Assembly: GCF_022808935.1 (NCBI RefSeq)
Contig: NZ_JAKZFR010000003.1
Coordinates: forward strand, 248,001-312,000
Direction: 5' to 3'
Length of the DNA stretch: 64,000 bases
DNA from: Geothrix sp. SG200
Lineage (GTDB): Bacteria; Acidobacteriota; Holophagae; Holophagales; Holophagaceae
Below are positions 1 through 64,000 of the stretch, in pieces; within the stretch, counting starts at the first letter, position 1, and each line of letters begins with the position of its first letter. The notes under the pieces are model-generated. The model saw nothing but the letters and a program-made list of their open reading frames with translations. It made no database searches and was not told the DNA's origin. A program made the position numbers and the translations under genes.

Positions 1-2
1 CC

Positions 3-4821
<4,819 letters not shown>

Positions 4822-4853
4822 AAAGGCCTGGACGGCGGCTTGGGGATCGTCCG

Positions 4854-6278
4854 ATGATCGGGGCCGAATCCTTGGAAAGTCCCGTGCTCACGCGCCTCGG
4901 CAAGTTCGACATTCTCCGCCTGCTGGCTCAGGGAAGCATGGGCGATGTCTACGTGGGCCGCGATCCCATCATCGGGCGGGAGGTGGCCATCAAGGTCATC
5001 CAGGCCTCGGCGGCCGCGGGGCCCGAGGCGCGCGAGCGGTTCGCCCGGGAGGCCCGGGCCGCCGGGGCGCTGAACCATCCGAACATCGTCACCATCCATG
5101 AGATGGGAGAGGAGCAGGGGGTGCTCTACCTCGCCATGGAGCTGGTGAAGGGCGAAGACCTGGCCACGCTCATCCGGGCGGGCACCCTCTCGCCGCGGGA
5201 CACCCTCGAGGTGCTGGCCCAGGTCTGCGACGGGCTGGCGGTGGCCCACCAGCACCAGGTGCTTCACCGGGACATCAAGCCGTCCAACATCCGGGTGGTG
5301 TGGGACGGGAAGGCGCTCCAGGCCAAGGTTCTGGATTTCGGGGTGGCCAAGATCTTCAACACCGACACCACGGATGAGGGCATCGTCTTCGGCACCGTGA
5401 CCTACATGGCGCCGGAGTACCTCCAGGGGGGCCGTCCGGATGCCCGCAGCGACCTGTTCGCCGTGGGGGTGGTCCTCTACGAGACGCTGGCGGGCATCCC
5501 CCCCTTCGACGGGCCCAATCCCGGCGCCGTGATCTACCGCCTGCTGCACGAGCCTCCGCCGCCCCTCCTGCCCACGGCCTTCCACGGCATCAGCCGCGAC
5601 GTCTGGAACCTCCTGAGCGGTGCCTTGGCCAAGGACCCGGCGAACCGGTTCCAGAGCGCCGAGGGCCTGGCGGCGGCCCTGAGGGCCGCCAAGGATCCGA
5701 ACTGGCGCTGGAGCCCGGACTGCCTCCACGCCGGTCCCCCGCCGCTCCGCGCGGCCCCGGCCCCGTTCCCAGCGGCTCCTGCGCCTCGGCCCGCGAGAGC
5801 CCAGGAGGCCACAGCGCCGAGGGAGCTCCCCGCCTCTGCCCCCGCTGCCTCCGGGCGCCCCCGGGACACCCCCCCTGCGAGGCCCCCATCCCCGGGTTCG
5901 GGACCCCGGGGGGTCGCCAGGGCCGGAGGAGTCGCGCCGGCTCCGGAGCATGAGGAGGAGGTTCCACTGGAGAAACGTCCCGCGGGCCAGGCGGAAGTCC
6001 GGAAGGATGTCCTGGAAACCACGCGGCGCCAATTGCTCCAGGCCCTCGCCATCGATCCGGGCAATGCCAGGGCCCACGCCATGCTGCTGGTCACGCTCTA
6101 TCGCCTGGGCTGGCGGGAAGCCATGATGCAGAGCCTGCGCCACGCCCGGGATGGGGGCATTCCGGCCTCGCTCCTGAAGGCGGTCCCCCGCTGCGCCCAG
6201 CTCGTGGATGAGGAGGCCGCCGCCTGCCACCTCCCCCTGGAGCTGCACCAGGAGTTCATGGCCTACCTGGGGGATTAG
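4854..6278 (+). CDS. Hanks-type Ser/Thr protein kinase with C-terminal helical tail
   Basis: Protein of 474 residues with a eukaryotic-like kinase domain at about 17-275. Visible catalytic features are the VAIK lysine K47, HRDIKPSN with catalytic D140, DFG at D161 and an APE motif. The glycine-rich loop reads LLAQGSMG, so the first of the three usual glycines is replaced by alanine; this still occurs in active kinases. A Pro/Ala-rich linker (about 290-380) leads to a C-terminal helical segment with a TPR-like look (LLQALAIDPGNARAHAML). No transmembrane helix or PASTA domain is seen, so it is probably cytoplasmic. Substrates are unknown and no cognate phosphatase is adjacent. Confidence 0.9.
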   Translation: MIGAESLESPVLTRLGKFDILRLLAQGSMGDVYVGRDPIIGREVAIKVIQASAAAGPEARERFAREARAAGALNHPNIVTIHEMGEEQGVLYLAMELVKGEDLATLIRAGTLSPRDTLEVLAQVCDGLAVAHQHQVLHRDIKPSNIRVVWDGKALQAKVLDFGVAKIFNTDTTDEGIVFGTVTYMAPEYLQGGRPDARSDLFAVGVVLYETLAGIPPFDGPNPGAVIYRLLHEPPPPLLPTAFHGISRDVWNLLSGALAKDPANRFQSAEGLAAALRAAKDPNWRWSPDCLHAGPPPLRAAPAPFPAAPAPRPARAQEATAPRELPASAPAASGRPRDTPPARPPSPGSGPRGVARAGGVAPAPEHEEEVPLEKRPAGQAEVRKDVLETTRRQLLQALAIDPGNARAHAMLLVTLYRLGWREAMMQSLRHARDGGIPASLLKAVPRCAQLVDEEAAACHLPLELHQEFMAYLGD

Positions 6279-6280
6279 CG

Positions 6281-6334
6281 CTCCCAGCGTTCTTGACGTT
6301 CCTAGCGCTCCTGACGTCCCTCGCGCTCCTGGAT
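6281..6334. repeat. Degenerate 9-bp tandem repeat
   Basis: Six consecutive 9-base units resemble CTCCTGACG: CTCCCAGCG, TTCTTGACG, TTCCTAGCG, CTCCTGACG, TCCCTCGCG, CTCCTGGAT. The array begins just after the kinase stop and runs into the 3' end of the convergent lipoprotein gene, where it supplies the last residues and the stop codon. Confidence 0.7.
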
Positions 6335-6733
6335 CTCCAGGATCCGCCAGTCGTCGCCGGCCTTCCGCCAGCGCAGGCCGAAGGATCGGCGCGTGGCGTC
6401 CCGGGGCAGGAGACCGCCTTGGCGGCCCGTGATGATGAGGTCCACCTCCTGGAAGGCCTCGTTTCCCCGCACGGCGAGGTCGTTGCGCAACACGGTCACA
6501 CCCACCTTGTCCTGCCTCAGGAGGCCCAGGAGGAACAGCCGGGCGCCACCTTTGTCCATGCCTTCGGGGCCGCGGAAGGCCGGGTCCAGAGGCCCCACGG
6601 CGGCCGCCGCGTCCCCGTCCTCCACGGCGGCGCGACAGGATTCGAAGGCCTTCCGGATCCGGTCCTCGGGCTTGTCGGATCGACAAGCCAGGAGGACCGC
6701 CAGCATAGAAACCAAAGCGATGCTTTTCCTCAT
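6302..6733 (-). CDS. Small lipoprotein of unknown function
   Basis: A 143-residue protein with a lipoprotein signal peptide (lipobox LLAC, modified Cys at about residue 17). The mature part resembles small NTF2-like or DUF4878-type folds: a helical start (RIRKAFESCRAAVEDGD) followed by strands ending in WRKAGDDWRILEI. This resemblance is by eye only. It faces the kinase gene convergently, and its last codons fall inside a 9-bp tandem repeat, so the C-terminal tail (EREGRQER) may be recently altered. No function is proposed. Confidence 0.75.
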   Translation of the reverse strand: MRKSIALVSMLAVLLACRSDKPEDRIRKAFESCRAAVEDGDAAAAVGPLDPAFRGPEGMDKGGARLFLLGLLRQDKVGVTVLRNDLAVRGNEAFQEVDLIITGRQGGLLPRDATRRSFGLRWRKAGDDWRILEIQEREGRQER

Positions 6734-6775
6734 GGACGCTCACCTTCACACTGGTGGACCAGGAAGGATGGTCCC

Positions 6776-7930
6776 ATGAATCCCCAAGGCCGTTTCGACA
6801 CCCGCTGCATCCACGCCGGCCAGAGCCCGGATCCCACCAGCGGCGCCATCATGACGCCCGTCTTCTTCACCAGCACCTACGTGCAGGAGGGCCTGGGCCA
6901 GAACAAGGGCTTCGACTACGCCCGCGTGCGCAACCCCACCCGCGACGCGCTGGAGGCCAACCTGGCGGCCCTCGAGGGCGGGGCCCACGGCATGGCCTTC
7001 GGTTCGGGCATGGCGGCGGTGCAGGCCATCTTCGAGCAGCTCTCCAGCGGCGATCACGTGGTGCTGGGCGACAACGTCTACGGCGGCACCTTCCGCTTGC
7101 TGGACAAGGTGATGACCCGCTTCGGCCTCACCTACACCCAGGTGGACACGGGCGATCTGGCGGCCTTCAAGGCGGCGCTGCGTCCCAACACGAAGCTGGT
7201 GATGCTGGAGACGCCCACCAACCCCATGCTGGGTCTCACGGACATCCCCGGTGTGCGCCGGGTGATGACGGAGGCGGGCTGCACGGCCGTGCTGGCCGTG
7301 GACAACACCTTCGCCACGCCCTACAACCAGCGCCCCCTGGAGCTGGGAGCCGACCTGGTCTTCCACTCCACCACCAAGTACCTGAACGGCCACAGCGACA
7401 CCATCGGCGGCATCGCCATCACCAGCCGCGACGACATCGCAGAGGGCCTGCGGTTCCACCAGAAGGCCGCCGGCGGCATCCTCTCCCCCATGGAGTCCTG
7501 GCTCATCCTGCGTGGCACCAAGACGCTGCACCTGCGCATGGAGCGCCACAACCAGAGCGCCCTCCAGATCGCCCGCTGGCTGGAGGCCCGCAAGGACCTG
7601 AAGGCCGTCTACTACCCGGGCCTGGAGTCCCACCCCCAGCACGCCCTGGCCAAGCAGCAGATGAAAGGCTTCTCGGGCATCGTCAGCTTCGACACGGGCG
7701 ACGCGGAGCGCACGCGCCGCATGGCCTCCAGCTTCAAGGTCTTCTCCCTGGCCGAGAGCCTCGGTGGCGTGGAGAGCCTGGTCTGCCACCCCGCCAGCAT
7801 GACCCACGGCAGCGTGCCCGAGACCGACCGCCAGCGCCTCGGCATCAACGACAACCTCCTGCGCCTCAGCGTGGGCGTGGAGGACGTCCAGGACCTCATC
7901 GAGGACCTGGAGCAGGTGCTGAAGGTCTGA
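6776..7930 (+). CDS. metB: Cys/Met metabolism PLP enzyme (cystathionine gamma-synthase or gamma-lyase type)
   Basis: Fold-type I PLP enzyme of 384 residues in transsulfuration. It either condenses an activated homoserine with cysteine or cleaves cystathionine. The PLP lysine is K201 in FHSTTKYLNGHSD, and YARVRNPT, FGSGMAA and the C-terminal SLGGVESL signature are all present. The ATG at 6776 is preceded by AGGAAGG. Family members that are synthases, lyases or sulfhydrylases are hard to separate by sequence, so the gene symbol is tentative. No other methionine or cysteine genes are adjacent. Confidence 0.88.
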   Translation: MNPQGRFDTRCIHAGQSPDPTSGAIMTPVFFTSTYVQEGLGQNKGFDYARVRNPTRDALEANLAALEGGAHGMAFGSGMAAVQAIFEQLSSGDHVVLGDNVYGGTFRLLDKVMTRFGLTYTQVDTGDLAAFKAALRPNTKLVMLETPTNPMLGLTDIPGVRRVMTEAGCTAVLAVDNTFATPYNQRPLELGADLVFHSTTKYLNGHSDTIGGIAITSRDDIAEGLRFHQKAAGGILSPMESWLILRGTKTLHLRMERHNQSALQIARWLEARKDLKAVYYPGLESHPQHALAKQQMKGFSGIVSFDTGDAERTRRMASSFKVFSLAESLGGVESLVCHPASMTHGSVPETDRQRLGINDNLLRLSVGVEDVQDLIEDLEQVLKV

Positions 7931-7960
7931 ATCGCGCCGACCCATCCGGGCGGTTGATTC

Positions 7961-8027
7961 ACCGCAGAGAACGTGGAGAACGCAGAGGAAGCCTTTCTTT
8001 CCCCGCGCTCTCTGCGTTCTCCGCGGT
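7961..8027. repeat. Palindromic element built from 9-bp units, between convergent genes
   Basis: The left arm has three 9-base units (ACCGCAGAG, AACGTGGAG, AACGCAGAG, bases 7961-7987). The right arm at 8010-8027 is CTCTGCGTTCTCCGCGGT, close to the reverse complement of the left arm. The intervening 22 bases would form the loop. The element lies between the metB-like gene and the convergent CYTH gene and could fold into a strong hairpin acting as a bidirectional terminator. It looks like a dispersed intergenic repeat. Confidence 0.65.
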
Positions 8028-8049
8028 TGGCGGTTCTTCTTTTAGGGGC

Positions 8050-8574
8050 CTAACCGAGTCCGTGAGCCTGGTAGAGCTCGGGGTAGCTGCGGGGTTCGGC
8101 GCGGTCGGGGGCGAGGCCCAGGCCCTCCATGGCGGCGCGGATGGCCTGGGGGTCGCCCTCCAGCTCCAGGTAGCAGCCGAAGGGGGTCTCGTCGAGGCAG
8201 GCCTCCAGTTCCTCCCGATCCCACACGGCCCGGCTCTTCTCCATGCGCAGCACGGGGACGTAGCCCAGGGCGCGGAGGATGGCCTCCAGGGATTCGCCGT
8301 CGTCGATGCCCGCCTCGTGCTCCGGGCGGATCTTGAGCATGGGGTCCGGCACCTTGGGGCCCTTCCAGGTCAGCCGGAAGGCCCCGGCGAAGCGCCGGGT
8401 CCGCAACGCCGAGCCCGCGGCCCGAAGCTCGCCATCCCGGTCCCAGAGCACGCTCACCTCGGCCTGGGCGGGGATGACCTCGCGGAACCCGAGGGCCTCC
8501 AGCAGGGCGCGATAGGGCCCCGTGGCCGGGATGCGCAGCTTGAGCTCGGTCTCCACGGCGGGTTTGTGCTTCAT
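8050..8574 (-). CDS. CYTH-domain protein (class IV adenylate cyclase / triphosphatase-like)
   Basis: A 174-residue protein with the CYTH signature ExExK at E8-T-E10-L-K12 and alternating charged strands (LRTRRF, RLTWKGP, EHEAGI, EKSRAVW, LELEG) typical of the triphosphate tunnel. Family members hydrolyse triphosphorylated substrates or make cAMP; the substrate cannot be told here. The ATG at 8574 is preferred because the family motif follows directly; an in-frame extension upstream to 8634 would overlap the divergent gene. The start is 50 bases from the divergent gene at 8625. Confidence 0.82.
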   Translation of the reverse strand: MKHKPAVETELKLRIPATGPYRALLEALGFREVIPAQAEVSVLWDRDGELRAAGSALRTRRFAGAFRLTWKGPKVPDPMLKIRPEHEAGIDDGESLEAILRALGYVPVLRMEKSRAVWDREELEACLDETPFGCYLELEGDPQAIRAAMEGLGLAPDRAEPRSYPELYQAHGLG

Positions 8575-8624
8575 CGCGGCGCGCCTCCGATCAGGCATGA
8601 TGGTGCTGTCTCTGCGGTCCCATC

Positions 8625-9929
8625 GTGATCCCACAACGGTACATCATCGCCACCCTCTTCATCGCCGCCATGCTGCTGCTCTTCGCGGTGGTGCAGGCGC
8701 CGCGTCCGGTGACCTCGGGCGGAGTGGGCGCGGCGGACGCCCCCGCGGTGATGAGCTTTGGCGGGAGCGAGACCCTCGCCGAGCTGAGGCTGGAGGATGG
8801 CTGGGCGCCCCGCTTCCAGGGGGCCCTGGATCCGGACCAGTCCGAGCCCTGGCCCTTCGAAGGCGGCTTCGGGACGCCCTGGGAGCCGGCCTCGCCCTAC
8901 CTGGGCGACCAGGGCCTGGCCCTGAACGGTCCCCAGGGACGGAGCGAGGTCGTCCTCTGGCGCGGGCTGGAATGGCGCCGGTACCGATTCGATGCCCCCC
9001 TTTCCTCCGCCCGGCTGGATCCGGGCAAGGGCAACCGCCTGCTGGTCACCCTCCAGATGGGAGACGGCCGCTACGAGACGCGGCTGCTGGAGGTGCCCGA
9101 GGGCCGGGTGATCTGGTCCACGGAGTCCGGGCCCTGGAGCCGGTTCAGCTGGGACGGGAAGGCCGTGCTGCTGGGCTTTTTCGAAAAACCGGATCCCCGG
9201 GCGGAATCCCGCCTTCTGGTCGGCGTCCTGCCCCTGGAGACCGATCTGGGGGAAGCCACCCTCGCCGCCTGGGACGAAGCGGGTCTCCCCCCTCCGCCCC
9301 GGGGTCTGGCCACGAAGGTGGAGGGCCTGTCGGACGATGGCCGGGACCTGCCCGGGGCCCGCATCGAGCTGCCCTGGCACACGGGGGACCGCCTCTGGTT
9401 CCCGCGGGCGGACCGCCTTTGGTACGGAGGCGTCCAGGGGTGGGCCGCCTGGATTCTGAAGGAGGGACGGTGGCGCCGCGCCGCCGCCGGGCCGGGGCTG
9501 CTCACGGCCCACCCGCCTCAGCGCATGGCCCTGGCTTTGCCTCTCGCCGACGAGGGGATGACCCGCCGCACGAGCCCGGTGACGGGGGTGGACTGGACCC
9601 CGGTGCCCGAGGGGGCGCTGCCTTGGCCCGCCTGGGACGCGGCCTGGGCCTGGCGGGACAACGGGGCCTTCGATGCCTGGGACCAGCGGTGGAACGAGAG
9701 CGCCCTGCCGCCGGAGCGCCAGCGCCAGGCGCTGAACGAGGCCTTCCGTCCGGATTGGCGCGCCGCCCTGAACCTGCGCGCCTCCGTCAAGGGCTGGCTG
9801 CCCGGCGGCCCCGAGGTCGCCTTGCGCGAACCCCTGGGCGTCGCCTGGATCTGGGTGGGGGACCGGGTCCTGCTGGTCCGCCTGGTGGAAGTGGAACGGG
9901 TACGGGTCTTGAAGAAGCTGTTGCGCTAG
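8625..9929 (+). CDS. Membrane-anchored protein of unknown function
   Basis: A 434-residue protein beginning at GTG with one N-terminal hydrophobic helix (about residues 7-24), then a large Trp-rich soluble part that is probably extracytoplasmic. Short repeated patterns (GRYETRLLEVPEGRVIW and WFPRADRLWYGG) suggest a beta-propeller-like fold, but I recognise no family. It has consistent GC-rich codon use and is divergent from the CYTH gene. Function unknown. Confidence 0.65.
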   Translation: MIPQRYIIATLFIAAMLLLFAVVQAPRPVTSGGVGAADAPAVMSFGGSETLAELRLEDGWAPRFQGALDPDQSEPWPFEGGFGTPWEPASPYLGDQGLALNGPQGRSEVVLWRGLEWRRYRFDAPLSSARLDPGKGNRLLVTLQMGDGRYETRLLEVPEGRVIWSTESGPWSRFSWDGKAVLLGFFEKPDPRAESRLLVGVLPLETDLGEATLAAWDEAGLPPPPRGLATKVEGLSDDGRDLPGARIELPWHTGDRLWFPRADRLWYGGVQGWAAWILKEGRWRRAAAGPGLLTAHPPQRMALALPLADEGMTRRTSPVTGVDWTPVPEGALPWPAWDAAWAWRDNGAFDAWDQRWNESALPPERQRQALNEAFRPDWRAALNLRASVKGWLPGGPEVALREPLGVAWIWVGDRVLLVRLVEVERVRVLKKLLR

Positions 9930-10040
9930 CGTCAGATTCCAGACACGCCTCCGGCCCATTCGCTTGCGTTGGAAGTGCAGATTTCTGGTAGCGTTGTGCC
10001 CAGCCACTCTTTCTTCCTCCCGGCCTCCCGAGGTAACCAG

Positions 10041-11558
10041 ATGCCCCGCCTCCTCCTCGTGGACGACAATCCCAGCATCCACCGCATCGCCGAATCCCTG
10101 CTGGCTCCCACGGATGTGGAAGTGGTCTGTGTCGACTCCGCTGCCGAGGCCCTGGACCGGTTCGCCCGGGGCGAACGGTTCGACGTGGCGCTGGTGGATA
10201 CCGCCATGCCCGGCATGGACGGGTGGGCCCTTCTGGCCCGCATGAGGGAGATGGAGGCCACCGCCCGCCTTCCCATCGCCATGATGGCTGGTGTGCTGGA
10301 CCCCGTGGACCCGGCCAAGCTGGCCCAGGCCCCCATCCAGGGCTTCCTGAAGAAGCCCATCGAACTCCGGGAACTGGCGGACCGCGTGAAGGCGCTGCTG
10401 GCGACCCCGGTCGCCTCCGCTGCGCCGGTGGCTGCCGCGCCTGCCGCCGCACCGGTTGCCGCCGTGGCCCCTCCGATGCAGGAGCCTGCGAAGACCGCAG
10501 AAATTGCCCGACCGGTCTTTACGCCCGACCTCCCGCCTCCGGCGCTGGAGGCCGACTTCCCAGTTCCGAACATCAGCCTGCCGGCCCTTGATGCGGGCCC
10601 CGAGCCTCCCCAGATCACCCTCGTCGACACGGCCGAGGATGACCTGCTGGTCCTGACGGCCGAGGACCTCTGGCCCGAGGACGTGGCGGTCCTGGCGGCC
10701 CCCGTGCCGACTCCTGAACCGATTCACGCACCGGTTCCCGAACCGATGGCTGCGCCGATTTCCGCCTTGGCCTCCGAACCCCCGGCCGTGGCCCATGTCC
10801 ACCTCGACCTGGAAGAACTGGACCTGGATAGCCTTCACGGCCTGGCGACCGAGTCGCTCCCCTCGCTGCCGGTCGCCATCCCTGCGGCGGCCGAGTCCCT
10901 GCCGGTCCCTCCGGCGCTTCCCCCGGTGGCTGCCTCGTTGCCTGAGCCCGCCCCCGAACCTGCCCCCGAACCTGCCCCGGCGGAGGCCCTGGTCGAGGAA
11001 AGCCTGCCGGCCTTCTCGGGCCTCGAGGCCCTCGACGACCTGGGAGGCACCCTCGAGCTGCCACCCCTGCCCGAACCGCCCGCCGCGGCCGAGCGTCCTT
11101 CCGTCCTCCCTGCGGCGGGCGTCGCCTTCGCCGGCCTGGCGGCCGGGGCCGCCGGTCTGCTGGGGCGGTCGCAGGAGGCTCACGAGCCCGCTCACGAGAC
11201 CCCTCACCCGTCTCCTCATCAGGCCACACCGGAACCCCAGGCGGTCCCGGTCCTGGAGCCTCCCCTTCCGGCGATCCCGGTCGCCGGGATTCCGCCGGTG
11301 GTCCCGTTCGCGCCGCCCGCTGCGCCAGTCATGCCCGTCCTGGCCGCCCCGGTGGAGGCGGCCACTGCCGCGCCTGGGCAGGCGCCTGCCGCACCCGGGC
11401 AGGCAGCCCTCACGCCCGCCCAGGTCCAGGCGCTCCTGGCCGATCCTGCGCTGATGGATGCCCTGGTGAAGGCCCTGGTGGCCCGCATGGGCGATCAGGT
11501 GATCCGCGAGATCGCCTGGGAAGTCATGCCGGAACTGGCTGGAAGATTGCAAAGGTAG
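10041..11558 (+). CDS. Response-regulator receiver protein with long Pro/Ala linker and conserved C-terminal helix motif
   Basis: A 505-residue protein. Residues 1-122 are a CheY-like receiver (LLLVDDNPSIH at the start, phospho-acceptor D53, conserved K105-P106). About 300 residues of Pro/Ala/Glu-rich, low-complexity sequence follow, including PEPAPEPAP repeats. A conserved ending has the form VIREIAWEVMPELA, seen in receiver proteins of delta-proteobacteria and acidobacteria. There is no DNA-binding or enzymatic output domain. The ATG at 10041 is chosen because the receiver starts immediately and GAGG lies upstream. It sits 42 bases ahead of a conserved unknown and may be co-transcribed with it. 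The cognate kinase is not in the window. Confidence 0.85.
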   Translation: MPRLLLVDDNPSIHRIAESLLAPTDVEVVCVDSAAEALDRFARGERFDVALVDTAMPGMDGWALLARMREMEATARLPIAMMAGVLDPVDPAKLAQAPIQGFLKKPIELRELADRVKALLATPVASAAPVAAAPAAAPVAAVAPPMQEPAKTAEIARPVFTPDLPPPALEADFPVPNISLPALDAGPEPPQITLVDTAEDDLLVLTAEDLWPEDVAVLAAPVPTPEPIHAPVPEPMAAPISALASEPPAVAHVHLDLEELDLDSLHGLATESLPSLPVAIPAAAESLPVPPALPPVAASLPEPAPEPAPEPAPAEALVEESLPAFSGLEALDDLGGTLELPPLPEPPAAAERPSVLPAAGVAFAGLAAGAAGLLGRSQEAHEPAHETPHPSPHQATPEPQAVPVLEPPLPAIPVAGIPPVVPFAPPAAPVMPVLAAPVEAATAAPGQAPAAPGQAALTPAQVQALLADPALMDALVKALVARMGDQVIREIAWEVMPELAGRLQR

Positions 11559-11600
11559 GTTCATGAACCGCCCTGCCACTTCGTCTTCCGGGTCCCTCCC

Positions 11601-12245
11601 ATGATCACCGGTTACAACACCGATGTCCGCCATGGGAACCGCGTCTACCACGTGCAGACCGAAGACAAGGGCATGTCGAATCCCAAGATCGAGACCCTCA
11701 TCTACGTGGGCGGCGAGATCCTGGACAACTACCGGTCCTCCTACGAGGACCTGATCTCGACCCCGCCCGTGTCCGATGTCGCCGTCCAGGAGCGCATGGA
11801 TGAGCAGCACCGGGCGGTGATCCGGGACATCAAAAACGGCAAGTACGACCAGACGCCGCCGGACCTGCTGGAGAAGCAGGCCTTCAACGACCGCCCCCTG
11901 GACCAGGCCATCCTCGAGTTCCTCCAGCTGGAGGGCGATGTGGACACGCTGGAGCTGGTGCTGGACCAGCCCCTGAAGCCGGCCTTCGGAGCCCCCTTCC
12001 GGGTGCGCCTGCAGGCCCGCCTCAGCCAGAGCCAGAGCCCCGTGGCCGATGCCGAGGTCTCGGTGAAGCTGGTGTCCAGCCTCAAGAAGGCCACCAGCCT
12101 CCTGAGCGGGCGCACGGCCAGCGATGGCCACTTCGACGGGGAGGTCCAGCTGCCGCCGAGCCAGCCCGGCCAGTGCGCCGTGGTGATCAGCTGCACCTGC
12201 GACCAGGGCTTCGACGAGCTGAAGGCGGCCGTGGTCGCGCTGTAG
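11601..12245 (+). CDS. Conserved protein of unknown function (MITGYNTD / YHVQTEDKG type)
   Basis: A 214-residue soluble protein. Its N-terminus (MITGYNTDVRHGNRVYHVQ, then TEDKG and LIYVGGEIL) matches my memory of a family conserved in acidobacteria and delta-proteobacteria. The second half (about 115-210) is beta-rich and carries FRVRLQARL and GHFDGEVQLP, consistent with an Ig-like or carboxypeptidase-regulatory-like sandwich. It follows the receiver gene on the same strand, suggesting a shared pathway. No signal peptide is seen. Function unknown. Confidence 0.8.
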   Translation: MITGYNTDVRHGNRVYHVQTEDKGMSNPKIETLIYVGGEILDNYRSSYEDLISTPPVSDVAVQERMDEQHRAVIRDIKNGKYDQTPPDLLEKQAFNDRPLDQAILEFLQLEGDVDTLELVLDQPLKPAFGAPFRVRLQARLSQSQSPVADAEVSVKLVSSLKKATSLLSGRTASDGHFDGEVQLPPSQPGQCAVVISCTCDQGFDELKAAVVAL

Positions 12246-12313
12246 GCCGCATTGCAGGTTCCGCGGTCATCCACCTTGTAGCCAGCGATCGGCGGCCCGG
12301 GGAGGGCCGGAGG

Positions 12314-13219
12314 TCACGGCGTCGTGTGGTCCGGATCCCACTGCCGGCGGAGGCGGTGCAGCAGGAGGCGCATCTCCAGCAGCAGGGGACGGGCCGCGAG
12401 GAAGCACAGGAACAGGGCCAGGGGCACCGTGACCTTGAAGCCGATGTGCCGGAACCCGAGGGCCCCCGACACGCCGCCGACGATGAAGGAGACCAGGATC
12501 AGCAGGAGCAGCGTGAGCTTCTGGCGGTTGGCGACGATGCGCTCCCGGCCGTGCCGGTGGTGGACGTTCACGTAGGTCAGGCGGCTCAGCTCGATGCCGA
12601 TGTCCGTGACCGTGCCCGTGAGGTGCGTGGTGCGCACCGCGGCGCCGGAGATGATGGAGGTGACGGTGTTGTGCATGCCCATGATGAAGCAGAGCAGCAT
12701 GACGGTGCTGGGCAGGGTGAACCGGATCTCCTGCTGGAGGCGGTTGCCCATGAGTCCGAAGACCATCATCAGAAGGGCCTCGAACACGAGGGTCAGCGCG
12801 TAGCGGCTGCGCATGCGCCGGCGCTGGCCGAAGCTGATCAGGGTGGTGCAGACGAAGGCCCCCGCCAGGAAGCTCAGCATCATGGCCAGCGCCGCCAAGG
12901 CGGTGGCCAGGTCCCCGTCGGCCAGCTCATCGGCCATGGAGGACACCACGCCGGTCACGTGCGAGGTGTAGTGGCTCACGGCCAGGAAACCGCCGGCGTT
13001 CACCGCCCCGGCGATGAACGCCATGGCCCAGGCCAGCTGACGGTTCAGGGTCTCAGAGCGCAGGGCCCCCTCGCGCACCAGGAGCTTCTCCTGGATGGGC
13101 AGGGTGGCGATGGCCGTCTCCACGGCCGTCTGCAGTTGCCGGCCGGACAGACGCCCCCTCAGCAGCCGCCGGAGATAGCGGCCAGCGATCAGCTGGAGGT
13201 AGCGGGGAATGCGGCGCAT
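12314..13219 (-). CDS. DUF1275 (YoaK-type) membrane protein
   Basis: A 301-residue integral membrane protein with about six hydrophobic helices. It shows the typical DUF1275 features: AFIAGAVNAGGFLAV near residue 67, SHYTSHVTG, a central GMHNTVTS, and THLTGTVTDIG. The substrate of this family is not established. The N-terminal 45 residues are Arg-rich and probably cytoplasmic. It ends 68 bases from the convergent gene at 12245 and is divergent from the asparaginase gene. Confidence 0.85.
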   Translation of the reverse strand: MRRIPRYLQLIAGRYLRRLLRGRLSGRQLQTAVETAIATLPIQEKLLVREGALRSETLNRQLAWAMAFIAGAVNAGGFLAVSHYTSHVTGVVSSMADELADGDLATALAALAMMLSFLAGAFVCTTLISFGQRRRMRSRYALTLVFEALLMMVFGLMGNRLQQEIRFTLPSTVMLLCFIMGMHNTVTSIISGAAVRTTHLTGTVTDIGIELSRLTYVNVHHRHGRERIVANRQKLTLLLLILVSFIVGGVSGALGFRHIGFKVTVPLALFLCFLAARPLLLEMRLLLHRLRRQWDPDHTTP

Positions 13220-13343
13220 GAGCTGGCGAAGGTCCCGGTCCAGTTAACCATCCGGAAGGGGCGTGGGCCAACCATGGACCAGAGCACAGACGGTGCGCCG
13301 TGCCCGATGGAGAAGTCCGGCCCGTTTCGATTAGGGTGGAAGC

Positions 13344-14351
13344 ATGCGGACGATCCTCCTCCTCCACACGGGTGGCACCCTGGGCATGATGCCCAGCGGG
13401 GAACCGGCCTCGCTGGCGCCGGGGCGATTCCTGGACCACCTGCTGGAGCAGGTGCCGGAGCTTGGCCAGATGGCGAAGCTCTCGGTGGAGGTGCCCTTCA
13501 ACCAGGATTCCTCCTGCCTGGAGCCGGAGCACATCCTCGCGCTGGCCACCCGCGTGCGGGCCGCGGCCCAGGACTTTGACGGGTTCGTGATCATCCACGG
13601 CACGGACACCATGGCCTTCACGGCCTCCTGCCTGGGGTTCCTGCTGGCGGACCTGGGCAAGCCCGTGGTCATCACGGGCAGCCAGCGCCCGCTGGCCTTC
13701 GTGCGCAGCGACGCCCGCAGCAACCTCGTCAACGCGGTGGACCTGGCCTGCCGCGGCATCCCCGAGGTGGGGATCTGCTTCGGTACCCACTGGATCCGCG
13801 GGGTGGCGGCCGACAAGCTGAGCGTCCACCAGTTCGAGGCCTTCCAGAGCCCGAACCTGCCGCCCCTGGCGGAGATCGGGGCGGAAATCCGCCTCCGCCC
13901 CGACGTGGGCCAGTTCGTCCGCCAGGTGCCGGAGGGGGTGGGAGAGCGGCTGGATCTGGCCATCCACACCCTGACGCCCCACCCGGGCATGGCCTGGAGC
14001 CTGGCCCCCGCGGGCGCCAGGGCGGTCCTGATCCAGGCCTTCGGCGCAGGCAACCTGCCCATGGGCCGGGCGGACCTCCGGGCCATGCTGGAGGATGCAC
14101 GACAGCGGCGGCTGCCCGTGGTGGTGATCTCCCAGTGCCCCTACGGCGGCGTGGACCTCTCGGCCTACGAGCTGGGGCGGCAGATCGAGGCGATGGGCGC
14201 CATCTCCGGCGGCCTGCACACCCGCTGGGCGGCCCTGGCCAAGATGGGCCTGGTCCTGGGCACCGATGGCGGCATCGAGGCGGTGCGGGAGGCCTTCGGG
14301 GTGGCCTGGGCCGGAGAGCCCATGCCGGAGGGAGCCTGGGCGCAGGCCTGA
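13344..14351 (+). CDS. ansA: L-asparaginase, type I-like (cytoplasmic)
   Basis: Hydrolyses asparagine to aspartate and ammonia. The 335-residue protein carries both asparaginase signatures: HTGGTLG with nucleophile T12 near the N-terminus, and HGTDTM at residues 85-90. Other family features are GSQRPL and SDARSNL. There is no signal peptide, as in cytoplasmic type I enzymes. A GC-rich inverted repeat follows the stop codon. The gene is monocistronic, with serS downstream. Confidence 0.92.
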   Translation: MRTILLLHTGGTLGMMPSGEPASLAPGRFLDHLLEQVPELGQMAKLSVEVPFNQDSSCLEPEHILALATRVRAAAQDFDGFVIIHGTDTMAFTASCLGFLLADLGKPVVITGSQRPLAFVRSDARSNLVNAVDLACRGIPEVGICFGTHWIRGVAADKLSVHQFEAFQSPNLPPLAEIGAEIRLRPDVGQFVRQVPEGVGERLDLAIHTLTPHPGMAWSLAPAGARAVLIQAFGAGNLPMGRADLRAMLEDARQRRLPVVVISQCPYGGVDLSAYELGRQIEAMGAISGGLHTRWAALAKMGLVLGTDGGIEAVREAFGVAWAGEPMPEGAWAQA

Positions 14352-14356
14352 GCCTT

Positions 14357-14384
14357 CTCCGAACGCGCCAAGGCCCGTTCGGAG
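14357..14384 (+). terminator. Hairpin between ansA and serS
   Basis: A perfect 9-bp inverted repeat, CTCCGAACG and CGTTCGGAG, is separated by 10 bases and begins 5 bases after the asparaginase stop. No T-run follows, so it may be a weak terminator or a regulatory dyad ahead of serS. Confidence 0.5.
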
Positions 14385-14418
14385 CAAGTTAAACTGATCG
14401 TTTCCGGGAATCCCCACC

Positions 14419-15687
14419 ATGATCGACGCCAACCTCCTGCGCAACGACCTCGATGCCGTGGCGGTCCGCCTGTCCGAGCGCGGCTACGCGCTGGATCGGG
14501 CGCGCTACCAGGAGCTGGACCAGCGGCGCCGGGCCGCGCTCCAGGAGGCGGAGGCCCTCAAAGCCGAGCGCAATCGCGTCAGCGAAGAGGTGGGTCGCCT
14601 CAAGCGGGCCAAGGAGAACGCGGACCACCTCATCGCCCAGCAGCGCGAGGTGGGCGACAAGCTCAAGGACCTGGAAGCGGCTGAGCGCGAGATCGAAGCC
14701 GCCTTCCGGGACTTCCTGGCCGTCATCCCCAACCCGCCCCACGCCAGCGTGCCCTCGGGACGCGACGAGCATGCGAATGTCGAGGTCAAGCGCTGGGGCC
14801 AGGTCCCCTCGATCGCCGCGCCGAAGGATCATGTGGAGCTGGGGACCGCCCTGGGCATCCTGGACCTGGACCGCGCCGCCAAGCTGAGCGGCGCGCGCTT
14901 CGCGGTGCTGAAGGGCCTGGGCGCCAAGCTGGAGCGGGCCCTCATCGCCTTCATGCTCGACCGCCAGACGGCGGCGGGCTACACCGAAGTGATTCCGCCC
15001 TACCTGGTGAACGCCGAGAGCATGTACGGCACGGGCCAGCTGCCCAAGTTCGAGCAGGACCTCTTCAAGACCTCGCGCGGGGACGGCGCGCCCCTCTACC
15101 TCATTCCCACGGCGGAAGTCCCCGTCACCAACCTCTACCGCGACGAGATCCTGCCGGCGGAGACCCTCCCTCTGCGGCATTGCGCCTTCACGCCCTGCTT
15201 CCGCAGCGAGGCGGGCAGCTACGGCAAGGACACCAAGGGCATCATCCGTCAGCACCAGTTCCACAAGGTGGAGCTGGTGACCTTCGCCGCCGCCGATGAC
15301 GCGGAGGCGGAGCTGGAGCGGCTCACGGCCAACGCCGAGGCCATCCTCGAGGCCCTGGGCCTGCCCTACCGCCGCGTGCTGCTCTGCACGGGGGACATGG
15401 GCTTCAGCAGCCAGAAGACCTACGACCTCGAAGTTTGGCTCCCCTCGCAGAATACCTATCGGGAGATCAGCTCCTGCAGCTGGTTCGGCGACTTCCAGGC
15501 CCGGCGCGCCAACATCCGCGTGAAGGGGAAGGAAGGCAAGCCCGCATTCGTGAACACGCTCAACGGCAGCGGCCTCGCCGTGGGCCGCACCTGGGTGGCC
15601 ATCCTCGAGAACTACCAGCAGCCCGACGGCAGCATCGTGGTGCCCGAGGCCCTGCGGCCCTACCTGGGCGCCGAGGTGATCCGCTGA
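14419..15687 (+). CDS. serS: Seryl-tRNA synthetase
   Basis: Class II aminoacyl-tRNA synthetase of 422 residues that charges tRNA-Ser (and tRNA-Sec where present). It has an N-terminal antiparallel coiled coil (about 30-105). The catalytic core carries motif 2 ([14 protein letters not shown]) and motif 3 ([15 protein letters not shown]). Length and motifs are standard. The last codons contain GAGGTGATCC, which matches the anti-Shine-Dalgarno tail and sits just before the overlapping next gene. Confidence 0.97.
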
Positions 15688-16379
15688 GGGAAGGGCCCGT
15701 CCTTTGCGCTGAAGGCTTGCGCCTTCAGCGCATGGGGAAGGATGTGCTCAGGAGTGTCTCTTTTTCCATCGCCCAGGGGGAAGCCCTGGGCGTGGTCGGC
15801 GCGAGCGGGGCGGGAAAGACCACCCTGCTGAACCTCGTGTTGGGCCTGCTGGAACCGACGGAAGGCCGGATCCTCCTGGAGGGCGCGCCCTGGTCGCCCC
15901 TGCCGGAGCGGGAACGGCGGGTCCGCCGGCCCCGGATCCAGGCGGTATTCCAGGATCCCCTGGCCAGCCTGCCGCCCCACCGCACGGGCTGGGAAATCCT
16001 CCAGGAGCCCCTCGAGATCTGGAATCGGGGCACGGAGTCAGCCCGCCGGGAGGCTGCGGCAGCCATGGCGGCGCGCGTGAAGTTCCCGGAGGCGGCCCTG
16101 GATCAGCACCCCGGGGCCTGGTCCGGGGGCCTGGCCCAGCGCCTCTGTCTGGGACGGGCCCTCATGCTGGAACCGGCCCTGCTCGTGCTGGACGAACCCT
16201 TTTCGGCCCTGGATGCGACCCTGGCGAGCCACCTGCTGGCCCTGCTCCTGGACCTCAAGGCCGAGGGCACGGCCCTCCTCCTGGCCAGCCACGATCAGGC
16301 GGCTGTGGAGGTCCTGTGCGATCGGGCGATGGAGCCGCCAGCTATCAGCTATCAGTCACTGACAGCTGACAGCCGATAG
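15684..16379 (+). CDS. Orphan ABC transporter ATP-binding protein, probable CTG start
   Basis: ABC ATPase of 231 residues from this start. It has Walker A (GASGAGKT), a Q-loop (QAVFQDP), a signature motif in altered form (WSGGLAQR), Walker B (LLVLDEP) and an H-loop (ASHDQ), and resembles oligopeptide/nickel-type subunits. The first ATG (15732) would remove the first beta strand and leave the Walker lysine at residue 29. A CTG at 15684 overlaps the serS stop as CTGA and has GAGGTGATCC immediately upstream, so I prefer it. The C-terminal residues ([13 protein letters not shown]) come from a heptamer repeat, so the native end is probably altered. No permease is adjacent. Confidence 0.7.
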
Positions 16380-16390
16380 CTGTTAGCTAC
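16341..16390. repeat. Heptanucleotide repeat with imperfect dyad symmetry
   Basis: The tract is built largely of 7-base units: GCTATCA twice, then (after an irregular GTCACTGACA) GCTGACA, GCCGATA and GCTGTTA. The first part is nearly the inverse of the second, so a hairpin is possible. It encodes the last residues of the ABC ATPase and reaches the stop of the convergent ppiD-like gene, where it may serve as a shared terminator. Confidence 0.65.
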
Positions 16391-18291
16391 TCCTCCACCG
16401 GCACCTGCACGGCGCTGGCGTTCACGTAGATGCCGCCGAAGTGGCCCCAGAAGCTGCTGAGGCCCGGGCGCAGGCGGCCTTCCTGGTCCAGAGACTGGAG
16501 CTCGGCGGAGAGGAGCTTCTGAGCCTCGGAGGTCTGGACCTCCTGGATGAGGCTCCGGCGCTTTTCGAAGTCGAGGGCCGGGGCGGGCTCCCGCGAAACG
16601 ATGCGGGCCGCCCAGAGCTTGCCGTCCGGAGCCCAGAGCAGGGGCGTGGTCTGGCCGACGGGGGTGTCCAGCAGGGCCTTGCGGATGCCGGGGTGGGACA
16701 CCAGGTCGCGCAGGCCGCTGAGAGGGGCCGCGGTCTGGTCGGAGACGGGGCCCACGGCCTGGATGCCGCCGGTCTTGATGGCCTGCTCGGCCTTGGCCAG
16801 AGCCTGCTTGCGGGATTCCTCCAGGCGGTAGGCGGTCAGCACCTTGGCGCGGATCTCCTTGAAGGGCGGCACGGCCTCAGGCAGCTCCTCCTGCACGCGG
16901 AAGAGGATGTGGCGATCGGCGAACCGCATGGGCTTGGAGACCTCGCCCACCTTCAGGCGGAAGGCCTCGCCGGCGATCTGGGGCAGTTCCGGCAGGCCTT
17001 CGGACTGGGCGCCGGGCTCGTTGCTGAAGGGCTGGCTGAGCTGGGCCTGGCTGGCGAAGCTCTTGGCCGCGGCTCCGAGGTCGCCCCCGTTGGCGCGCTT
17101 GCGGATCTGCTCCAGGCGTTCCTGGGCACGGGCGTTGAAACGGTCCTCCGAGATCTCGCGGGCCAGCTGGTCCTTGACCTCCTCGAACCGCTTCTCCCGG
17201 CGGCCCTCCAGCTTGATGAGGTGGACGCCGTAGACGGTCCGCACGGGCTGGCTGATCTCGCCGGGCTTGAGCGTCGCGGCGGCATCCGAGAAGGGCTTGA
17301 CCATCTTCGAGGCATTGAACCAGCCCAGGTCGCCGCCGTTGCCCTTGGCGCTGGGATCCTCGCTGAGCTCTTCGGCGGCCTTGGCGAAGTCCTGCCCCTT
17401 CACGAGGCGCTCCCGCAGCAGCTCGGCCTTGGCCGTGGCCTCCTGGAACTGGGTGTCGCCTTCGGCCTTGAAGAGAATGTGGCGGGCCTTGAACTCGATG
17501 AAATCGTTCTTCCGGGACTCGAAGGCGGCCTTGAGGGTGGCGTCGTCCACCTGGAGGTCCTTGCCAAGGGCGGCGCGGTCCACCGCCACGTACTGGATCA
17601 CCCGGCGGGGGGGCTGGAGGAAGCGCTGGCCGCCAGCCTTGTAGAAGGCCTCGAGAGGGGCGTCGCCGGGGTCGGCCACGGCGGAGGGGTCCACGGCCAG
17701 GGTGGCCTGCTGGAAGGCGACCTTCTCGTTGCGCAGCCGGTTCTCCACCGCCAGCCAGGCCTCATCCACGGGCACCTGGACGGCCGCCTGCTGAATGAGC
17801 TTGGTGCGCAGCAGCTCGCTGCGCAGGTTCCGCTCCTGGATGGCCGGGTTGAAGCCGGTGTCCTGGAAGATCTGCTTCAGTTCCGCGGTGGACTTCAGGT
17901 TGCCGTTGGCATCCAGGAGGACGGGGTACTGCTTCAGGAAGGCACGGAGGCGGGCGCCCACTTCTTCATCCGTCACCACCACATGGTGCCGCTCCGCCAG
18001 CTCCTCCATGAGCTTCTGGTTGATGAGGTCCTTCAATGCCTGGGACTGGACGAAGGGCTTGAGGGCCTCGGGGCTGGCCTGCTTGCCGTAGCGCTGGTAG
18101 AGCTCCTGCATGTGCTCGGCCAGGTCGCGCAGCAGCACCTCGCGGCCATAGACCCGCGCCACGACGGTATCCGGCGTATCCACCCGCCCGGAGGGGGCCA
18201 GATAGGCCACCAGGCCCAGGAGGACCACGATCATGACCGCCGCCATGGGCGTGCGGTTGGATTTGAAGACCTGGCGGAAGGAACGCAGCAT
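16387..18291 (-). CDS. ppiD: PpiD-like periplasmic peptidyl-prolyl isomerase / chaperone
   Basis: A 634-residue protein with a single N-terminal membrane anchor (about 17-33) and a large periplasmic part. A SurA-N-like region (about 40-210) is followed by a parvulin domain (ARHILFKAEG to YGVHLIKLEG, about 265-365). A second, degenerate parvulin-like region has DRHILFRVQEEL. This order matches PpiD, which assists outer-membrane and secreted protein folding. SurA is less likely because of the uncleaved anchor. It is divergent from def with a 77-base gap. Confidence 0.87.
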   Translation of the reverse strand: MLRSFRQVFKSNRTPMAAVMIVVLLGLVAYLAPSGRVDTPDTVVARVYGREVLLRDLAEHMQELYQRYGKQASPEALKPFVQSQALKDLINQKLMEELAERHHVVVTDEEVGARLRAFLKQYPVLLDANGNLKSTAELKQIFQDTGFNPAIQERNLRSELLRTKLIQQAAVQVPVDEAWLAVENRLRNEKVAFQQATLAVDPSAVADPGDAPLEAFYKAGGQRFLQPPRRVIQYVAVDRAALGKDLQVDDATLKAAFESRKNDFIEFKARHILFKAEGDTQFQEATAKAELLRERLVKGQDFAKAAEELSEDPSAKGNGGDLGWFNASKMVKPFSDAAATLKPGEISQPVRTVYGVHLIKLEGRREKRFEEVKDQLAREISEDRFNARAQERLEQIRKRANGGDLGAAAKSFASQAQLSQPFSNEPGAQSEGLPELPQIAGEAFRLKVGEVSKPMRFADRHILFRVQEELPEAVPPFKEIRAKVLTAYRLEESRKQALAKAEQAIKTGGIQAVGPVSDQTAAPLSGLRDLVSHPGIRKALLDTPVGQTTPLLWAPDGKLWAARIVSREPAPALDFEKRRSLIQEVQTSEAQKLLSAELQSLDQEGRLRPGLSSFWGHFGGIYVNASAVQVPVEE

Positions 18292-18320
18292 GCGGGGCTC
18301 CGGAGCACGGACCTCCCAGA

Positions 18321-18349
18321 TTACCTCGGGAACGGCAATGGATTACACT
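18321..18349 (+). promoter_or_regulatory. Candidate sigma70 promoter for def-fmt
   Basis: TTACCT (18321-18326) and TACACT (18344-18349) are separated by 17 bases and lie 19 bases upstream of the def ATG. The fit is by eye only. Confidence 0.45.
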
Positions 18350-18368
18350 GGAATGCTGGAGCGAATGC

Positions 18369-18872
18369 ATGGCCGTCCTGCCCGTACTGACCTGGGGCGA
18401 TCCCCGATTGAAGAAGAACAGCGAGGATGTGGGGGAATGGACCCCCGAGCTGGAACAGCTCGTGTCCGACATGTTCGAAACGGCCCTCGACGAGGAGGGT
18501 GTGGGCCTGGCGGCGCCGCAGATCGGCGTGAACCTCAACCTGGCCGTCATCGACTGCTCCTGCGGGGAGGATCCGGCCCAGAAGCTGGTCCTCATCAACC
18601 CTGAGATCGTCCGGACCGAGGGCAGCCAGGTGGGGCCAGAGGGCTGCTTGTCCATTCCCGGCATCCGGGAAGTGCTCGAGCGCCCCCAGAAGGTGGCCAT
18701 CCGCAACCGGGCCAAGGACGGCAGCTGGCACGAGCTGGAGGGCGAGGACCTGCTGGCCCGGGCCTTCTGCCATGAGATCGACCACCTGCGCGGCCGGCTC
18801 TTCGTGGAGTACTTCGGCCCGGTCAAGCGCCAGGTCATCCAGCGCAAGTACCAGAAACAGGCCCGGGGATGA
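18369..18872 (+). CDS. def: Peptide deformylase
   Basis: Metalloenzyme of 167 residues that removes the N-formyl group from nascent proteins. All three motifs are present: GVGLAAPQIG, EGCLSIP and HEIDH (metal ligands Cys and two His). The stop overlaps the fmt start as ATGA, giving the classic def-fmt pair in which one enzyme undoes the other's modification. Confidence 0.97.
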   Translation: MAVLPVLTWGDPRLKKNSEDVGEWTPELEQLVSDMFETALDEEGVGLAAPQIGVNLNLAVIDCSCGEDPAQKLVLINPEIVRTEGSQVGPEGCLSIPGIREVLERPQKVAIRNRAKDGSWHELEGEDLLARAFCHEIDHLRGRLFVEYFGPVKRQVIQRKYQKQARG

Positions 18873-19789
18873 CGCGCATCGCGTTCCTTGGCACTCCCCG
18901 CGCGGCCGTCCCGGCCCTGCGGGCCCTGGCCGAGGAAGGCATCGAGGCGGTGTTCTGCAATCCCGACCGGCCTGCGGGCCGGGGGCGCCACCTGGAGGCC
19001 CCGCCGGTGAAGGGGGCGGCCCTGGGGCTGGGCCTGCCCGTCCACCAGCCCCCGACCTGGAAGGCGCCGGAGACCCGCGAGCTGTGGGAATCCTTGAAGA
19101 TCGACCTCGCCGTGGTGGTGGCCTATGGCCATCTGCTGCCCGGCTGGATGCTGGATTCCTGCCCCAACGGCGTCTGGAACCTGCACTTCTCCCTGCTGCC
19201 CCGCTGGCGGGGCGCGGCGCCGGTGAACCACGCCCTCCTGGCGGGGGACGAGGAGACGGGTGTCAGCCTCATGCGCCTCACCCCGGGGCTGGACGAAGGG
19301 CCCATCCTGGCGCAGTCCCGCCGCGCCATCGGCCATGGGGACACGGCCGAGAGCCTGCTGGCCACCCTGGCGGGGGACGCGGCCGAGCTGCTCATGGATC
19401 AGCTGCCCCTGCTGCTCTGCGGCTGCGGCCGACCCGTGGAGCAGCGCCACGAGGAGGCCACCTACGCCTCGAAGCTCCGCAAGGACATGGGCCACCTCGA
19501 CTGGCACCGCCCGGCGGCGGAACTCCACCGGCAGGTGCGGGCCCTCTGGCCCTGGCCGGGATCCGAGCTGCAGCTGGAGGGTCAGCCCCTCAAGGTCTGT
19601 GGCGTGGGGGCCCTGCGCACCTGCTACCGCGACCCGGGCCAGCTCCTCTGGGGCAAGGAGGGCGCCTGGCTCACCACCCCCGAAGGCGCCCTGGAGCTCA
19701 CCCAGCTCCAGCGTCCCGGCAAGCCCGTCCAGCCCGCCCTCCAGGCCCTCCAGCCCTGGGGCGCCAGCGGCAGCCGGGTAGTGAGCTAG
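18869..19789 (+). CDS. fmt: Methionyl-tRNA formyltransferase
   Basis: Formylates initiator Met-tRNA using 10-formyl-tetrahydrofolate. In the 306-residue protein the N-terminal Rossmann domain has IAFLGTP, and the catalytic signature LHFSLLPRWRGAAPV includes the conserved Asn-His region (WNLHFS). The C-terminal OB-like domain starts near residue 205. It is co-transcribed with def. Confidence 0.96.
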   Translation: MTRIAFLGTPRAAVPALRALAEEGIEAVFCNPDRPAGRGRHLEAPPVKGAALGLGLPVHQPPTWKAPETRELWESLKIDLAVVVAYGHLLPGWMLDSCPNGVWNLHFSLLPRWRGAAPVNHALLAGDEETGVSLMRLTPGLDEGPILAQSRRAIGHGDTAESLLATLAGDAAELLMDQLPLLLCGCGRPVEQRHEEATYASKLRKDMGHLDWHRPAAELHRQVRALWPWPGSELQLEGQPLKVCGVGALRTCYRDPGQLLWGKEGAWLTTPEGALELTQLQRPGKPVQPALQALQPWGASGSRVVS

Positions 19790-19871
19790 CTCACGCCAGG
19801 CCCGAGGGGAAGCGGGTGGGCAAGCAGGGTGAAAGCCCTCGCCCGGCTTCGCTGGGCGGGGGCGCGGGGGA

Positions 19872-19903
19872 CCGGGGGTGTGCGCGCAGCGCGGAACCCC
19901 CGG
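19872..19903. terminator. Hairpin between convergent fmt and TPR genes
   Basis: CCGGGGGT (19872-19879) and ACCCCCGG (19896-19903) form a perfect 8-bp stem with a 16-base loop, 6 bases from the stop of the minus-strand TPR gene. A weaker CGCCC/GGGCG dyad lies just upstream. There is no T-run. Confidence 0.5.
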
Positions 19904-19909
19904 AGAATA

Positions 19910-22717
19910 TCAAGCCAGTCTCGCGGCCACGTCGCGGTAGTCGGGGTCCATCTCGTGGACGGCCTTGAACTCGGCGGCGGCGAGGGCGGCCTGGCCCTGC
20001 TGGAGGTAGATCTCGGCCAGGTCGTAGCGGAGGCCGATGCTGTCCTCGGGCGGGAAGCCGGGGGCCTCGACGCCCTGCCGGAGCCAGTCCACGGCGGCCT
20101 GGAGATCGCCCCGGCTCTGCTCGCAGATGCTGAGCATGGAGCAGCACTCGAGGGTCCGCTCGGGGTCGCCCATGGCGATCTTGAACTCCTCGATGGCGGG
20201 GTCGATGAGCATCATCTCCTTGTAGGCGATGCCCAGGTTGTAGTGGGTGTCGTAGTCGTCGCCCTTGACCTGCTTCTCCACGCCCTCGCGGAAGGCGCTG
20301 AACAACTCGTCGACGCTCTGGATCTTCTCCACCACGTGGGTGGCGTCGTGCATCTCCTCGCCCTCGCCCGTGTCCAGCAGGGCGGTGCCGAGCACGTCCG
20401 TGAGGTCGAAGAAGGAGTTGGCGAAGTCGCCTTCCTCCAGGGCGCTGGCCTTGGGGGCGTGGCCCAGCTTCTGGAGGGCGATGGAGGCCCGCTCCATGCG
20501 GGCTTCCAGTTCGGGGTGCCCGGGGAACTGTTTGAGGGCGGCCTGGATCTCGACTTCCGCCTCCTCCGGGCTTCCGTAGTCCAGCTGGAAGTCGATGTCG
20601 CCCAGGAGGCCGCCCAGCTCATCCGGCAGGGCCGGCTCCGCCGGGGGCGCCCAGGGCTCTCCGGCCGAGAGCGGCGGCAGGGCCTCGACGACCTCCGGCG
20701 AGAGGACGCCCGTGGGCATGGGGGGGAGCTGCAGCGTGGGAGAGGAGACGGCTTCCGCTCCGGCGCTCAGGTCGGACAGCGATTCGTCCATCCAGCTCAA
20801 GTCGGAGGCGTCGAGCGCAGCAGGCGGGACCGCCGCTGCGGTGGGGGCCGAAGGCAGGGTCGCGGCCGGAAGGATGGGCTCCGGCAGCACGGGCAGGCCT
20901 TCACCCAGGGGGATGGCCTCCCGTGAGGGGGTGCGCGGCTGCTTGGCCGGCGGCGCCGGAGCAAGGTCGGGAAGCTCCAGCTCGATGGGCTGTTCCAGGG
21001 AGAGGGAGGGCTCGGGCAGGGACTCGGGCTGGGGTTCTGGCAGGGGGATGGGAGCGGGGGCCGGAGGGGGCGCGGGGGCGGCGAGGGGGATGGCCGGTCG
21101 CGGCGGGGGTGGGGCCGGCGCGGGAACCGGCGGAGGGGGCGGAGGCTCGGGCAGGCGGGCGCCGGGCTCGGGCAGGCCCAGGGTCCGGCGGTGGATGCGG
21201 GTCGATCCCGGGAAGAGCTGCTCGGCCATGTCCAGCAGCTGGGCGGCCTCGCGCTTCCTGCCGAGCTGGTTGAGGGCCTGGGCGCTCTGCACGTACTGCA
21301 TCTGCACCTTGGTGAGGTGCCCGGTGGTCCGGTGCACGGCGACGATGGCCTCGATGATCGCGAGATCCGATGGATCGAGCTCCAGGGCCTTCTTGTAGCT
21401 TTCCACGGCGCGGTCGTGGCTGCCGCCGCGCAGCAGGGCCTCGGCCTCCCGGGAGAATTGCTCGATGCGAAGGCGTCGGACAGGATCCAGCTCCGTGTCC
21501 CCCCCGCCCTGAAGGGTGGTCTCCATGATCGCCGGAGCCTGGAAGCCCGCGGAGGAACCGGGCTGGAGCGGGCTGGGCGGCGGCGCCGAGGCATCGGGAA
21601 CCACGCCCAACCCGCGGAGCTGGTTGGCGAGCTGCCCGATCTGGGACTGGTCATTGGCCTGGTGGGCCAGGCTGTACGCATTCTGCAGGGCATGGACCTG
21701 GTCGGTCCGGTTGCCGCTCTGGTGGGCGATCTCGGCGAGCAGCACCCAGGCCTCGAGGCTCATGGCGCTCTGCATGGCCCCCCGGAGACTGCGGCCGACG
21801 ATGTCGCCGGAACCCCGGCGGGCCAGTTCGCGGGCGATGGGCGCGAACAGCCGGAGGCCTTCGTTGCCGCGGTCGGCATTCACCAGGTTGCGGAGGGCCT
21901 TCTCGGCCAGCGGAAGGGATTTTTCCGGGAGCTGGGCGATCTCTCCCAGGGCCTCCAGGGCACGGTCGGGGTGTCCGCTGCGGAGTTCGATCTCCGCCAG
22001 GGCTTCCAGCAGCTCCGTATCGCGCGGGTTGCTGACCAGTCCCTCCCGCAGGTGCTGGGCGGCGAGGGCATAGTCGCCCTGGATCACCCCCAGCCGGCTC
22101 TGGGTGAGGAAGACGTGGGGCGTGGAGATCATCGACTTGGCGCGCTCGAGGATCTGGTTGGCCTCCCCGTGCATCTGCTCCATGGCCAGGGACTCGGCCA
22201 CTTCCAGGTAGATGCCCGCCGCGCGGTCCTTCATGCCCTCCTTGTTATAGAGGTCGGCCAGCTTGACCTTCATCTTCAGGTTCTTGGGGTCGAGGTCGAC
22301 GACCTTGTTGAACTCCTCCAGGGCCCGCTTGATGAGGCCCTTCTTCTGGAAGTGCTCGGCCACCTGCAGGTGGACCTTCACCGCATCGGTGACCTTGTTC
22401 ATCTGGCGGTAGAGGTCCGCCAGGCGCTGGGCCGCGTCGATGTCCTCCGGTGCGTTGCGCACCACCTTCTGGAAGATGGCGGCGGCCCGGGCGTGGAAGC
22501 CGTCCCGCTCGTAGGCCCCGCCGAGCCGCTTGTGGATCTCCACGCCCTCCCGCGCCCGGCCGATCTGCACGTAGAGGTCGCCGATCTGGTTCAGGGTGGC
22601 GTAGTCCTTGGGGTTGTCCTCGACGAGCTTGTGGAACTCCTCGATGGCCCGATCGACCTTCCCCGCCGTCAAGAGCTTGTCGGCTTCCTTCTTGACTTTG
22701 ACGCGATCAATGGCCAT
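19910..22717 (-). CDS. Large TPR-repeat protein with proline-rich centre
   Basis: A 935-residue soluble protein. Residues 1-350 are tandem TPR helices starting at the N-terminus (LLTAGKVDRAIEEFHKLVEDNP), with more TPRs around 415-500. A Pro/Ala-rich disordered section spans about 520-700. A second helical TPR block at about 715-935 contains DTHYNLGIAYKEMMLIDPAIEEF and ends PDYRDVAARLA. There is no signal peptide or catalytic domain. It probably acts as a scaffold; similar proteins occur near pilus or motility genes, but nothing here shows that. It lies 71 bases downstream of cdd on the same strand. Confidence 0.85.
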   Translation of the reverse strand: MAIDRVKVKKEADKLLTAGKVDRAIEEFHKLVEDNPKDYATLNQIGDLYVQIGRAREGVEIHKRLGGAYERDGFHARAAAIFQKVVRNAPEDIDAAQRLADLYRQMNKVTDAVKVHLQVAEHFQKKGLIKRALEEFNKVVDLDPKNLKMKVKLADLYNKEGMKDRAAGIYLEVAESLAMEQMHGEANQILERAKSMISTPHVFLTQSRLGVIQGDYALAAQHLREGLVSNPRDTELLEALAEIELRSGHPDRALEALGEIAQLPEKSLPLAEKALRNLVNADRGNEGLRLFAPIARELARRGSGDIVGRSLRGAMQSAMSLEAWVLLAEIAHQSGNRTDQVHALQNAYSLAHQANDQSQIGQLANQLRGLGVVPDASAPPPSPLQPGSSAGFQAPAIMETTLQGGGDTELDPVRRLRIEQFSREAEALLRGGSHDRAVESYKKALELDPSDLAIIEAIVAVHRTTGHLTKVQMQYVQSAQALNQLGRKREAAQLLDMAEQLFPGSTRIHRRTLGLPEPGARLPEPPPPPPVPAPAPPPPRPAIPLAAPAPPPAPAPIPLPEPQPESLPEPSLSLEQPIELELPDLAPAPPAKQPRTPSREAIPLGEGLPVLPEPILPAATLPSAPTAAAVPPAALDASDLSWMDESLSDLSAGAEAVSSPTLQLPPMPTGVLSPEVVEALPPLSAGEPWAPPAEPALPDELGGLLGDIDFQLDYGSPEEAEVEIQAALKQFPGHPELEARMERASIALQKLGHAPKASALEEGDFANSFFDLTDVLGTALLDTGEGEEMHDATHVVEKIQSVDELFSAFREGVEKQVKGDDYDTHYNLGIAYKEMMLIDPAIEEFKIAMGDPERTLECCSMLSICEQSRGDLQAAVDWLRQGVEAPGFPPEDSIGLRYDLAEIYLQQGQAALAAAEFKAVHEMDPDYRDVAARLA

Positions 22718-22788
22718 TCACTTCCTCAAGATGCCTGACGGTTCGGAAAGTGTAGGCGGCGGGGGCCCACTTGGATAGATCCTGTGGT

Positions 22789-23220
22789 CTAAGTGAAGTT
22801 GCGCCCTGTGAAGCTGTGGGGCAGCAGATCCTCCAGGCGGTGAAGCTCGCGGCCATGGCGGTTGGCCAGGAGGACCGGCAGCCGCTCGGCGAACTCGGCC
22901 AGCGCCTGCCGGCAGGCGCCGCAGGGTGGCGTCAGCAGGTCCACGTCCGTCACCACCACGGCGGCCACCAGGCCTCCCGGGCGCAGGCCGGCAGCCACGG
23001 CGGCGCTGAGAGCCCCCCGCTCGGCGCAGAGGGTGACGGGGTAGGCGGCATTTTCCACATTGCATCCGGCCACGATGTCGCCCGAGGCGGTCAGCAGCGC
23101 CGCCCCGACCTGGAAGTGGGAGTAGGCGGCGTGGGCATTCGCCCGGGCCTTCCAGGCCGCCTCCAGCAGGGGCGTCCAGGATGGGGATTGGGGATCGTCG
23201 AACACCGGCGCCTCCGTCAC
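22789..23220 (-). CDS. cdd: Cytidine deaminase
   Basis: Zinc enzyme of 143 residues in pyrimidine salvage that converts cytidine or deoxycytidine to uridine forms. Zinc and catalytic signatures are present: CNVENAAYPVTLCAERGA (Cys-Ala-Glu) and PCGACRQ. The GTG at 23220 is chosen because it lies 7 bases after the DUF58 stop and gives normal family length; a much longer open frame continues upstream only as an out-of-frame shadow of the DUF58 gene. Confidence 0.92.
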   Translation of the reverse strand: MTEAPVFDDPQSPSWTPLLEAAWKARANAHAAYSHFQVGAALLTASGDIVAGCNVENAAYPVTLCAERGALSAAVAAGLRPGGLVAAVVVTDVDLLTPPCGACRQALAEFAERLPVLLANRHGRELHRLEDLLPHSFTGRNFT

Positions 23221-23227
23221 GTTCAGA

Positions 23228-24178
23228 TTAGCGGAGGTTCCCGGGGGCCGCTGGGTCTCCGGAACCCTCGGCCTGGGCGAGGGCCAGGGCGCGCCAGCAG
23301 GAGGTATGCCCCCGCACCTCCCGGGTCTCCAGGGGGCCCTGGAGCTCCAGGCTGACCTCCCGCTTCTGGAGGCGGGCCTGGAGCACCGCGCCGGAGAGGC
23401 GCTCCAGCTCCCGCTCGAAGGGCCGGCCCGGGGTCCAGGCGGTGAGGTCGAGCCGCAGATGCAGGCCCTGGGGACGCTCCTCGTGGAAGGTGCGCACCCA
23501 GAGCTGGCTCCGCTGGGCCGTGCGCTTCCAGTGGACGCGGCCTGGGGGATCGCCCGCCCGCCAAGGGCGTGCCCCCTCTGGGCTGCTGGTTCCCTCCTGG
23601 GTGACGGTGCGATGGCCCTCGCCCCGCCATCCCACCGGGGAGGCGGGCGGGGTGCGGGGGTGGGGGAGGATGAGCAGGTCCTGATCCAGGTCGATGAAGC
23701 GGGCCTTCTCCACCAGGCCGAAGGGGAAGCGGGTGCGGAGCTCCAGCCGCCGCGCCTTCGTCCAGCCCCGGTGGCCCGCGCGGGCCTGGAGGACCACCAG
23801 GATCTCGCCATCGGAGGTGGACCGGCCCAGGAAGCCGGGCTCCACCTGGCCGTCCTCCAGGGTGAGGTGGAGTTCCAGGCCCCGGATCCGGCCGCGGCCA
23901 AGGTTCCGGCCCTGGTCCTGGAGGCGGAGCCGGAGGCCGCCCCGGACGCGGGCGAAGAGGTTGCCCTCCTCGAGGCTGGCGATCCGGAGGCCCTGGAGGG
24001 CGCGGCGGCTCAAGACCCCCGAGACCAGGAAGAGGCCCAGCATCAAGGAGAACACCAGGTAGAGCAGGTTGTTCCCGGTGTTCACGGAGAAGGCGCCCAC
24101 CGCCAGCAGGGCCAGCAGGCACTGCACGCCCAGCCCCGTGAGGGAGAGGCGGAGGCGGCGGTCGCTCCAGAGCCTCAC
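23228..24178 (-). CDS. DUF58 membrane-anchored protein
   Basis: A 316-residue protein with two adjacent N-terminal hydrophobic helices (about 12-58). The DUF58 signature follows: RTRFPFGLVEK near residue 150 and the conserved GDPPGRVHWKRTAQRSQLWVR around 215. These proteins usually sit beside MoxR AAA ATPases and von Willebrand or transglutaminase partners, but none is adjacent here. It starts at GTG, overlapping a possible small upstream ORF as GTGA, and is followed closely by cdd. Confidence 0.85.
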   Translation of the reverse strand: MRLWSDRRLRLSLTGLGVQCLLALLAVGAFSVNTGNNLLYLVFSLMLGLFLVSGVLSRRALQGLRIASLEEGNLFARVRGGLRLRLQDQGRNLGRGRIRGLELHLTLEDGQVEPGFLGRSTSDGEILVVLQARAGHRGWTKARRLELRTRFPFGLVEKARFIDLDQDLLILPHPRTPPASPVGWRGEGHRTVTQEGTSSPEGARPWRAGDPPGRVHWKRTAQRSQLWVRTFHEERPQGLHLRLDLTAWTPGRPFERELERLSGAVLQARLQKREVSLELQGPLETREVRGHTSCWRALALAQAEGSGDPAAPGNLR

Positions 24179-24309
24179 GCGGCACCTCCGCCTAATGCAC
24201 GCCTCGCGTGCTCCGGCGCACTCCGCTTGCCGAGGCGGAGCCTCCCTGCGCCGCGCCCTTCTGGCTTCGGCTGCGCCAAAGTGGCACTTCGCTCCTGCTT
24301 CGTGCTCAT
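24175..24309 (-). CDS. Possible 44-residue small ORF coupled to the DUF58 gene
   Basis: An ATG at 24309 opens a basic peptide (begins MSTKQERSATLAQPKPEG, ends GGGAA) whose stop overlaps the DUF58 GTG start as GTGA. It occupies most of the otherwise empty 204-base gap between the DUF58 and permease genes. I recognise no family. The Arg-rich, low-complexity composition could equally be a translated intergenic repeat. Confidence 0.3.
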   Translation of the reverse strand: MSTKQERSATLAQPKPEGRGAGRLRLGKRSAPEHARRALGGGAA

Positions 24310-24382
24310 GGCTCCAGCCTACCCCGCCATGGGATCGGAAATCCGCCTGCTAGCATGGTCCTTCATCCCCACAAGGCCCCCC

Positions 24383-25957
24383 ATGCTGGAACGCGTCCTT
24401 CGCACGAAATCCCTGGAGCAGCTCCGCGCCAGCGCCGAGGAGCCGGAGCACCAGCTCAAGAAGAACCTGGGGGCCTTCGACCTGACCATGTTCGGGATCG
24501 GCGCCATCATCGGGGCGGGCATCTTCTCCAGCATCGGCACTGCCGCGGCCGGGAACATGGCCGATGGGCGCCTCCCTGCGGGACCGGGTCTGGTGCTCAG
24601 CATCCTCATCGTGGCGGTCATCTGCGGCTTCACCGCCCTGGCCTATGCCGAGATGGCCTCCATGATCCCCGTGTCCGGCAGCGCCTATACTTATGCCTAC
24701 GCCACGCTGGGCGAACTGATGGCCTGGATCATCGGTTGGGACCTGCTGCTGGAATACGCCATCTCCAACGTGGCCGTGGCCATCTCCTGGGGCGACTATG
24801 CCCGCAGCTTCCTCTCCACGGTGCTGCACGTGGACATCCCCGGGTGGCTGGGCATGGATCCCCGCAGCGCCCTCAAGCTGGCCCAGGGCGTGCCCGCCAT
24901 GGACCTGGGCGCGAAGCTCCACGCCCTGGCCCAGGCCAAGGCGGGACTCATCAGTGGTGGCGCCACCTTCGCCAACTGGGAGGTGCTGAAGGGCGCGCCC
25001 ACGGTGGGGGGCTTTCCCATCACCATCAACTTCCTCGCGGTGATCATCACCGCGGTCATCACGTGGCTCTGCTACATCGGCATCAAGGAGAGCGCCCGGG
25101 TGAACGGCGTCATGGTGGTGATCAAGGTGATCATCCTGCTGGCCGTGGTGGGACTCGGCGTCAAGTTCATCAGCCCCGGCAACTGGCATCCCTTCGTGCC
25201 CCACGGTTTCCGGGGAATACAGGCCGGCGCGGCCATCATCTTCTTCGCCTTCATCGGCTTCGATGCGGTGAGCACCACCGCAGAGGAATGCCGCAACCCC
25301 GGCCGCGACCTGCCGCGGGGCATCCTCGGCTCCCTGGTCATCTGCACCGTCATCTATGCCGCCGTGGCCCTGGTGGTGACGGGGATGCTGCACTACACCC
25401 GGCTGGGCGGCATCGCGGACCCATTGGCCTACATCTTCACCGAACACAAGATGACGGGCATCGCGGCCGTGATCAGCTTCGGGGCCGTCATCGCCACCAC
25501 GGCCGCCCTCCTCGTCTACCAGGTGGGCCAGCCCCGCATCTTCCTGAGCATGAGCCGCGACGGCCTCCTGGGCTCCTGGTTCGGCAAGGTCCATCCCCGG
25601 TTCAAGACCCCCTCCACGGCGACGGTGCTGACGGGCTTCCTGGTGGCCATCCCCGCCGCTCTGCTCAACATCGACGAGGTGGTGGAGCTCGCCAACATCG
25701 GCACCCTCTTCGCCTTCGTCATCGTCTGCGCGGCCGTGCTCATCCTGCGCAAGCGCCGCCCCGACGCCCCCCGGAAATTCGTCATGCCCTTCGCGTGGCT
25801 CGTGGCGCCGCTGGGGATCTTCGGCTGCTTCTGGATCGCCAAGGGCCTGCCCGTCCTCACCTGGTACCGCTTCTTCGGCTGGTTGGGCATCGGGCTGGTG
25901 ATCTACTTCTTCTTCGGCTCGCGGAACAGCCGCCTGGAGTCGCCAGCTGCGCGATGA
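24383..25957 (+). CDS. APC-superfamily amino-acid permease (cationic amino-acid transporter type)
   Basis: A 524-residue inner-membrane transporter with about 12-13 helices. It begins with the motif common to the YfnA/CAT group (MLERVLRTKSLEQL). TM1 has GIGAIIGAGIF, and later segments include IPVSGSAYTYAYATLGE, GFDAVSTTAEECRNPGRDLP and QPRIFLSMSRDGLLG. Long-chain or cationic amino acids are the likely cargo; specificity cannot be read. The ATG at 24383 is preferred because the family motif starts there. The riboflavin synthase gene follows 18 bases later. Confidence 0.9.
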   Translation: MLERVLRTKSLEQLRASAEEPEHQLKKNLGAFDLTMFGIGAIIGAGIFSSIGTAAAGNMADGRLPAGPGLVLSILIVAVICGFTALAYAEMASMIPVSGSAYTYAYATLGELMAWIIGWDLLLEYAISNVAVAISWGDYARSFLSTVLHVDIPGWLGMDPRSALKLAQGVPAMDLGAKLHALAQAKAGLISGGATFANWEVLKGAPTVGGFPITINFLAVIITAVITWLCYIGIKESARVNGVMVVIKVIILLAVVGLGVKFISPGNWHPFVPHGFRGIQAGAAIIFFAFIGFDAVSTTAEECRNPGRDLPRGILGSLVICTVIYAAVALVVTGMLHYTRLGGIADPLAYIFTEHKMTGIAAVISFGAVIATTAALLVYQVGQPRIFLSMSRDGLLGSWFGKVHPRFKTPSTATVLTGFLVAIPAALLNIDEVVELANIGTLFAFVIVCAAVLILRKRRPDAPRKFVMPFAWLVAPLGIFGCFWIAKGLPVLTWYRFFGWLGIGLVIYFFFGSRNSRLESPAAR

Positions 25958-25975
25958 TGGATCCGGAGCTCTGCC

Positions 25976-26629
25976 ATGTTCACCGGTCTGATCCGACATC
26001 TCGGCACCCTTGAATCCCGGTCCTCCCGGACCGGCGGGGCGCGCCTGCGCATCGCGGCCCCGGCGGACCTGCTGGCGCGGGCGGAGCTGGGGGCCAGCAT
26101 CGCCGTGAACGGCGCCTGCCTCACCAGCGTGGCCGTCGATGGCCGGGCCTGGGAGGCGGACCTCAGCGAGGAGACCTTGGCGAAGACCACCCTGGGCCGC
26201 CTGCCCCTGGGCGCGACCCTGCACCTGGAGCCGGCGCTGCGTGTGGGCGATCCCCTGGACGGCCACCTGGTCTCCGGCCACGTGGACGGCGTGGGACAGC
26301 TGCTGTCGCGACCCCAGGTCCAGGGCGGCGTGGCGGAAGGCATCTGGCGCTTCGCCATGCCCCCGGAGCTGGCGCCCATGACCGCTGCCAAGGGCTCCAT
26401 CGCCGTGGAGGGCATCTCGCTCACGGTGGTGGACTGCGGCCCGGCATGGTTCACCGTGGCCCTCATCCCCGAGACGGTGACGCGGACGGCCCTGGCCACC
26501 ATGCGCCCCGGCGACCCGGTGAACCTGGAGGTTGACCCCATCGGCCGCTTCGTGGCCCGCGCCCTGGCCCTCCGAGCCAGCGACGAGAAGCTCGCGCGCT
26601 TCGCGCAGGGCGGCTGGGACCGGGCCTAG
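25976..26629 (+). CDS. ribE: Riboflavin synthase alpha subunit
   Basis: Dismutates two 6,7-dimethyl-8-ribityllumazine molecules to riboflavin. The 217-residue protein consists of two lumazine-binding repeats. The first starts MFTGLI with SIAVNGACLT and GHLVSGHVDG; the second has GSIAVEGISLTVV. No other rib genes are nearby and no FMN riboswitch is seen in the 18-base gap upstream. The stop overlaps the convergent kelch gene by 4 bases. Confidence 0.95.
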   Translation: MFTGLIRHLGTLESRSSRTGGARLRIAAPADLLARAELGASIAVNGACLTSVAVDGRAWEADLSEETLAKTTLGRLPLGATLHLEPALRVGDPLDGHLVSGHVDGVGQLLSRPQVQGGVAEGIWRFAMPPELAPMTAAKGSIAVEGISLTVVDCGPAWFTVALIPETVTRTALATMRPGDPVNLEVDPIGRFVARALALRASDEKLARFAQGGWDRA

Positions 26630-27906
26630 TTCAGGGGTCCCAGGTCCTTGGCGGGGTCGTAGGCGAGGGTGCCCAGGCCGTCGAAGAGGTAGCCCTTTCC
26701 TAAGGCCGAGCCGGCGCCGTACTGGGCCAGGGGCCTCGGCAGGGGGGCGCCCTGCGTCCAGGTTCCGCTCCCGGGGTCGAAGCGGCACACCGTGGTGAGG
26801 GCCGGCTCAGCGTTGGCGCCCCCGAGCACCACCACCTGGCCGCCGAGGGCCAGGACGGCGTGCTGGTACACCCCGGAGACGGCCGGGAGGGGCGGGGCGG
26901 AGGACCACGTGTCGGTGGCGGGATCGTAGACATCCACCCGCGCCAGCCAGGGGTTCACGGTCCCCCCGGCGTACCCGCCGACCACGTAGAGCTTTCCGTT
27001 GAGGGCGCAGGCGCTGGCCCAGGACCGGGCGACGGGGAGGGGCGCGCAGGTGATCCAGGCGTCCAGGACGGGGTCATAGGCCTCGACTGTGGTGAGATCC
27101 ATGCCCTGGTTCCCGCCCGCGACATAGAGGCGGCCGCCCAGCTCGCAGCCGAAGGCGCCCTGGCGTTCGGTGGGCAGGGGGGCCACGGTGGTCCAGAGTC
27201 CGGTGGCCGGGTCGAACACCTCCGTGGATCGGCTCAAGCCCCCGGCGGCCACGTAGATCTTCCCGCCGATCACGCCCGCCACGGCCGGATCGCGCGGCGT
27301 GGCCAGGCTGGCCCGGGCGGACCAGAGGCCCGTGGCCGGATCGAAGGCCTCCACGGTGGTGAAGTGGTTGCCGAGGGAGTCTCCGCCGCCGAGGACGTAG
27401 ATCACGCCACCCACCGTGGCCGTGGCCACGCGGTAGCGGGACGTGGGCATGGCCGGCAGGGCCGTGTAGGGGGAAGGCGCCACCCGGAAGGTCCCGTTCA
27501 GGGCCTGGGAGGCCGACGCCTGCTTGTCGGAGGCCGTGATCTGGAAGCTGTAGGTGTCTGCCTGGGTGGTGCCGATCGTCACCTGGCCGAAGAGGCTGCC
27601 GTGGGTCACGCCCGTCACGTCCGTGATGGGCTCGCTGATGGACTGGATCGTGGTCCCGGCCCCGTTCTTGATCACGAGGCTCACGGTCGACAGGTCGCCC
27701 CCCATGTCCGTGAAGTCGAAGCTGGCGGATACGGTGGCCGTCCCCCCGCCATGCCCCTGGTACAGCGCGGTGGGGGTGACCGAGAGGTTCGAGAGCGTCG
27801 GCGGATGGGAGGAGGATCCACCCCCCGATCCGCCCCCGCCGCACCCCAGCCAACCCAGGACGAGGACCGAGAGGATTCCCTGGAGAGCGACCGATGCCTG
27901 TCTCAT
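26626..27906 (-). CDS. Kelch-repeat lipoprotein
   Basis: A 426-residue exported protein. The signal peptide ends in a lipobox-like GWLGC followed by a Gly/Ser linker. Residues about 35-140 form an Ig-like domain (LSNLSVTPTALYQG, SYSFQITASDKQAS). Six kelch motifs follow as a predicted beta-propeller, each with a GGxIYVxGG core (for example VGGVIYVLGGGD and LNGKLYVVGGYAGG). It is probably a cell-surface binding protein. The ATG at 27906 is preferred over an upstream GTG because it gives a clean signal peptide. Confidence 0.85.
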   Translation of the reverse strand: MRQASVALQGILSVLVLGWLGCGGGGSGGGSSSHPPTLSNLSVTPTALYQGHGGGTATVSASFDFTDMGGDLSTVSLVIKNGAGTTIQSISEPITDVTGVTHGSLFGQVTIGTTQADTYSFQITASDKQASASQALNGTFRVAPSPYTALPAMPTSRYRVATATVGGVIYVLGGGDSLGNHFTTVEAFDPATGLWSARASLATPRDPAVAGVIGGKIYVAAGGLSRSTEVFDPATGLWTTVAPLPTERQGAFGCELGGRLYVAGGNQGMDLTTVEAYDPVLDAWITCAPLPVARSWASACALNGKLYVVGGYAGGTVNPWLARVDVYDPATDTWSSAPPLPAVSGVYQHAVLALGGQVVVLGGANAEPALTTVCRFDPGSGTWTQGAPLPRPLAQYGAGSALGKGYLFDGLGTLAYDPAKDLGPLN

Positions 27907-28035
27907 GGCTGCTCCATGTGCCGCCTGCACGGAGGGGGTTCACCGGGCCCAGTGTCGTTCCGCGCTGCAGGCTGGGCACGGGAAACTGCGTCCCCCGGGC
28001 AGGGGACCGGCACCTCCATTAAAATTCTCTGGCGC

Positions 28036-28491
28036 CTACTCCCGTGCGCCCTTGCGGATGCGGTCCATCTCGCGCTTCTGTTCGCGGGCCTTCAGGGCCT
28101 CGCGCTTGTCGCCCACGGCCTTGCCCTCGGCCAGGGCCACCTTGACCTTGATCGTTCCCTTTTCATTCAGGTAGATGGCCAGGGGGATGATGGTGAGGCC
28201 CTTGCGGACGACCTTGGCGGTCATCTTGGTGATCTCGGCCTTGTGCAGCAGCAGCTTGCGGGGGCGCAGCGGGTCGTGGTTGGCGTAGGTGCCGAACTCG
28301 TAGGGCGAGATGTGGGCCTGCTTGAGCCACAGCTCCCCGGCCACGGCGTCCACGTAGGCGTCCTGCAGCTGGCCCAGGCCCGCCCGCAGGGCCTTCACCT
28401 CCGTGCCCTGCAGGGCGATCCCCGCCTCCCAGGTCTCCAGGACGTGGTAGTTGTGCAGGGCTTTGCGGTTGCGGACGAGGTCTTCGGACAT
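28036..28491 (-). CDS. smpB: SsrA-binding protein SmpB
   Basis: Binds tmRNA and brings it to stalled ribosomes in trans-translation. The 151-residue protein has the conserved start VRNRKALHNYHV, GTEVKALRAG, and the basic C-terminal tail (DKREALKAREQKREMDRIRKG). The tmRNA gene itself is not in the adjacent sequence. It is divergent from the DedA gene with 47 bases between starts. Confidence 0.96.
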   Translation of the reverse strand: MSEDLVRNRKALHNYHVLETWEAGIALQGTEVKALRAGLGQLQDAYVDAVAGELWLKQAHISPYEFGTYANHDPLRPRKLLLHKAEITKMTAKVVRKGLTIIPLAIYLNEKGTIKVKVALAEGKAVGDKREALKAREQKREMDRIRKGARE

Positions 28492-28538
28492 GACCCCAGT
28501 CTACCCGCCCGGTACACTCGTTCTTTTGGGACGCCGCC

Positions 28539-29195
28539 ATGCTGCAGAAGCTCCTCGCCCCGATCATCGCCTGGATGGTGGCCCTCATGGCCGCCATGGG
28601 GCCCCTGGGCGTCATGCTGCTCATGGCCATCGAGAGCGCCTGCATCCCCCTGCCCAGCGAGGTGATCATGCCCTTCGCGGGCTACCTGGCCTTCCAGGGC
28701 AAGCTCACCTTCCTGGGCCTCGGTGCCGGCAGCCCCGCGGCGCAGATCTGGATCGCCGGGATCTTCGGCGCCCTGGGCTGCAACCTGGGCAGCATCCCCG
28801 CCTACGAGGTGGGCGCCTGGGGCGGCCGGCGCGCCATCGAGAAGTACGGCAAATACATCTGGCTGCACACGGGCCACCTGGACCAGGCCCACCGCTTCTT
28901 CGAGCGCTTCGGCTCAGAGGCCATCATCATCGGCCGCCTGCTGCCCGTGGTGCGCACCTTCATCGCCCTGCCCGCCGGCATCGCCCGCATGAACCGCACC
29001 CGCTTCCACCTCTACACCTTCGTGGGCAGCCTCCCCTGGTGCCTGGGGCTGGCCTGGATCGGCTACAAGCTCGGCGAGAAGTGGAACACCCTGGGCCAGT
29101 ACTTCCACAAGCTCGACGCCGCCATCGGCGCGCTCCTCGTGGCGGGCGTGGCGTGGTTCGTGTACGACCACCTCAAGCACCGGTCCAAGGGCTGA
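28539..29195 (+). CDS. DedA-family membrane protein
   Basis: A 218-residue polytopic protein of the DedA/VTT superfamily, members of which are linked to lipid carrier recycling and envelope homeostasis. Recognisable features are ESACIPLPSEVIMPFAG near residue 30, the re-entrant region with GRLLPVVRTFIALPAGIARM, and PWCLGLAWIGYKLG. About five hydrophobic segments are seen. It ends 20 bases from the convergent TerC gene. Confidence 0.93.
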   Translation: MLQKLLAPIIAWMVALMAAMGPLGVMLLMAIESACIPLPSEVIMPFAGYLAFQGKLTFLGLGAGSPAAQIWIAGIFGALGCNLGSIPAYEVGAWGGRRAIEKYGKYIWLHTGHLDQAHRFFERFGSEAIIIGRLLPVVRTFIALPAGIARMNRTRFHLYTFVGSLPWCLGLAWIGYKLGEKWNTLGQYFHKLDAAIGALLVAGVAWFVYDHLKHRSKG

Positions 29196-29215
29196 GGCCG
29201 CCGGAATCGCAAGGC

Positions 29216-30148
29216 TCACCGGGCCTCCGCCTCGCGGCGCGGGACCAGCCTGGAGGCCAGCATGGCGCCGCCGATCAGGCCGGCGATCACCCCAAGGCTC
29301 CAGACGACGGGGACCTTGTAGACCTCGGAGAGGAGCATCTTGGCGCCGACGAAGACCAGCACCAGGCTGAGGCCGACCTTGAGGAGATGGAACTTCCCCA
29401 CCACCCCGGCGAGCAGGAAGTACAGCGAGCGCAGGCCGAGCATGGCGAAGATGTTCGAGGTGAACACGATGAACGGGTCCTGGGTCACCGCGAAGATGGC
29501 CGGCACGCTGTCCACCGCGAACACCAGGTCGGTCAGCTCCACGGCCACCAGCACCAGGAGCAGCGGGGTGGCGAACCGGCGGCCGCCCTGGACCACCGTG
29601 AAGGCGGGCCCGTGGTAGGCCTCCACCGCCGGCACCAGCCGGCGGAACAGCCTGAACACTGGATTGGCGCGGGGATCGAAGGTCTGGTCCCGGAGCAGCA
29701 GCATCTTGAGGCCGGTGACCACCAGGAAGGCGCCGAACAGATAGATCACCCAGTGGAAGCTGGCGATCAGGGCCGAGCCGAGGGCGACGAAGACGGCCCG
29801 CATGAGCAGCGCGCCCAGGACGCCCCAGAACAGCACCCGATGCTGGTAGGCGGTGGGCACGGAGAACGCGCCGAAGATCAGCACGAAGACGAAGATGTTG
29901 TCCACGCTGAGGGCCTTCTCGATGAGGTAGCCGGTGAGGAAGGCCATGCCCCGCTCCGCGCCGAAGCCGGCCCAGAGCAGGCCGTTGAAGGCCAGGGCGA
30001 GGGCGACCCACACCGCGCTCCAGATGGCCGCCTCCTTCACCGAGACGGCGTGGGCCCGGCGGTGGAACACCCCCAGGTCCAGGGCCAGCATCCCGAGGAC
30101 GAAGGCCAGGAAGCCGGCCCACATCCAGAACGAACCGATGGATTCCAT
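29216..30148 (-). CDS. TerC/Alx-family membrane protein
   Basis: A 310-residue protein with about nine helices of the TerC/Alx family, whose members are implicated in metal (notably manganese) efflux and tellurite or alkaline response. Signatures are EKALSVDNIFVFVLIF and VELTDLVFAVDSVPAIFAVT, each with the acidic residues characteristic of the family. It lies 14 bases downstream of the HPF-like gene in the same operon. No room for a yybP-ykoY riboswitch exists directly upstream. Confidence 0.93.
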   Translation of the reverse strand: MESIGSFWMWAGFLAFVLGMLALDLGVFHRRAHAVSVKEAAIWSAVWVALALAFNGLLWAGFGAERGMAFLTGYLIEKALSVDNIFVFVLIFGAFSVPTAYQHRVLFWGVLGALLMRAVFVALGSALIASFHWVIYLFGAFLVVTGLKMLLLRDQTFDPRANPVFRLFRRLVPAVEAYHGPAFTVVQGGRRFATPLLLVLVAVELTDLVFAVDSVPAIFAVTQDPFIVFTSNIFAMLGLRSLYFLLAGVVGKFHLLKVGLSLVLVFVGAKMLLSEVYKVPVVWSLGVIAGLIGGAMLASRLVPRREAEAR

Positions 30149-30162
30149 GTCGTCTCCTCCGG

Positions 30163-30468
30163 TCAGGCGAGGGGCCGGTCCAGGGCGCGGTCCACGGCGC
30201 GGCCCAGCCGCCGGGACGCGGCGTCAACGGCGGCGTAGAAGTCTCCGGCCACCGCCTCCACCACCTGGCGGGGGCCACCGCGCAGCTCGAACTCGATCCG
30301 GCAGCGCTTGTCCAGGCCGCCCCGCGGCCCGTTCTCGTCGCGGATCCGCACCACCAGCCGCAGGATCCCGTCGGCCCGGCGGGCGATGGCGCTCCCGAGC
30401 CGCCGCTCCAGGTGGGCGCGGAGCGCCTCGCTGGTGGTGAATCCGGCGCTTCGAACCTCGATCCTCAT
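30163..30468 (-). CDS. HPF/RaiA-like ribosome-associated protein (short form)
   Basis: A 101-residue protein resembling ribosome hibernation factors: strand-helix-strand start (MRIEVRSAGFTTSEALRAHL), IVRIRDENG-like strand, and a conserved acidic helix with DFYAAVDAASRRLGRAVD. It lacks the C-terminal dimerisation domain of long HPF. A GGGAGGGGG stretch lies upstream of the ATG. It shares an operon with the TerC gene and is divergent from an NhaR-type regulator. The family assignment is good; its role in this locus is inference. Confidence 0.8.
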   Translation of the reverse strand: MRIEVRSAGFTTSEALRAHLERRLGSAIARRADGILRLVVRIRDENGPRGGLDKRCRIEFELRGGPRQVVEAVAGDFYAAVDAASRRLGRAVDRALDRPLA

Positions 30469-30535
30469 CGTCCCCCTCCCTGGCGCCCGTGGGGCGCAGG
30501 GACAAGATGCGGCCTGGGATAGGTTCCATCAAATT

Positions 30536-30551
30536 TATAATTTCTAAAGAA
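30536..30551 (+). promoter_or_regulatory. AT-rich divergent promoter region: TATAAT box and TTCT-AA-AGAA dyad
   Basis: The 112-base gap between the HPF-like and LysR genes contains a perfect TATAAT (30536-30541) with a poor -35, directly followed by the inverted repeat TTCTAAAGAA (30542-30551). The dyad is a plausible LysR-type site controlling both directions. The surrounding 45 bases are strikingly AT-rich compared with the rest of the window. Confidence 0.4.
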
Positions 30552-30580
30552 TCATTCCATTTTTTGGATATATTCCCGGC

Positions 30581-31483
30581 ATGGCCTGGCTGAACTACCA
30601 CCATCTCCTCTACTTCTGGACGGTGGCCCGCCTGGGCTCGGTGCGCGCGGCCTCCGAGGAGCTGAACGTCAGCCAGCCCGCCCTCAGCACCCAGATCCGC
30701 CAGCTGGAGGAGCGCCTGGAGGAGCGGCTCTTCGAGAAGGATGGGCGCCGCCTCCGGCTCACCGAGGCCGGCCGCCTCGCCTACCGCTACGCCGACGAGA
30801 TCTTCACGCTGGGACGGGAGTTCCAGGGCGAGCTCAAGGGCCGGCCCACGGGGCGGCCGCTACGGCTCGTCGTGGGCGTCTCGGACGTGCTGCCCAAGCT
30901 CATGGTCCACCGCCTCCTCCGGCCGGCCCTGGGCCTCGAGGAGCCCCTGAGGCTCTCCTGCCGGGAGGGCCGCCTGGGCGAGCTGGTGCAGGCGCTCCTG
31001 GCCCACGAGGTGGACCTGGTGCTGTCCGACGTGCCCTGTCCCCCGAGGACCGCGCCCCGTGCCTTCAACCACCTCCTGGGGGTCTGCGGGGTGGACCTCT
31101 TCGCGGCGCCCGGCCTCCTCAAGCGCCACCGAGGGGCCTTCCCCGCGGCCCTGGACGGCGCGCCCCTCCTCCTGCCGGCGGAGGGCACCGCGCTCCGCCG
31201 GGACCTGGACACCTGGTTCGAGCGCCAGGGCCTGAGACCCGTGGTGGCGGGGGACTTCGACGACAGCGCCCTCCTGAAGACCTTCGGCTCGGAGGGGGAG
31301 GGCTTCTTCACGGCGCCCGCGGCGCTGGCGGAGGAGGTCTGCCGCAGCTACGGCGTTCGGCGGGTCTGCGGCCTGGAGGGCCTGCAGGAGCGCGTCTACG
31401 CCATCAGCGCCGCGCGGCGGCTGGTGCATCCGGCCGTGGTCGCCATCCTGAAGAACGCCAAAGAGGAGGTCTTCCCCGCCTGA
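30581..31483 (+). CDS. nhaR: LysR-family transcriptional regulator, NhaR-like
   Basis: A 300-residue protein. The N-terminal winged helix (1-65) starts MAWLNYHHLLYFWTVARLGSV, the form typical of NhaR. The effector-binding domain runs from about residue 90. E. coli NhaR responds to Na+; the effector here is unknown. No antiporter gene is adjacent. Instead the regulator is divergent from the HPF-TerC operon, its most likely target. No clear Shine-Dalgarno precedes the ATG. Confidence 0.85.
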   Translation: MAWLNYHHLLYFWTVARLGSVRAASEELNVSQPALSTQIRQLEERLEERLFEKDGRRLRLTEAGRLAYRYADEIFTLGREFQGELKGRPTGRPLRLVVGVSDVLPKLMVHRLLRPALGLEEPLRLSCREGRLGELVQALLAHEVDLVLSDVPCPPRTAPRAFNHLLGVCGVDLFAAPGLLKRHRGAFPAALDGAPLLLPAEGTALRRDLDTWFERQGLRPVVAGDFDDSALLKTFGSEGEGFFTAPAALAEEVCRSYGVRRVCGLEGLQERVYAISAARRLVHPAVVAILKNAKEEVFPA

Positions 31484-31513
31484 CCCGCACTGGGGGAGGC
31501 GGGGTCCGGAGCC

Positions 31514-32476
31514 TCAGCCGGCGAAGCGATCCGTGGCGGCGACGAGGGCTCGCGAGATGCCGGGCTCGTAGGCGCTGTGGCCGGCATCGGGGACGATGAC
31601 GAGGTCGGCCTCGGGCCAGGCCTTCGACAGGGCCCAGGCGCTCTCGATGGGGCAGACCATGTCGTAGCGGCCCTGGACGATGGCGCCGGGGATGCCCTTG
31701 AGCCTCCCCGCGTCGCGCAGCAGCTGGGCCTCGTCCATCCAGCCCTTGTTCAGGAAGTAGCTGCACTCGATGCGGGCGAAGGCCAGGGTGGTGGCCTCGT
31801 CGCCGTAGGAGGCGATGAAGTCGGGGTCGGGGATGAGCTTGCTGGTGGCGCCCTCCCAGATGCTCCAGGCCTTGGCGGCGGGCAGGTTCACAGTCGGATC
31901 CTCGCTCAGCAGGCGCTTGGCGTAGGCCTGCAGGAAGTCGCCCCGCTCGGCCTCGGGGATGGCGTCGCGGTAGGGCTCCCACGCGTCGGGGAAGATGCGG
32001 CTGGCCCCCTCCTGGTAGAGCCAGTCCACCTCGCGCTGGCGCAGCAGGAAGATGCCGCGGAGGATCAGCTCCGTGACCCGCTCCGGATGCTTCTCGGCGT
32101 AGGCCAGGCCCAGCGTGGCGCCCCAGGACCCCCCGAAGACCATCCACCGCTCGATGCCCAGCTCCACGCGGATGCGCTCGATGTCGGCCACCAGGTCCCA
32201 GGTGCCGTTCTCGCGCACCTCGGCGTAGGGCGTGCTCTGGCCGCAGCCCCGCTGGTCGAAGAGGATGATGCGGTACGTCTCCGGGTCGAAGTAGCGCCGG
32301 TGCTTGGGGCTGGTGCCGCCGCCGGGCCCGCCGTGGAGGAAGATGACGGGCTTGCCCTGGGGGTTGCCGCTCTCCTCCACATGCAGCTCGTGCAGGTCCG
32401 ACACCTTCAGGCGCCGCACCCGGGTGGGCTCGATGGGCGGGTAGAGCCAGCTGACGGGATCCTTGCGCAGCGACAT
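31514..32476 (-). CDS. pip: Proline iminopeptidase
   Basis: Alpha/beta hydrolase of 320 residues that releases N-terminal proline from peptides, in the cytoplasm. The family start SWLYPPIEP is present, followed by oxyanion motif HGGPGGG, DQRGCGQS, nucleophile S117 in GGSWGAT, the acid in GRYDMVCP and the histidine in AGHSAYEP. Length is normal. It lies 8 bases after the EamA stop on the same strand, suggesting one transcript. Confidence 0.94.
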   Translation of the reverse strand: MSLRKDPVSWLYPPIEPTRVRRLKVSDLHELHVEESGNPQGKPVIFLHGGPGGGTSPKHRRYFDPETYRIILFDQRGCGQSTPYAEVRENGTWDLVADIERIRVELGIERWMVFGGSWGATLGLAYAEKHPERVTELILRGIFLLRQREVDWLYQEGASRIFPDAWEPYRDAIPEAERGDFLQAYAKRLLSEDPTVNLPAAKAWSIWEGATSKLIPDPDFIASYGDEATTLAFARIECSYFLNKGWMDEAQLLRDAGRLKGIPGAIVQGRYDMVCPIESAWALSKAWPEADLVIVPDAGHSAYEPGISRALVAATDRFAG

Positions 32477-32484
32477 CGGGACTC

Positions 32485-33372
32485 CTACACGAAGAACAGC
32501 GCCGCCGCGCCCGCCAAGGCCAGCAGCGTCCCCAGGATGGCATGCCAGCCCACCTTCTCCTTGAATGCGAAACGGGAGACAGGCAGCAGGAGGACGGGCG
32601 ACAGGGACATGAGCGTGGCCGCGACGCCCATGGGGGCCCGGGCGATGGCCACCAGCGACAGCACCACGCCCAGCACGGGGCCGGTGACTGCGCCCAGGCC
32701 GATGTAGGCGGTGGCCCGGCCGTCGCGGAAGCCCCCCAGGGTTCCGCCCAGACGGTCCCTGGCGCCGAAGTAGAGCAGCAGGGCGCCAAGGCCCGCGGTC
32801 ACCCGGATGAGGTTGGCGGAGATGGGCGGGAAGCCGCCCGCCAGGCCCTTCAGGCTGAAGAGGAGGCCCACGGACTGGCCCAGGGCGCCACCGACGCCGA
32901 GCGCCACGCCGCGCCAGAGGTGGGGATGGGGCTCGCGATCACCGCCATCCCACACCACCCAGGCGATGCCGCCCAGCGTGACGGCCATGGCCAGAACCTT
33001 CGGGAGGTTCAGGCCCTGGCCCAGGAACAGCCAGGCCAAGAGAGCACTGAAGATGGGCGAGAGGGTCATGAGCAGCATGGCCAGCCGCGCGCCGATGAGG
33101 ACGAAGGCCTCGAAGAGCACCGCGTCGCCCACGGCGAAGCCGATGAGGCCTGAGACGCCCAGCCAGGCGAACCGCGTTCCGCCCGCCGCCCAGGGGAAGG
33201 CCTGGCCGTAGAGGGCGAGGTGCAGCAGGACCAGCAGGGCCCATGCCATGAGCAGCCGCACCAGGTTCACGCTGGCGGACCCCACCCGCCGGCCCGCGAT
33301 GGTGAAGCAGACGAAATTGAGAGCCCAGCACGCGGAGGTGAGCAGGGCGGCGCTTTCGCCGAGGTACGTCAT
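32485..33372 (-). CDS. EamA/DMT-family transporter
   Basis: A 295-residue protein with ten hydrophobic helices in two EamA repeats (PIFSALLAWLFLGQGL in the first, PVLLLPVSRFAFKEKVGW in the second). It is probably an exporter of metabolites or amino acids. The ATG at 33372 overlaps the hemW stop as ATGA. A longer in-frame extension into hemW has no matching membrane or family sequence and was discarded. Confidence 0.87.
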   Translation of the reverse strand: MTYLGESAALLTSACWALNFVCFTIAGRRVGSASVNLVRLLMAWALLVLLHLALYGQAFPWAAGGTRFAWLGVSGLIGFAVGDAVLFEAFVLIGARLAMLLMTLSPIFSALLAWLFLGQGLNLPKVLAMAVTLGGIAWVVWDGGDREPHPHLWRGVALGVGGALGQSVGLLFSLKGLAGGFPPISANLIRVTAGLGALLLYFGARDRLGGTLGGFRDGRATAYIGLGAVTGPVLGVVLSLVAIARAPMGVAATLMSLSPVLLLPVSRFAFKEKVGWHAILGTLLALAGAAALFFV

Positions 33373-34559
33373 ACGAACATCTGCAGGATGCCGTTGCTCA
33401 TGAGCATGCCGCGGGGGCTGAGGCGAACCCGGTCGCCTTCCCAGACCGTGAGGCCCTCTTTCGCGAGGGCCCGCAGCCGCGCCTCCCACCCATCCGCCAG
33501 GGGCCGCAGGTTCTGGTCCCCCGCCTTCTGCCTCAGAGCCCCCCAGTCCACGCCGCGGTGAAGGCGCAGGCCCAGCAGGGGGATCTCGGCCAGGGCTTCG
33601 GCGGCGCCCAGCTCCTGGAAGTCCAGGTCGCCGCGGCCTTGAGTCCAGGCGGGGATGACGGAGGTCTCCGTCCAGCGGAAGGCGCCCATCTGCGAGGCGG
33701 CGCTGGGGCCCAGACCCAGGTAGGGGCGGCGCTCCCAATAGCGGGTGTTGTGGATGGACCCGCCGCCGGGGCGGGCGTAGTTGCTGATCTCGTAGGGCGC
33801 CAGGCCCTGGCGTGGCAGCTCTTCCTGGAGGGCCTCGAACACGTCCGCCACCTCGTCCTCGGAGGGCAAGGCGAGCCGACCGGCGTCGATCTCGGCCCGC
33901 AGGGGGCAGGCTTTGTCCAGGTCCAGCAGGTAGATGCTCATGTGGTCGATGCCTGTGGCGGCGAGGGCGCGGGCATCTTCAATGACTTTGGACAGCGACT
34001 GTCCAGGGATGCCCACCATGAGGTCCGCGCTGCGCCGCCGGAAACCGGCCCGCTCGGCCAGCCCCAGCGCCTCGAGAGCCTGTGCCGCCCCGTGAATCCG
34101 TCCCAGCCGGGCGAGCAGGGCGTCATCCAGGGCCTGCACGCCGAGGCTCACGCGATCCCAGCCAAGATCCCGTGCCCCCTGGAGCCAACCCAGATCCACG
34201 GTACCGGGGTTGGCCTCGAAGGTAGCCTCCACGAGGGGCGAGAGGTCGAAGGCGTCGCGGAGGGCGGCCGTGAGCGCCGCCAGTTCCCCCGGGGAGAGCA
34301 GGGAGGGGGTGCCCCCGCCCAGGTAGAGCGTGTCCACGGCGGGCCGCTCCAGGGCCTCGCCCCAGGCCCGGACCTGGGCCGTCAGGCGCCGGATCGTGGC
34401 CGGCTGGAGGTCGCGATCCCGGGTGGTGGCGAAGGAACAGTAGGTGCAGCGGTCCAGGCAGAAGGGAATGTGCAGGTAGAGCCCGAGCGGCTCCCCGTGC
34501 GCGGCGGCCCTGAGCGCCGGCAGCCTCTCCGCCAGGGGGAGCGGAAGGTCAGGGGTCAA
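33369..34559 (-). CDS. hemW: HemW-type radical SAM protein
   Basis: A 396-residue radical SAM protein with the cluster motif C34-x3-C38-x2-C41 in IPFCLDRCTYCSF, GGGTPSLL and FEANPGT. It lacks the extra N-terminal features of HemN, so it is read as HemW, a heme chaperone, and not coproporphyrinogen dehydrogenase. The start is TTG at 34559, the only candidate downstream of an in-frame stop; it overlaps the upstream DUF4124 gene by 11 bases. Confidence 0.9.
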   Translation of the reverse strand: MTPDLPLPLAERLPALRAAAHGEPLGLYLHIPFCLDRCTYCSFATTRDRDLQPATIRRLTAQVRAWGEALERPAVDTLYLGGGTPSLLSPGELAALTAALRDAFDLSPLVEATFEANPGTVDLGWLQGARDLGWDRVSLGVQALDDALLARLGRIHGAAQALEALGLAERAGFRRRSADLMVGIPGQSLSKVIEDARALAATGIDHMSIYLLDLDKACPLRAEIDAGRLALPSEDEVADVFEALQEELPRQGLAPYEISNYARPGGGSIHNTRYWERRPYLGLGPSAASQMGAFRWTETSVIPAWTQGRGDLDFQELGAAEALAEIPLLGLRLHRGVDWGALRQKAGDQNLRPLADGWEARLRALAKEGLTVWEGDRVRLSPRGMLMSNGILQMFV

Positions 34560-35280
34560 CCATCACCTGCTTCACAGCCTCCCGCAGGGCCTGGATCTCC
34601 TTCGGGAAACACCAGGGCGCCTGGGTGGGCTCCGCGGCTCGTTCCAGAGCCTGATACCGCTGCAGCAGGAATGCATGGCGTTCGGGCCGGGGGATCCGCC
34701 CGCCCATGTGGAGCTCGAGCAGTTCGAGGTTCTGCTGGAGGCGGGCCGCCTGGGGGTGGTAGAGGAAGACGTTCAGGAGCAGGTGGCCGAAGGCGAGGCC
34801 CAGGATCAGGAACCCGCCCACCACCGGGAGGCGGAGCGCTGTGCTCAGCCCCAGGGCCAGCCACCAGCCCATGAGGAGCATGAGCGCGAGCGCCAGGAGG
34901 GGCACCAGGGGCATGGCCCACAGGCCATTGCCCCAGAGGCAGTCGTGGATGAGGGAATCGGTGACCGCTTCGAGGGTGCGCCGGTCATTGGCGGTCCGGG
35001 CCCGGAGCAGGTGCTGGTCCAGGGCCTCCCAGGCCTGTTTCTGGGTGGGAGTGAGGGCCACCTGCCGGTACCCGCGGGGAATCAGGTTCTGTGAACCGGC
35101 CTGGGCAGGACGGAGGCGACCCGGCTCCACCGCGGGCGGGGGCGGGGGTTCCAGGATCTCCGCGTCGGCCGGCGGCGGCGTATTGGTGATGTGGGTCTGC
35201 CCGCCGGCATCGCGCCAGTAGTAGGTTCGCGAAGGCTGGCCCAGGAGGGCCAAGACGAGCAGTCCCGCGGCGGTGATCAT
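34549..35280 (-). CDS. DUF4124-containing membrane protein
   Basis: A 243-residue protein with an N-terminal signal-like helix, then a DUF4124 segment (TYYWRDAGGQTHITNTPPP, about 19-37), a Pro-rich patch, and two or three hydrophobic helices at about 118-170 (LWAMPLVPLLALALMLLMGWW). A C-terminal helical cytoplasmic or periplasmic tail follows. Function unknown. It is located between gmhA (9 bases upstream) and hemW (overlapping), so it is co-transcribed. Confidence 0.75.
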   Translation of the reverse strand: MITAAGLLVLALLGQPSRTYYWRDAGGQTHITNTPPPADAEILEPPPPPAVEPGRLRPAQAGSQNLIPRGYRQVALTPTQKQAWEALDQHLLRARTANDRRTLEAVTDSLIHDCLWGNGLWAMPLVPLLALALMLLMGWWLALGLSTALRLPVVGGFLILGLAFGHLLLNVFLYHPQAARLQQNLELLELHMGGRIPRPERHAFLLQRYQALERAAEPTQAPWCFPKEIQALREAVKQVMVDP

Positions 35281-35289
35281 CCGTCACTC

Positions 35290-35853
35290 TCAGAACTGGG
35301 CATCAAGGGCCTCGCACCAGAAGTGGTAGATCATCTGGTGGATCTCCTGAATGCGCGCCGTCACGGTGGAGGGCACCACGAGGGCGTCGTCCATCAGGCC
35401 CGCCAGCTTGCCGCCGTCGCGGCCCAGCAGGCCCAGGGTGCGCACGCCCAGCTCCTTCGCGGAGGCCGCGGCCCGGATGACATTGGGGCTGTTGCCGCTG
35501 GTGCTGATGCCGATGAGCAGGTCGCCGGGCCGGCCCAGGGCCTCCACCTGGCGGGAGAAGACCTGGTCGAAGCCGTAGTCGTTCCCGATGGCCGTGAGGG
35601 CCGATGTGTCGGTGGTGAGGGCGATGCCCGCGAGGGCGCGCCGCTCCTTCAGGTAGCGCCCGCTCAGCTCCGCGGCCAGGTGCTGGGCGTCGGCGGCGCT
35701 GCCCCCATTGCCGCAGACGAGAATGCGGCCGCCCCTGCGCAGGCGCTCGGCCATGTCGTCAGCCTGGGCGAGGAGGTGGTCCATCTCCCGGGTGAAAAAG
35801 GCCTGCTTGAGCTGGACGGACTCCTGGACGTGCTGGAGGAGGATCTGCTTCAT
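35290..35853 (-). CDS. gmhA: Phosphoheptose isomerase
   Basis: SIS-domain enzyme of 187 residues that converts sedoheptulose 7-phosphate to D-glycero-D-manno-heptose 7-phosphate for the LPS inner core. Family features: [19 protein letters not shown], the [16 protein letters not shown] segment, and STSGNSPNV. The other heptose genes are not in the window. It heads the minus-strand run towards pip. Confidence 0.93.
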
Positions 35854-35942
35854 GCCGCCGATTGTGACAGGAATTCCACTCCCAGGATTTCCCAGACACT
35901 GGCAGACTGCGGGGAGTCTTGCCCCTTCCGAGCGTGGGTCCC

Positions 35943-36902
35943 ATGGAATGGATTGCCCTCAAACACGCCCTGCTGGCCCACCTCCCGGTGGCGACCGGAT
36001 TGCTCCTGCCCTGGGCGCTGTTCGCCTCCCAGCGCGCCGGACGCGGCATGCGCCCCTGGTGGACGGTGTGCCGGTACCTGGGCTGGGTCGGCCTGCTGGG
36101 GCTGATCGCCGCGCTGGTCAGCGGCCCCGCGCTGGGCCGCCTGTCGGCGCTGATTCCCGCCGGGCGGATCTTCCCCCTGCCGGCCTCGGGACTGGGAGCG
36201 GATGCCCTGCTGTTCCGCCATGCGGTGATCGCCACCGCCGCGGCGCTCCTCTCGGTCCCCGCGCTCTGGTCCATGAACCGCCCGCGGAAGGATCACCAGA
36301 GCCTGGGCGCCCTCGCGCTGCTGCTGGGCCTCGCCTGGTCCGGCGCCCTCCTGGCGACCGGCTATTCCGGCTATGCCCTGGCCCATCCCGGCCGGCCCGT
36401 TGCCCCCGCGCCCGCGAAGGTCGTCCAGGCGCCCCCCGCGGCGCCGATGGATCCCGAAGCCCAGGCTCCCGTGCGGGCCCTGGACTATGCCTCCCTCGAG
36501 GCCATCCACGCGGAGCCCGTCAAGTCTCCCGCTCACGGCGGCCGGTGGATCCGCGCCTGGGCCAATCCCGCCGCCGCCTCCGCCTACCGGGCCGGCAACC
36601 CCCTGCCGCCGGGCTCCCTGGTGGTGCTCAGCACCCTGGAGGACCGCTGGGGCCGCCCCGGCACCGAACCCGGCCCGCTCTACGCCCTGGAGATGAAGGG
36701 CGAGACGCCCGCGCTCTCGTTCTACTGGCCCCAGGTGCCCATCGACCGCCGGCAGGAGACCGGCGGCGAGGCCCGGGCCTACTGGCGGAACCAGAACACG
36801 CATCTGGAGGCCTGCAAGGCCTGCCACACCGGGGGCATGGCCGATCCCGCGCAGCGCAGCCGCTGGCGCGTGCCGCGCGCGAGGCCCGTTTCCGAGAATT
36901 GA
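35943..36902 (+). CDS. Membrane protein with C-terminal monoheme c-type cytochrome (P460-like) domain
   Basis: A 319-residue protein. Residues 1-150 hold four hydrophobic helices resembling DUF2231-type modules. A Pro/Ala linker leads to a periplasmic domain (about 175-319) with the heme-binding CKACH near residue 297. The strand pattern before it ([19 protein letters not shown]) is reminiscent of cytochrome P460-like folds. It is probably an inner-membrane electron carrier or sensor. The ATG at 35943 is chosen so that the first helix follows directly. It is convergent with the hemerythrin gene (7-base gap). Confidence 0.75.
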
Positions 36903-36909
36903 CCCGAAG

Positions 36910-37329
36910 CTAGGCCCGTTCCACGAGGGGGAACAGCCGGGCTTCCTCCAGGTCGATCCGCCTGCGGAGGACCTGGAGCAGGTCCCTGGACGTCTCGATG
37001 AAGGCCTCCGGTGCCAGCCGGATGGCTTCGGCGCTGGGCCAGTGGTGGCTGAACTGGCGCAGCCGGGTCTTCAGCTCGCCCAGGCCCGCCTCCAGCCCTC
37101 TCGCGGTGGCCTGGATGTCGGGGTCCATGGCTTCCAGCAGCGCCGGATACAGGACGGTGTTCTCCATGGACACGTGGGCCTTGACCGTGACGAGGAGGGC
37201 CTGCGCGCCGGCCAGGCAGAGGTCCGGATGGCTTCGCACCAGGGCCGGGGCCAGGCGGGCCTCATGCTCGCGCGCCAGGCGTCGCAGCTCCTGGTGGTGG
37301 TGGTGATAGGGGGCAAGGCTGGCGTCCAT
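36910..37329 (-). CDS. Hemerythrin-like HHE-domain protein
   Basis: A 139-residue four-helix protein with iron-ligand residues in the expected pattern: YHHHHQEL near the start, VKAHVSMENTVLYP in the middle, and EEARLFPLVE at the end. Likely roles are oxygen or NO sensing and iron or redox stress. It is transcribed towards the heme protein gene. Confidence 0.83.
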   Translation of the reverse strand: MDASLAPYHHHHQELRRLAREHEARLAPALVRSHPDLCLAGAQALLVTVKAHVSMENTVLYPALLEAMDPDIQATARGLEAGLGELKTRLRQFSHHWPSAEAIRLAPEAFIETSRDLLQVLRRRIDLEEARLFPLVERA

Positions 37330-37401
37330 GGCAGACCCTCATGCCCCATGCTATCGGCCGAGTCGGGCCAGACTTGAGTGTTGCTTGGGGGTGGCTGGCA
37401 T

Positions 37402-37433
37402 AAAAAAGGCCGGTCAAGGGACCGGCCTTTTTT
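37402..37433 (-). terminator. Strong Rho-independent terminator
   Basis: A perfect 14-bp inverted repeat, AAAAAAGGCCGGTC and GACCGGCCTTTTTT, with the 4-base loop AAGG. It begins 17 bases after the stop of the minus-strand rhodanese gene and ends that transcript. It is symmetric, so it could also stop + strand transcription. Confidence 0.9.
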
Positions 37434-37449
37434 ATGAGGGCGAGGGGAT

Positions 37450-38832
37450 TCAGTCGAGGGTGAACTCGCCGCTGTCGATGATGGTGATCTCCGTGGGGAG
37501 GAACTGCACGTCGTAGCCCTTCTCCTTCAGCAGGTGGTAGGCCAGCTCGGCACGGATGCCCGTGGAGCAGTGGCAGATCACCTTCTGGCCCTTGGGGACC
37601 TCGGCCAGGCGGGCCAGGATCTGGGGTTCGGGGATGGTGAGGGCACCCTTGATGATGCCGTTCTTCGTCTCGTCGAGGTTCCGGACGTCCAGGATCACCG
37701 CGCCACGCTCGGCGGGAGCGAGGTTCGCGAGCTTGGTGAAGTCCGCCGGGGCGATGGCGCCGGGGCGGGGCTTGGGCACGAAGGCGGCCTTCGTGGCCAA
37801 GGTTCCCGTCTCCACCGGCATCGAGGCAGCCTGCCAGGCCTTGAACCCGCCGGTGAGGACGTTCACGCCCACATAGCCGGCCTTGACCAGGTCGGAGGCC
37901 ACGGCCTTTGCCGCGTCGCCGCCGGTCTCATCCACCACCACCACCGGGGGCTTGAGCTTGGCGGAGGGGAAGGTCTGGAGCAGGTCGGCCGTCTTCGCGG
38001 GATCCGCGGCCACGGCGCCCTTGATGAAGCCCTTGGATGCTTCAGCGGCGGGACGGGTATCGAGGATCACGAGCGGCGTCTGCGTGTCGAGGAACGCGGC
38101 CTTCATGGAAGCCGGGCTCAGCACGCCGTAGGCCTTCTTCGTCCAGGCGGGCATGCCGTCGATGAACACCTTGGCGTTCGTGTAGCCCAGCTTCTTGGCC
38201 TTGGCGAGCGATCCGGGGCTCATGTTGCAGGTCTTCCCGCTGCAGTAGAAGATCACCAGCGCGCCCTTGTCGGCCGGCAGCTTGGCCACGTTCTTGTCGA
38301 AGGCGGGGAAGGGCAGGTTCACGGCCGTGGGGATGGCGCCTTCCATGAAGCGCGGCGCCGGGCGCGAGTCGAAGAGGAAATACTTTCCTTTCTCGGGGCC
38401 CAGGACCACCAGCTTCTGGAGTTCGTCGAACGTGATGGTCTCGCTGGCGGCCAGCTTGACGGGAGGCTTGGCGAACACCGCCACGGCGGTCTTCACGCCG
38501 TCCTTCTCGGTGAACTGGACGCGCACCTCGTGGCCCTTCGCGATGGACTTCAGCGCCGCCTCAGGGGTGGCGGCGGGCTCAGGCGTGACCACCTTCAGGG
38601 CGGCCTTGTCGAAGCGCAGCACTTCCGTGCGCTCGTCGATCTTGAGCTGGAATGAGTTGTTCTTCAGGGCCAGGTTGTCGAAGTTTCCGCGGAGGTTGTC
38701 GGCGGCGGTGGTGTGGCAGGTGGTGCAGATCTTCGCGGAGGCCGGCTTCGGGGCCGTAGCGGGCTCGGCTGCCAACAGGCAGGAAGCGGCCGCCAGGAGG
38801 CTGGCGGCGCGGAGGAAGGGGACAGAATTCAT
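37450..38832 (-). CDS. Periplasmic protein with c-type heme motif and three rhodanese domains
   Basis: A 460-residue exported protein. The signal peptide (1-22) is followed by a single CxxCH (C36-T-T-C39-H40). Three rhodanese domains follow, at about 130-225, 235-340 and 355-460. The first has candidate active-site C197 (FYCSGKTC) and the third has C422 in the loop CSTGIR. The second has no Cys at the corresponding site (VVVDETGGD), so it is probably structural. It is monocistronic, with its own terminator and an AT-rich upstream region. A role in periplasmic sulfur transfer linked to electron transport is inference. Confidence 0.85.
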   Translation of the reverse strand: MNSVPFLRAASLLAAASCLLAAEPATAPKPASAKICTTCHTTAADNLRGNFDNLALKNNSFQLKIDERTEVLRFDKAALKVVTPEPAATPEAALKSIAKGHEVRVQFTEKDGVKTAVAVFAKPPVKLAASETITFDELQKLVVLGPEKGKYFLFDSRPAPRFMEGAIPTAVNLPFPAFDKNVAKLPADKGALVIFYCSGKTCNMSPGSLAKAKKLGYTNAKVFIDGMPAWTKKAYGVLSPASMKAAFLDTQTPLVILDTRPAAEASKGFIKGAVAADPAKTADLLQTFPSAKLKPPVVVVDETGGDAAKAVASDLVKAGYVGVNVLTGGFKAWQAASMPVETGTLATKAAFVPKPRPGAIAPADFTKLANLAPAERGAVILDVRNLDETKNGIIKGALTIPEPQILARLAEVPKGQKVICHCSTGIRAELAYHLLKEKGYDVQFLPTEITIIDSGEFTLD

Positions 38833-38999
38833 GCAGACTCCTCAGGCAGGGGTAAGCGCAGTCTGAGGATTCATGATCGATGCATCAAGAAATGTGTGAC
38901 GCAGATCTACGGACAGTCCAATGGCGGGTTTCTACAAGTGTTAATTGGATTGAATTATGTTGATATGATTATGAATCGATTGACGATAACGTCTGAGAC
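38833..38999. other. AT-rich intergenic region between rhodanese and ftsK genes
   Basis: 167 bases, unusually AT-rich at 38935-38995. It is upstream of the rhodanese gene and downstream of ftsK (both minus strand), so it should contain the rhodanese promoter. I could not fix a convincing -35/-10 pair. No ORF or stable hairpin is seen. Confidence 0.4.
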
Positions 39000-41543
39000 T
39001 CACTCCGCCTCGACCAGCACTTCGCGCGGTTTCCCCGCGCCGCGGTCCGGCCCCACGATGCCCTCCTCCTCCATGCGGTCGATGAGTCGCGCGGCGCGGC
39101 CGTAGCCGAGGTTGAGCTTGCGCTGGAGGAGGCTGGTGCTGGCCTTGCGCTCCCGCTTCACCACGGCGAGGGCCCGGACGTAGATGTCATCGCCGCCGCC
39201 CATCTCCGCCTCGTCGAAGAGGGCGGTCTCCTCCTCGGTCTCCATGGCGCTGACGAGGGATTGGTTGTAGTCGGGCCGGCCGCGCTCCCGCAGCCAGGTC
39301 ACGAGGCGCAGGGTCTCGTCCTCCGTGAGGAAGGGGGCGTGGATGCGCCGGGGATGGCTGGCGCCGTTGGGGAGGAACAGCGCGTCGCCGGCGCCCAGCA
39401 GCTGCTCGCCACCGCCGGAATCCAGGATGGTGCGGCTGTCGATCTTGGTGCGCACGCGGTAGCTGAGGCGGCTGGGCAGGTTGGCCTTGATGACGCCCGT
39501 GACCACGTCCACCGAGGGCCGCTGGGTGGCGAGGATGAGGTGGATGCCCACGGCGCGGGCCTTCTGGGCGATGCGGGCGATGCTGTCCTCCACCTCGCTG
39601 CGGGCCACCATCATGAGGTCCGCCAGCTCGTCGATGACCACCACCACGTGCGGCATGGGGTCCAGCACCGCGGGCCGGTCCGGCCAGCGCGGATTGGGCG
39701 TGCGCTCGGAGATGTCCAGGCTTCCGCCGGCGTCGGTGATTTTGGTGTTGAAGCCCTTGAGGTCGCGCACGCTGAGCAGGGCCAGCCGGCGGTAGCGGTC
39801 CTCCATCTGGGCCACCACCCACTTCAGCACGCGGCCCGCCTCCTTCATGTCCGTGACCACCGGCGCCCACAGGTGCGGGATGTCCTCGTAGACGCCCAGC
39901 TCCACCATCTTCGGGTCCACGAGGATGAGCTTCACCTCGTCGGGCAGGGCGCGCACGAGGCAGGAGCAGATCATGGCGTTCACGCCCACACTCTTGCCGC
40001 TGCCGGTGCTGCCGCCGATGAGCAGGTGGGGCATCTTGTTGAGGTCGGCCACCACGGGCTTGCCCGCGATGTCCTTGCCGAGCGCCAGCTGGAGCAGCCC
40101 CGGCGCGTCGCGGAAGGCGGGGCTGTCGATGACCTCGCGGAAGGTGATGATCTCCCGCTTGGGGTTGGGCACTTCGATGCCCACCAGGTTCTTGCCTGGG
40201 ATGCGGTCCATGCGCACAGCTTCAGCCTGCAGGGCCAGGGCGAGATCCTCCTCCATGCCCAGGATGCGGGACAGGGGGATGCCGGGATCGGGCTGGAACT
40301 CGAACACCGTGACCACGGGGCCGGGCTGCATGCCGGTGACGGCGCCCTTGATCTTGAATTCGGACAGTTTCTGTCCAATGACTTCCTTGATGGACTCCAG
40401 CGCCGCGAGGTCAGCCTTCGCGTGCTGTCCGGGCGGATCGAAGAGCCGGCGCGGGGGCAGGGTCTCCCGTGAGGCCGGGCCCGGTTCCGGATCGGGCGGC
40501 GGGGCGGGCAGGGGGCGCGCCGGAGTGGGCTCGGTGAGGGGCAGCGGGGGCTGGACGATCTCCCGCCCGAAGCGGTCCTTGGCCACCTGGACCTTGGCCA
40601 CGGTGGGCTTCGGCTTGGGCGGCGGCGGGGCCTCGGCGAGCAGCTTGGCCCGGAAGGGGGCGTCGGCGGGCAGGGGGGGCGTCGGTGCGGAGGTGGGGAG
40701 CGGCTGCGCGTCGATCAGGGTCTGGGTGGCATCGAGGTTGATGGACTGAATGGGCGGAAGCAGGTCCTCGGCGCGGACGAGGGGCTGCTTCCTGCGGACC
40801 TCTGCCGTCTCCAACTCGGCCTTCAGGAGGGCCTCCCGCTGGGCCTCCAGGGCCTCCTGGCGCTGGGCCAGGGCCAGCAGGGCCGCGCCATCCGCCGCGT
40901 CCAGGTCCGGCTGGTCCGGGTTGCGGCCGCGGAGGAAGGGCCGCCTCACCATGCCGAGGAAACCCTGGAAACCCTTCGCCGGCATGGGCTTCACCCAGGG
41001 CCAGGCGGTCTCGCCCAGCCAGCGGTGCAGCAGCCTGCCGATGCCGCGCGTCACGGAGGGGGCCAGGACGAGGGCGCAGGTGAGCATCACCAAGGCCAGG
41101 AAGAGGGGCAGGCCGACGGGCCCCAGGAGGTGGCGCTGGGCAGGCCACAGGGTGCTTCCCAGCCAGCCGCCCCAGCGGATCTCCACGGTGCCCACGCCAT
41201 CGAGGCCCGGCCAGGACCGGCTGCCGAAGGCGCCGAGGGCCGTCCAGACCGCCAGGGCCAGGCCCAGCCAGGCCAGGCGGCCGGGCCAGCGGTGGCCCTC
41301 CCGGGGCCAGGCTTCCCAGAGCAGGTAGGGCGGGACGATCCAGGCGCCCATGCCCATGAGGGTCTGGAGCAGGCCTGCGATGGTGGCCCCGACGGTGCCG
41401 CAGAGGTTCTGCACGCCCGCCACGGCGGCGCCCTGGGTGAAGGGGTGCGGGTCCAGTGGATGGAAGCTGGCCAGCGAGAGCAGCAGCACCAGGGCCACGA
41501 AGCCCAGTCCTGCCCTCAGCATCCAACGGCCGATCCCCTGCAA
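39000..41543 (-). CDS. ftsK: DNA translocase FtsK/SpoIIIE
   Basis: An 847-residue septal DNA pump that resolves chromosomes at division. Four N-terminal helices (about 8-175) are followed by a Pro-rich linker (about 260-370), then the alpha and beta RecA-like motor with Walker A GGSTGSGKS (K517) and Walker B VVVIDELADL. The C-terminal gamma winged helix (LLQRKLNLGYGRAARLIDRME) reads KOPS-type sequences. The start is taken as TTG 41543, with GGAGG a few bases upstream; an ATG seven codons later (41522) has a poorer Shine-Dalgarno. Confidence 0.95.
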   Translation of the reverse strand: MQGIGRWMLRAGLGFVALVLLLSLASFHPLDPHPFTQGAAVAGVQNLCGTVGATIAGLLQTLMGMGAWIVPPYLLWEAWPREGHRWPGRLAWLGLALAVWTALGAFGSRSWPGLDGVGTVEIRWGGWLGSTLWPAQRHLLGPVGLPLFLALVMLTCALVLAPSVTRGIGRLLHRWLGETAWPWVKPMPAKGFQGFLGMVRRPFLRGRNPDQPDLDAADGAALLALAQRQEALEAQREALLKAELETAEVRRKQPLVRAEDLLPPIQSINLDATQTLIDAQPLPTSAPTPPLPADAPFRAKLLAEAPPPPKPKPTVAKVQVAKDRFGREIVQPPLPLTEPTPARPLPAPPPDPEPGPASRETLPPRRLFDPPGQHAKADLAALESIKEVIGQKLSEFKIKGAVTGMQPGPVVTVFEFQPDPGIPLSRILGMEEDLALALQAEAVRMDRIPGKNLVGIEVPNPKREIITFREVIDSPAFRDAPGLLQLALGKDIAGKPVVADLNKMPHLLIGGSTGSGKSVGVNAMICSCLVRALPDEVKLILVDPKMVELGVYEDIPHLWAPVVTDMKEAGRVLKWVVAQMEDRYRRLALLSVRDLKGFNTKITDAGGSLDISERTPNPRWPDRPAVLDPMPHVVVVIDELADLMMVARSEVEDSIARIAQKARAVGIHLILATQRPSVDVVTGVIKANLPSRLSYRVRTKIDSRTILDSGGGEQLLGAGDALFLPNGASHPRRIHAPFLTEDETLRLVTWLRERGRPDYNQSLVSAMETEEETALFDEAEMGGGDDIYVRALAVVKRERKASTSLLQRKLNLGYGRAARLIDRMEEEGIVGPDRGAGKPREVLVEAE

Positions 41544-41591
41544 CGCGCCTCCAAGGTGACTGGGCTTCAGTGTAGCCCAGGGGCGCGGCGC

Positions 41592-43052
41592 TCAGCGGGA
41601 CTGGGGCGCGGGGGTCGGAGATTGCAGGAAGGCCAGGCGCAGCTGCGGGTTCCAGGCGGGCTTGCCGAGGTCGTGCAGGAAGGCGCTGACCGGCACGAAG
41701 GCCCAGCCTTCCCGTCGCGCGCGGTCCATGAAGGCCCCCAGCCCCGCGGAGGGCCGGTCCTTCTCGGCCCGCTCCGAGCCCAGGTGCATGAGCACGATGA
41801 GGCCGTCGCCATCGCGGTCCAGGCGCTGCCTGAGGCGCTGGAGGATGGCATCGCCGCTGCGGTACAGGCGGCGCTCCTTCGGTGTCGCCCAGTCCAGGGT
41901 GTCCGCGCCTTCGCTCCAGCCCACGTGGCGGTAGCCCAGTTCCTCGGCCCACCGGCGGATCTCGGCGGTCTGCTCGCCGTAGGGCGCCCGCCAGTAGGGA
42001 TCCATGGGGCGGCCGAGGAGGCGCACCAGGGCCGCATCGGCCTCCAGAAGTTCCCCCTGCACCCGCTCCTTGGTCCACTTGGGATCGCGCTTCATGCCCG
42101 GCGCGAAGTGGGGATGGTTCATGGTGTGGTTGCCCAGCTCGTGACCTTCCGCCGCCATGCGCTTCACCAGGGCCGGAAAGTGCTGGATGAAGGCGCCCGT
42201 GAGGAAGATGGTGGTGTGCACGCCCCGGGCCTTCAGGGCATCGAGGATCTCGGTGGCGACCTCGGCATTGGAGCCGCCATCGAAGCTGAGGAGCAGCCGC
42301 TTCTGTCCCCCGGGGCCGCGGGTGAGGTTGAGCGCCTCGCCCATCCCGGGCCAGGGGCCTGCCCCCGGGGCCGGCGCCGCGGCGCGGGGGAGAAGGAACG
42401 GAGTGGGGCTCGGGAGGGGAGTGACCCGATCCGGGGCCACGGCGGGCAATCCGGGCAAGGCTTTCGGAGGCCGGGCGGGCACGATGGCGGGGCCCACCTC
42501 GGCCCGGGCCGGCAGGATGGCGGGGCTCACCTTGGCCCGGGCCGGAAGGACGGGGCTCACCTGGGCCTGGGCAGGCGGATCGGCATGCCGCGCCTTGGGT
42601 GGGATCGCGGAAGCGGCGCGGGTGCTGGGTTTCGGGGGCGCGACCCTGGCCGGCGGAGGCAGCACGAACTCGAAGCGGGCCAGGATCTGGCCAGAGGCGG
42701 TGCGCAGCAGGGCGGTCTCGCCCACGGGGGGCCGGAAAAGCTCCCAGCGCACGGGGCCGGCTTCGGCGAAGCGGGCCTCCCGGATGGAGCGCCCCTCCAG
42801 CACCAGCTCCGCGGGTGAGGCCAGCTCGCCCTCCAGGATGGCCAGCCCCCCCACGGGGCGCCAGGACCAGTCCTTCCGGGCCGAGGTGGCGGGCCTGGGT
42901 GGGGGAGCGGGCCGCGAAGCCGCCTCCCGGGCCGCCTGGCGCCCGCAGCCCGTCAAGGCCAGGAACAGGCCCAGGAAGAGCCCCGAGCCCAGGCCTGTGC
43001 ACATGCCCATCCGCAGACTCGGGCCCGGACCTGGCCTGCGTGCGGGTCTCAT
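41592..43052 (-). CDS. Polysaccharide deacetylase lipoprotein (NodB fold)
   Basis: A 486-residue protein whose lipoprotein signal ends in LALTGC. A Pro/Ala linker contains an approximately 11-residue repeat (PARAKVSPAIL, PARAEVGPAIV). The NodB domain covers about 280-486. Motif 1 is SFDGGS, with Gly where most families have the second Asp. Motif 2 is HTMNH, motif 3 RAPYG, and a later motif LMHLGS. The FDGGS variant recurs in other deacetylases, so it may still be active. The likely substrate is cell-wall or surface polysaccharide. The start overlaps the QueD-like stop as ATGA. Confidence 0.85.
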   Translation of the reverse strand: MRPARRPGPGPSLRMGMCTGLGSGLFLGLFLALTGCGRQAAREAASRPAPPPRPATSARKDWSWRPVGGLAILEGELASPAELVLEGRSIREARFAEAGPVRWELFRPPVGETALLRTASGQILARFEFVLPPPARVAPPKPSTRAASAIPPKARHADPPAQAQVSPVLPARAKVSPAILPARAEVGPAIVPARPPKALPGLPAVAPDRVTPLPSPTPFLLPRAAAPAPGAGPWPGMGEALNLTRGPGGQKRLLLSFDGGSNAEVATEILDALKARGVHTTIFLTGAFIQHFPALVKRMAAEGHELGNHTMNHPHFAPGMKRDPKWTKERVQGELLEADAALVRLLGRPMDPYWRAPYGEQTAEIRRWAEELGYRHVGWSEGADTLDWATPKERRLYRSGDAILQRLRQRLDRDGDGLIVLMHLGSERAEKDRPSAGLGAFMDRARREGWAFVPVSAFLHDLGKPAWNPQLRLAFLQSPTPAPQSR

Positions 43053-43399
43053 GACGTGGCGTCTCCCCGGCAGAGCGCCCAGTAGTTGGCCTTTTCCCTG
43101 ATTCTCACGCTGTGCGGGTGCAGGTCCGCCTCCCGCAGATGCTCGAAGGCCCACTCGGCCAGGGCCTCGGCGGTGGGGTTCCGCCCATCCAGCGGGGAAA
43201 GGGTGTTCAGCAGGTGGTAGTCCACGGCTTCCAGCCAGGCATCCAGGGCCTTGGCGAAGGCCGCCTCGTCCGCTTCGGAGACCAGCTCGACCGTGGCCTC
43301 GACTTCCCAGTTGTGCCCGTGCCGATCCTCCTGGAATCCAGGAAGGTTGTGGAAATGATCGGCCACGAAGGGGCGTCGGAGGGAGAGGGTGAAAGGCAT
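43049..43399 (-). CDS. 6-pyruvoyl-tetrahydropterin synthase/QueD-like protein lacking the catalytic Cys
   Basis: A 116-residue T-fold protein. Zinc ligands are preserved (ADHF near residue 14 and the HGHNWEVE pair), as are DYHLLNTL and NPTAE. The catalytic Cys normally four residues before HGH is replaced (QEDRHGH), and the only Cys is near the C-terminus. It may therefore not be a standard queuosine-pathway QueD. It is coupled by a 4-base overlap to the deacetylase gene, and no other que genes are nearby. Confidence 0.8.
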   Translation of the reverse strand: MPFTLSLRRPFVADHFHNLPGFQEDRHGHNWEVEATVELVSEADEAAFAKALDAWLEAVDYHLLNTLSPLDGRNPTAEALAEWAFEHLREADLHPHSVRIREKANYWALCRGDATS

Positions 43400-43448
43400 G
43401 GCTGAGTATAGCTATCGGCCATGGACCTGCGGACATGAGGAACGGCGA

Positions 43449-44120
43449 TCAAGGCTCGGCCGTCGGACCCAGCTCCGCGCGGAGCGCGGTCAGGTAGGCG
43501 GTCATGACCGCCTGGCGGGCCCCGGCGCGGCGGCGTCCCGCGGCGGTGGTCATGCCGGCGGCGAGCTTGAGGAGCTTCCGCTCGAAGTGGTCCAGGCTCC
43601 AGGCCTTGTCATCCAGGTCGCGGCCCTCGGCCCAGGGGTCCTCCGGGTGCCATAGGCCGGCCCCGAAGCTGGCGCCCGTGGCGAAGACCCGGGCGATGCC
43701 GATGGCGCCCAGGGCCTCCAGGCGGTCGGCGTCCTGCAGCACGGCGGCCTCCAGGCTGCCGGGAGACTCACCCCCGCTCCAGCTGTGAGTGGCCACGGCG
43801 GCGGCGATGGCCTCTGCCTTCGGCTCCAATCCCGGCGTCTCCCGGCACCACTGGGGCACCAGCTCCGCCGCCAGGCGGGCGGTGAGCGGCGACTCCGGGT
43901 GGTTCTTGGGGCGGTAGACCAGGTCGTGGAGCAGAGCGGCGGCCACGCAGACCTCCGCATCCGCGCCCTCCTCGGTGGCCAGGACGCCCGCCAGGCGCGC
44001 CACCCGCAGGATGTGGCCCAGGTCATGGGCGGCATCCCGGAGGAAGGGCTCGGCGGCCAGGTGGGCCCGAAGGCGCGCCAGCAGGGGCGCGGACCAGGGG
44101 AAGGCGGGGCTCGGCGTCAT
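43449..44120 (-). CDS. HD-domain phosphohydrolase (YedJ-like)
   Basis: A 223-residue predicted metal-dependent phosphohydrolase. The HD signature is visible as AHDLGHILRVARLA with AALLHDLVYRPKNHPES, and a later LQDADRLEALGAIGIAR motif is typical of the YedJ group. The substrate is unknown. It is divergent from the Bfd-like gene, with about 100 bases between. Confidence 0.87.
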   Translation of the reverse strand: MTPSPAFPWSAPLLARLRAHLAAEPFLRDAAHDLGHILRVARLAGVLATEEGADAEVCVAAALLHDLVYRPKNHPESPLTARLAAELVPQWCRETPGLEPKAEAIAAAVATHSWSGGESPGSLEAAVLQDADRLEALGAIGIARVFATGASFGAGLWHPEDPWAEGRDLDDKAWSLDHFERKLLKLAAGMTTAAGRRRAGARQAVMTAYLTALRAELGPTAEP

Positions 44121-44181
44121 GGTTCCAGCCTAATCCAGCGACCGTGGGCGGGGATTGTGGCGCAGATCACACATTTCAATA

Positions 44182-44209
44182 TTGAGACTCCTTCTCTTTT
44201 GATTAGAAT
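44182..44209 (+). promoter_or_regulatory. Sigma70-like promoter for the Bfd-like gene
   Basis: TTGAGA (44182-44187) and TAGAAT (44204-44209) are 16 bases apart in an AT-rich patch. The predicted transcript would begin near 44216, leaving a 12-base leader with GAGG before the ATG at 44228. Confidence 0.6.
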
Positions 44210-44227
44210 GGATTCGTGAGGTCGGGC

Positions 44228-44548
44228 ATGTATCTCTGCGTCTGCAACGCCATCACGGAGGACCAGGTCGTCTGGGCCGTGCGGGAGCGCGGCGCGGCGT
44301 CGGTGAAGGCGGTCTTCGAGGTCCTGGAGGCCAAGCCGGACTGCGGGCGCTGCCTGGGGGCCATGGCTGAGGCGGTGCTGGCCATCCGGGCCGGGGAGCC
44401 GGTGGGGGTGGCCCTGAATCCCTTGACGACGCCTTGGGGTTGCCGGGGCCGTTGCCGTCCGAATTGGGGCCCGACCATGGTCCCGGCTATGGTCCCGGCT
44501 ATGGGCCCGACCTGGGGCCTGTCGGCGGAGGTCGCCAAGGCCGGCTGA
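44228..44548 (+). CDS. bfd: Bacterioferritin-associated ferredoxin-like [2Fe-2S] protein with repeat tail
   Basis: A 106-residue protein. The first 60 residues are a BFD-like domain with four Cys (C4, C6, C39, C42; CVCN and CGRC) that bind a [2Fe-2S] cluster. It starts MYLCVCNAIT as in Bfd, which reduces bacterioferritin to release iron. The last 40 residues derive partly from a 12-bp tandem repeat (MVPA MVPA MGPT). The ATG at 44228 is preferred over an upstream GTG at 44216 because of the promoter position. It is followed by bfr. Confidence 0.85.
   Translation: MYLCVCNAITEDQVVWAVRERGAASVKAVFEVLEAKPDCGRCLGAMAEAVLAIRAGEPVGVALNPLTTPWGCRGRCRPNWGPTMVPAMVPAMGPTWGLSAEVAKAG
44465..44524. repeat. 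12-bp tandem repeat inside the Bfd-like gene
   Basis: Five units: TGGGGCCCGACC, ATGGTCCCGGCT, ATGGTCCCGGCT, ATGGGCCCGACC and TGGGGCCTGTCG. The second and third are identical. The period is four codons, so the reading frame is kept and the C-terminal tail is extended. Confidence 0.8.
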
Positions 44549-44607
44549 AATGCTTGTGAAGAACCGGCAAAGGTGGCTATGGTGAGGGCCTTTCCAGGGG
44601 AGGCCCC

Positions 44608-45084
44608 ATGCAAGGCGATGCGACCCTCATCCAGCACCTGAACCGGCTCCTCCGCAACGAACTCACGGCCATCAACCAGTACTTCCTCCACGCCCGCATG
44701 TGCCGCAACTGGGGCCTGAAGGAGCTGGGGGAGCACGAGTACCGGGAATCCATCGACGAGATGAAGCACGCCGACCGTCTCATCGAGCGGATCCTCTTCC
44801 TGGAGGGCCTGCCCAGCATGCAGGACCTGCACAAGCTGCGCATCGGCCAGAACCCCAAGGAGGTGCTGGAGGGGGACCTGGCCCTGGAGATGGACGCCAT
44901 GAAGGATCTGCGCGAGACCATCGCCTATGCGGAAGGCATCCGCGACTACGTGAGCCGCGACTTGGCCCAGGACATCCTTGAGAGTGAGGAGGAACACGTG
45001 GACTGGCTGGAGACCCAGCTCGACCTCATCGGGCAGATGGGCCTCCAGAACTTCGTCCAGCGGGCCGCGGGCGGCCTGTCCTGA
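44608..45084 (+). CDS. bfr: Bacterioferritin
   Basis: Iron-storage protein of 158 residues that assembles into a 24-subunit shell. Ferroxidase ligands are in place (E18 in [10 protein letters not shown]51 and H54 in DEMKHAD, E94, and E127/H130 in EEEHVDW). M52 matches the heme ligand. A GGGGAGG Shine-Dalgarno precedes the ATG. A weak promoter (TTGTGA 44554-44559, 18-base spacer, TATGGT 44578-44583) may add to read-through from the Bfd-like gene. Confidence 0.96.
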
Positions 45085-45175
45085 CCGCCGGCCCCTGCCA
45101 TCGCAGTGGCCGCTGGCGGAGGGCGGTCCGCCCAGGGGATCATGGAGGGTGCCCCGAGGCACGCCTGGAGTGCCC

Positions 45176-46918
45176 ATGCGGTTCCTGAAGTCCCTGTTCT
45201 GCTCCGTTCTGCTGGCGGCGACCGCCTGGGCCCAGAAGGCTGATCCCTCCTTCGATGCGATCAAGAGCGTGAGCCTGGCCTTCCAGAAGGGAGCCGTGGT
45301 GCTCACGGTGCCGCCGGGCGCCCACCTGAAGGCCTCGTTCATGGAGGTGGCGAAGAAGGGCGGCGCCGGAACGCTGAAGGTGGGTCCCCTGCCCGCCACG
45401 GACGCCCAGGACGAGATCGGCGACGGCGTGTGGCATGGCACGGTGCGCATCCCCCTGCGCGGCGAGAGCCTCAGCGGCACCGTGAACCTGGAAGTGACCT
45501 ACCAGCCCTGCACCGAGGGCGAGGGTGGCGTCTGCTTCCCGCCGACGACGCGGACGCTGGAGGTGAGGGCGTCCGAGATTCCGGCTGCCGCGCCGGCGGT
45601 TGTGCCGGCGGAGAAACCTGCGGTTTCTCCGGTGGAAAAAACGGCAGAGCCGGCGACCCCTGCGGCTTCACCTTCTCCCGCGGCGCAGGCGGCTGCGCCT
45701 GCGCCTGTCTCCGAGCACTCGGGCCTGTTCTGGTCGCTGCTCCTGGTCTTCCTGGCGGGCATGGGGGCCTCGCTTACGCCCTGCGTGTACCCGATGATCC
45801 CCATCACCATGGCCATCGTGGGGGCCAAGGGCAGCGGCAAGGCCCGGGGCTTCGCGCTGTCAGCCATGCTGGTGCTGGGCATGGCGGTCACCTACACCAC
45901 GCTGGGCGTGCTGGCGGCACGCAGCGGCGCGGCCTTCGGGGCCTTCGCGCAGAAGCCTGCCTTCCTCATCCCTGTGTCCCTGCTCTTCGCGGCCTTCGCG
46001 CTCTCCCTCTTCGGGGCTTTCGAGATCGCCCTGCCCCAGGGGCTCGCCCTGAAGCTGCAGGGCGACGGCTCTCGCAAGGGCTTCGGCGGGGCTTTTCTCA
46101 TGGGCCTCGTGCTGGGACCCCTCTCGGCGCCCTGCGTGGGGCCCGTCATCGGCGCGGTGCTGGTGGGCATTGCCCAGCGGGGCGATGTCTTCATGGGCGG
46201 GCTCCAGCTCTTCGTCTTCGCCCTGGGCATGGGTGTGCTGTTCCTGACCGTGGGCACCTTCTCGGCGGCCCTGCCCAAGAGCGGCGACTGGCTCACGCGG
46301 TTCAAGCAGGGCATGGGCTTGGTGGTGCTGGGCTTCGCGGCCTGGAACGTGCGGCTCGTGGTGCCGGACTGGGCGAACTTCGCCATGTGGACCGTGGTGA
46401 TGCTCGCGGGCGCGGCCGTCTTCGGCGCCTTCGAGGCCGCCGCGGGCCTGGTGGGCCAGCTCCGCAAGGGCTTCGCCCTCCTGATGCTGGCGCTGGCCCT
46501 GCTGCTGGGCGTGCGCACCGTGGAGACCTTCCTGAAGGTGGACCTGCTGCCCAAGGGCGGCGCGGCGGCCGTGGCAGACGAACACGCCGGCTGGATGGAG
46601 CAGGATCTGGAAGGCGCACTGGCCAAGGCCAGGGCCGAAAAGAAGCTCGTGCTGGTGGACATCTACGCCGAGTGGTGCGCCCAGTGCAAGGAGCTGGACG
46701 AGAAGACCTGGCCCGACGCCTCCGTGAAGCAGTGGATGGCCCAGAACGCTGTGCCCATCCGCATCGACACCGACGCCAAGCGCAAGGATCTGGCCGCCAA
46801 ACTCCAGATACGCAGCTACCCGACGGTCCTCCTGCTGGACGCGGACGGCAGGGAGCTGCGTCGCATCCTGGGCTTCCAGAAGCCCGAGAGCATGAAGGCG
46901 TGGCTGGAGGGAAAGTGA
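45176..46918 (+). CDS. dsbD: Thiol:disulfide interchange protein DsbD
   Basis: A 580-residue protein that passes electrons from cytoplasmic thioredoxin to periplasmic partners. The signal peptide (to about 20) is followed by the N-terminal alpha domain with the redox Cys pair in YQPCTEGEGGVCFPP. An Ala/Pro linker leads to eight transmembrane helices carrying TPCVYP and SAPCVGP (membrane Cys pair), then a C-terminal thioredoxin domain with WCAQCK. Length and order are standard. Together with the TlpA-like proteins downstream it suggests active cytochrome c or periplasmic thiol maturation. Confidence 0.94.
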   Translation: MRFLKSLFCSVLLAATAWAQKADPSFDAIKSVSLAFQKGAVVLTVPPGAHLKASFMEVAKKGGAGTLKVGPLPATDAQDEIGDGVWHGTVRIPLRGESLSGTVNLEVTYQPCTEGEGGVCFPPTTRTLEVRASEIPAAAPAVVPAEKPAVSPVEKTAEPATPAASPSPAAQAAAPAPVSEHSGLFWSLLLVFLAGMGASLTPCVYPMIPITMAIVGAKGSGKARGFALSAMLVLGMAVTYTTLGVLAARSGAAFGAFAQKPAFLIPVSLLFAAFALSLFGAFEIALPQGLALKLQGDGSRKGFGGAFLMGLVLGPLSAPCVGPVIGAVLVGIAQRGDVFMGGLQLFVFALGMGVLFLTVGTFSAALPKSGDWLTRFKQGMGLVVLGFAAWNVRLVVPDWANFAMWTVVMLAGAAVFGAFEAAAGLVGQLRKGFALLMLALALLLGVRTVETFLKVDLLPKGGAAAVADEHAGWMEQDLEGALAKARAEKKLVLVDIYAEWCAQCKELDEKTWPDASVKQWMAQNAVPIRIDTDAKRKDLAAKLQIRSYPTVLLLDADGRELRRILGFQKPESMKAWLEGK

Positions 46919-46934
46919 GGGGAGGCGGCCTCGC

Positions 46935-47528
46935 CTAGAAACGCCAGGCCGCGCCCGCGCTCACGCGGACGAGGCGATGGGACAGCACCCGGGGGAACAG
47001 GCTCCCGTCCAGGCGCAGGAGCCACTGCTTGCCGAGCGGCGCTTCGACTCCGACGCCGAGGTGGGGGGTGAAGCCCGAGGTGGTGGTCTCGCCCGAATCC
47101 TTCAGGAAGACGTAGCCCTCGCCCCTGGTGGCGGTCCAGTAGGCCACCCCGGCGCGGCCGTAGGCAGACGCGGAACCGAGGGGAAGCCAGGCCATCCCCG
47201 TGAGGCTGGTGGTGCAGACGTCCCGGTCCTCCGGAACCCCACCGGCGATCACCGTGAAGTCCCCATAGAAGGTCTGGTCGATCTCGAAGCCCCAGGTCCG
47301 GCGCCAGCGCCCCCCTCCGTAGAGCGCGAAACCGGCCGTGGTGCGGGAATCCGGGGCCCCAGCGACAGGGAAGGCGGGCTTGTAGTCCGCCCAGACGAGT
47401 GAGAGTCCGACGAACCCCTCCCAATCCGGCTTCAGGGCCGGTTCCTGCCCGTGGAGCGGGAGGGCCAGGAGAAAGACGAGTGCCCCGCGCGATACGGCGG
47501 CGGGGCGGGCTGGCGAAGGCATGGCCAT
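46935..47528 (-). CDS. Predicted outer-membrane beta-barrel protein
   Basis: A 197-residue protein with a signal peptide ending near LPLHGQE. Amphipathic strands rich in Gly and aromatics follow (GFALYGGGRW, TWGFEIDQTFYGDF, SAYGRAGVAYWTA), ending in Phe as outer-membrane proteins do (AGAAWRF). It is probably a small 8-strand barrel. The start is ATG 47528, with GGGGGAT upstream. Family unknown. Confidence 0.7.
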   Translation of the reverse strand: MAMPSPARPAAVSRGALVFLLALPLHGQEPALKPDWEGFVGLSLVWADYKPAFPVAGAPDSRTTAGFALYGGGRWRRTWGFEIDQTFYGDFTVIAGGVPEDRDVCTTSLTGMAWLPLGSASAYGRAGVAYWTATRGEGYVFLKDSGETTTSGFTPHLGVGVEAPLGKQWLLRLDGSLFPRVLSHRLVRVSAGAAWRF

Positions 47529-47618
47529 GGGATCCCCCAGCTCTGAACCTCCAGATGCGGGGAACATAACCCATGAATCATCAATGCGCAAATCCCCAGG
47601 CGGGGGTGGCCGCCGCCC

Positions 47619-48659
47619 TCACTTGCCCAGGAACGTCTCCAGCGTCTTCTCCAGGTTCTCGCCCCGGAGCTGGGCGCCGCTGGCGACGATCTTGCCGTCG
47701 GGTCCGACGAGCAGGGGCTTGGGGATGCCCTTCACGCCGTAGGCGTCGGCCACGGGGTTCTGGAAGCCGCCCTCGATGAAGGCGTGCTTCCAGGGCATGG
47801 GCGTGGCGGCCTGCTTCCGGAAGGGCGCGATGTGCTCGACGCGGCGGTCGAAGGAGAGCGAGAGGATCTCGAAGGGCTTCGTCTTGAACCTGGCCCAGGC
47901 GGCGTGCATGGAGGGCATCTCCGCGCGGCAGGGCGGGCACCAGGTGGCCCAGAAGTCGATGAGCACGTACTTGCCCTTGAACGTGTCCAGCGTGTAGGTG
48001 GTCTTCGGATCGCCCAGGGCCTGGAGGTGGAAGGCCGGCGCCGGGCGCCCCAGGCCGGTCTTCAGCTCGCCCTCGAGGATGCCCTGGGCCTGCTTGGCCT
48101 GGCGGCTGCCGGCGAAGTCCTTCTGCAGGGTCTCGTAGGCGGGCTTCCAGGCGGCCTCGTCCTTGGCGTCCAGGCGCTCCCAGAAGTGCTCGAAGAGCAG
48201 GATGCGCCGGAGGTCCGCGTCGGCGTGCTTCGTCCGGGCCTCGGCCACGTAGGCGTCCCACCCCTTGGGATCAGCTTCGGCGCGGGCGGTGAGCAGGCCC
48301 GGGTCCAGGCTCCAGGCAGCGGCGGTGGGCGGCACCTCCTGCTTCAGCTGGGCCAGGAAGGCCGGGGCAGGCTCGGCCTTGGCCAGCTGGAGGTGGAACA
48401 GCTTGCTCACCAGCAGGGCCTGGCGCAGCTCCGGGGCTTTTTCGACCGCCAGGCGCGCGTCCAGGTCCGCCAGCTCCTTGGTGCAGTCGCCACGGAAGTC
48501 CTTGGTGTTGCCCCCGGCCTTCATGAAGGCGGCCCGGGCATCCATCACGGCCTTGGCCTTCGCCTTGGCCGCCTCGATCACGGCCTGGGGAGCCGGGGCA
48601 GGGGCGGGAGCCTGCAGGGCAGGCAGGGCCGTCATGAGGTAGATCAGGGGCAAGGGCAT
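47619..48659 (-). CDS. TlpA-type thioredoxin-fold protein
   Basis: A 346-residue exported protein: signal-like N-terminus, Ala/Pro stretch, an approximately 150-residue helical domain, then a TlpA/redoxin domain from about 205 with WATWCPPCR as the active CxxC. It resembles periplasmic thiol reductants that could be reduced by DsbD encoded about 700 bases away. A similar but one-Cys protein follows downstream on the same strand. Confidence 0.87.
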   Translation of the reverse strand: MPLPLIYLMTALPALQAPAPAPAPQAVIEAAKAKAKAVMDARAAFMKAGGNTKDFRGDCTKELADLDARLAVEKAPELRQALLVSKLFHLQLAKAEPAPAFLAQLKQEVPPTAAAWSLDPGLLTARAEADPKGWDAYVAEARTKHADADLRRILLFEHFWERLDAKDEAAWKPAYETLQKDFAGSRQAKQAQGILEGELKTGLGRPAPAFHLQALGDPKTTYTLDTFKGKYVLIDFWATWCPPCRAEMPSMHAAWARFKTKPFEILSLSFDRRVEHIAPFRKQAATPMPWKHAFIEGGFQNPVADAYGVKGIPKPLLVGPDGKIVASGAQLRGENLEKTLETFLGK

Positions 48660-48714
48660 GGATCCTCCGGCGGGGCGGGCAGCCTCGCCGGACAGGTTAC
48701 CTCAACAGATGAGG

Positions 48715-49467
48715 TCAGGGCTGGGCAGGTTTGGCGGGTTCGGCCGGGGCAGGTGCCGGGGCTGGCGCCGGGGCGGGCGTCCGCTCCCGCAGGGCCCGCA
48801 TCACGGCCTGGCCCACGAAGCCGTCATGGTAGCCGATGTGCAGTTCGGCCAGCTTCCCCTGGCGGTCCACCACGAACAGCACGGGCACGGAATAGATCAT
48901 GTCCATGAAGTTGGACGGACCCTCCTTGCCGAGGCCCGGCGTGAAGACGGGCATGTGGCTGCTCTCGAAGAACTGGCGGTTCCGGTTCATGAACTTGTGG
49001 ATGGCCCGCCAGCCGCCCTCGATGCCGCTGTCCTGCTGGTTCTCATCGAAATTGACCGCCAGGATCTCGAAACCGTACTGACCCTTCTTGGGATAGAGGC
49101 TGGCGAATTCCTGGAGCATCTTGGCGGAGGGATCGCAGTTCTTGCTCCAGAGGCCCACCAGCACCACCTTGCCCTTGAGGCTGGCGATGGAGATGCCCTT
49201 GCTCTTCTCGTCGTAGGCGGTGAAGGCGGAGACATCCTTCCGGCCCGCCGGAGGGAAGAACTGATCCCCTTGCTGGGAGTAGCGGACCGCGGAGGCGTCC
49301 GCCCCGTTGGGACCGTACTGGCTCTTGTCGTTCAGTTCCGTCTTCTCCTGCATGATCCTCGGGCAGGTGGGATCGCTGGGGCTGTTGGCGTTGTTGAAGA
49401 TGCCCTGGGCCCCCAGGGCGAGGCCGGAGAGGGCCAGGAGAAGGCTGCACAGCGGAGGACGCGACAC
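48715..49467 (-). CDS. Thioredoxin-fold protein with single active-site Cys
   Basis: A 250-residue exported protein, GTG start with GAGAGGT upstream and a signal peptide ending near LALGAQG. The redoxin fold has LVGLWSKNCDPSAKM, so only one of the two usual CxxC cysteines is kept, then VPVLFVVDRQGK. The tail is (PA)n. It could act as a peroxiredoxin-like or thiol-binding protein. It lies upstream of the TlpA gene (55-base gap). Confidence 0.8.
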   Translation of the reverse strand: MSRPPLCSLLLALSGLALGAQGIFNNANSPSDPTCPRIMQEKTELNDKSQYGPNGADASAVRYSQQGDQFFPPAGRKDVSAFTAYDEKSKGISIASLKGKVVLVGLWSKNCDPSAKMLQEFASLYPKKGQYGFEILAVNFDENQQDSGIEGGWRAIHKFMNRNRQFFESSHMPVFTPGLGKEGPSNFMDMIYSVPVLFVVDRQGKLAELHIGYHDGFVGQAVMRALRERTPAPAPAPAPAPAEPAKPAQP

Positions 49468-49499
49468 GGGACACCTCTCGGTGGGGATTGCCCACCACC

Positions 49500-50954
49500 C
49501 TATCGGAAGCTCCGCACCAGGTCGAGGCCCAGCTCCGTCCGGCTGAGGTACCAGGTGAGGGCCTGGCCATCCACCACGCGCACCTCCGCGTCCGGGAAGC
49601 GCCGCTGCAGCTCGGCCTGATGGCGGCGGTTGAAGCGGTAGGGCTCGGTGGGGAGGAGGATCAGCTCGGGCGAGAGGGCCGCCAGATCGTCGTCGGTCAG
49701 CGTCGGGTAGCGGTCCGGACCAAGGGGCGCCAGGCCCCCCGTCCGGAGGAGATCGCCCACGTAGGTGTCGGGCCCGGCGCTCATCCAGGGATCCTTCCAG
49801 ATGAGGGCGAGGGTGCGGGGACCTTTGCGGCGGCGTCCCGTCAGGGTGGCCTCCAGCGCCGAGGCGCGGGATTCGGCGACTTCGACGGCGCCGAGGCGCT
49901 CCCCCAGCTGGCGCAAGGCGCGCACGCAGTCCTTCACCGTCCGGATCTCCAGGGCCAGCCAGGGGATGCCCAGGGCCGTGAGGGCATCCGCGACCTCCTT
50001 CGGGTTCTCGTCCCGCTCGAGGATCACCAGGTCCGGCGCCAGATCGCGGATGCGGTCCAGATCCGGGTTCTTGGTTCCGCCCACGGCGGGCACCGTGTTG
50101 CGGATCCACTTCGGTTCGATGCAGTACCGCGTGCGCCCCGCCAGCCGAGCCGCCAGGCCCCACTGGACCAGCAGCTCCGTCACCGAGGGCACCAGGCTGA
50201 CGATGCGTTTCGGCGTGTCTCCCGTGGGAACCTGTGCGCCGGGTGCCGCGGCCTGAGGGCTGAGGACTGAGGCCTGAGGACTGGCGAGGGTCAGCCTCAC
50301 CCCCAGGTGCGGATCCTTGATCTGCCCCAGCCCCGTGGGACAGAGGTCCAGCAGAGGGCAGGCGGCACAGGCGGGGCGGCGGGCGTCGCAGGTGCGACGA
50401 CCGTGGAAGATGAGCTGGTGGTGCAGCTCGATCCAGTCCTCCCGGGGGAAGGCCTGGCAGAGGTCGGCCTCCACCTTCTCGGGCGTGGCGGCCTTCGAGA
50501 GGCCCAGGCGGCGCGCCACGCGGAAGATGTGGGTGTCCACGGCCAGGGCCGGCACGCCGAAGGCATTGGCCAGGACGACATTGGCGGTCTTCTGGCCCAC
50601 GCCGGGCAGGGCGCCCAGCTCCGCCGGGTCCGAAGGCACGCGGCCGCCGTGCTTCGCCATCAGCGCCTGTCCGAGTCCGATGAGGTTCTTCGCCTTGTTG
50701 CGGAAGAATCCGGTGGACTTGATGAGGGCTTCCAGTTCCTCCGTGCGGGCCGCCGCGAGGCTGGCCGCATTGGGGTAGCGGGCGAAGAGGGCCGGCGTGG
50801 TGAGGTTCACCCGGGCGTCCGTGCACTGGGCGCTGAGGATGGTCGCCACCACCAGCTGGAAGGGGTCCCGGTGGTCCAGGGCGCAGCGGGCGTCCGGGTA
50901 GGCGGCGCGCAGCCGGGCCTGGATCTCGCGGGGCTGGGGCTTGGAGGAGCGCAT
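49500..50954 (-). CDS. nth: Endonuclease III fused to BtuF-like metal-chelate receptor domain
   Basis: A 484-residue protein in two parts. Residues 1-210 are a complete Nth DNA glycosylase: HhH LPGVGQKTA with catalytic K122, D140 in VDTHIFRVARR, and the [4Fe-4S] cysteines C189, C196, C199, C205 in C-x6-C-x2-C-x5-C spacing. Residues about 249-484 are a helical-backbone metal receptor (RIVSLVPSVTELL, DLVILERDENP, TYVGDLLRTGG) like BtuF, but with no signal peptide. The linker (about 223-240, SPQASVLSPQ) is encoded by a 7-bp tandem repeat. The ATG at 50954 is preferred over upstream starts by homology to Nth. Confidence 0.88.
   Translation of the reverse strand: MRSSKPQPREIQARLRAAYPDARCALDHRDPFQLVVATILSAQCTDARVNLTTPALFARYPNAASLAAARTEELEALIKSTGFFRNKAKNLIGLGQALMAKHGGRVPSDPAELGALPGVGQKTANVVLANAFGVPALAVDTHIFRVARRLGLSKAATPEKVEADLCQAFPREDWIELHHQLIFHGRRTCDARRPACAACPLLDLCPTGLGQIKDPHLGVRLTLASPQASVLSPQAAAPGAQVPTGDTPKRIVSLVPSVTELLVQWGLAARLAGRTRYCIEPKWIRNTVPAVGGTKNPDLDRIRDLAPDLVILERDENPKEVADALTALGIPWLALEIRTVKDCVRALRQLGERLGAVEVAESRASALEATLTGRRRKGPRTLALIWKDPWMSAGPDTYVGDLLRTGGLAPLGPDRYPTLTDDDLAALSPELILLPTEPYRFNRRHQAELQRRFPDAEVRVVDGQALTWYLSRTELGLDLVRSFR
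50253..50287. repeat. 7-bp tandem repeat encoding the Nth-BtuF linker
   Basis: The + strand units are CTGAGGG, CTGAGGA, CTGAGGC, CTGAGGA and CTGGCGA. Because 7 is not a multiple of 3, successive units are read in different frames; on the minus strand all remain open, whereas + strand frames meet TGA. Gain or loss of a unit would disrupt the fusion. Confidence 0.8.
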
Positions 50955-51012
50955 GGGACCAGGATAGGGTGCCCGGCCCGCCGGGTGGATAAACTGGAAG
51001 GCGAGGTGCCGC

Positions 51013-51873
51013 ATGCCCACCACGCTCACGGGGAAGCTCGACTGCCAGGAGACCGCCCGGCACTACCTGGACCTGGTGCGCTTGAACGTGAAGAAGCTCG
51101 GCTTCTCCCCGGGCCTCGGCGTGATCCTCGGGAGCAGCGACCCCGGCAGCGTCACCTACCAGCGCTGGCTCATGAAGGACTGCGAGGACCTGGGCATCAA
51201 CGCCGCCGATCTGCGCGTGGAGAACGGCATGCAGCTCGTGAAGCTCATCGCCCGTCTCAACCAGGACGACAAGACCCACGGCGTGTTCATCTTCTATCCC
51301 CTGCGCTACCCCGAGATCAAGGATGACGAGGTCATGGACCTGGTGGATCCGGGCAAGGACATCGAGGGCCTCCACGCCATCAACATCGGGTTCCTGACCA
51401 AGTACCGGAAGCGCCTGGACGACGGCTCCCAGCACCGCTGCATGACGCCCTGCACCGCCCGGGCCATCGTGAAGACGCTGAAGCGTGGCTTCGGCGACGG
51501 CTGGATGGCCGGGAAGACCGTGCTCGTCATCAACGACAGCCTGCGCATCGGCCGGCCCCTCACGGCCATGGTGGCCAACCTCAAGGGCACGCCCATCCTC
51601 TGCCATGCCGCCACCAACCCGACGCACCTGGAGGGCTTCGTCCGCATGGCCGACGTCATCGTGAGCGCGGTGCCGGCCCCCGGCTACCAGATCCGCACGG
51701 ACTGGATCAAGGACGGCGCCCTCTGCTTCGACCTCAGCGGCGACGGCAACTTCGACTACGAGGCCCTGGAGCGCCGAGGGATCCTCTACACCGACACCAC
51801 GAAGAACAGCGTGGGCAAGGTCACCCGCGCCATGGCCCTGCTGAACCTCACCTACGCGGCGGGCGTGGAGTAG
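51013..51873 (+). CDS. Mtd1-type methylene-tetrahydrofolate dehydrogenase (FolD family, probably no cyclohydrolase)
   Basis: A 286-residue FolD-superfamily protein. Tyr49 is kept but the catalytic Lys expected four residues on is Leu53, with Lys at +6 (YQRWLMK). The same spacing, YATWTQK as I recall it, occurs in yeast NAD-dependent Mtd1, which lacks cyclohydrolase activity. KDIEGLHAIN, NDSLRIGRPL and VGKVTRAMALLN also align better with Mtd1 than with the usual KDVDGF, GRSxxVGxP and PGGVGPMT. It probably oxidises methylene-THF using NAD+ in one-carbon metabolism. Standard FolD is the alternative. Confidence 0.85.
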   Translation: MPTTLTGKLDCQETARHYLDLVRLNVKKLGFSPGLGVILGSSDPGSVTYQRWLMKDCEDLGINAADLRVENGMQLVKLIARLNQDDKTHGVFIFYPLRYPEIKDDEVMDLVDPGKDIEGLHAINIGFLTKYRKRLDDGSQHRCMTPCTARAIVKTLKRGFGDGWMAGKTVLVINDSLRIGRPLTAMVANLKGTPILCHAATNPTHLEGFVRMADVIVSAVPAPGYQIRTDWIKDGALCFDLSGDGNFDYEALERRGILYTDTTKNSVGKVTRAMALLNLTYAAGVE

Positions 51874-51919
51874 GCCTCCGCCGAGCCCCCAATACTGGCC
51901 CGACGTTCCCGAGGTTCCC

Positions 51920-53092
51920 ATGCGCCCCGCCGCCGCTCTCCTGGCCTGCCTCAGCCCCTTTCTCCCGGCCCTGGCCCAGCCTGCGCCGGCCGGTCCGGGA
52001 ACCCTGGCGACACCTCCCGCCGCGACTTCGGACCCGGTGCCCTACGACTTCCAGCGTCTGGTGGTCCAGAAACGGGCTGATTCGCCCCCGTACCCTCCCC
52101 TGGCCCGCTTTGCGAACCTGGAAGGTGAGGTTCTGCTGCGGCTGACCATCTCGCGCTCCGGGTGGGTGGAGCGGGCCGAGGCCCTGGAGGGCCCCAGGCT
52201 GCTTCGCGAGGCCGCGGCGGCCTATCTGCAAGCCTGGACCTTCCAGCCCGTCGTCATCGACGGGACACCCGCGCGGGTGCAATGTGACCTGCGGGTACCC
52301 TTCCACCTCGACGCTGCGCCAGGTGCGCCCCACCCCTCGGCGCCGCCATCCAAGGTGGTGGTGGAGGTGGCGCAGAACTCGACGGACGGACCGGCCGTCC
52401 TCGAAGCCGACCGACTGGAGGCCGAGCTCGGACGCTTCTTGGACCGGAGCGGCCTGGCCCGGGTGGCGCCCTTGGAGGCGGGACCGCAGGACGCCTTCCA
52501 CCTCGGGCTGCAGATCCAGGTCGTCCGGGCGGAGGGCCTGGCCATCTGCCAGGTCCGAGCGCGTTGCTCGCTCTGGGAGGACCGGGACCTGACCGAGAAC
52601 GTGCCCGGAAAACCGCCTCGCATCGCCTTCTTCAACCGGGTGGCTGGGAAGAAAGGCGATGCGGGTCTCCAGGATCTGGTCGCCGGTGTGCTCAGGCAGG
52701 GCCTGGACGAGGTCCTGGCGCCTCCGGCCCCGATTCGGGAGATCAAGCCGGCCGCGAAACCATCGGCGCCCGCTCCCGCCTCCACCGCGCCCGCACAAAA
52801 GGCCGGGGGCGTGGTGGACTTCGACTTCAGCCAGATCCGCGTGAAGCGCCAGCCGCCCGCGCCACCCTATCCGCCCGCGGCAAAGCTGGCCCGCGTTCAG
52901 GGCACGGTGGTCCTGGACCTGATCATCGATCCGCAGGGTGAGCCCGTCCGGGCCGAGGCGCGAGAAGGGCCGGTACCCCTGCTGTTCACCGCCATCAGCT
53001 ATGCCCTGGCCTGGCGGTTCGAGCCGGCCAAGCTCAACGGGGTGCCGCAGTATGCGCGGTTCCGCCTGACGATGCCTTTCCGGCTCCGCTGA
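51920..53092 (+). CDS. Periplasmic protein with two TonB C-terminal-like domains
   Basis: A 390-residue protein with a signal peptide (to about 19). Two TonB-C domains follow at about 52-128 and 305-390, each with the PPYPPLAR or PPYPPAAK start, a GxVxLxLxI strand and a conserved FxP ending (WTFQPVVIDG, WRFEPAKLNG). Between them lies an approximately 150-residue domain of unknown type and a Pro/Ala linker. There is no N-terminal membrane anchor typical of TonB, so it may be an envelope-spanning adaptor. Confidence 0.8.
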   Translation: MRPAAALLACLSPFLPALAQPAPAGPGTLATPPAATSDPVPYDFQRLVVQKRADSPPYPPLARFANLEGEVLLRLTISRSGWVERAEALEGPRLLREAAAAYLQAWTFQPVVIDGTPARVQCDLRVPFHLDAAPGAPHPSAPPSKVVVEVAQNSTDGPAVLEADRLEAELGRFLDRSGLARVAPLEAGPQDAFHLGLQIQVVRAEGLAICQVRARCSLWEDRDLTENVPGKPPRIAFFNRVAGKKGDAGLQDLVAGVLRQGLDEVLAPPAPIREIKPAAKPSAPAPASTAPAQKAGGVVDFDFSQIRVKRQPPAPPYPPAAKLARVQGTVVLDLIIDPQGEPVRAEAREGPVPLLFTAISYALAWRFEPAKLNGVPQYARFRLTMPFRLR

Positions 53093-53107
53093 AGGCCGGG
53101 TCGGCGC

Positions 53108-53557
53108 TCAGAATCGGCAGGTGAGGGCCAGCCCCAGGGCGCTCCGCCGGCGGGGCGTGATCCCGTCGGTGAAGGGGCGTTCCAGGTGCTCGCCTTCGAG
53201 GCTGAGGGCCCAGGACGGGTGGAAGGCCCAGCCCACGCGGAGGCGGGGGCCGAGGAAGGCGCCCTCGCCGGGCGGCACCTCCACGATGGCGCCGAATCCC
53301 ACGAACAGCGCGTTGGCGGTGGCGTTGGCGTCCATGACAAACCGCAGGCTGGTGTCGCCGTCGTCCCAGTGCCGGGCCCCGAGGCCGACGCCCAGGTGGA
53401 GGTGCGCGAAATCGCCCTGGTCCCGCACCTGGAGGTCGGTGATGGGAACTGTGAACTCCGCGGCGGTGGCCTTGGGCTGGCGGACCACCGACACCATGGC
53501 CGTCTGGGCCCCGAGGGGGAGGGCGGAAAGGATGAGCAGGGGGATCCAGAGGCGCAT
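53108..53557 (-). CDS. Small predicted outer-membrane protein
   Basis: A 149-residue protein with a signal peptide ending near LPLGAQT. Amphipathic strands (HLHLGVGLGARHW, GPRLRVGWAFHPSWALSLEGEHLE) and a terminal Phe (LGLALTCRF) suggest a short barrel or half-barrel. It resembles the acyloxyacyl-hydrolase or OmpW-like small barrels only in overall pattern. Family unknown. It is convergent with the TonB-domain gene. Confidence 0.65.
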   Translation of the reverse strand: MRLWIPLLILSALPLGAQTAMVSVVRQPKATAAEFTVPITDLQVRDQGDFAHLHLGVGLGARHWDDGDTSLRFVMDANATANALFVGFGAIVEVPPGEGAFLGPRLRVGWAFHPSWALSLEGEHLERPFTDGITPRRRSALGLALTCRF

Positions 53558-53587
53558 GTCCCGTTTACTGCCGGGCGCGCAGGCGGT

Positions 53588-54136
53588 TTATCGGGTCCGC
53601 CATTCCTCCGCCAGCATCCCGTACACCGCATGATCCACGTAGCGGCCCACGAGGCGCTCGGCCTGGCGCAGTGTGCCCTCGTGGCGGAAGCCCAGGCGCT
53701 CGGGAATGGCGCGGCTGCGGCGGTTGCGGATGCCGGCGCGGATCTCCACTCGGTTGAGCTTGAGGGCGTAGAAGCCGTGGCGGGCCAGGGCCGACACGGC
53801 GGCGGTCATCAGGCCGTGGCCCTCGGCCTCCCGCGCCAGCCAGTAGCCGATGCCTCCGCTGCGGTTGGCCGGATCGAGCCACACGAAACCCGCCACGCCC
53901 ACCAGGTCGCCCTTCCACCAGAGGCCGAAGGGCAGGGCCATGCCCGCGCGCGCCTGGGCCCGCACCCTCAGGATGTAGGCACGGGAATCCTGCACGCTGC
54001 GGTTGTCGTCGGGCCAGGGCAGCCAGTGGCGCAGGCGGTCCCGGTTGGCGTCCACGAGGGCGAACAGGGGGCGGGCGTCGCGCAGGCAGAGGGGGCGCAG
54101 TTCCAGGGCGCGCCCGGCCTTGATCGCCTCCGGCAT
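53588..54136 (-). CDS. GNAT acetyltransferase (RimJ/RimL type)
   Basis: A 182-residue protein. It has LELRPLCLRDARPLFALVDANR at the start, WLPWPDDNRS, and the acetyl-CoA region (GGIGYWLAREAEGHGLMTAAV), then IRAGIRNRRSRAIPERLGFRHEG, which is the RimJ/L pattern of N-terminal ribosomal or small-molecule acetyltransferases. The ATG at 54136 lies 8 bases after the kdsA stop, so it is likely co-transcribed with kdsA. Confidence 0.85.
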   Translation of the reverse strand: MPEAIKAGRALELRPLCLRDARPLFALVDANRDRLRHWLPWPDDNRSVQDSRAYILRVRAQARAGMALPFGLWWKGDLVGVAGFVWLDPANRSGGIGYWLAREAEGHGLMTAAVSALARHGFYALKLNRVEIRAGIRNRRSRAIPERLGFRHEGTLRQAERLVGRYVDHAVYGMLAEEWRTR

Positions 54137-54144
54137 CGCGACCC

Positions 54145-54993
54145 TCACTTGCCGGCGGGATCGAGCTGCGCCGCGGCGCGGCCAGCCCTCCACAGGACCA
54201 GCAGCTCATCGAGCAGGGCGCCGAACTGCTCGAGGCGCATGGCGTTCGGGCCGTCACTGAAGGCCTTCTCGGGGCAGTCGTGCACCTCGAAAAAGAAGCC
54301 GTCCACGGCCGTGGCCGCGGCCCGCGCCAGGGTGGGGATCATCTCCCGGGCGCCGCCGGTGGCCTTGCCCAGGGCACCGGGCTTCTGCACGCTGTGAGTG
54401 GCGTCGAAGATCACGGGGCAGCCCGTCTTGCGCAGGTGGGGGAAACTCTGGAAGTCCACCACCAGGTTGCCGTAGCCGAAGCTGGAGCCGCGCTCGGTCA
54501 CCCACACGGGGCCGTGGCCGGGCACTGACTTCAGCTTCTCCACGCCGTGCTGGAGGTCCCAGGGGGCGAGGAACTGGCCCTTCTTCAGGTTCACGGTGCG
54601 GCCCGTGGCCGCGGCGGCCAGCAGCAGGTCCGTCTGGCGGCAGAGGAAGGCGGGGATCTGGAGGACGTCCACGGCCTGGGCCGCGGGGCCGCACTGGCTG
54701 CTCTCGTGGACGTCCGTGAGCACGGGCACGCCGTAGCGGCTGCGGATCTCCGCCAGGATGTCCAGGCCTTCCTCCATGCCCGGCCCCCGGTGGCTGTCGC
54801 GGCTGGTGCGGTTGGCCTTGTCGAAGCTGGACTTGTAGATGAAGGGGATGCCACGGGCCTCGGCCAGGTCGCGCAGGCTCGACGCCATCAGGTGGGCATG
54901 CTCCCGGCTCTCGATGACGCAGGGCCCCGCGATCAGGAAGAAACTCTGGCCGGTGAAGGGTCGGGCGAAGTCCATGTGCACCTCTGCCTGCAT
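54145..54993 (-). CDS. kdsA: 3-deoxy-D-manno-octulosonate 8-phosphate synthase
   Basis: Condenses PEP and arabinose 5-phosphate to KDO 8-phosphate for LPS. The 282-residue protein has the family signatures FLIAGPCVIESREHA, YKSSFDKANRTS, NLKKGQFLAPWD and VIFDATHSVQ. The metal-site Cys typical of class II enzymes appears at AGPCVIE. The other KDO genes are not in the window. Its upstream region is shared with the divergent Lrp-type gene. Confidence 0.95.
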   Translation of the reverse strand: MQAEVHMDFARPFTGQSFFLIAGPCVIESREHAHLMASSLRDLAEARGIPFIYKSSFDKANRTSRDSHRGPGMEEGLDILAEIRSRYGVPVLTDVHESSQCGPAAQAVDVLQIPAFLCRQTDLLLAAAATGRTVNLKKGQFLAPWDLQHGVEKLKSVPGHGPVWVTERGSSFGYGNLVVDFQSFPHLRKTGCPVIFDATHSVQKPGALGKATGGAREMIPTLARAAATAVDGFFFEVHDCPEKAFSDGPNAMRLEQFGALLDELLVLWRAGRAAAQLDPAGK

Positions 54994-55093
54994 TTTACCT
55001 CGACCCGGGCCATTTACGGGTTGTCATCCGTATTGCCGAACCTTCTAGCACAGTGTTCAATGATTCTCATCAACCCCATTCCCGGAGTCCAGC

Positions 55094-55600
55094 ATGGCGA
55101 AGACGTTGATGGAAGACGATCTGAACCGGCGCCTGGTGGCCCTGCTCCAGCAGGAAGGCCGCATGAGCCACGCGGAACTGGCGGAGCGGCTCGGCGTGAG
55201 CCGCCCCACCATCATCGACCGCGTGAAGCGCCTGGAAGCCGACGGCATCCTGGCGGGCTACGCGGCCCGCGTGGCCCCGGCGGCCGTGAACAAGCCCAAC
55301 GTGGCCTTCGTGGCGGTGCGCTACAAGGACAACAACGAGGCCATCGAGCAGCGCTTCATCAAGGCGCTCGAGGACGAGCCGGACATCCTGGAGGCCCACA
55401 CGGTGGCCGGCGAGGATGCCCTCATGCTCAAGGTGGTGGCGGACACCCCCGCGGGCATCGCCGAGCGCCTGCGCCGCATCCGCGCGCTGGGTCCCATGGT
55501 GACCACGCGCACCACCATCGTGCTGGAGACCCACTGGGAGAAGGCCGGTCCGAGCCCCTTCCCGGCCGGCGAGGCCGCCGGGAAGAAGGCCAAGAAGTGA
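55094..55600 (+). CDS. Lrp/AsnC-family transcriptional regulator
   Basis: A 168-residue regulator: N-terminal winged helix (LNRRLVALLQQEGRMSHAELAERLGVSRPTI) followed by an AsnC/RAM ligand-binding domain (about 70-150, ILEAHTVAGEDALMLKVVA). The basic C-terminal tail (GKKAKK) is unusual. A TTGTCA (55021-55026) upstream could be the -35 of its promoter with a weak -10. The next gene starts at a GTG inside its stop. It likely controls the following monooxygenase-like and exporter genes. Confidence 0.9.
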   Translation: MAKTLMEDDLNRRLVALLQQEGRMSHAELAERLGVSRPTIIDRVKRLEADGILAGYAARVAPAAVNKPNVAFVAVRYKDNNEAIEQRFIKALEDEPDILEAHTVAGEDALMLKVVADTPAGIAERLRRIRALGPMVTTRTTIVLETHWEKAGPSPFPAGEAAGKKAKK

Positions 55601-55923
55601 TCGCGCGAACCCCCGAGCCGCCCTACCTCGCCGTCATCTTCAGCAGCCAGCGCACCCCGGGCGACCAGGGCTATGGCGTCATGGCCGACCGCATGGTGGA
55701 GCTGGCCCGCTCGCAGCCCGGCTTCCTCGGCGTGGAGAGCGCCCGGGACGCCGAGGGCTTCGGCATCACCGTGTCCTACTGGAAGGACGAGGCCTCCATC
55801 GCCGCGTGGAAGGCCCACGCGGAGCACGCCGCGGCCCAGCGCCTGGGCCGGGAGCGGTGGCACGGATCCTTCCACCTGCGGGTCTGCCGCGTGGAGCGCG
55901 AAGCGGGCATGGGCGCGCCCTGA
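55597..55923 (+). CDS. Antibiotic-biosynthesis-monooxygenase (ABM)-like protein
   Basis: A 108-residue ferredoxin-like alpha/beta-barrel protein of the ABM/YgiN type, with YLAVIFSSQRT, SQPGFLGVESARDAEGFGITVSYWKDEASIAAWK as the diagnostic core (given here in two parts), and ending HLRVCRVE. The GTG start overlaps the Lrp stop (GTGA), and the stop overlaps the exporter ATG. Substrate unknown. Confidence 0.82.
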   Translation: MIARTPEPPYLAVIFSSQRTPGDQGYGVMADRMVELARSQPGFLGVESARDAEGFGITVSYWKDEASIAAWKAHAEHAAAQRLGRERWHGSFHLRVCRVEREAGMGAP

Positions 55924-56792
55924 TGCTCGCCTGGCTCGCCTACCTCACCGTGGCCGTGGTGTGGGGCTCCACCTACTTCGCCATCGCCCTGGGCCTGGAA
56001 TCCTTCACGCCCTACGGCCTGGTGGCGGCGCGCTTCTCCCTCGCCTCGGTGCTGGCCCTGGCGATGGGGCGTCTGCGGCGGGAGCCCTGGCCGCCGGCCC
56101 GGGAAGTGGGCCACCTCATGATCGTGGGGGCCCTCCTGCTGGGAGGTGCCAACGCGCTGGTCTCCTGGGCCGAGCTGCACGTCTCCTCGGGCCTTGCGGC
56201 GGTGCTGGCGGCCCTGGTGCCCCTGTGGCTGGCGGTCTTCTCCATGGCGAAGCAGCCGCTGGGCCCCAAGGGGTGGATGGGGCTCCTGCTGGGGTTGGCC
56301 GGCGTCTGCGTGCTGGTGTGGCCCTCGGGCGGCACGCGCGTTCACATGGGCGGCCTGGCGGCCCTGGTGGCGGCGCCCATCATCTGGTCCTGGGGCACGC
56401 TGCACGGCAAGCACTTCGTCCACGGCGGCGGGCTGCTCACCAACGTGGGCATCCAGATGGCCACCGCCGCGGCCATCGGGCTCACGGTCGCGCCCCTCGC
56501 GGGCGGGTTCCTGCGGGGACCGCTCACCCACAAGGCCGTGGGGGCCGCGGTCTACCTGGCCCTGTTCGGCTCCATGCTGGCCTTCTCCGCCTACGTCTAC
56601 CTGGCCAAGGCCTGGCCGCCGGCGAAGATGGGCACCTATGCCTACCTGAACCCGGTGGTGGCCGTGCTGCTGGGGGGCCTCATCCTCCACGAGCCCTTCG
56701 GCCCGCGCCAGGTCCTGGGCATGGGTGTCATCCTGGGAGCGGTGGCGCTGGTGCAGCTGCGGCCGGCGACTCCCGCGGCCGCGAAGGGCTGA
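55923..56792 (+). CDS. EamA/DMT-family exporter
   Basis: A 289-residue protein with ten helices in two EamA repeats: VVWGSTYFAIALGL at the N-terminus, AALVPLWLAVFS at the end of repeat 1, and YLNPVVAVLLGGLILHEP near the end of repeat 2. It overlaps the preceding gene by one base and completes an Lrp-ABM-EamA cassette. Amino-acid or metabolite efflux controlled by the Lrp protein is plausible. Its 3' end overlaps the convergent lipoprotein gene by 65 bases. Confidence 0.9.
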   Translation: MLAWLAYLTVAVVWGSTYFAIALGLESFTPYGLVAARFSLASVLALAMGRLRREPWPPAREVGHLMIVGALLLGGANALVSWAELHVSSGLAAVLAALVPLWLAVFSMAKQPLGPKGWMGLLLGLAGVCVLVWPSGGTRVHMGGLAALVAAPIIWSWGTLHGKHFVHGGGLLTNVGIQMATAAAIGLTVAPLAGGFLRGPLTHKAVGAAVYLALFGSMLAFSAYVYLAKAWPPAKMGTYAYLNPVVAVLLGGLILHEPFGPRQVLGMGVILGAVALVQLRPATPAAAKG

Positions 56793-57492
56793 GGGGGCGG
56801 GGAAAGCCGGGCATGGCCTCGAGGTCGTGGAAGAGCTTTCCTTCGATCTTCCGGAGGGAGGCCTGGAGCTGGCGCTCCCGCTTCGCCTGCTCGGCCGGAG
56901 CCAGGGCCCCCAGCTCCCGGCGGGCCCACAGCACGTAGTAGGTCTCCTCCCAGAGCGGCTTCCCGGCGTCGGCGCGGAGGAGCTTCGCCTCCACCACCGC
57001 GGGGCTGGACCAGCGGCCCATGAGCACCGAGCCGCCGATCCAAAAAGCGCTCTCCTCGAGCAGCTCGTAGGCGCCGAGGCCCACGGCCAGCCGCGGGTCG
57101 TGGGCCAGCACGCCCACACCCACGCCCCATCCCACGCCGCTGGCGATGCCCCAGGCGATGTACTTGGTCCGCACCTCGCCCAGGCTGGTGATGGTCAGGT
57201 CCAGCCGCAGGCCCGAGGCCGGTTCCAGGCGCAGGCTCCGGGCCGCGGCCTCGGCGCGCAGGTCGGCCTCGAAGGCCGCGCGCTGGGCCTCGAGGGCGGC
57301 CCTGCGCGACTCGGGCGTGTCGGCCTCTCCGCCGGGTTCCTTCAGGCGGGCGAGCTTCCGGCTGTGGTCTTCGACGTGGACCGCCAGGGCCAGCGCTGGT
57401 CCGCCGGGTTCAGGTCGCAGCTCGGCCAGGGGCGAGCGGCACGCGAGCCCCGCCAGCGCGAGGGCCGCGGGCAGGAGGGCGCGGAGCGTCAT
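56728..57492 (-). CDS. Lipoprotein of unknown function, third gene of the DUF2339 operon
   Basis: A 254-residue protein with lipobox LAGLAC near residue 18. A coiled-coil-like region (about 50-90, Glu/Ala/Arg-rich) is followed by a Gly-rich hydrophobic stretch (IAWGIASGVGWGVGVGVLAHDP) that may touch a membrane. The C-terminal tail is Pro/Ala-rich and lies in sequence antisense to the exporter gene. The ATG overlaps the DUF3999 stop. No family recognised. Confidence 0.7.
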   Translation of the reverse strand: MTLRALLPAALALAGLACRSPLAELRPEPGGPALALAVHVEDHSRKLARLKEPGGEADTPESRRAALEAQRAAFEADLRAEAAARSLRLEPASGLRLDLTITSLGEVRTKYIAWGIASGVGWGVGVGVLAHDPRLAVGLGAYELLEESAFWIGGSVLMGRWSSPAVVEAKLLRADAGKPLWEETYYVLWARRELGALAPAEQAKRERQLQASLRKIEGKLFHDLEAMPGFPRPLSPSRPRESPAAAAPAPPLPG

Positions 57493-58739
57493 GCGGCGGG
57501 GCTCTCCTTCAGCAGCTTCCAAGCGACGGCGGCCAGGACCAGCACCGCGACCCCCGCCACCCAGGGCATCCAGGGCCGGGCGCGCTCGTCGGCCCCGACC
57601 CGGCGGGGAAGGCCCTGGGGATCGGGCTCGCTGGCGCCGAGGGTCAGGGGGGCGGCGGCGGTCAGGACCTGGAGGGAGGGCAGGGCGCCCAGGCTGCCGG
57701 GCGCGGGTTTGGCCTCCCCCCCCAGGTGGAGGACGTACGCCTGTCCCGCCTCCACGGGGAAGATCAGGGTCTGCCGCCGCACCAGGGCGCGCACCTGCTG
57801 GGGCGTGGCGCCGTCGGGCAGCGTCAGGGTGAGCGTCTTCGCCAGCGTCGGCGCGAGGGCGATGCGGCTGGAGCGCGTGCCCAGGGCCGGGAGGTTCCAG
57901 ACGAGGTCGCCGCCGGTCCAGGTCTGCGCCATCGTCTGCGCCATCCCGGGCCGCTCCGTCTCGGCATGCTCTCCCACCCGGACGTCCGGCGCGAGGGGCG
58001 CGGCCGGCGGCGCCAGCACCAGGTCGAGCCCCACGATGCGCTCCGTGTCGGGCAGCGTCAGCCGCCAGGTCCGCGGCCGGCCCGGCTCCGGGGAGAGAGT
58101 GCCCTCGAGGGCCAGCTCCGCTTCCAGGGCTTCAGGCCGGGTCTCTGCCCGCACCGAGAGCCCGCGGATGCGCGGGGCCTCCCCCTGCGAGGCCACCAGC
58201 ACCAGGCGGTAGCGCTGGCCGTCCCAGGGGAGGTGGAGGGTGTGCCGGTGGCCCGAGGGCGACAGGTCGTAGAGGTGCGTGGCGGCGGGGGCATCGTAGG
58301 CGATGAAGGCGTCGCCCTCGTCCTCGCGTCGCCGCTCGGTCTTCACCTGGGCCACCCAGGGGGCGTGTCCGTCGAGGTCGAAGTCGAGCTCCAGCGTCTC
58401 CCGCTCGCCCACCCGCCAGCCCTCGGGAAGCTTCAGCGAGAACTCGGCCGTGGGCCGGCCCTCGGCGTCCCGCCCGGTCAGCAGGTGATCCAGGGCCAGG
58501 GTGCGCGATTCCCAGAGACCCTCGCGGGCCTCCAGGAAGGGGACGCTCCGCCCCTCCGCATCGCCGATCCAGGCGCCCTTCATCTGGCGCTGGGCGTCCC
58601 CGTCCAGGGGCAGGCGCACCCACCCGCTGGCGGCCGGCGCCAGGATGGGTCGCCGGCGCAGGGCTGCGGCGTCCTCGCGGGTGCAGGCGAGGCCGAGCAG
58701 GAGGAGGCCCAGGGGAGCGATCAGTCGGATGGAGGTCAT
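57489..58739 (-). CDS. DUF3999-family protein
   Basis: A 416-residue exported protein, N-terminal lipobox-like LLGLAC, a long beta-rich periplasmic region, and a C-terminal transmembrane helix (about 390-408, MPWVAGVAVLVLAAVAWKLL). The pairing with a DUF2339 protein upstream is typical for DUF3999. It is coupled on both sides by ATGA overlaps. Function unknown; an envelope role is inferred from topology. Confidence 0.8.
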   Translation of the reverse strand: MTSIRLIAPLGLLLLGLACTREDAAALRRRPILAPAASGWVRLPLDGDAQRQMKGAWIGDAEGRSVPFLEAREGLWESRTLALDHLLTGRDAEGRPTAEFSLKLPEGWRVGERETLELDFDLDGHAPWVAQVKTERRREDEGDAFIAYDAPAATHLYDLSPSGHRHTLHLPWDGQRYRLVLVASQGEAPRIRGLSVRAETRPEALEAELALEGTLSPEPGRPRTWRLTLPDTERIVGLDLVLAPPAAPLAPDVRVGEHAETERPGMAQTMAQTWTGGDLVWNLPALGTRSSRIALAPTLAKTLTLTLPDGATPQQVRALVRRQTLIFPVEAGQAYVLHLGGEAKPAPGSLGALPSLQVLTAAAPLTLGASEPDPQGLPRRVGADERARPWMPWVAGVAVLVLAAVAWKLLKESPAA

Positions 58740-60457
58740 GCGTTCCCCTCGGGATGATGCCGGTGGGCGAGGATGGCGGCCGCCATGCCGATGGCCCCCA
58801 CGCCCAGGAAGGCCAGGGCGCGCAGGGGGGTGTCGGCGCGGTCGAGGTCCGACACGATGAGCTTGAAGCTCGCGATCCCCATCCAGGCATAGCCGGCGGC
58901 GAGCAGGGCGCGGCGGGCCGCCTCGCGCTGGCCCAGCCCCCGCATCCACTGCCAGGCGCCGGACAGGGCCCACACCAGCGTCATGGCGATGGAGGCGGCG
59001 CGGGAGGGGCCCCAGGCGGCCGGGGTGGGGGTCTGGAGCCACTGCACCAGCCGGGCCGCTTCGAAGGCCAGGGTCACGTTGGCCGTCACCTCCAGGGCGA
59101 GGAACGAGACCACCCCCAGGGGGCCGCCGCGCCGCGTGAGCAGGAACCAGGCGGCGGAGGCCAGGGCGCCTTCGACGAAGGAGGCATGAAGGAAGGGCGC
59201 CGTCCCGCTGCCGTGGAAGAAGAGGCTGTCCAGGCCGTGGAAGGCCCAGCGGAACGTGGTGAGCAACGCCATGCCCGCCGCCAGCCAGCGCAGGGCGGTG
59301 GCCTCCTGCGTGAACTCCCCCTCCTCGGCCTTCCGGGAGGCCCAGGCCAGGCCCAGGGCGAAGACGCCCCAGAGGGGGCCCACCCAGCGCCAGGCCAGGG
59401 CCACGGGCACCGCCAGGGCGAGGTGCCCCGCTGCCAGCGCCAGCAGGCCCCAGTCCGCCTGACGGCCGCCCAGGCGGCGGCGCAGCGGCTTCACGAGGGC
59501 CAGGTTCAGGGCGGCGAGGGCGAGCACCGGCGCTGCGAAGGCTTCGGGCGCGAGGTCCAGGCGCTTCCACACCAGGCCGCCGTACGTGGTGGCCAGGATC
59601 GAGGCGACCAGCCAGAGCACGGTCGGCGTGCCCGGTTTCTCATCCCGTCCCGGCAGCCAGGCCCAGCCTCCGGCCAGGGCCAGGTGGAGGGCCAGCAGGC
59701 CCGCCAGGGCCGGGGCGTCGGCCTTCAGCACCTCGGTGCAGGCCGGGAGCAGAAGGAGCCAGGTGCCGATGAGCGCGGTCCAGCGGGCGCCGTGCCAGGC
59801 CTCCCCGGTCCTGGCGAGGTAGGGCACCGCCAGCGCCGCGGCCATGAGCACGGCCAGGTAGATGGCCAGGGCCACCTCGTGGTGCCCGCCCTGGCTGAAG
59901 ACCAGCGGGGCGGCGAGGCCGGAGACCAGGGCCACGGTCAGGGCGCCGCCGCTGCGGCCCCGGGCCGCCAGGCCACCGGCCACCAGCGTGACCAGGGCCG
60001 CCGCCACCAGGCCCAGGGTGGCGGGGTAGAAGTGGTAGGCCATGGCCCCGGCCCGGAAGGTGAACTGCAGGGTGCCCAGGCCCGCCAGGAGCAGGGCCAC
60101 GCCCAGGCGGCGTCCCTCACCGAAGATGAGCTTCCCCGCGGTGCCGGCGATGGCGGCGCCGACCAGCAGCCCCAGGGCGAAGCGCAGCTCGGCCCCGAGC
60201 CACCCCTGCTGGATGGCCCAGTGGAAGAAGAAGACGGCCCCTACGAGGAAGAGGGAAGCTGCCGCGCCGGCGATCCAGACCACCGGAGAAAGCGGCTTCC
60301 GGGACGCGGCGGCGGGTGCTTTGCGGGCCCTGGGCGCGGCGGGCGGAGGCACGGGCACCTGCTGGCGCTGGAGGAGCCAGGCCACCTGCGCCTCCAGGCG
60401 GGCCACCCGCTCGGTGAGATCCGGGGAGGCGGACTGATCCTGCGGAAGCTCGGCCAT
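58736..60457 (-). CDS. DUF2339 polytopic membrane protein
   Basis: A 573-residue protein with an N-terminal coiled coil (about 13-33, LTERVARLEAQVAWLLQRQQ), a Pro/Ala linker, and then 14 or more hydrophobic helices. The conserved DUF2339 stretch WAIQQGWLGAELRFALGLLVG is at about 84-104. It heads an overlapping three-gene operon. Just upstream are a promoter and an 18-base palindrome. Function of the family is not established. Confidence 0.87.
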   Translation of the reverse strand: MAELPQDQSASPDLTERVARLEAQVAWLLQRQQVPVPPPAAPRARKAPAAASRKPLSPVVWIAGAAASLFLVGAVFFFHWAIQQGWLGAELRFALGLLVGAAIAGTAGKLIFGEGRRLGVALLLAGLGTLQFTFRAGAMAYHFYPATLGLVAAALVTLVAGGLAARGRSGGALTVALVSGLAAPLVFSQGGHHEVALAIYLAVLMAAALAVPYLARTGEAWHGARWTALIGTWLLLLPACTEVLKADAPALAGLLALHLALAGGWAWLPGRDEKPGTPTVLWLVASILATTYGGLVWKRLDLAPEAFAAPVLALAALNLALVKPLRRRLGGRQADWGLLALAAGHLALAVPVALAWRWVGPLWGVFALGLAWASRKAEEGEFTQEATALRWLAAGMALLTTFRWAFHGLDSLFFHGSGTAPFLHASFVEGALASAAWFLLTRRGGPLGVVSFLALEVTANVTLAFEAARLVQWLQTPTPAAWGPSRAASIAMTLVWALSGAWQWMRGLGQREAARRALLAAGYAWMGIASFKLIVSDLDRADTPLRALAFLGVGAIGMAAAILAHRHHPEGNA

Positions 60458-60464
60458 GAGGTCT

Positions 60465-60482
60465 CCATACGGAAGCGTATGG
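60465..60482 (-). promoter_or_regulatory. Palindrome (operator candidate) upstream of DUF2339 operon
   Basis: A perfect 7-bp inverted repeat with a 4-base spacer (CCATACG GAAG CGTATGG), ending 7 bases before the DUF2339 start codon. It overlaps the predicted transcription start near 60477 and the GGAG that could serve as ribosome-binding site, so either a repressor site or an RNA hairpin is possible. Confidence 0.6.
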
Positions 60483-60483
60483 A

Positions 60484-60513
60484 ATCATGGGATGGCGGTT
60501 CCGGCCCTGTCAA
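60484..60513 (-). promoter_or_regulatory. Sigma70-like promoter for the DUF2339 operon
   Basis: On the minus strand, a consensus TTGACA (60513-60508), an 18-base spacer and CATGAT (60489-60484). It lies in the 78-base gap after the GGDEF gene. Confidence 0.55.
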
Positions 60514-60535
60514 GCGGCCCGGTCTTCCCGGCAGG

Positions 60536-61993
60536 TCAGCCGATGACGCGGTCCCGGCCCTCGGCCTTGGCCCGGTAGAGGGCCTTGTCAGCCCGGGCCA
60601 GCAGGCGCTCCAGGCTGTCCGCGGGGCCTTCCCAGGTGGCCAGGCCGACGCTCAACGTCACGCGGTCGTTCTTGGGAAGTCCCGGCAGGGGCTCGAGGAC
60701 CACCTGCTCGCGGAGCCGCTCCGCCAGGGCGCGGATGCCCTCCAGCTCGGTCTGGGGCCCGTAGGCCAGGAACTCCTCGCCGCCGATTCGGCCCAGCTGG
60801 TCCACCTTGCGCAGGGCGAAGGACATGCGCTGGGCCATGACGCTGAGCACCTGATCGCCGGTGGCATGGCCGAACCGGTCGTTCACGGCCTTGAAGTGGT
60901 CCAGGTCGATCAGCATCACGGACAGGTTCTGTCCGAACCGGCCGCACTGGTCCACCTCGATCTTGAGCATGTCGAGGATGTGGCGCCGGTTGAACAGGCC
61001 CGTCAGCGGGTCGCGGATGGCCTGGTGGTAGAGGCGGAGGCGGGAGTCCTCCAGGGTGAGGAGGCGGCCCAGCTCCTCGTTGGCGATCTCGAACAGCCGC
61101 TCATATTCCTCGACGGAGCGGCGCTCGGCGAAGAAACCCAGAGCGCCCACGGCCGGGTAGCCGGGCATGAGGGCGGGCAGCACCCGCATCACCGGATCCC
61201 GGAGGGTGCGCCGCCGTTCGTCTCCGTCATCCACGGGGTGCCATCGGCACTCGGTCGGGACCCCGGCGGGCGAGAACTGGAGCAGGGAGGTCTCGAGGGC
61301 CCGGCGGTCCTCCTCGCTGGCCGAGGTGCCGTGGGCCCCGTGGCAGACGGTGCCTTCTTCGCCCATGTAGGACACCAGGATGGCTCCGGGCAGCACGAGC
61401 TCCTGGAGGATCTCGATGAACCCGCGGATGAGCCGCAGGGTGTCGTGCTCCACGGTGTAGAGGCGGGAGATGGAGTCGCGCAGCGCCGTCTCCACCACGC
61501 GCTGCTCCAGGGCCATGGCCAAGCGGCGCTGGATGGCGTCCACGCCGAAGTTCTCCTGGGCGAGCCGGGGGGTGCCGGGAAGGGGCCGCAGCCGGTCGGT
61601 CTGCTCCACCAGGGAGGTGGCCGCCTCCACCACATGGTCGAGGTCCCGCCCCTTCACCAGGAAGCGGTCCGCCCCGCAGGTCTTGGCCCAGAAGCGCGCC
61701 AGGCCCACGCCCTGGGCCGTCAGCAGGAGCACGGGCAGGTTGCGCGTGGCCCGGTCGTCCTTCAGCAGGCGGCAGAGCTGGTAGCCGTCCAGCAGGGGCA
61801 TGACGCAGTCGCTCACCACCACGTCCGGGCATTCCGTGGCGAGGACGATGAGTGCCTCGGCGCCGTTCTTGGCCTCGAGGGTGGTGTGTCCATGCCGCTG
61901 GAAGAGGTGATGCAGGAGGCTCAGCTGGATGGGATTGTCGTCCACCAGGAGTACCTGGAGGGTCTTGGTGGCCTTGGCTGCGGCAATCGTCAT
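60536..61993 (-). CDS. Receiver-GGDEF diguanylate cyclase
   Basis: A 485-residue protein that makes cyclic di-GMP. The receiver domain (about 12-130) has phospho-acceptor D62 in VVVSDCVMP. A middle region (about 165-320), partly GAF-like, links it to the GGDEF domain. The active motif is G404-G-E-E-F408, and an RxxD inhibitory site (R395-K-V-D398) lies five residues before it, so product inhibition is expected. The ATG at 61993 begins the receiver; the in-frame sequence upstream is Pro-rich and unsupported. The cognate kinase is not adjacent. Confidence 0.92.
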   Translation of the reverse strand: MTIAAAKATKTLQVLLVDDNPIQLSLLHHLFQRHGHTTLEAKNGAEALIVLATECPDVVVSDCVMPLLDGYQLCRLLKDDRATRNLPVLLLTAQGVGLARFWAKTCGADRFLVKGRDLDHVVEAATSLVEQTDRLRPLPGTPRLAQENFGVDAIQRRLAMALEQRVVETALRDSISRLYTVEHDTLRLIRGFIEILQELVLPGAILVSYMGEEGTVCHGAHGTSASEEDRRALETSLLQFSPAGVPTECRWHPVDDGDERRRTLRDPVMRVLPALMPGYPAVGALGFFAERRSVEEYERLFEIANEELGRLLTLEDSRLRLYHQAIRDPLTGLFNRRHILDMLKIEVDQCGRFGQNLSVMLIDLDHFKAVNDRFGHATGDQVLSVMAQRMSFALRKVDQLGRIGGEEFLAYGPQTELEGIRALAERLREQVVLEPLPGLPKNDRVTLSVGLATWEGPADSLERLLARADKALYRAKAEGRDRVIG

Positions 61994-62133
61994 GGGTCCA
62001 GCGTCAGGTGGAGGAGGAAAGCCGGATGAGGGCGGAGGTGGGAACCCTCCCTGGGCCAGACATGGGATGCTGGACGGGGAGGCTGCCCCATGATGGCCAC
62101 CGTCGGGTGGAAAGAACAGAGAAAGGTGAGTCC

Positions 62134-63582
62134 GTGGATGCACCCCTGATCCTGGCCCTGAGCCGGACGTGGCTCCGGGAACGGGGCGAGCTGCCTGTGG
62201 AGGCCGTCTGGGCCTCGAACCGGGCCCTGGGCCTGCGCTGGGCGGGACGGAAGGCCGCCGAGGGCTGGGTGCTGCTGCTCCAGCCCAGGCCTGAACTCTG
62301 GCTGCTGGATTCGGCCCATCCCGCCTGGGCGCGCCTCCAGGCCGAGGCCCCGAAGGACAGCGGGAAGCTCTGGGGCCCCTGGCTCCAGGGGGCGAGGCTG
62401 AAGGCCGTGGAGGGGGACCCGCGGGAGCGCTGGCTGGGCCTCGTCTTCCAGCGCCGGGCCATCACGGGCCGCCTGGAGACCGTGCGCCTGGCCTTCCAGG
62501 CCATCCCCGGCCGGGCCGGCATCCGGGCGGATGGTCTGGATACCCAGATGCCCCGCCTGGGCTTGGGCTCGCCCTTCCCTGCCGCGGCGCCGGAGCCTCA
62601 GGAGGACCCGCCCCCCCTCCGCCGCTGGCGAGACCGGTGGGGCGCGGACCTGGAGCGGGCGCTGGCGGGGGAGATCCCCGAAGTCCTGGAGGGCGAAGGG
62701 GGCCTGCTGGACCGGCACCACGCCTGGTCCGCGGCCCGGGCCGAGGAACTGATCCTGGCCCCGGCCCAGGCGGCGGCCGAGCGGAAGCGCCAGGCGGAGG
62801 TCGCGCGTATGGCGCGGCTGGCCCAGGCCCTGGCCCGGGACCGGACGAAGCACGAGGCCGTGCTGCCTCTCAAGGTCCAGGCCCAGCGTCTGGCGGCGGA
62901 GCTGTACCGCCTCAAGGGAGCCACGGGGGAGGCCGTGCTGCTGGATGGGACGCGCGTGCCCCTGCCGGAAGGGCGCCTGGCCGAGGACGCCGCCCAGACC
63001 TGGTTTGCCGCGGCCAAGAAGGCAGAGCGGGGCCTGGCGCGGGTGCGGGAACTGGATGCCGAGCTCGCCCGCGAGCGGTCGGCCTGGGCGGAGCGGATGG
63101 AGGCCGAGGCCGCGGGCCTTGCGCCGGAGCCGCCTTCCACGCGACAACGGAGCGGCAAGGACGCGGTGAAAGGCAAGGGGACGAAGCGGATGGGCGCACC
63201 GGAGACGAAACGAAAGGACGGCAAGGGCGCGGCCTTCCGCAGCGTCATGGTGGACGGCTTCGAGGTGCTCATCGGCAAGGGCGATGCGGAGAACGACCAG
63301 CTCACCTTCAAGGTGGCCGACAACATGGACTTCTGGCTGCACGTGGCCAGCGTGCCCGGCAGCCACGTGGTCATCCGCAATCCCGACAAGCTGAGCGAGC
63401 TGCCGCGCCACGTGCTGGAGCGCGCCGCCGAGCTGGCCGCCTACCACAGCAAGGCCCGGGACGGCGGGAAGGTGGAGGTCCACCTGGCCCGCATCGCCGA
63501 CATCAGCAAGCCCCGAGGCTTCGCGCCGGGCAAGGTGATCCTGAAAAAGTGGGTGGGGATCCGGGTCTATCCCAAACCCTGA
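62134..63582 (+). CDS. NFACT-domain (RqcH/Fibronectin-binding-like) protein
   Basis: A 482-residue protein, GTG start with AAAGGTGAG upstream. The N-terminal NFACT-N-like region (LLLQPRPELWLLDSAHPAW) is shorter than in B. subtilis RqcH. A long Ala/Arg/Glu coiled coil (about 205-375) follows. The C-terminal NFACT-R domain is well kept (VDGFEVLIGKGDAENDQL, DFWLHVASVPGSHVVI). RqcH adds Ala tails to stalled nascent chains on the 50S subunit; that role here is inference. Confidence 0.87.
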   Translation: MDAPLILALSRTWLRERGELPVEAVWASNRALGLRWAGRKAAEGWVLLLQPRPELWLLDSAHPAWARLQAEAPKDSGKLWGPWLQGARLKAVEGDPRERWLGLVFQRRAITGRLETVRLAFQAIPGRAGIRADGLDTQMPRLGLGSPFPAAAPEPQEDPPPLRRWRDRWGADLERALAGEIPEVLEGEGGLLDRHHAWSAARAEELILAPAQAAAERKRQAEVARMARLAQALARDRTKHEAVLPLKVQAQRLAAELYRLKGATGEAVLLDGTRVPLPEGRLAEDAAQTWFAAAKKAERGLARVRELDAELARERSAWAERMEAEAAGLAPEPPSTRQRSGKDAVKGKGTKRMGAPETKRKDGKGAAFRSVMVDGFEVLIGKGDAENDQLTFKVADNMDFWLHVASVPGSHVVIRNPDKLSELPRHVLERAAELAAYHSKARDGGKVEVHLARIADISKPRGFAPGKVILKKWVGIRVYPKP

Positions 63583-63615
63583 GGTCCCAAGCCGTGAAGG
63601 TTCAACCTGTGGAGG

Positions 63616-64000
63616 CTACTCCGCCTTCACCGCGAAGGGCTTGAAGCCCGCCTTCTTGAGCTTCTCGGCCGTCTTGTCGATGGCCGCGCGGTCCGCCGAC
63701 TTGGCGAGGCGCACCTTCAGCTGGCCCTTGTCCTTGAGGGTGGTGGTGGTGAAGCCGGCAGCCTTGGCCTTGTCGGCCACGCGCTTGGCCTCGGCCGCAT
63801 CAGAGGTGGACACGAGCTGGAGGGTCCAGGCGCCCTCCCGGGCCGGGGCCGCCTCGGTCCTGGGCTCGGGCCTGGGGGCCGTGGCATCCACCCGCGGGGT
63901 CGCCACGAGCTTGTCCGGGCCGTCGCCTTCGAAGATCTTGAGCTGGTCCACCAGCGGCTCGGGAAGGTCCTTGAGCTCCTCCTCCACGCCTTTCTGGGCG
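63616..64000 (-). CDS. SPOR-domain protein, 5' end outside window
   Basis: The C-terminal 127 residues are visible. The reading frame is open to the window edge, and a GTG at 63987 is probably internal. A Pro/Glu-rich segment is followed by a SPOR-like peptidoglycan-binding domain (WTLQLVSTSDAAEAKRVADK, then a second strand-helix unit). SPOR proteins are recruited to denuded glycan at the septum. Confidence 0.8.
   Translation of the reverse strand, partial: AQKGVEEELKDLPEPLVDQLKIFEGDGPDKLVATPRVDATAPRPEPRTEAAPAREGAWTLQLVSTSDAAEAKRVADKAKAAGFTTTTLKDKGQLKVRLAKSADRAAIDKTAEKLKKAGFKPFAVKAE

Follow-up and report, generated by a model that had tools for sequence, protein, structure and literature searches.

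A conserved FolD-fold protein without the catalytic lysine in Geothrix and its relatives, a predicted NAD-preferring methylene-THF dehydrogenase

The mtd-like gene, its neighbors and its predicted fold

The window, the whole 64,000-nucleotide stretch of Geothrix DNA that was analyzed and to which all positions refer, contains a gene, here called mtd-like, whose product resembles FolD. The gene, the sites discussed below and the adjoining frames are as follows.

49503..51029, minus strand: endonuclease III (HhH-GPD) followed by a periplasmic-binding-protein domain (Peripla_BP_2) in one frame of 509 aa; divergent conserved neighbor
51013..51873, plus strand: mtd-like gene, ATG to TAG, 286 aa; predicted FolD-fold methylene-THF dehydrogenase without the catalytic Lys
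51157..51177, plus strand: YQRWLMK motif, residues 49 to 55, with Tyr49 retained and Leu53 at the place of Lys54 (E. coli numbering), from the alignment
51292..51294, plus strand: Phe94 at the Gln98 site, from the alignment
51364..51366, plus strand: Glu118 at the Asp121 site (KDIEGL), from the alignment
51532..51540, plus strand: Asn174-Asp175-Ser176, with Asp at the NADP 2'-phosphate Arg (human Arg173), from the alignment; triad as given in the excerpt of PMC3368264
51604..51609, plus strand: His198-Ala199, the Ser of the 2'-phosphate triad being gone, from the alignment
51920-53092, plus strand: TonB C-terminal domain protein with two such stretches, 390 aa

The divergent frame has a counterpart at 14 other loci of the family Holophagaceae, 11 of them with lengths of about 466 to 499 aa. 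If real, the joining of endonuclease III and Peripla_BP_2 in one frame is an unusual fusion. No folate link was seen among the neighbors examined (nth, TonB-like, DAHP-synthase-family, AsnC-type regulator, thioredoxin-like and acetyltransferase genes), and the Rfam search found no family at threshold within 47000-56000. A folate operon or riboswitch beside the mtd-like gene was therefore rejected for this interval.

The mtd-like protein exceeded the cut-offs of both Pfam domains of the FolD/MTHFD superfamily, PF00763 (69.5 bits; cut-off, 32.8) and PF02882 (69.2 bits; cut-off, 27), indicating that it belongs to this superfamily. The NCBIfam FolD models scored well under their cut-offs (best, 124.1 against 401, among 25 of the 30 matched models), and by this measure the protein is not a bifunctional FolD. 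The cofactor domain retains its S-x-x-x-G-x-P motif. An AlphaFold2 model built from 36 alignment rows had a mean pLDDT of 92.6 and a pTM of 0.90, with its weakest block at residues 131-140 (61). VIA-align superposed model residues 7-286 equally well, by Z value, on yeast Mtd1 (1edz) and on FolD/MTHFD structures. The match to 1edz (Z of 32.1, 2.2 Å, 274 residues) was the longest alignment among the matches listed, and its Z value lies inside the range of 29.5-33.0 of the FolD/MTHFD entries listed, except 5nhs (19.1). Foldseek placed 1edz at rank 46, below 45 FolD/MTHFD chains. The fold search was thus rejected as a means of discriminating between Mtd1 and FolD.

Residues of the folate and cofactor sites

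The active-site residues were compared in an alignment of 58 rows, comprising 17 Holophagaceae, 9 Elusimicrobiota, 6 Mtd1-type (including yeast) and 26 FolD sequences. The Elusimicrobiota rows include L114, whose record is titled 'bacterium', and four from the phylum of G100. The Lys column of Y-x-x-x-K contains Lys in all 26 FolD rows, whereas it is occupied by Leu53 in 17/17 Holophagaceae, by Ile (8/9) or Val (1/9) in Elusimicrobiota and by Thr in 6/6 Mtd1-type rows. The stretch from Tyr49 to residue 55 is free of gaps, and the register is therefore secure. The mtd-like protein thus lacks the Lys of bifunctional FolD, and the sequence-only reading was right that Leu replaces it with the spacing of yeast Mtd1. 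In yeast Mtd1 the equally spaced motif is YATWTQK, with Thr and not Leu at this place.

The two other catalytic positions are also changed. At the Gln98 column, Phe was found in all 17 Holophagaceae rows, Leu, Met or Phe in all nine Elusimicrobiota rows and Tyr in all six Mtd1-type rows, and at the Asp121 column all 32 Lys-less rows have Glu. Both Gln98 and Asp121 are present in 21/26 FolD rows, and both are absent from the mtd-like protein (Phe94 and Glu118). The FolD rows without Gln98 and those without Asp121 are the same five, L147-L151, from Elusimicrobiota genomes with a second copy. Tyr49 is conserved in 32/32 Lys-less rows. Yeast Mtd1 likewise lacks the catalytic Lys, Gln and Asp, and in the loss of all three the mtd-like protein agrees with it.

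According to the available part of PMC5688156, E. coli FolD K54N retains about 19% of the dehydrogenase activity with undetectable cyclohydrolase, and Q98H retains about 8% and about 1%, respectively. For Bombyx mori MTHFD, the excerpt of PMC6443876 gives cyclohydrolase efficiencies of 0.097 for K53A, 0.22 for Q97A and 0.13 for the wild type, with Y49A not detectable and D120A without measurable efficiency for methylene-THF. Compared with D120A, the carboxylate is preserved in the mtd-like protein, because Asp is here replaced by Glu. The E. coli mutants were given more weight than those of B. mori because they are nearer to the bacterial enzyme. The replacement of Lys, Gln and Asp, together with the E. 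coli data, argues for the dehydrogenase-only function that had been proposed from the sequence, and the B. mori K53A and Q97A data keep this claim short of certain. The same two mutants, which keep cyclohydrolase activity, would fit an enzyme that is still bifunctional like FolD, with water or another residue standing in for Lys. We consider such an enzyme unlikely, given the undetectable cyclohydrolase of E. coli K54N and the fact that Lys, Gln and Asp are all altered together. That the protein is a noncatalytic, folate-binding pseudoenzyme or regulator, as the loss of the three named active-site residues could also be read, is scarcely credible: Tyr49 and the S-x-x-x-G-x-P motif are retained, the pterin position still bears a carboxylate, and yeast Mtd1, an NAD-dependent dehydrogenase by its PDB title, lacks the same three residues.

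The NADP 2'-phosphate is bound by Arg, Ser and His, according to the part of PMC3368264 available. In the Holophagaceae rows, Arg is replaced by Asp (D175) in 17/17 and Ser is absent in 17/17; the His of the triad is retained as His198 in the mtd-like protein, and position 199 is variable (A, Q, H, L or R). In the Elusimicrobiota rows (9/9), Asn replaces the Arg and Asp (D199) the Ser. The bacterial Mtd1-type rows have Asp (D198) at the His place (5/5), and so does yeast Mtd1, for which the residue was taken from a separate comparison since this stretch is masked in the 58-row alignment. Every Lys-less group therefore has an acid in the triad, each at its own position (D175, D199 or D198).

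The loss of Arg173 and Ser197, with Asp at the place of Arg, suggests that the mtd-like protein prefers NAD, in line with the sequence-only reading. His198 and the variability of position 199, compared with the Asp found in 9/9 Elusimicrobiota rows, would also suit a dehydrogenase-only copy that uses NADP or both cofactors and serves for dosage or another expression condition. This is quite unlikely, as neither the replacement of Arg by Asp nor the loss of Ser has an exception among the Holophagaceae rows.

Partner genes, conservation and proposed role

The sequence-only reading had expected that a separate cyclohydrolase would be needed and that methylene-THF oxidation would yield NADH instead of NADPH. 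When the genome was searched for fchA and a second folD, four PF02882 matches were found, two of them above the cut-off: the mtd-like gene and a canonical FolD on another contig, C1 (209.5 bits), in which Lys, Gln, Asp, Arg, His and Ser are all present. The genome also has one FTHFS (Fhs), one FTCD_C match and GcvP (two adjacent matches). A stand-alone fchA as the required cyclohydrolase was rejected, because the sole FTCD_C match sits in a 775-aa open frame, whose N-terminal part we take to resemble glutamate formimidoyltransferase. With a canonical FolD in the genome, no further cyclohydrolase is required and NADPH production is still possible, so that neither expectation held. Judged from its gene content, the cell should have both NADH and NADPH routes.

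When full and partial matches above 110 bits are counted, the mtd-like gene is present in 63 of 77 family genomes (42/47 in the genus itself and 21/30 in other genera), and the carriers include 0.9-1.2 Mb genomes of the family. FolD was searched for in 45 of the 63 carriers, namely those at least 90% complete and five of 72-96% with a single match earlier. It was found in 40, as a full match (>200 bits) in 39 and a partial one at a contig end in 1. In the small genomes G061 and G110, FolD was found but FTCD_C gave no match. The five carriers among the 45 with no FolD match (G004, G010, G021, G081 and G083) are draft MAGs, two of them at least 95% complete. These five would be expected if the mtd-like enzyme were still bifunctional, and the retention of FolD in 40/45 carriers argues against this. 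A further family MAG (G096; 94% complete) yielded neither FolD nor the second copy.

Outside the family, the gene was found in 0/23 genomes (16 of the same class and 7 of the same phylum). A scan of genome contigs yielded 64 loci, some of them Holophagaceae-like, others from Elusimicrobiota (38-42% identity) and a third set, Mtd1-like, from Desulfuromonadales and Myxococcales (28-32%); as it relied on two short peptide patterns, the scan is a weak test of absence elsewhere. Loci at 99% are present in G. terrae and G. paludis. Some Holophagaceae-like records carry other labels, e.g., 'Deltaproteobacteria' (L100) and 'Bacillota' (L103). The mtd-like gene occurs in 5 of the 149 Elusimicrobiota genomes, with matches above 360 bits.

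Among 11 pairs, the three closest had dN/dS values of 0.08, 0.14 and 0.15 for the mtd-like gene and 0.13, 0.10 and 0.12 for FolD, indicating purifying selection on close pairs similar to that on FolD. Seven deeper pairs, with doubtful synonymous distances, ranged from 0.22 to 0.67 for the mtd-like gene and from 0.22 to 0.40 for FolD, and one pair was saturated. Since the gene is kept in 63 of the 77 family genomes and its dN/dS is low, the loss of Lys is more than chance. The mtd-like gene is an old paralogue, a conserved second copy.

The partner FolD proteins differ between the two phyla. Nine Elusimicrobiota carriers of the second copy were found, and in 8/8 of those whose FolD was examined (L147-L151 and L192-L194) this FolD keeps Lys54 and has Glu at Asp121 and Glu, Asp or Val at Gln98. 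This drift looks like a split of dehydrogenase and cyclohydrolase between the copies, and lineage alone may explain it. The drift is confounded with lineage, as noncarriers show parts of the same changes: among 22 examined, Glu occurs at Asp121 in 3, at Gln98 in 12 and at both in 1 (L201). As a general rule, partner-FolD drift was rejected, because it does not hold in Holophagaceae: Lys, Gln and Asp are intact in all 22 FolD sequences checked, of which 19 come from this family and 15 of those 19 from carriers. The Elusimicrobiota genomes G117 and G152 have one listed FolD match each (L207 and L211), with Gln at the catalytic Lys and His at the NADP Arg.

The distribution also bears on the idea of a bypass dehydrogenase that would withstand carolacton and other natural inhibitors of FolD and would be kept by bacteria that meet myxobacteria. 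Cys11, Leu53 and Phe94 of the mtd-like protein stand at E. coli positions G8, presumably the Gly of the DGK motif, K54 and Q98. These are the positions of the E. coli carolacton-resistance point mutants, and the residual dehydrogenase activity of K54N is fully carolacton insensitive, according to the available part of PMC5688156. All three lie in or near the folate pocket and may therefore change with any loss of cyclohydrolase activity. Carriage of the gene tracks lineage, and its retention in the 0.9-1.2 Mb genomes is unexpected for an antibiotic shield. The chance that the mtd-like protein is such a bypass appears very small.

We consider it likely, from the residues and gene content, that the mtd-like protein is a dehydrogenase-only, NAD-preferring methylene-THF dehydrogenase. 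Points against this reading are the B. mori mutants, the retained His198, the Foldseek rank of 1edz and the neighbors examined, among which no folate link was seen. In the scheme that we infer from the residues, predicted fold, conservation and partner genes, the two activities, the cofactor and the direction of flux would be as follows. The folate would be held by Tyr49 and Glu118. With Leu53 and Phe94 at their places, the Lys/Gln pair needed for hydrolysis would be missing, and Asp175 in the NDS loop would keep out the 2'-phosphate of NADP. Methylene-THF, supplied by glycine cleavage or serine, would be oxidized by the mtd-like enzyme to methenyl-THF with formation of NADH. The cyclohydrolase step and the oxidation linked to NADPH would fall to the canonical FolD (NADP, bifunctional), and formate and ATP could be regained through Fhs.

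A wider interpretation is offered tentatively and is less likely than not: bacterial one-carbon metabolism may have a redox-split node, in which an NADP FolD is joined by a Lys-less NAD dehydrogenase that probably predates the Holophagaceae radiation and is common to some Elusimicrobiota, with a triad acid of its own in each group and with a drifted FolD in Elusimicrobiota. If the proposed role is true, the choice of which of the two FolD-fold enzymes is expressed would set the pyridine nucleotide obtained from methylene-THF in Geothrix and its relatives, and models in which a generic 'FolD' produces NADPH would then be wrong for this family. The Mtd1 way of working would be no fungal specialty, and Leu, Ile, Thr and Lys at one position would form a natural series for probing the role of the lysine.

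Comparison with Mtd1 and other FolD-fold enzymes

Bacterial FolD, which is bifunctional and NADP dependent, shares both Pfam domains, the whole-chain fold, Tyr49 and Cys147 with the mtd-like protein, whereas its Lys54, Gln98, Asp121, Arg173 and Ser197 are each replaced there. The mammalian MTHFD2 and MTHFD2L (NAD(P), bifunctional) were compared by fold alone, with Z values up to 33.0; the excerpt of PMC11064299 describes them as dehydrogenase/cyclohydrolases. The same excerpt credits Mtd1 with 'only cyclohydrolase function', while the reference titles given there name an NAD-dependent dehydrogenase. Mtd1 was taken as the latter, because these titles and the PDB title say so.

Yeast Mtd1 (NAD-dependent 5,10-methylene-THF dehydrogenase; PDB 1edz/1ee9) has the same fold as the mtd-like protein. 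In both, Lys, Gln and Asp are replaced, with Glu for Asp, and the 2'-phosphate triad contains an acid. Yeast Mtd1 differs in having Thr instead of Leu at the Lys place and Tyr instead of Phe at the Gln place, and it keeps the Arg of the triad, which is Asp in the mtd-like protein. In phmmer, the mtd-like protein was about equally near FolD (95 bits) and Mtd1 (89 bits).

Among the columns conserved at 80% per group, 18 are identical in all groups and 3 different in all; 9 join both Lys-less groups against FolD, 9 join the mtd-like group and FolD against the Mtd1-type, and 1 joins the Mtd1-type and FolD against the mtd-like group. The sequence-only reading that the neighboring loops follow Mtd1 stands for Glu118, Asn174, Pro221 and Asn246, at which the mtd-like protein agrees with yeast Mtd1 and with the Mtd1-type rows from bacteria against FolD; it does not extend to the nine columns that side with FolD. 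At Tyr95 and Ile117 the agreement is with the bacterial rows, yeast Mtd1 having Phe and Val there. The loop at about 131-142 was rejected as a common Mtd1 marker, since it contains no such 80% column and an Elusimicrobiota FolD (L185) has a similar loop.

In an unrooted tree without an outgroup, a branch with 100/100 support separates all Lys-less rows from FolD. Yeast Mtd1 groups with the Desulfuromonadales/Myxococcales sequences (100/100), and the Holophagaceae group with the Elusimicrobiota (100/98). Given the missing outgroup and a program warning about long branches, the tree is compatible with either one loss of Lys or two. The mtd-like protein lies on a separate Holophagaceae/Elusimicrobiota branch in this tree and is probably not a plain Mtd1 orthologue; it probably works like Mtd1, and the suggested Mtd1 identity is supported for the mode of action. 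On a simple reading, which is no proof, this branch is the less altered of the two Lys-less branches.

Mtd1-type proteins were found in Desulfuromonadales (L117, L118, L119 and L121) and in one Myxococcales MAG (L120). They resemble the mtd-like protein in lacking Lys and in having Glu at the Asp place, and they differ in having Tyr, not Phe, at the Gln place, in being far nearer to yeast Mtd1 and in forming a branch apart. L117, from Desulfuromonadaceae, scored 190 bits against 1edz and 54 against the best FolD, indicating that Mtd1-near proteins exist in bacteria. FolD is present in all four Desulfuromonadales carriers, none of which gave an FTCD_C match. In the Myxococcales MAG, G108, a draft with no FolD besides the Mtd1-type match, an FTCD_C gene converges on the Mtd1-type (Thr-type) gene; it is cut by the contig end, and FchA and FtcD are therefore indistinguishable. 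Across 57 Myxococcales genomes, FolD matches above 200 bits occur in 53, a partial one in 1 and none in 2, and only G108 has the Mtd1-type alone. The arrangement in this single draft genome is what would be expected for a dehydrogenase-only enzyme.

No bacterial Mtd1-type enzyme was named in the literature searched, among the matches listed and with most subscription papers outside its coverage. The chemistry proposed here is already known; as far as these limited searches tell, the novelty lies in a bacterial branch that is old and that occurs together with an intact FolD.
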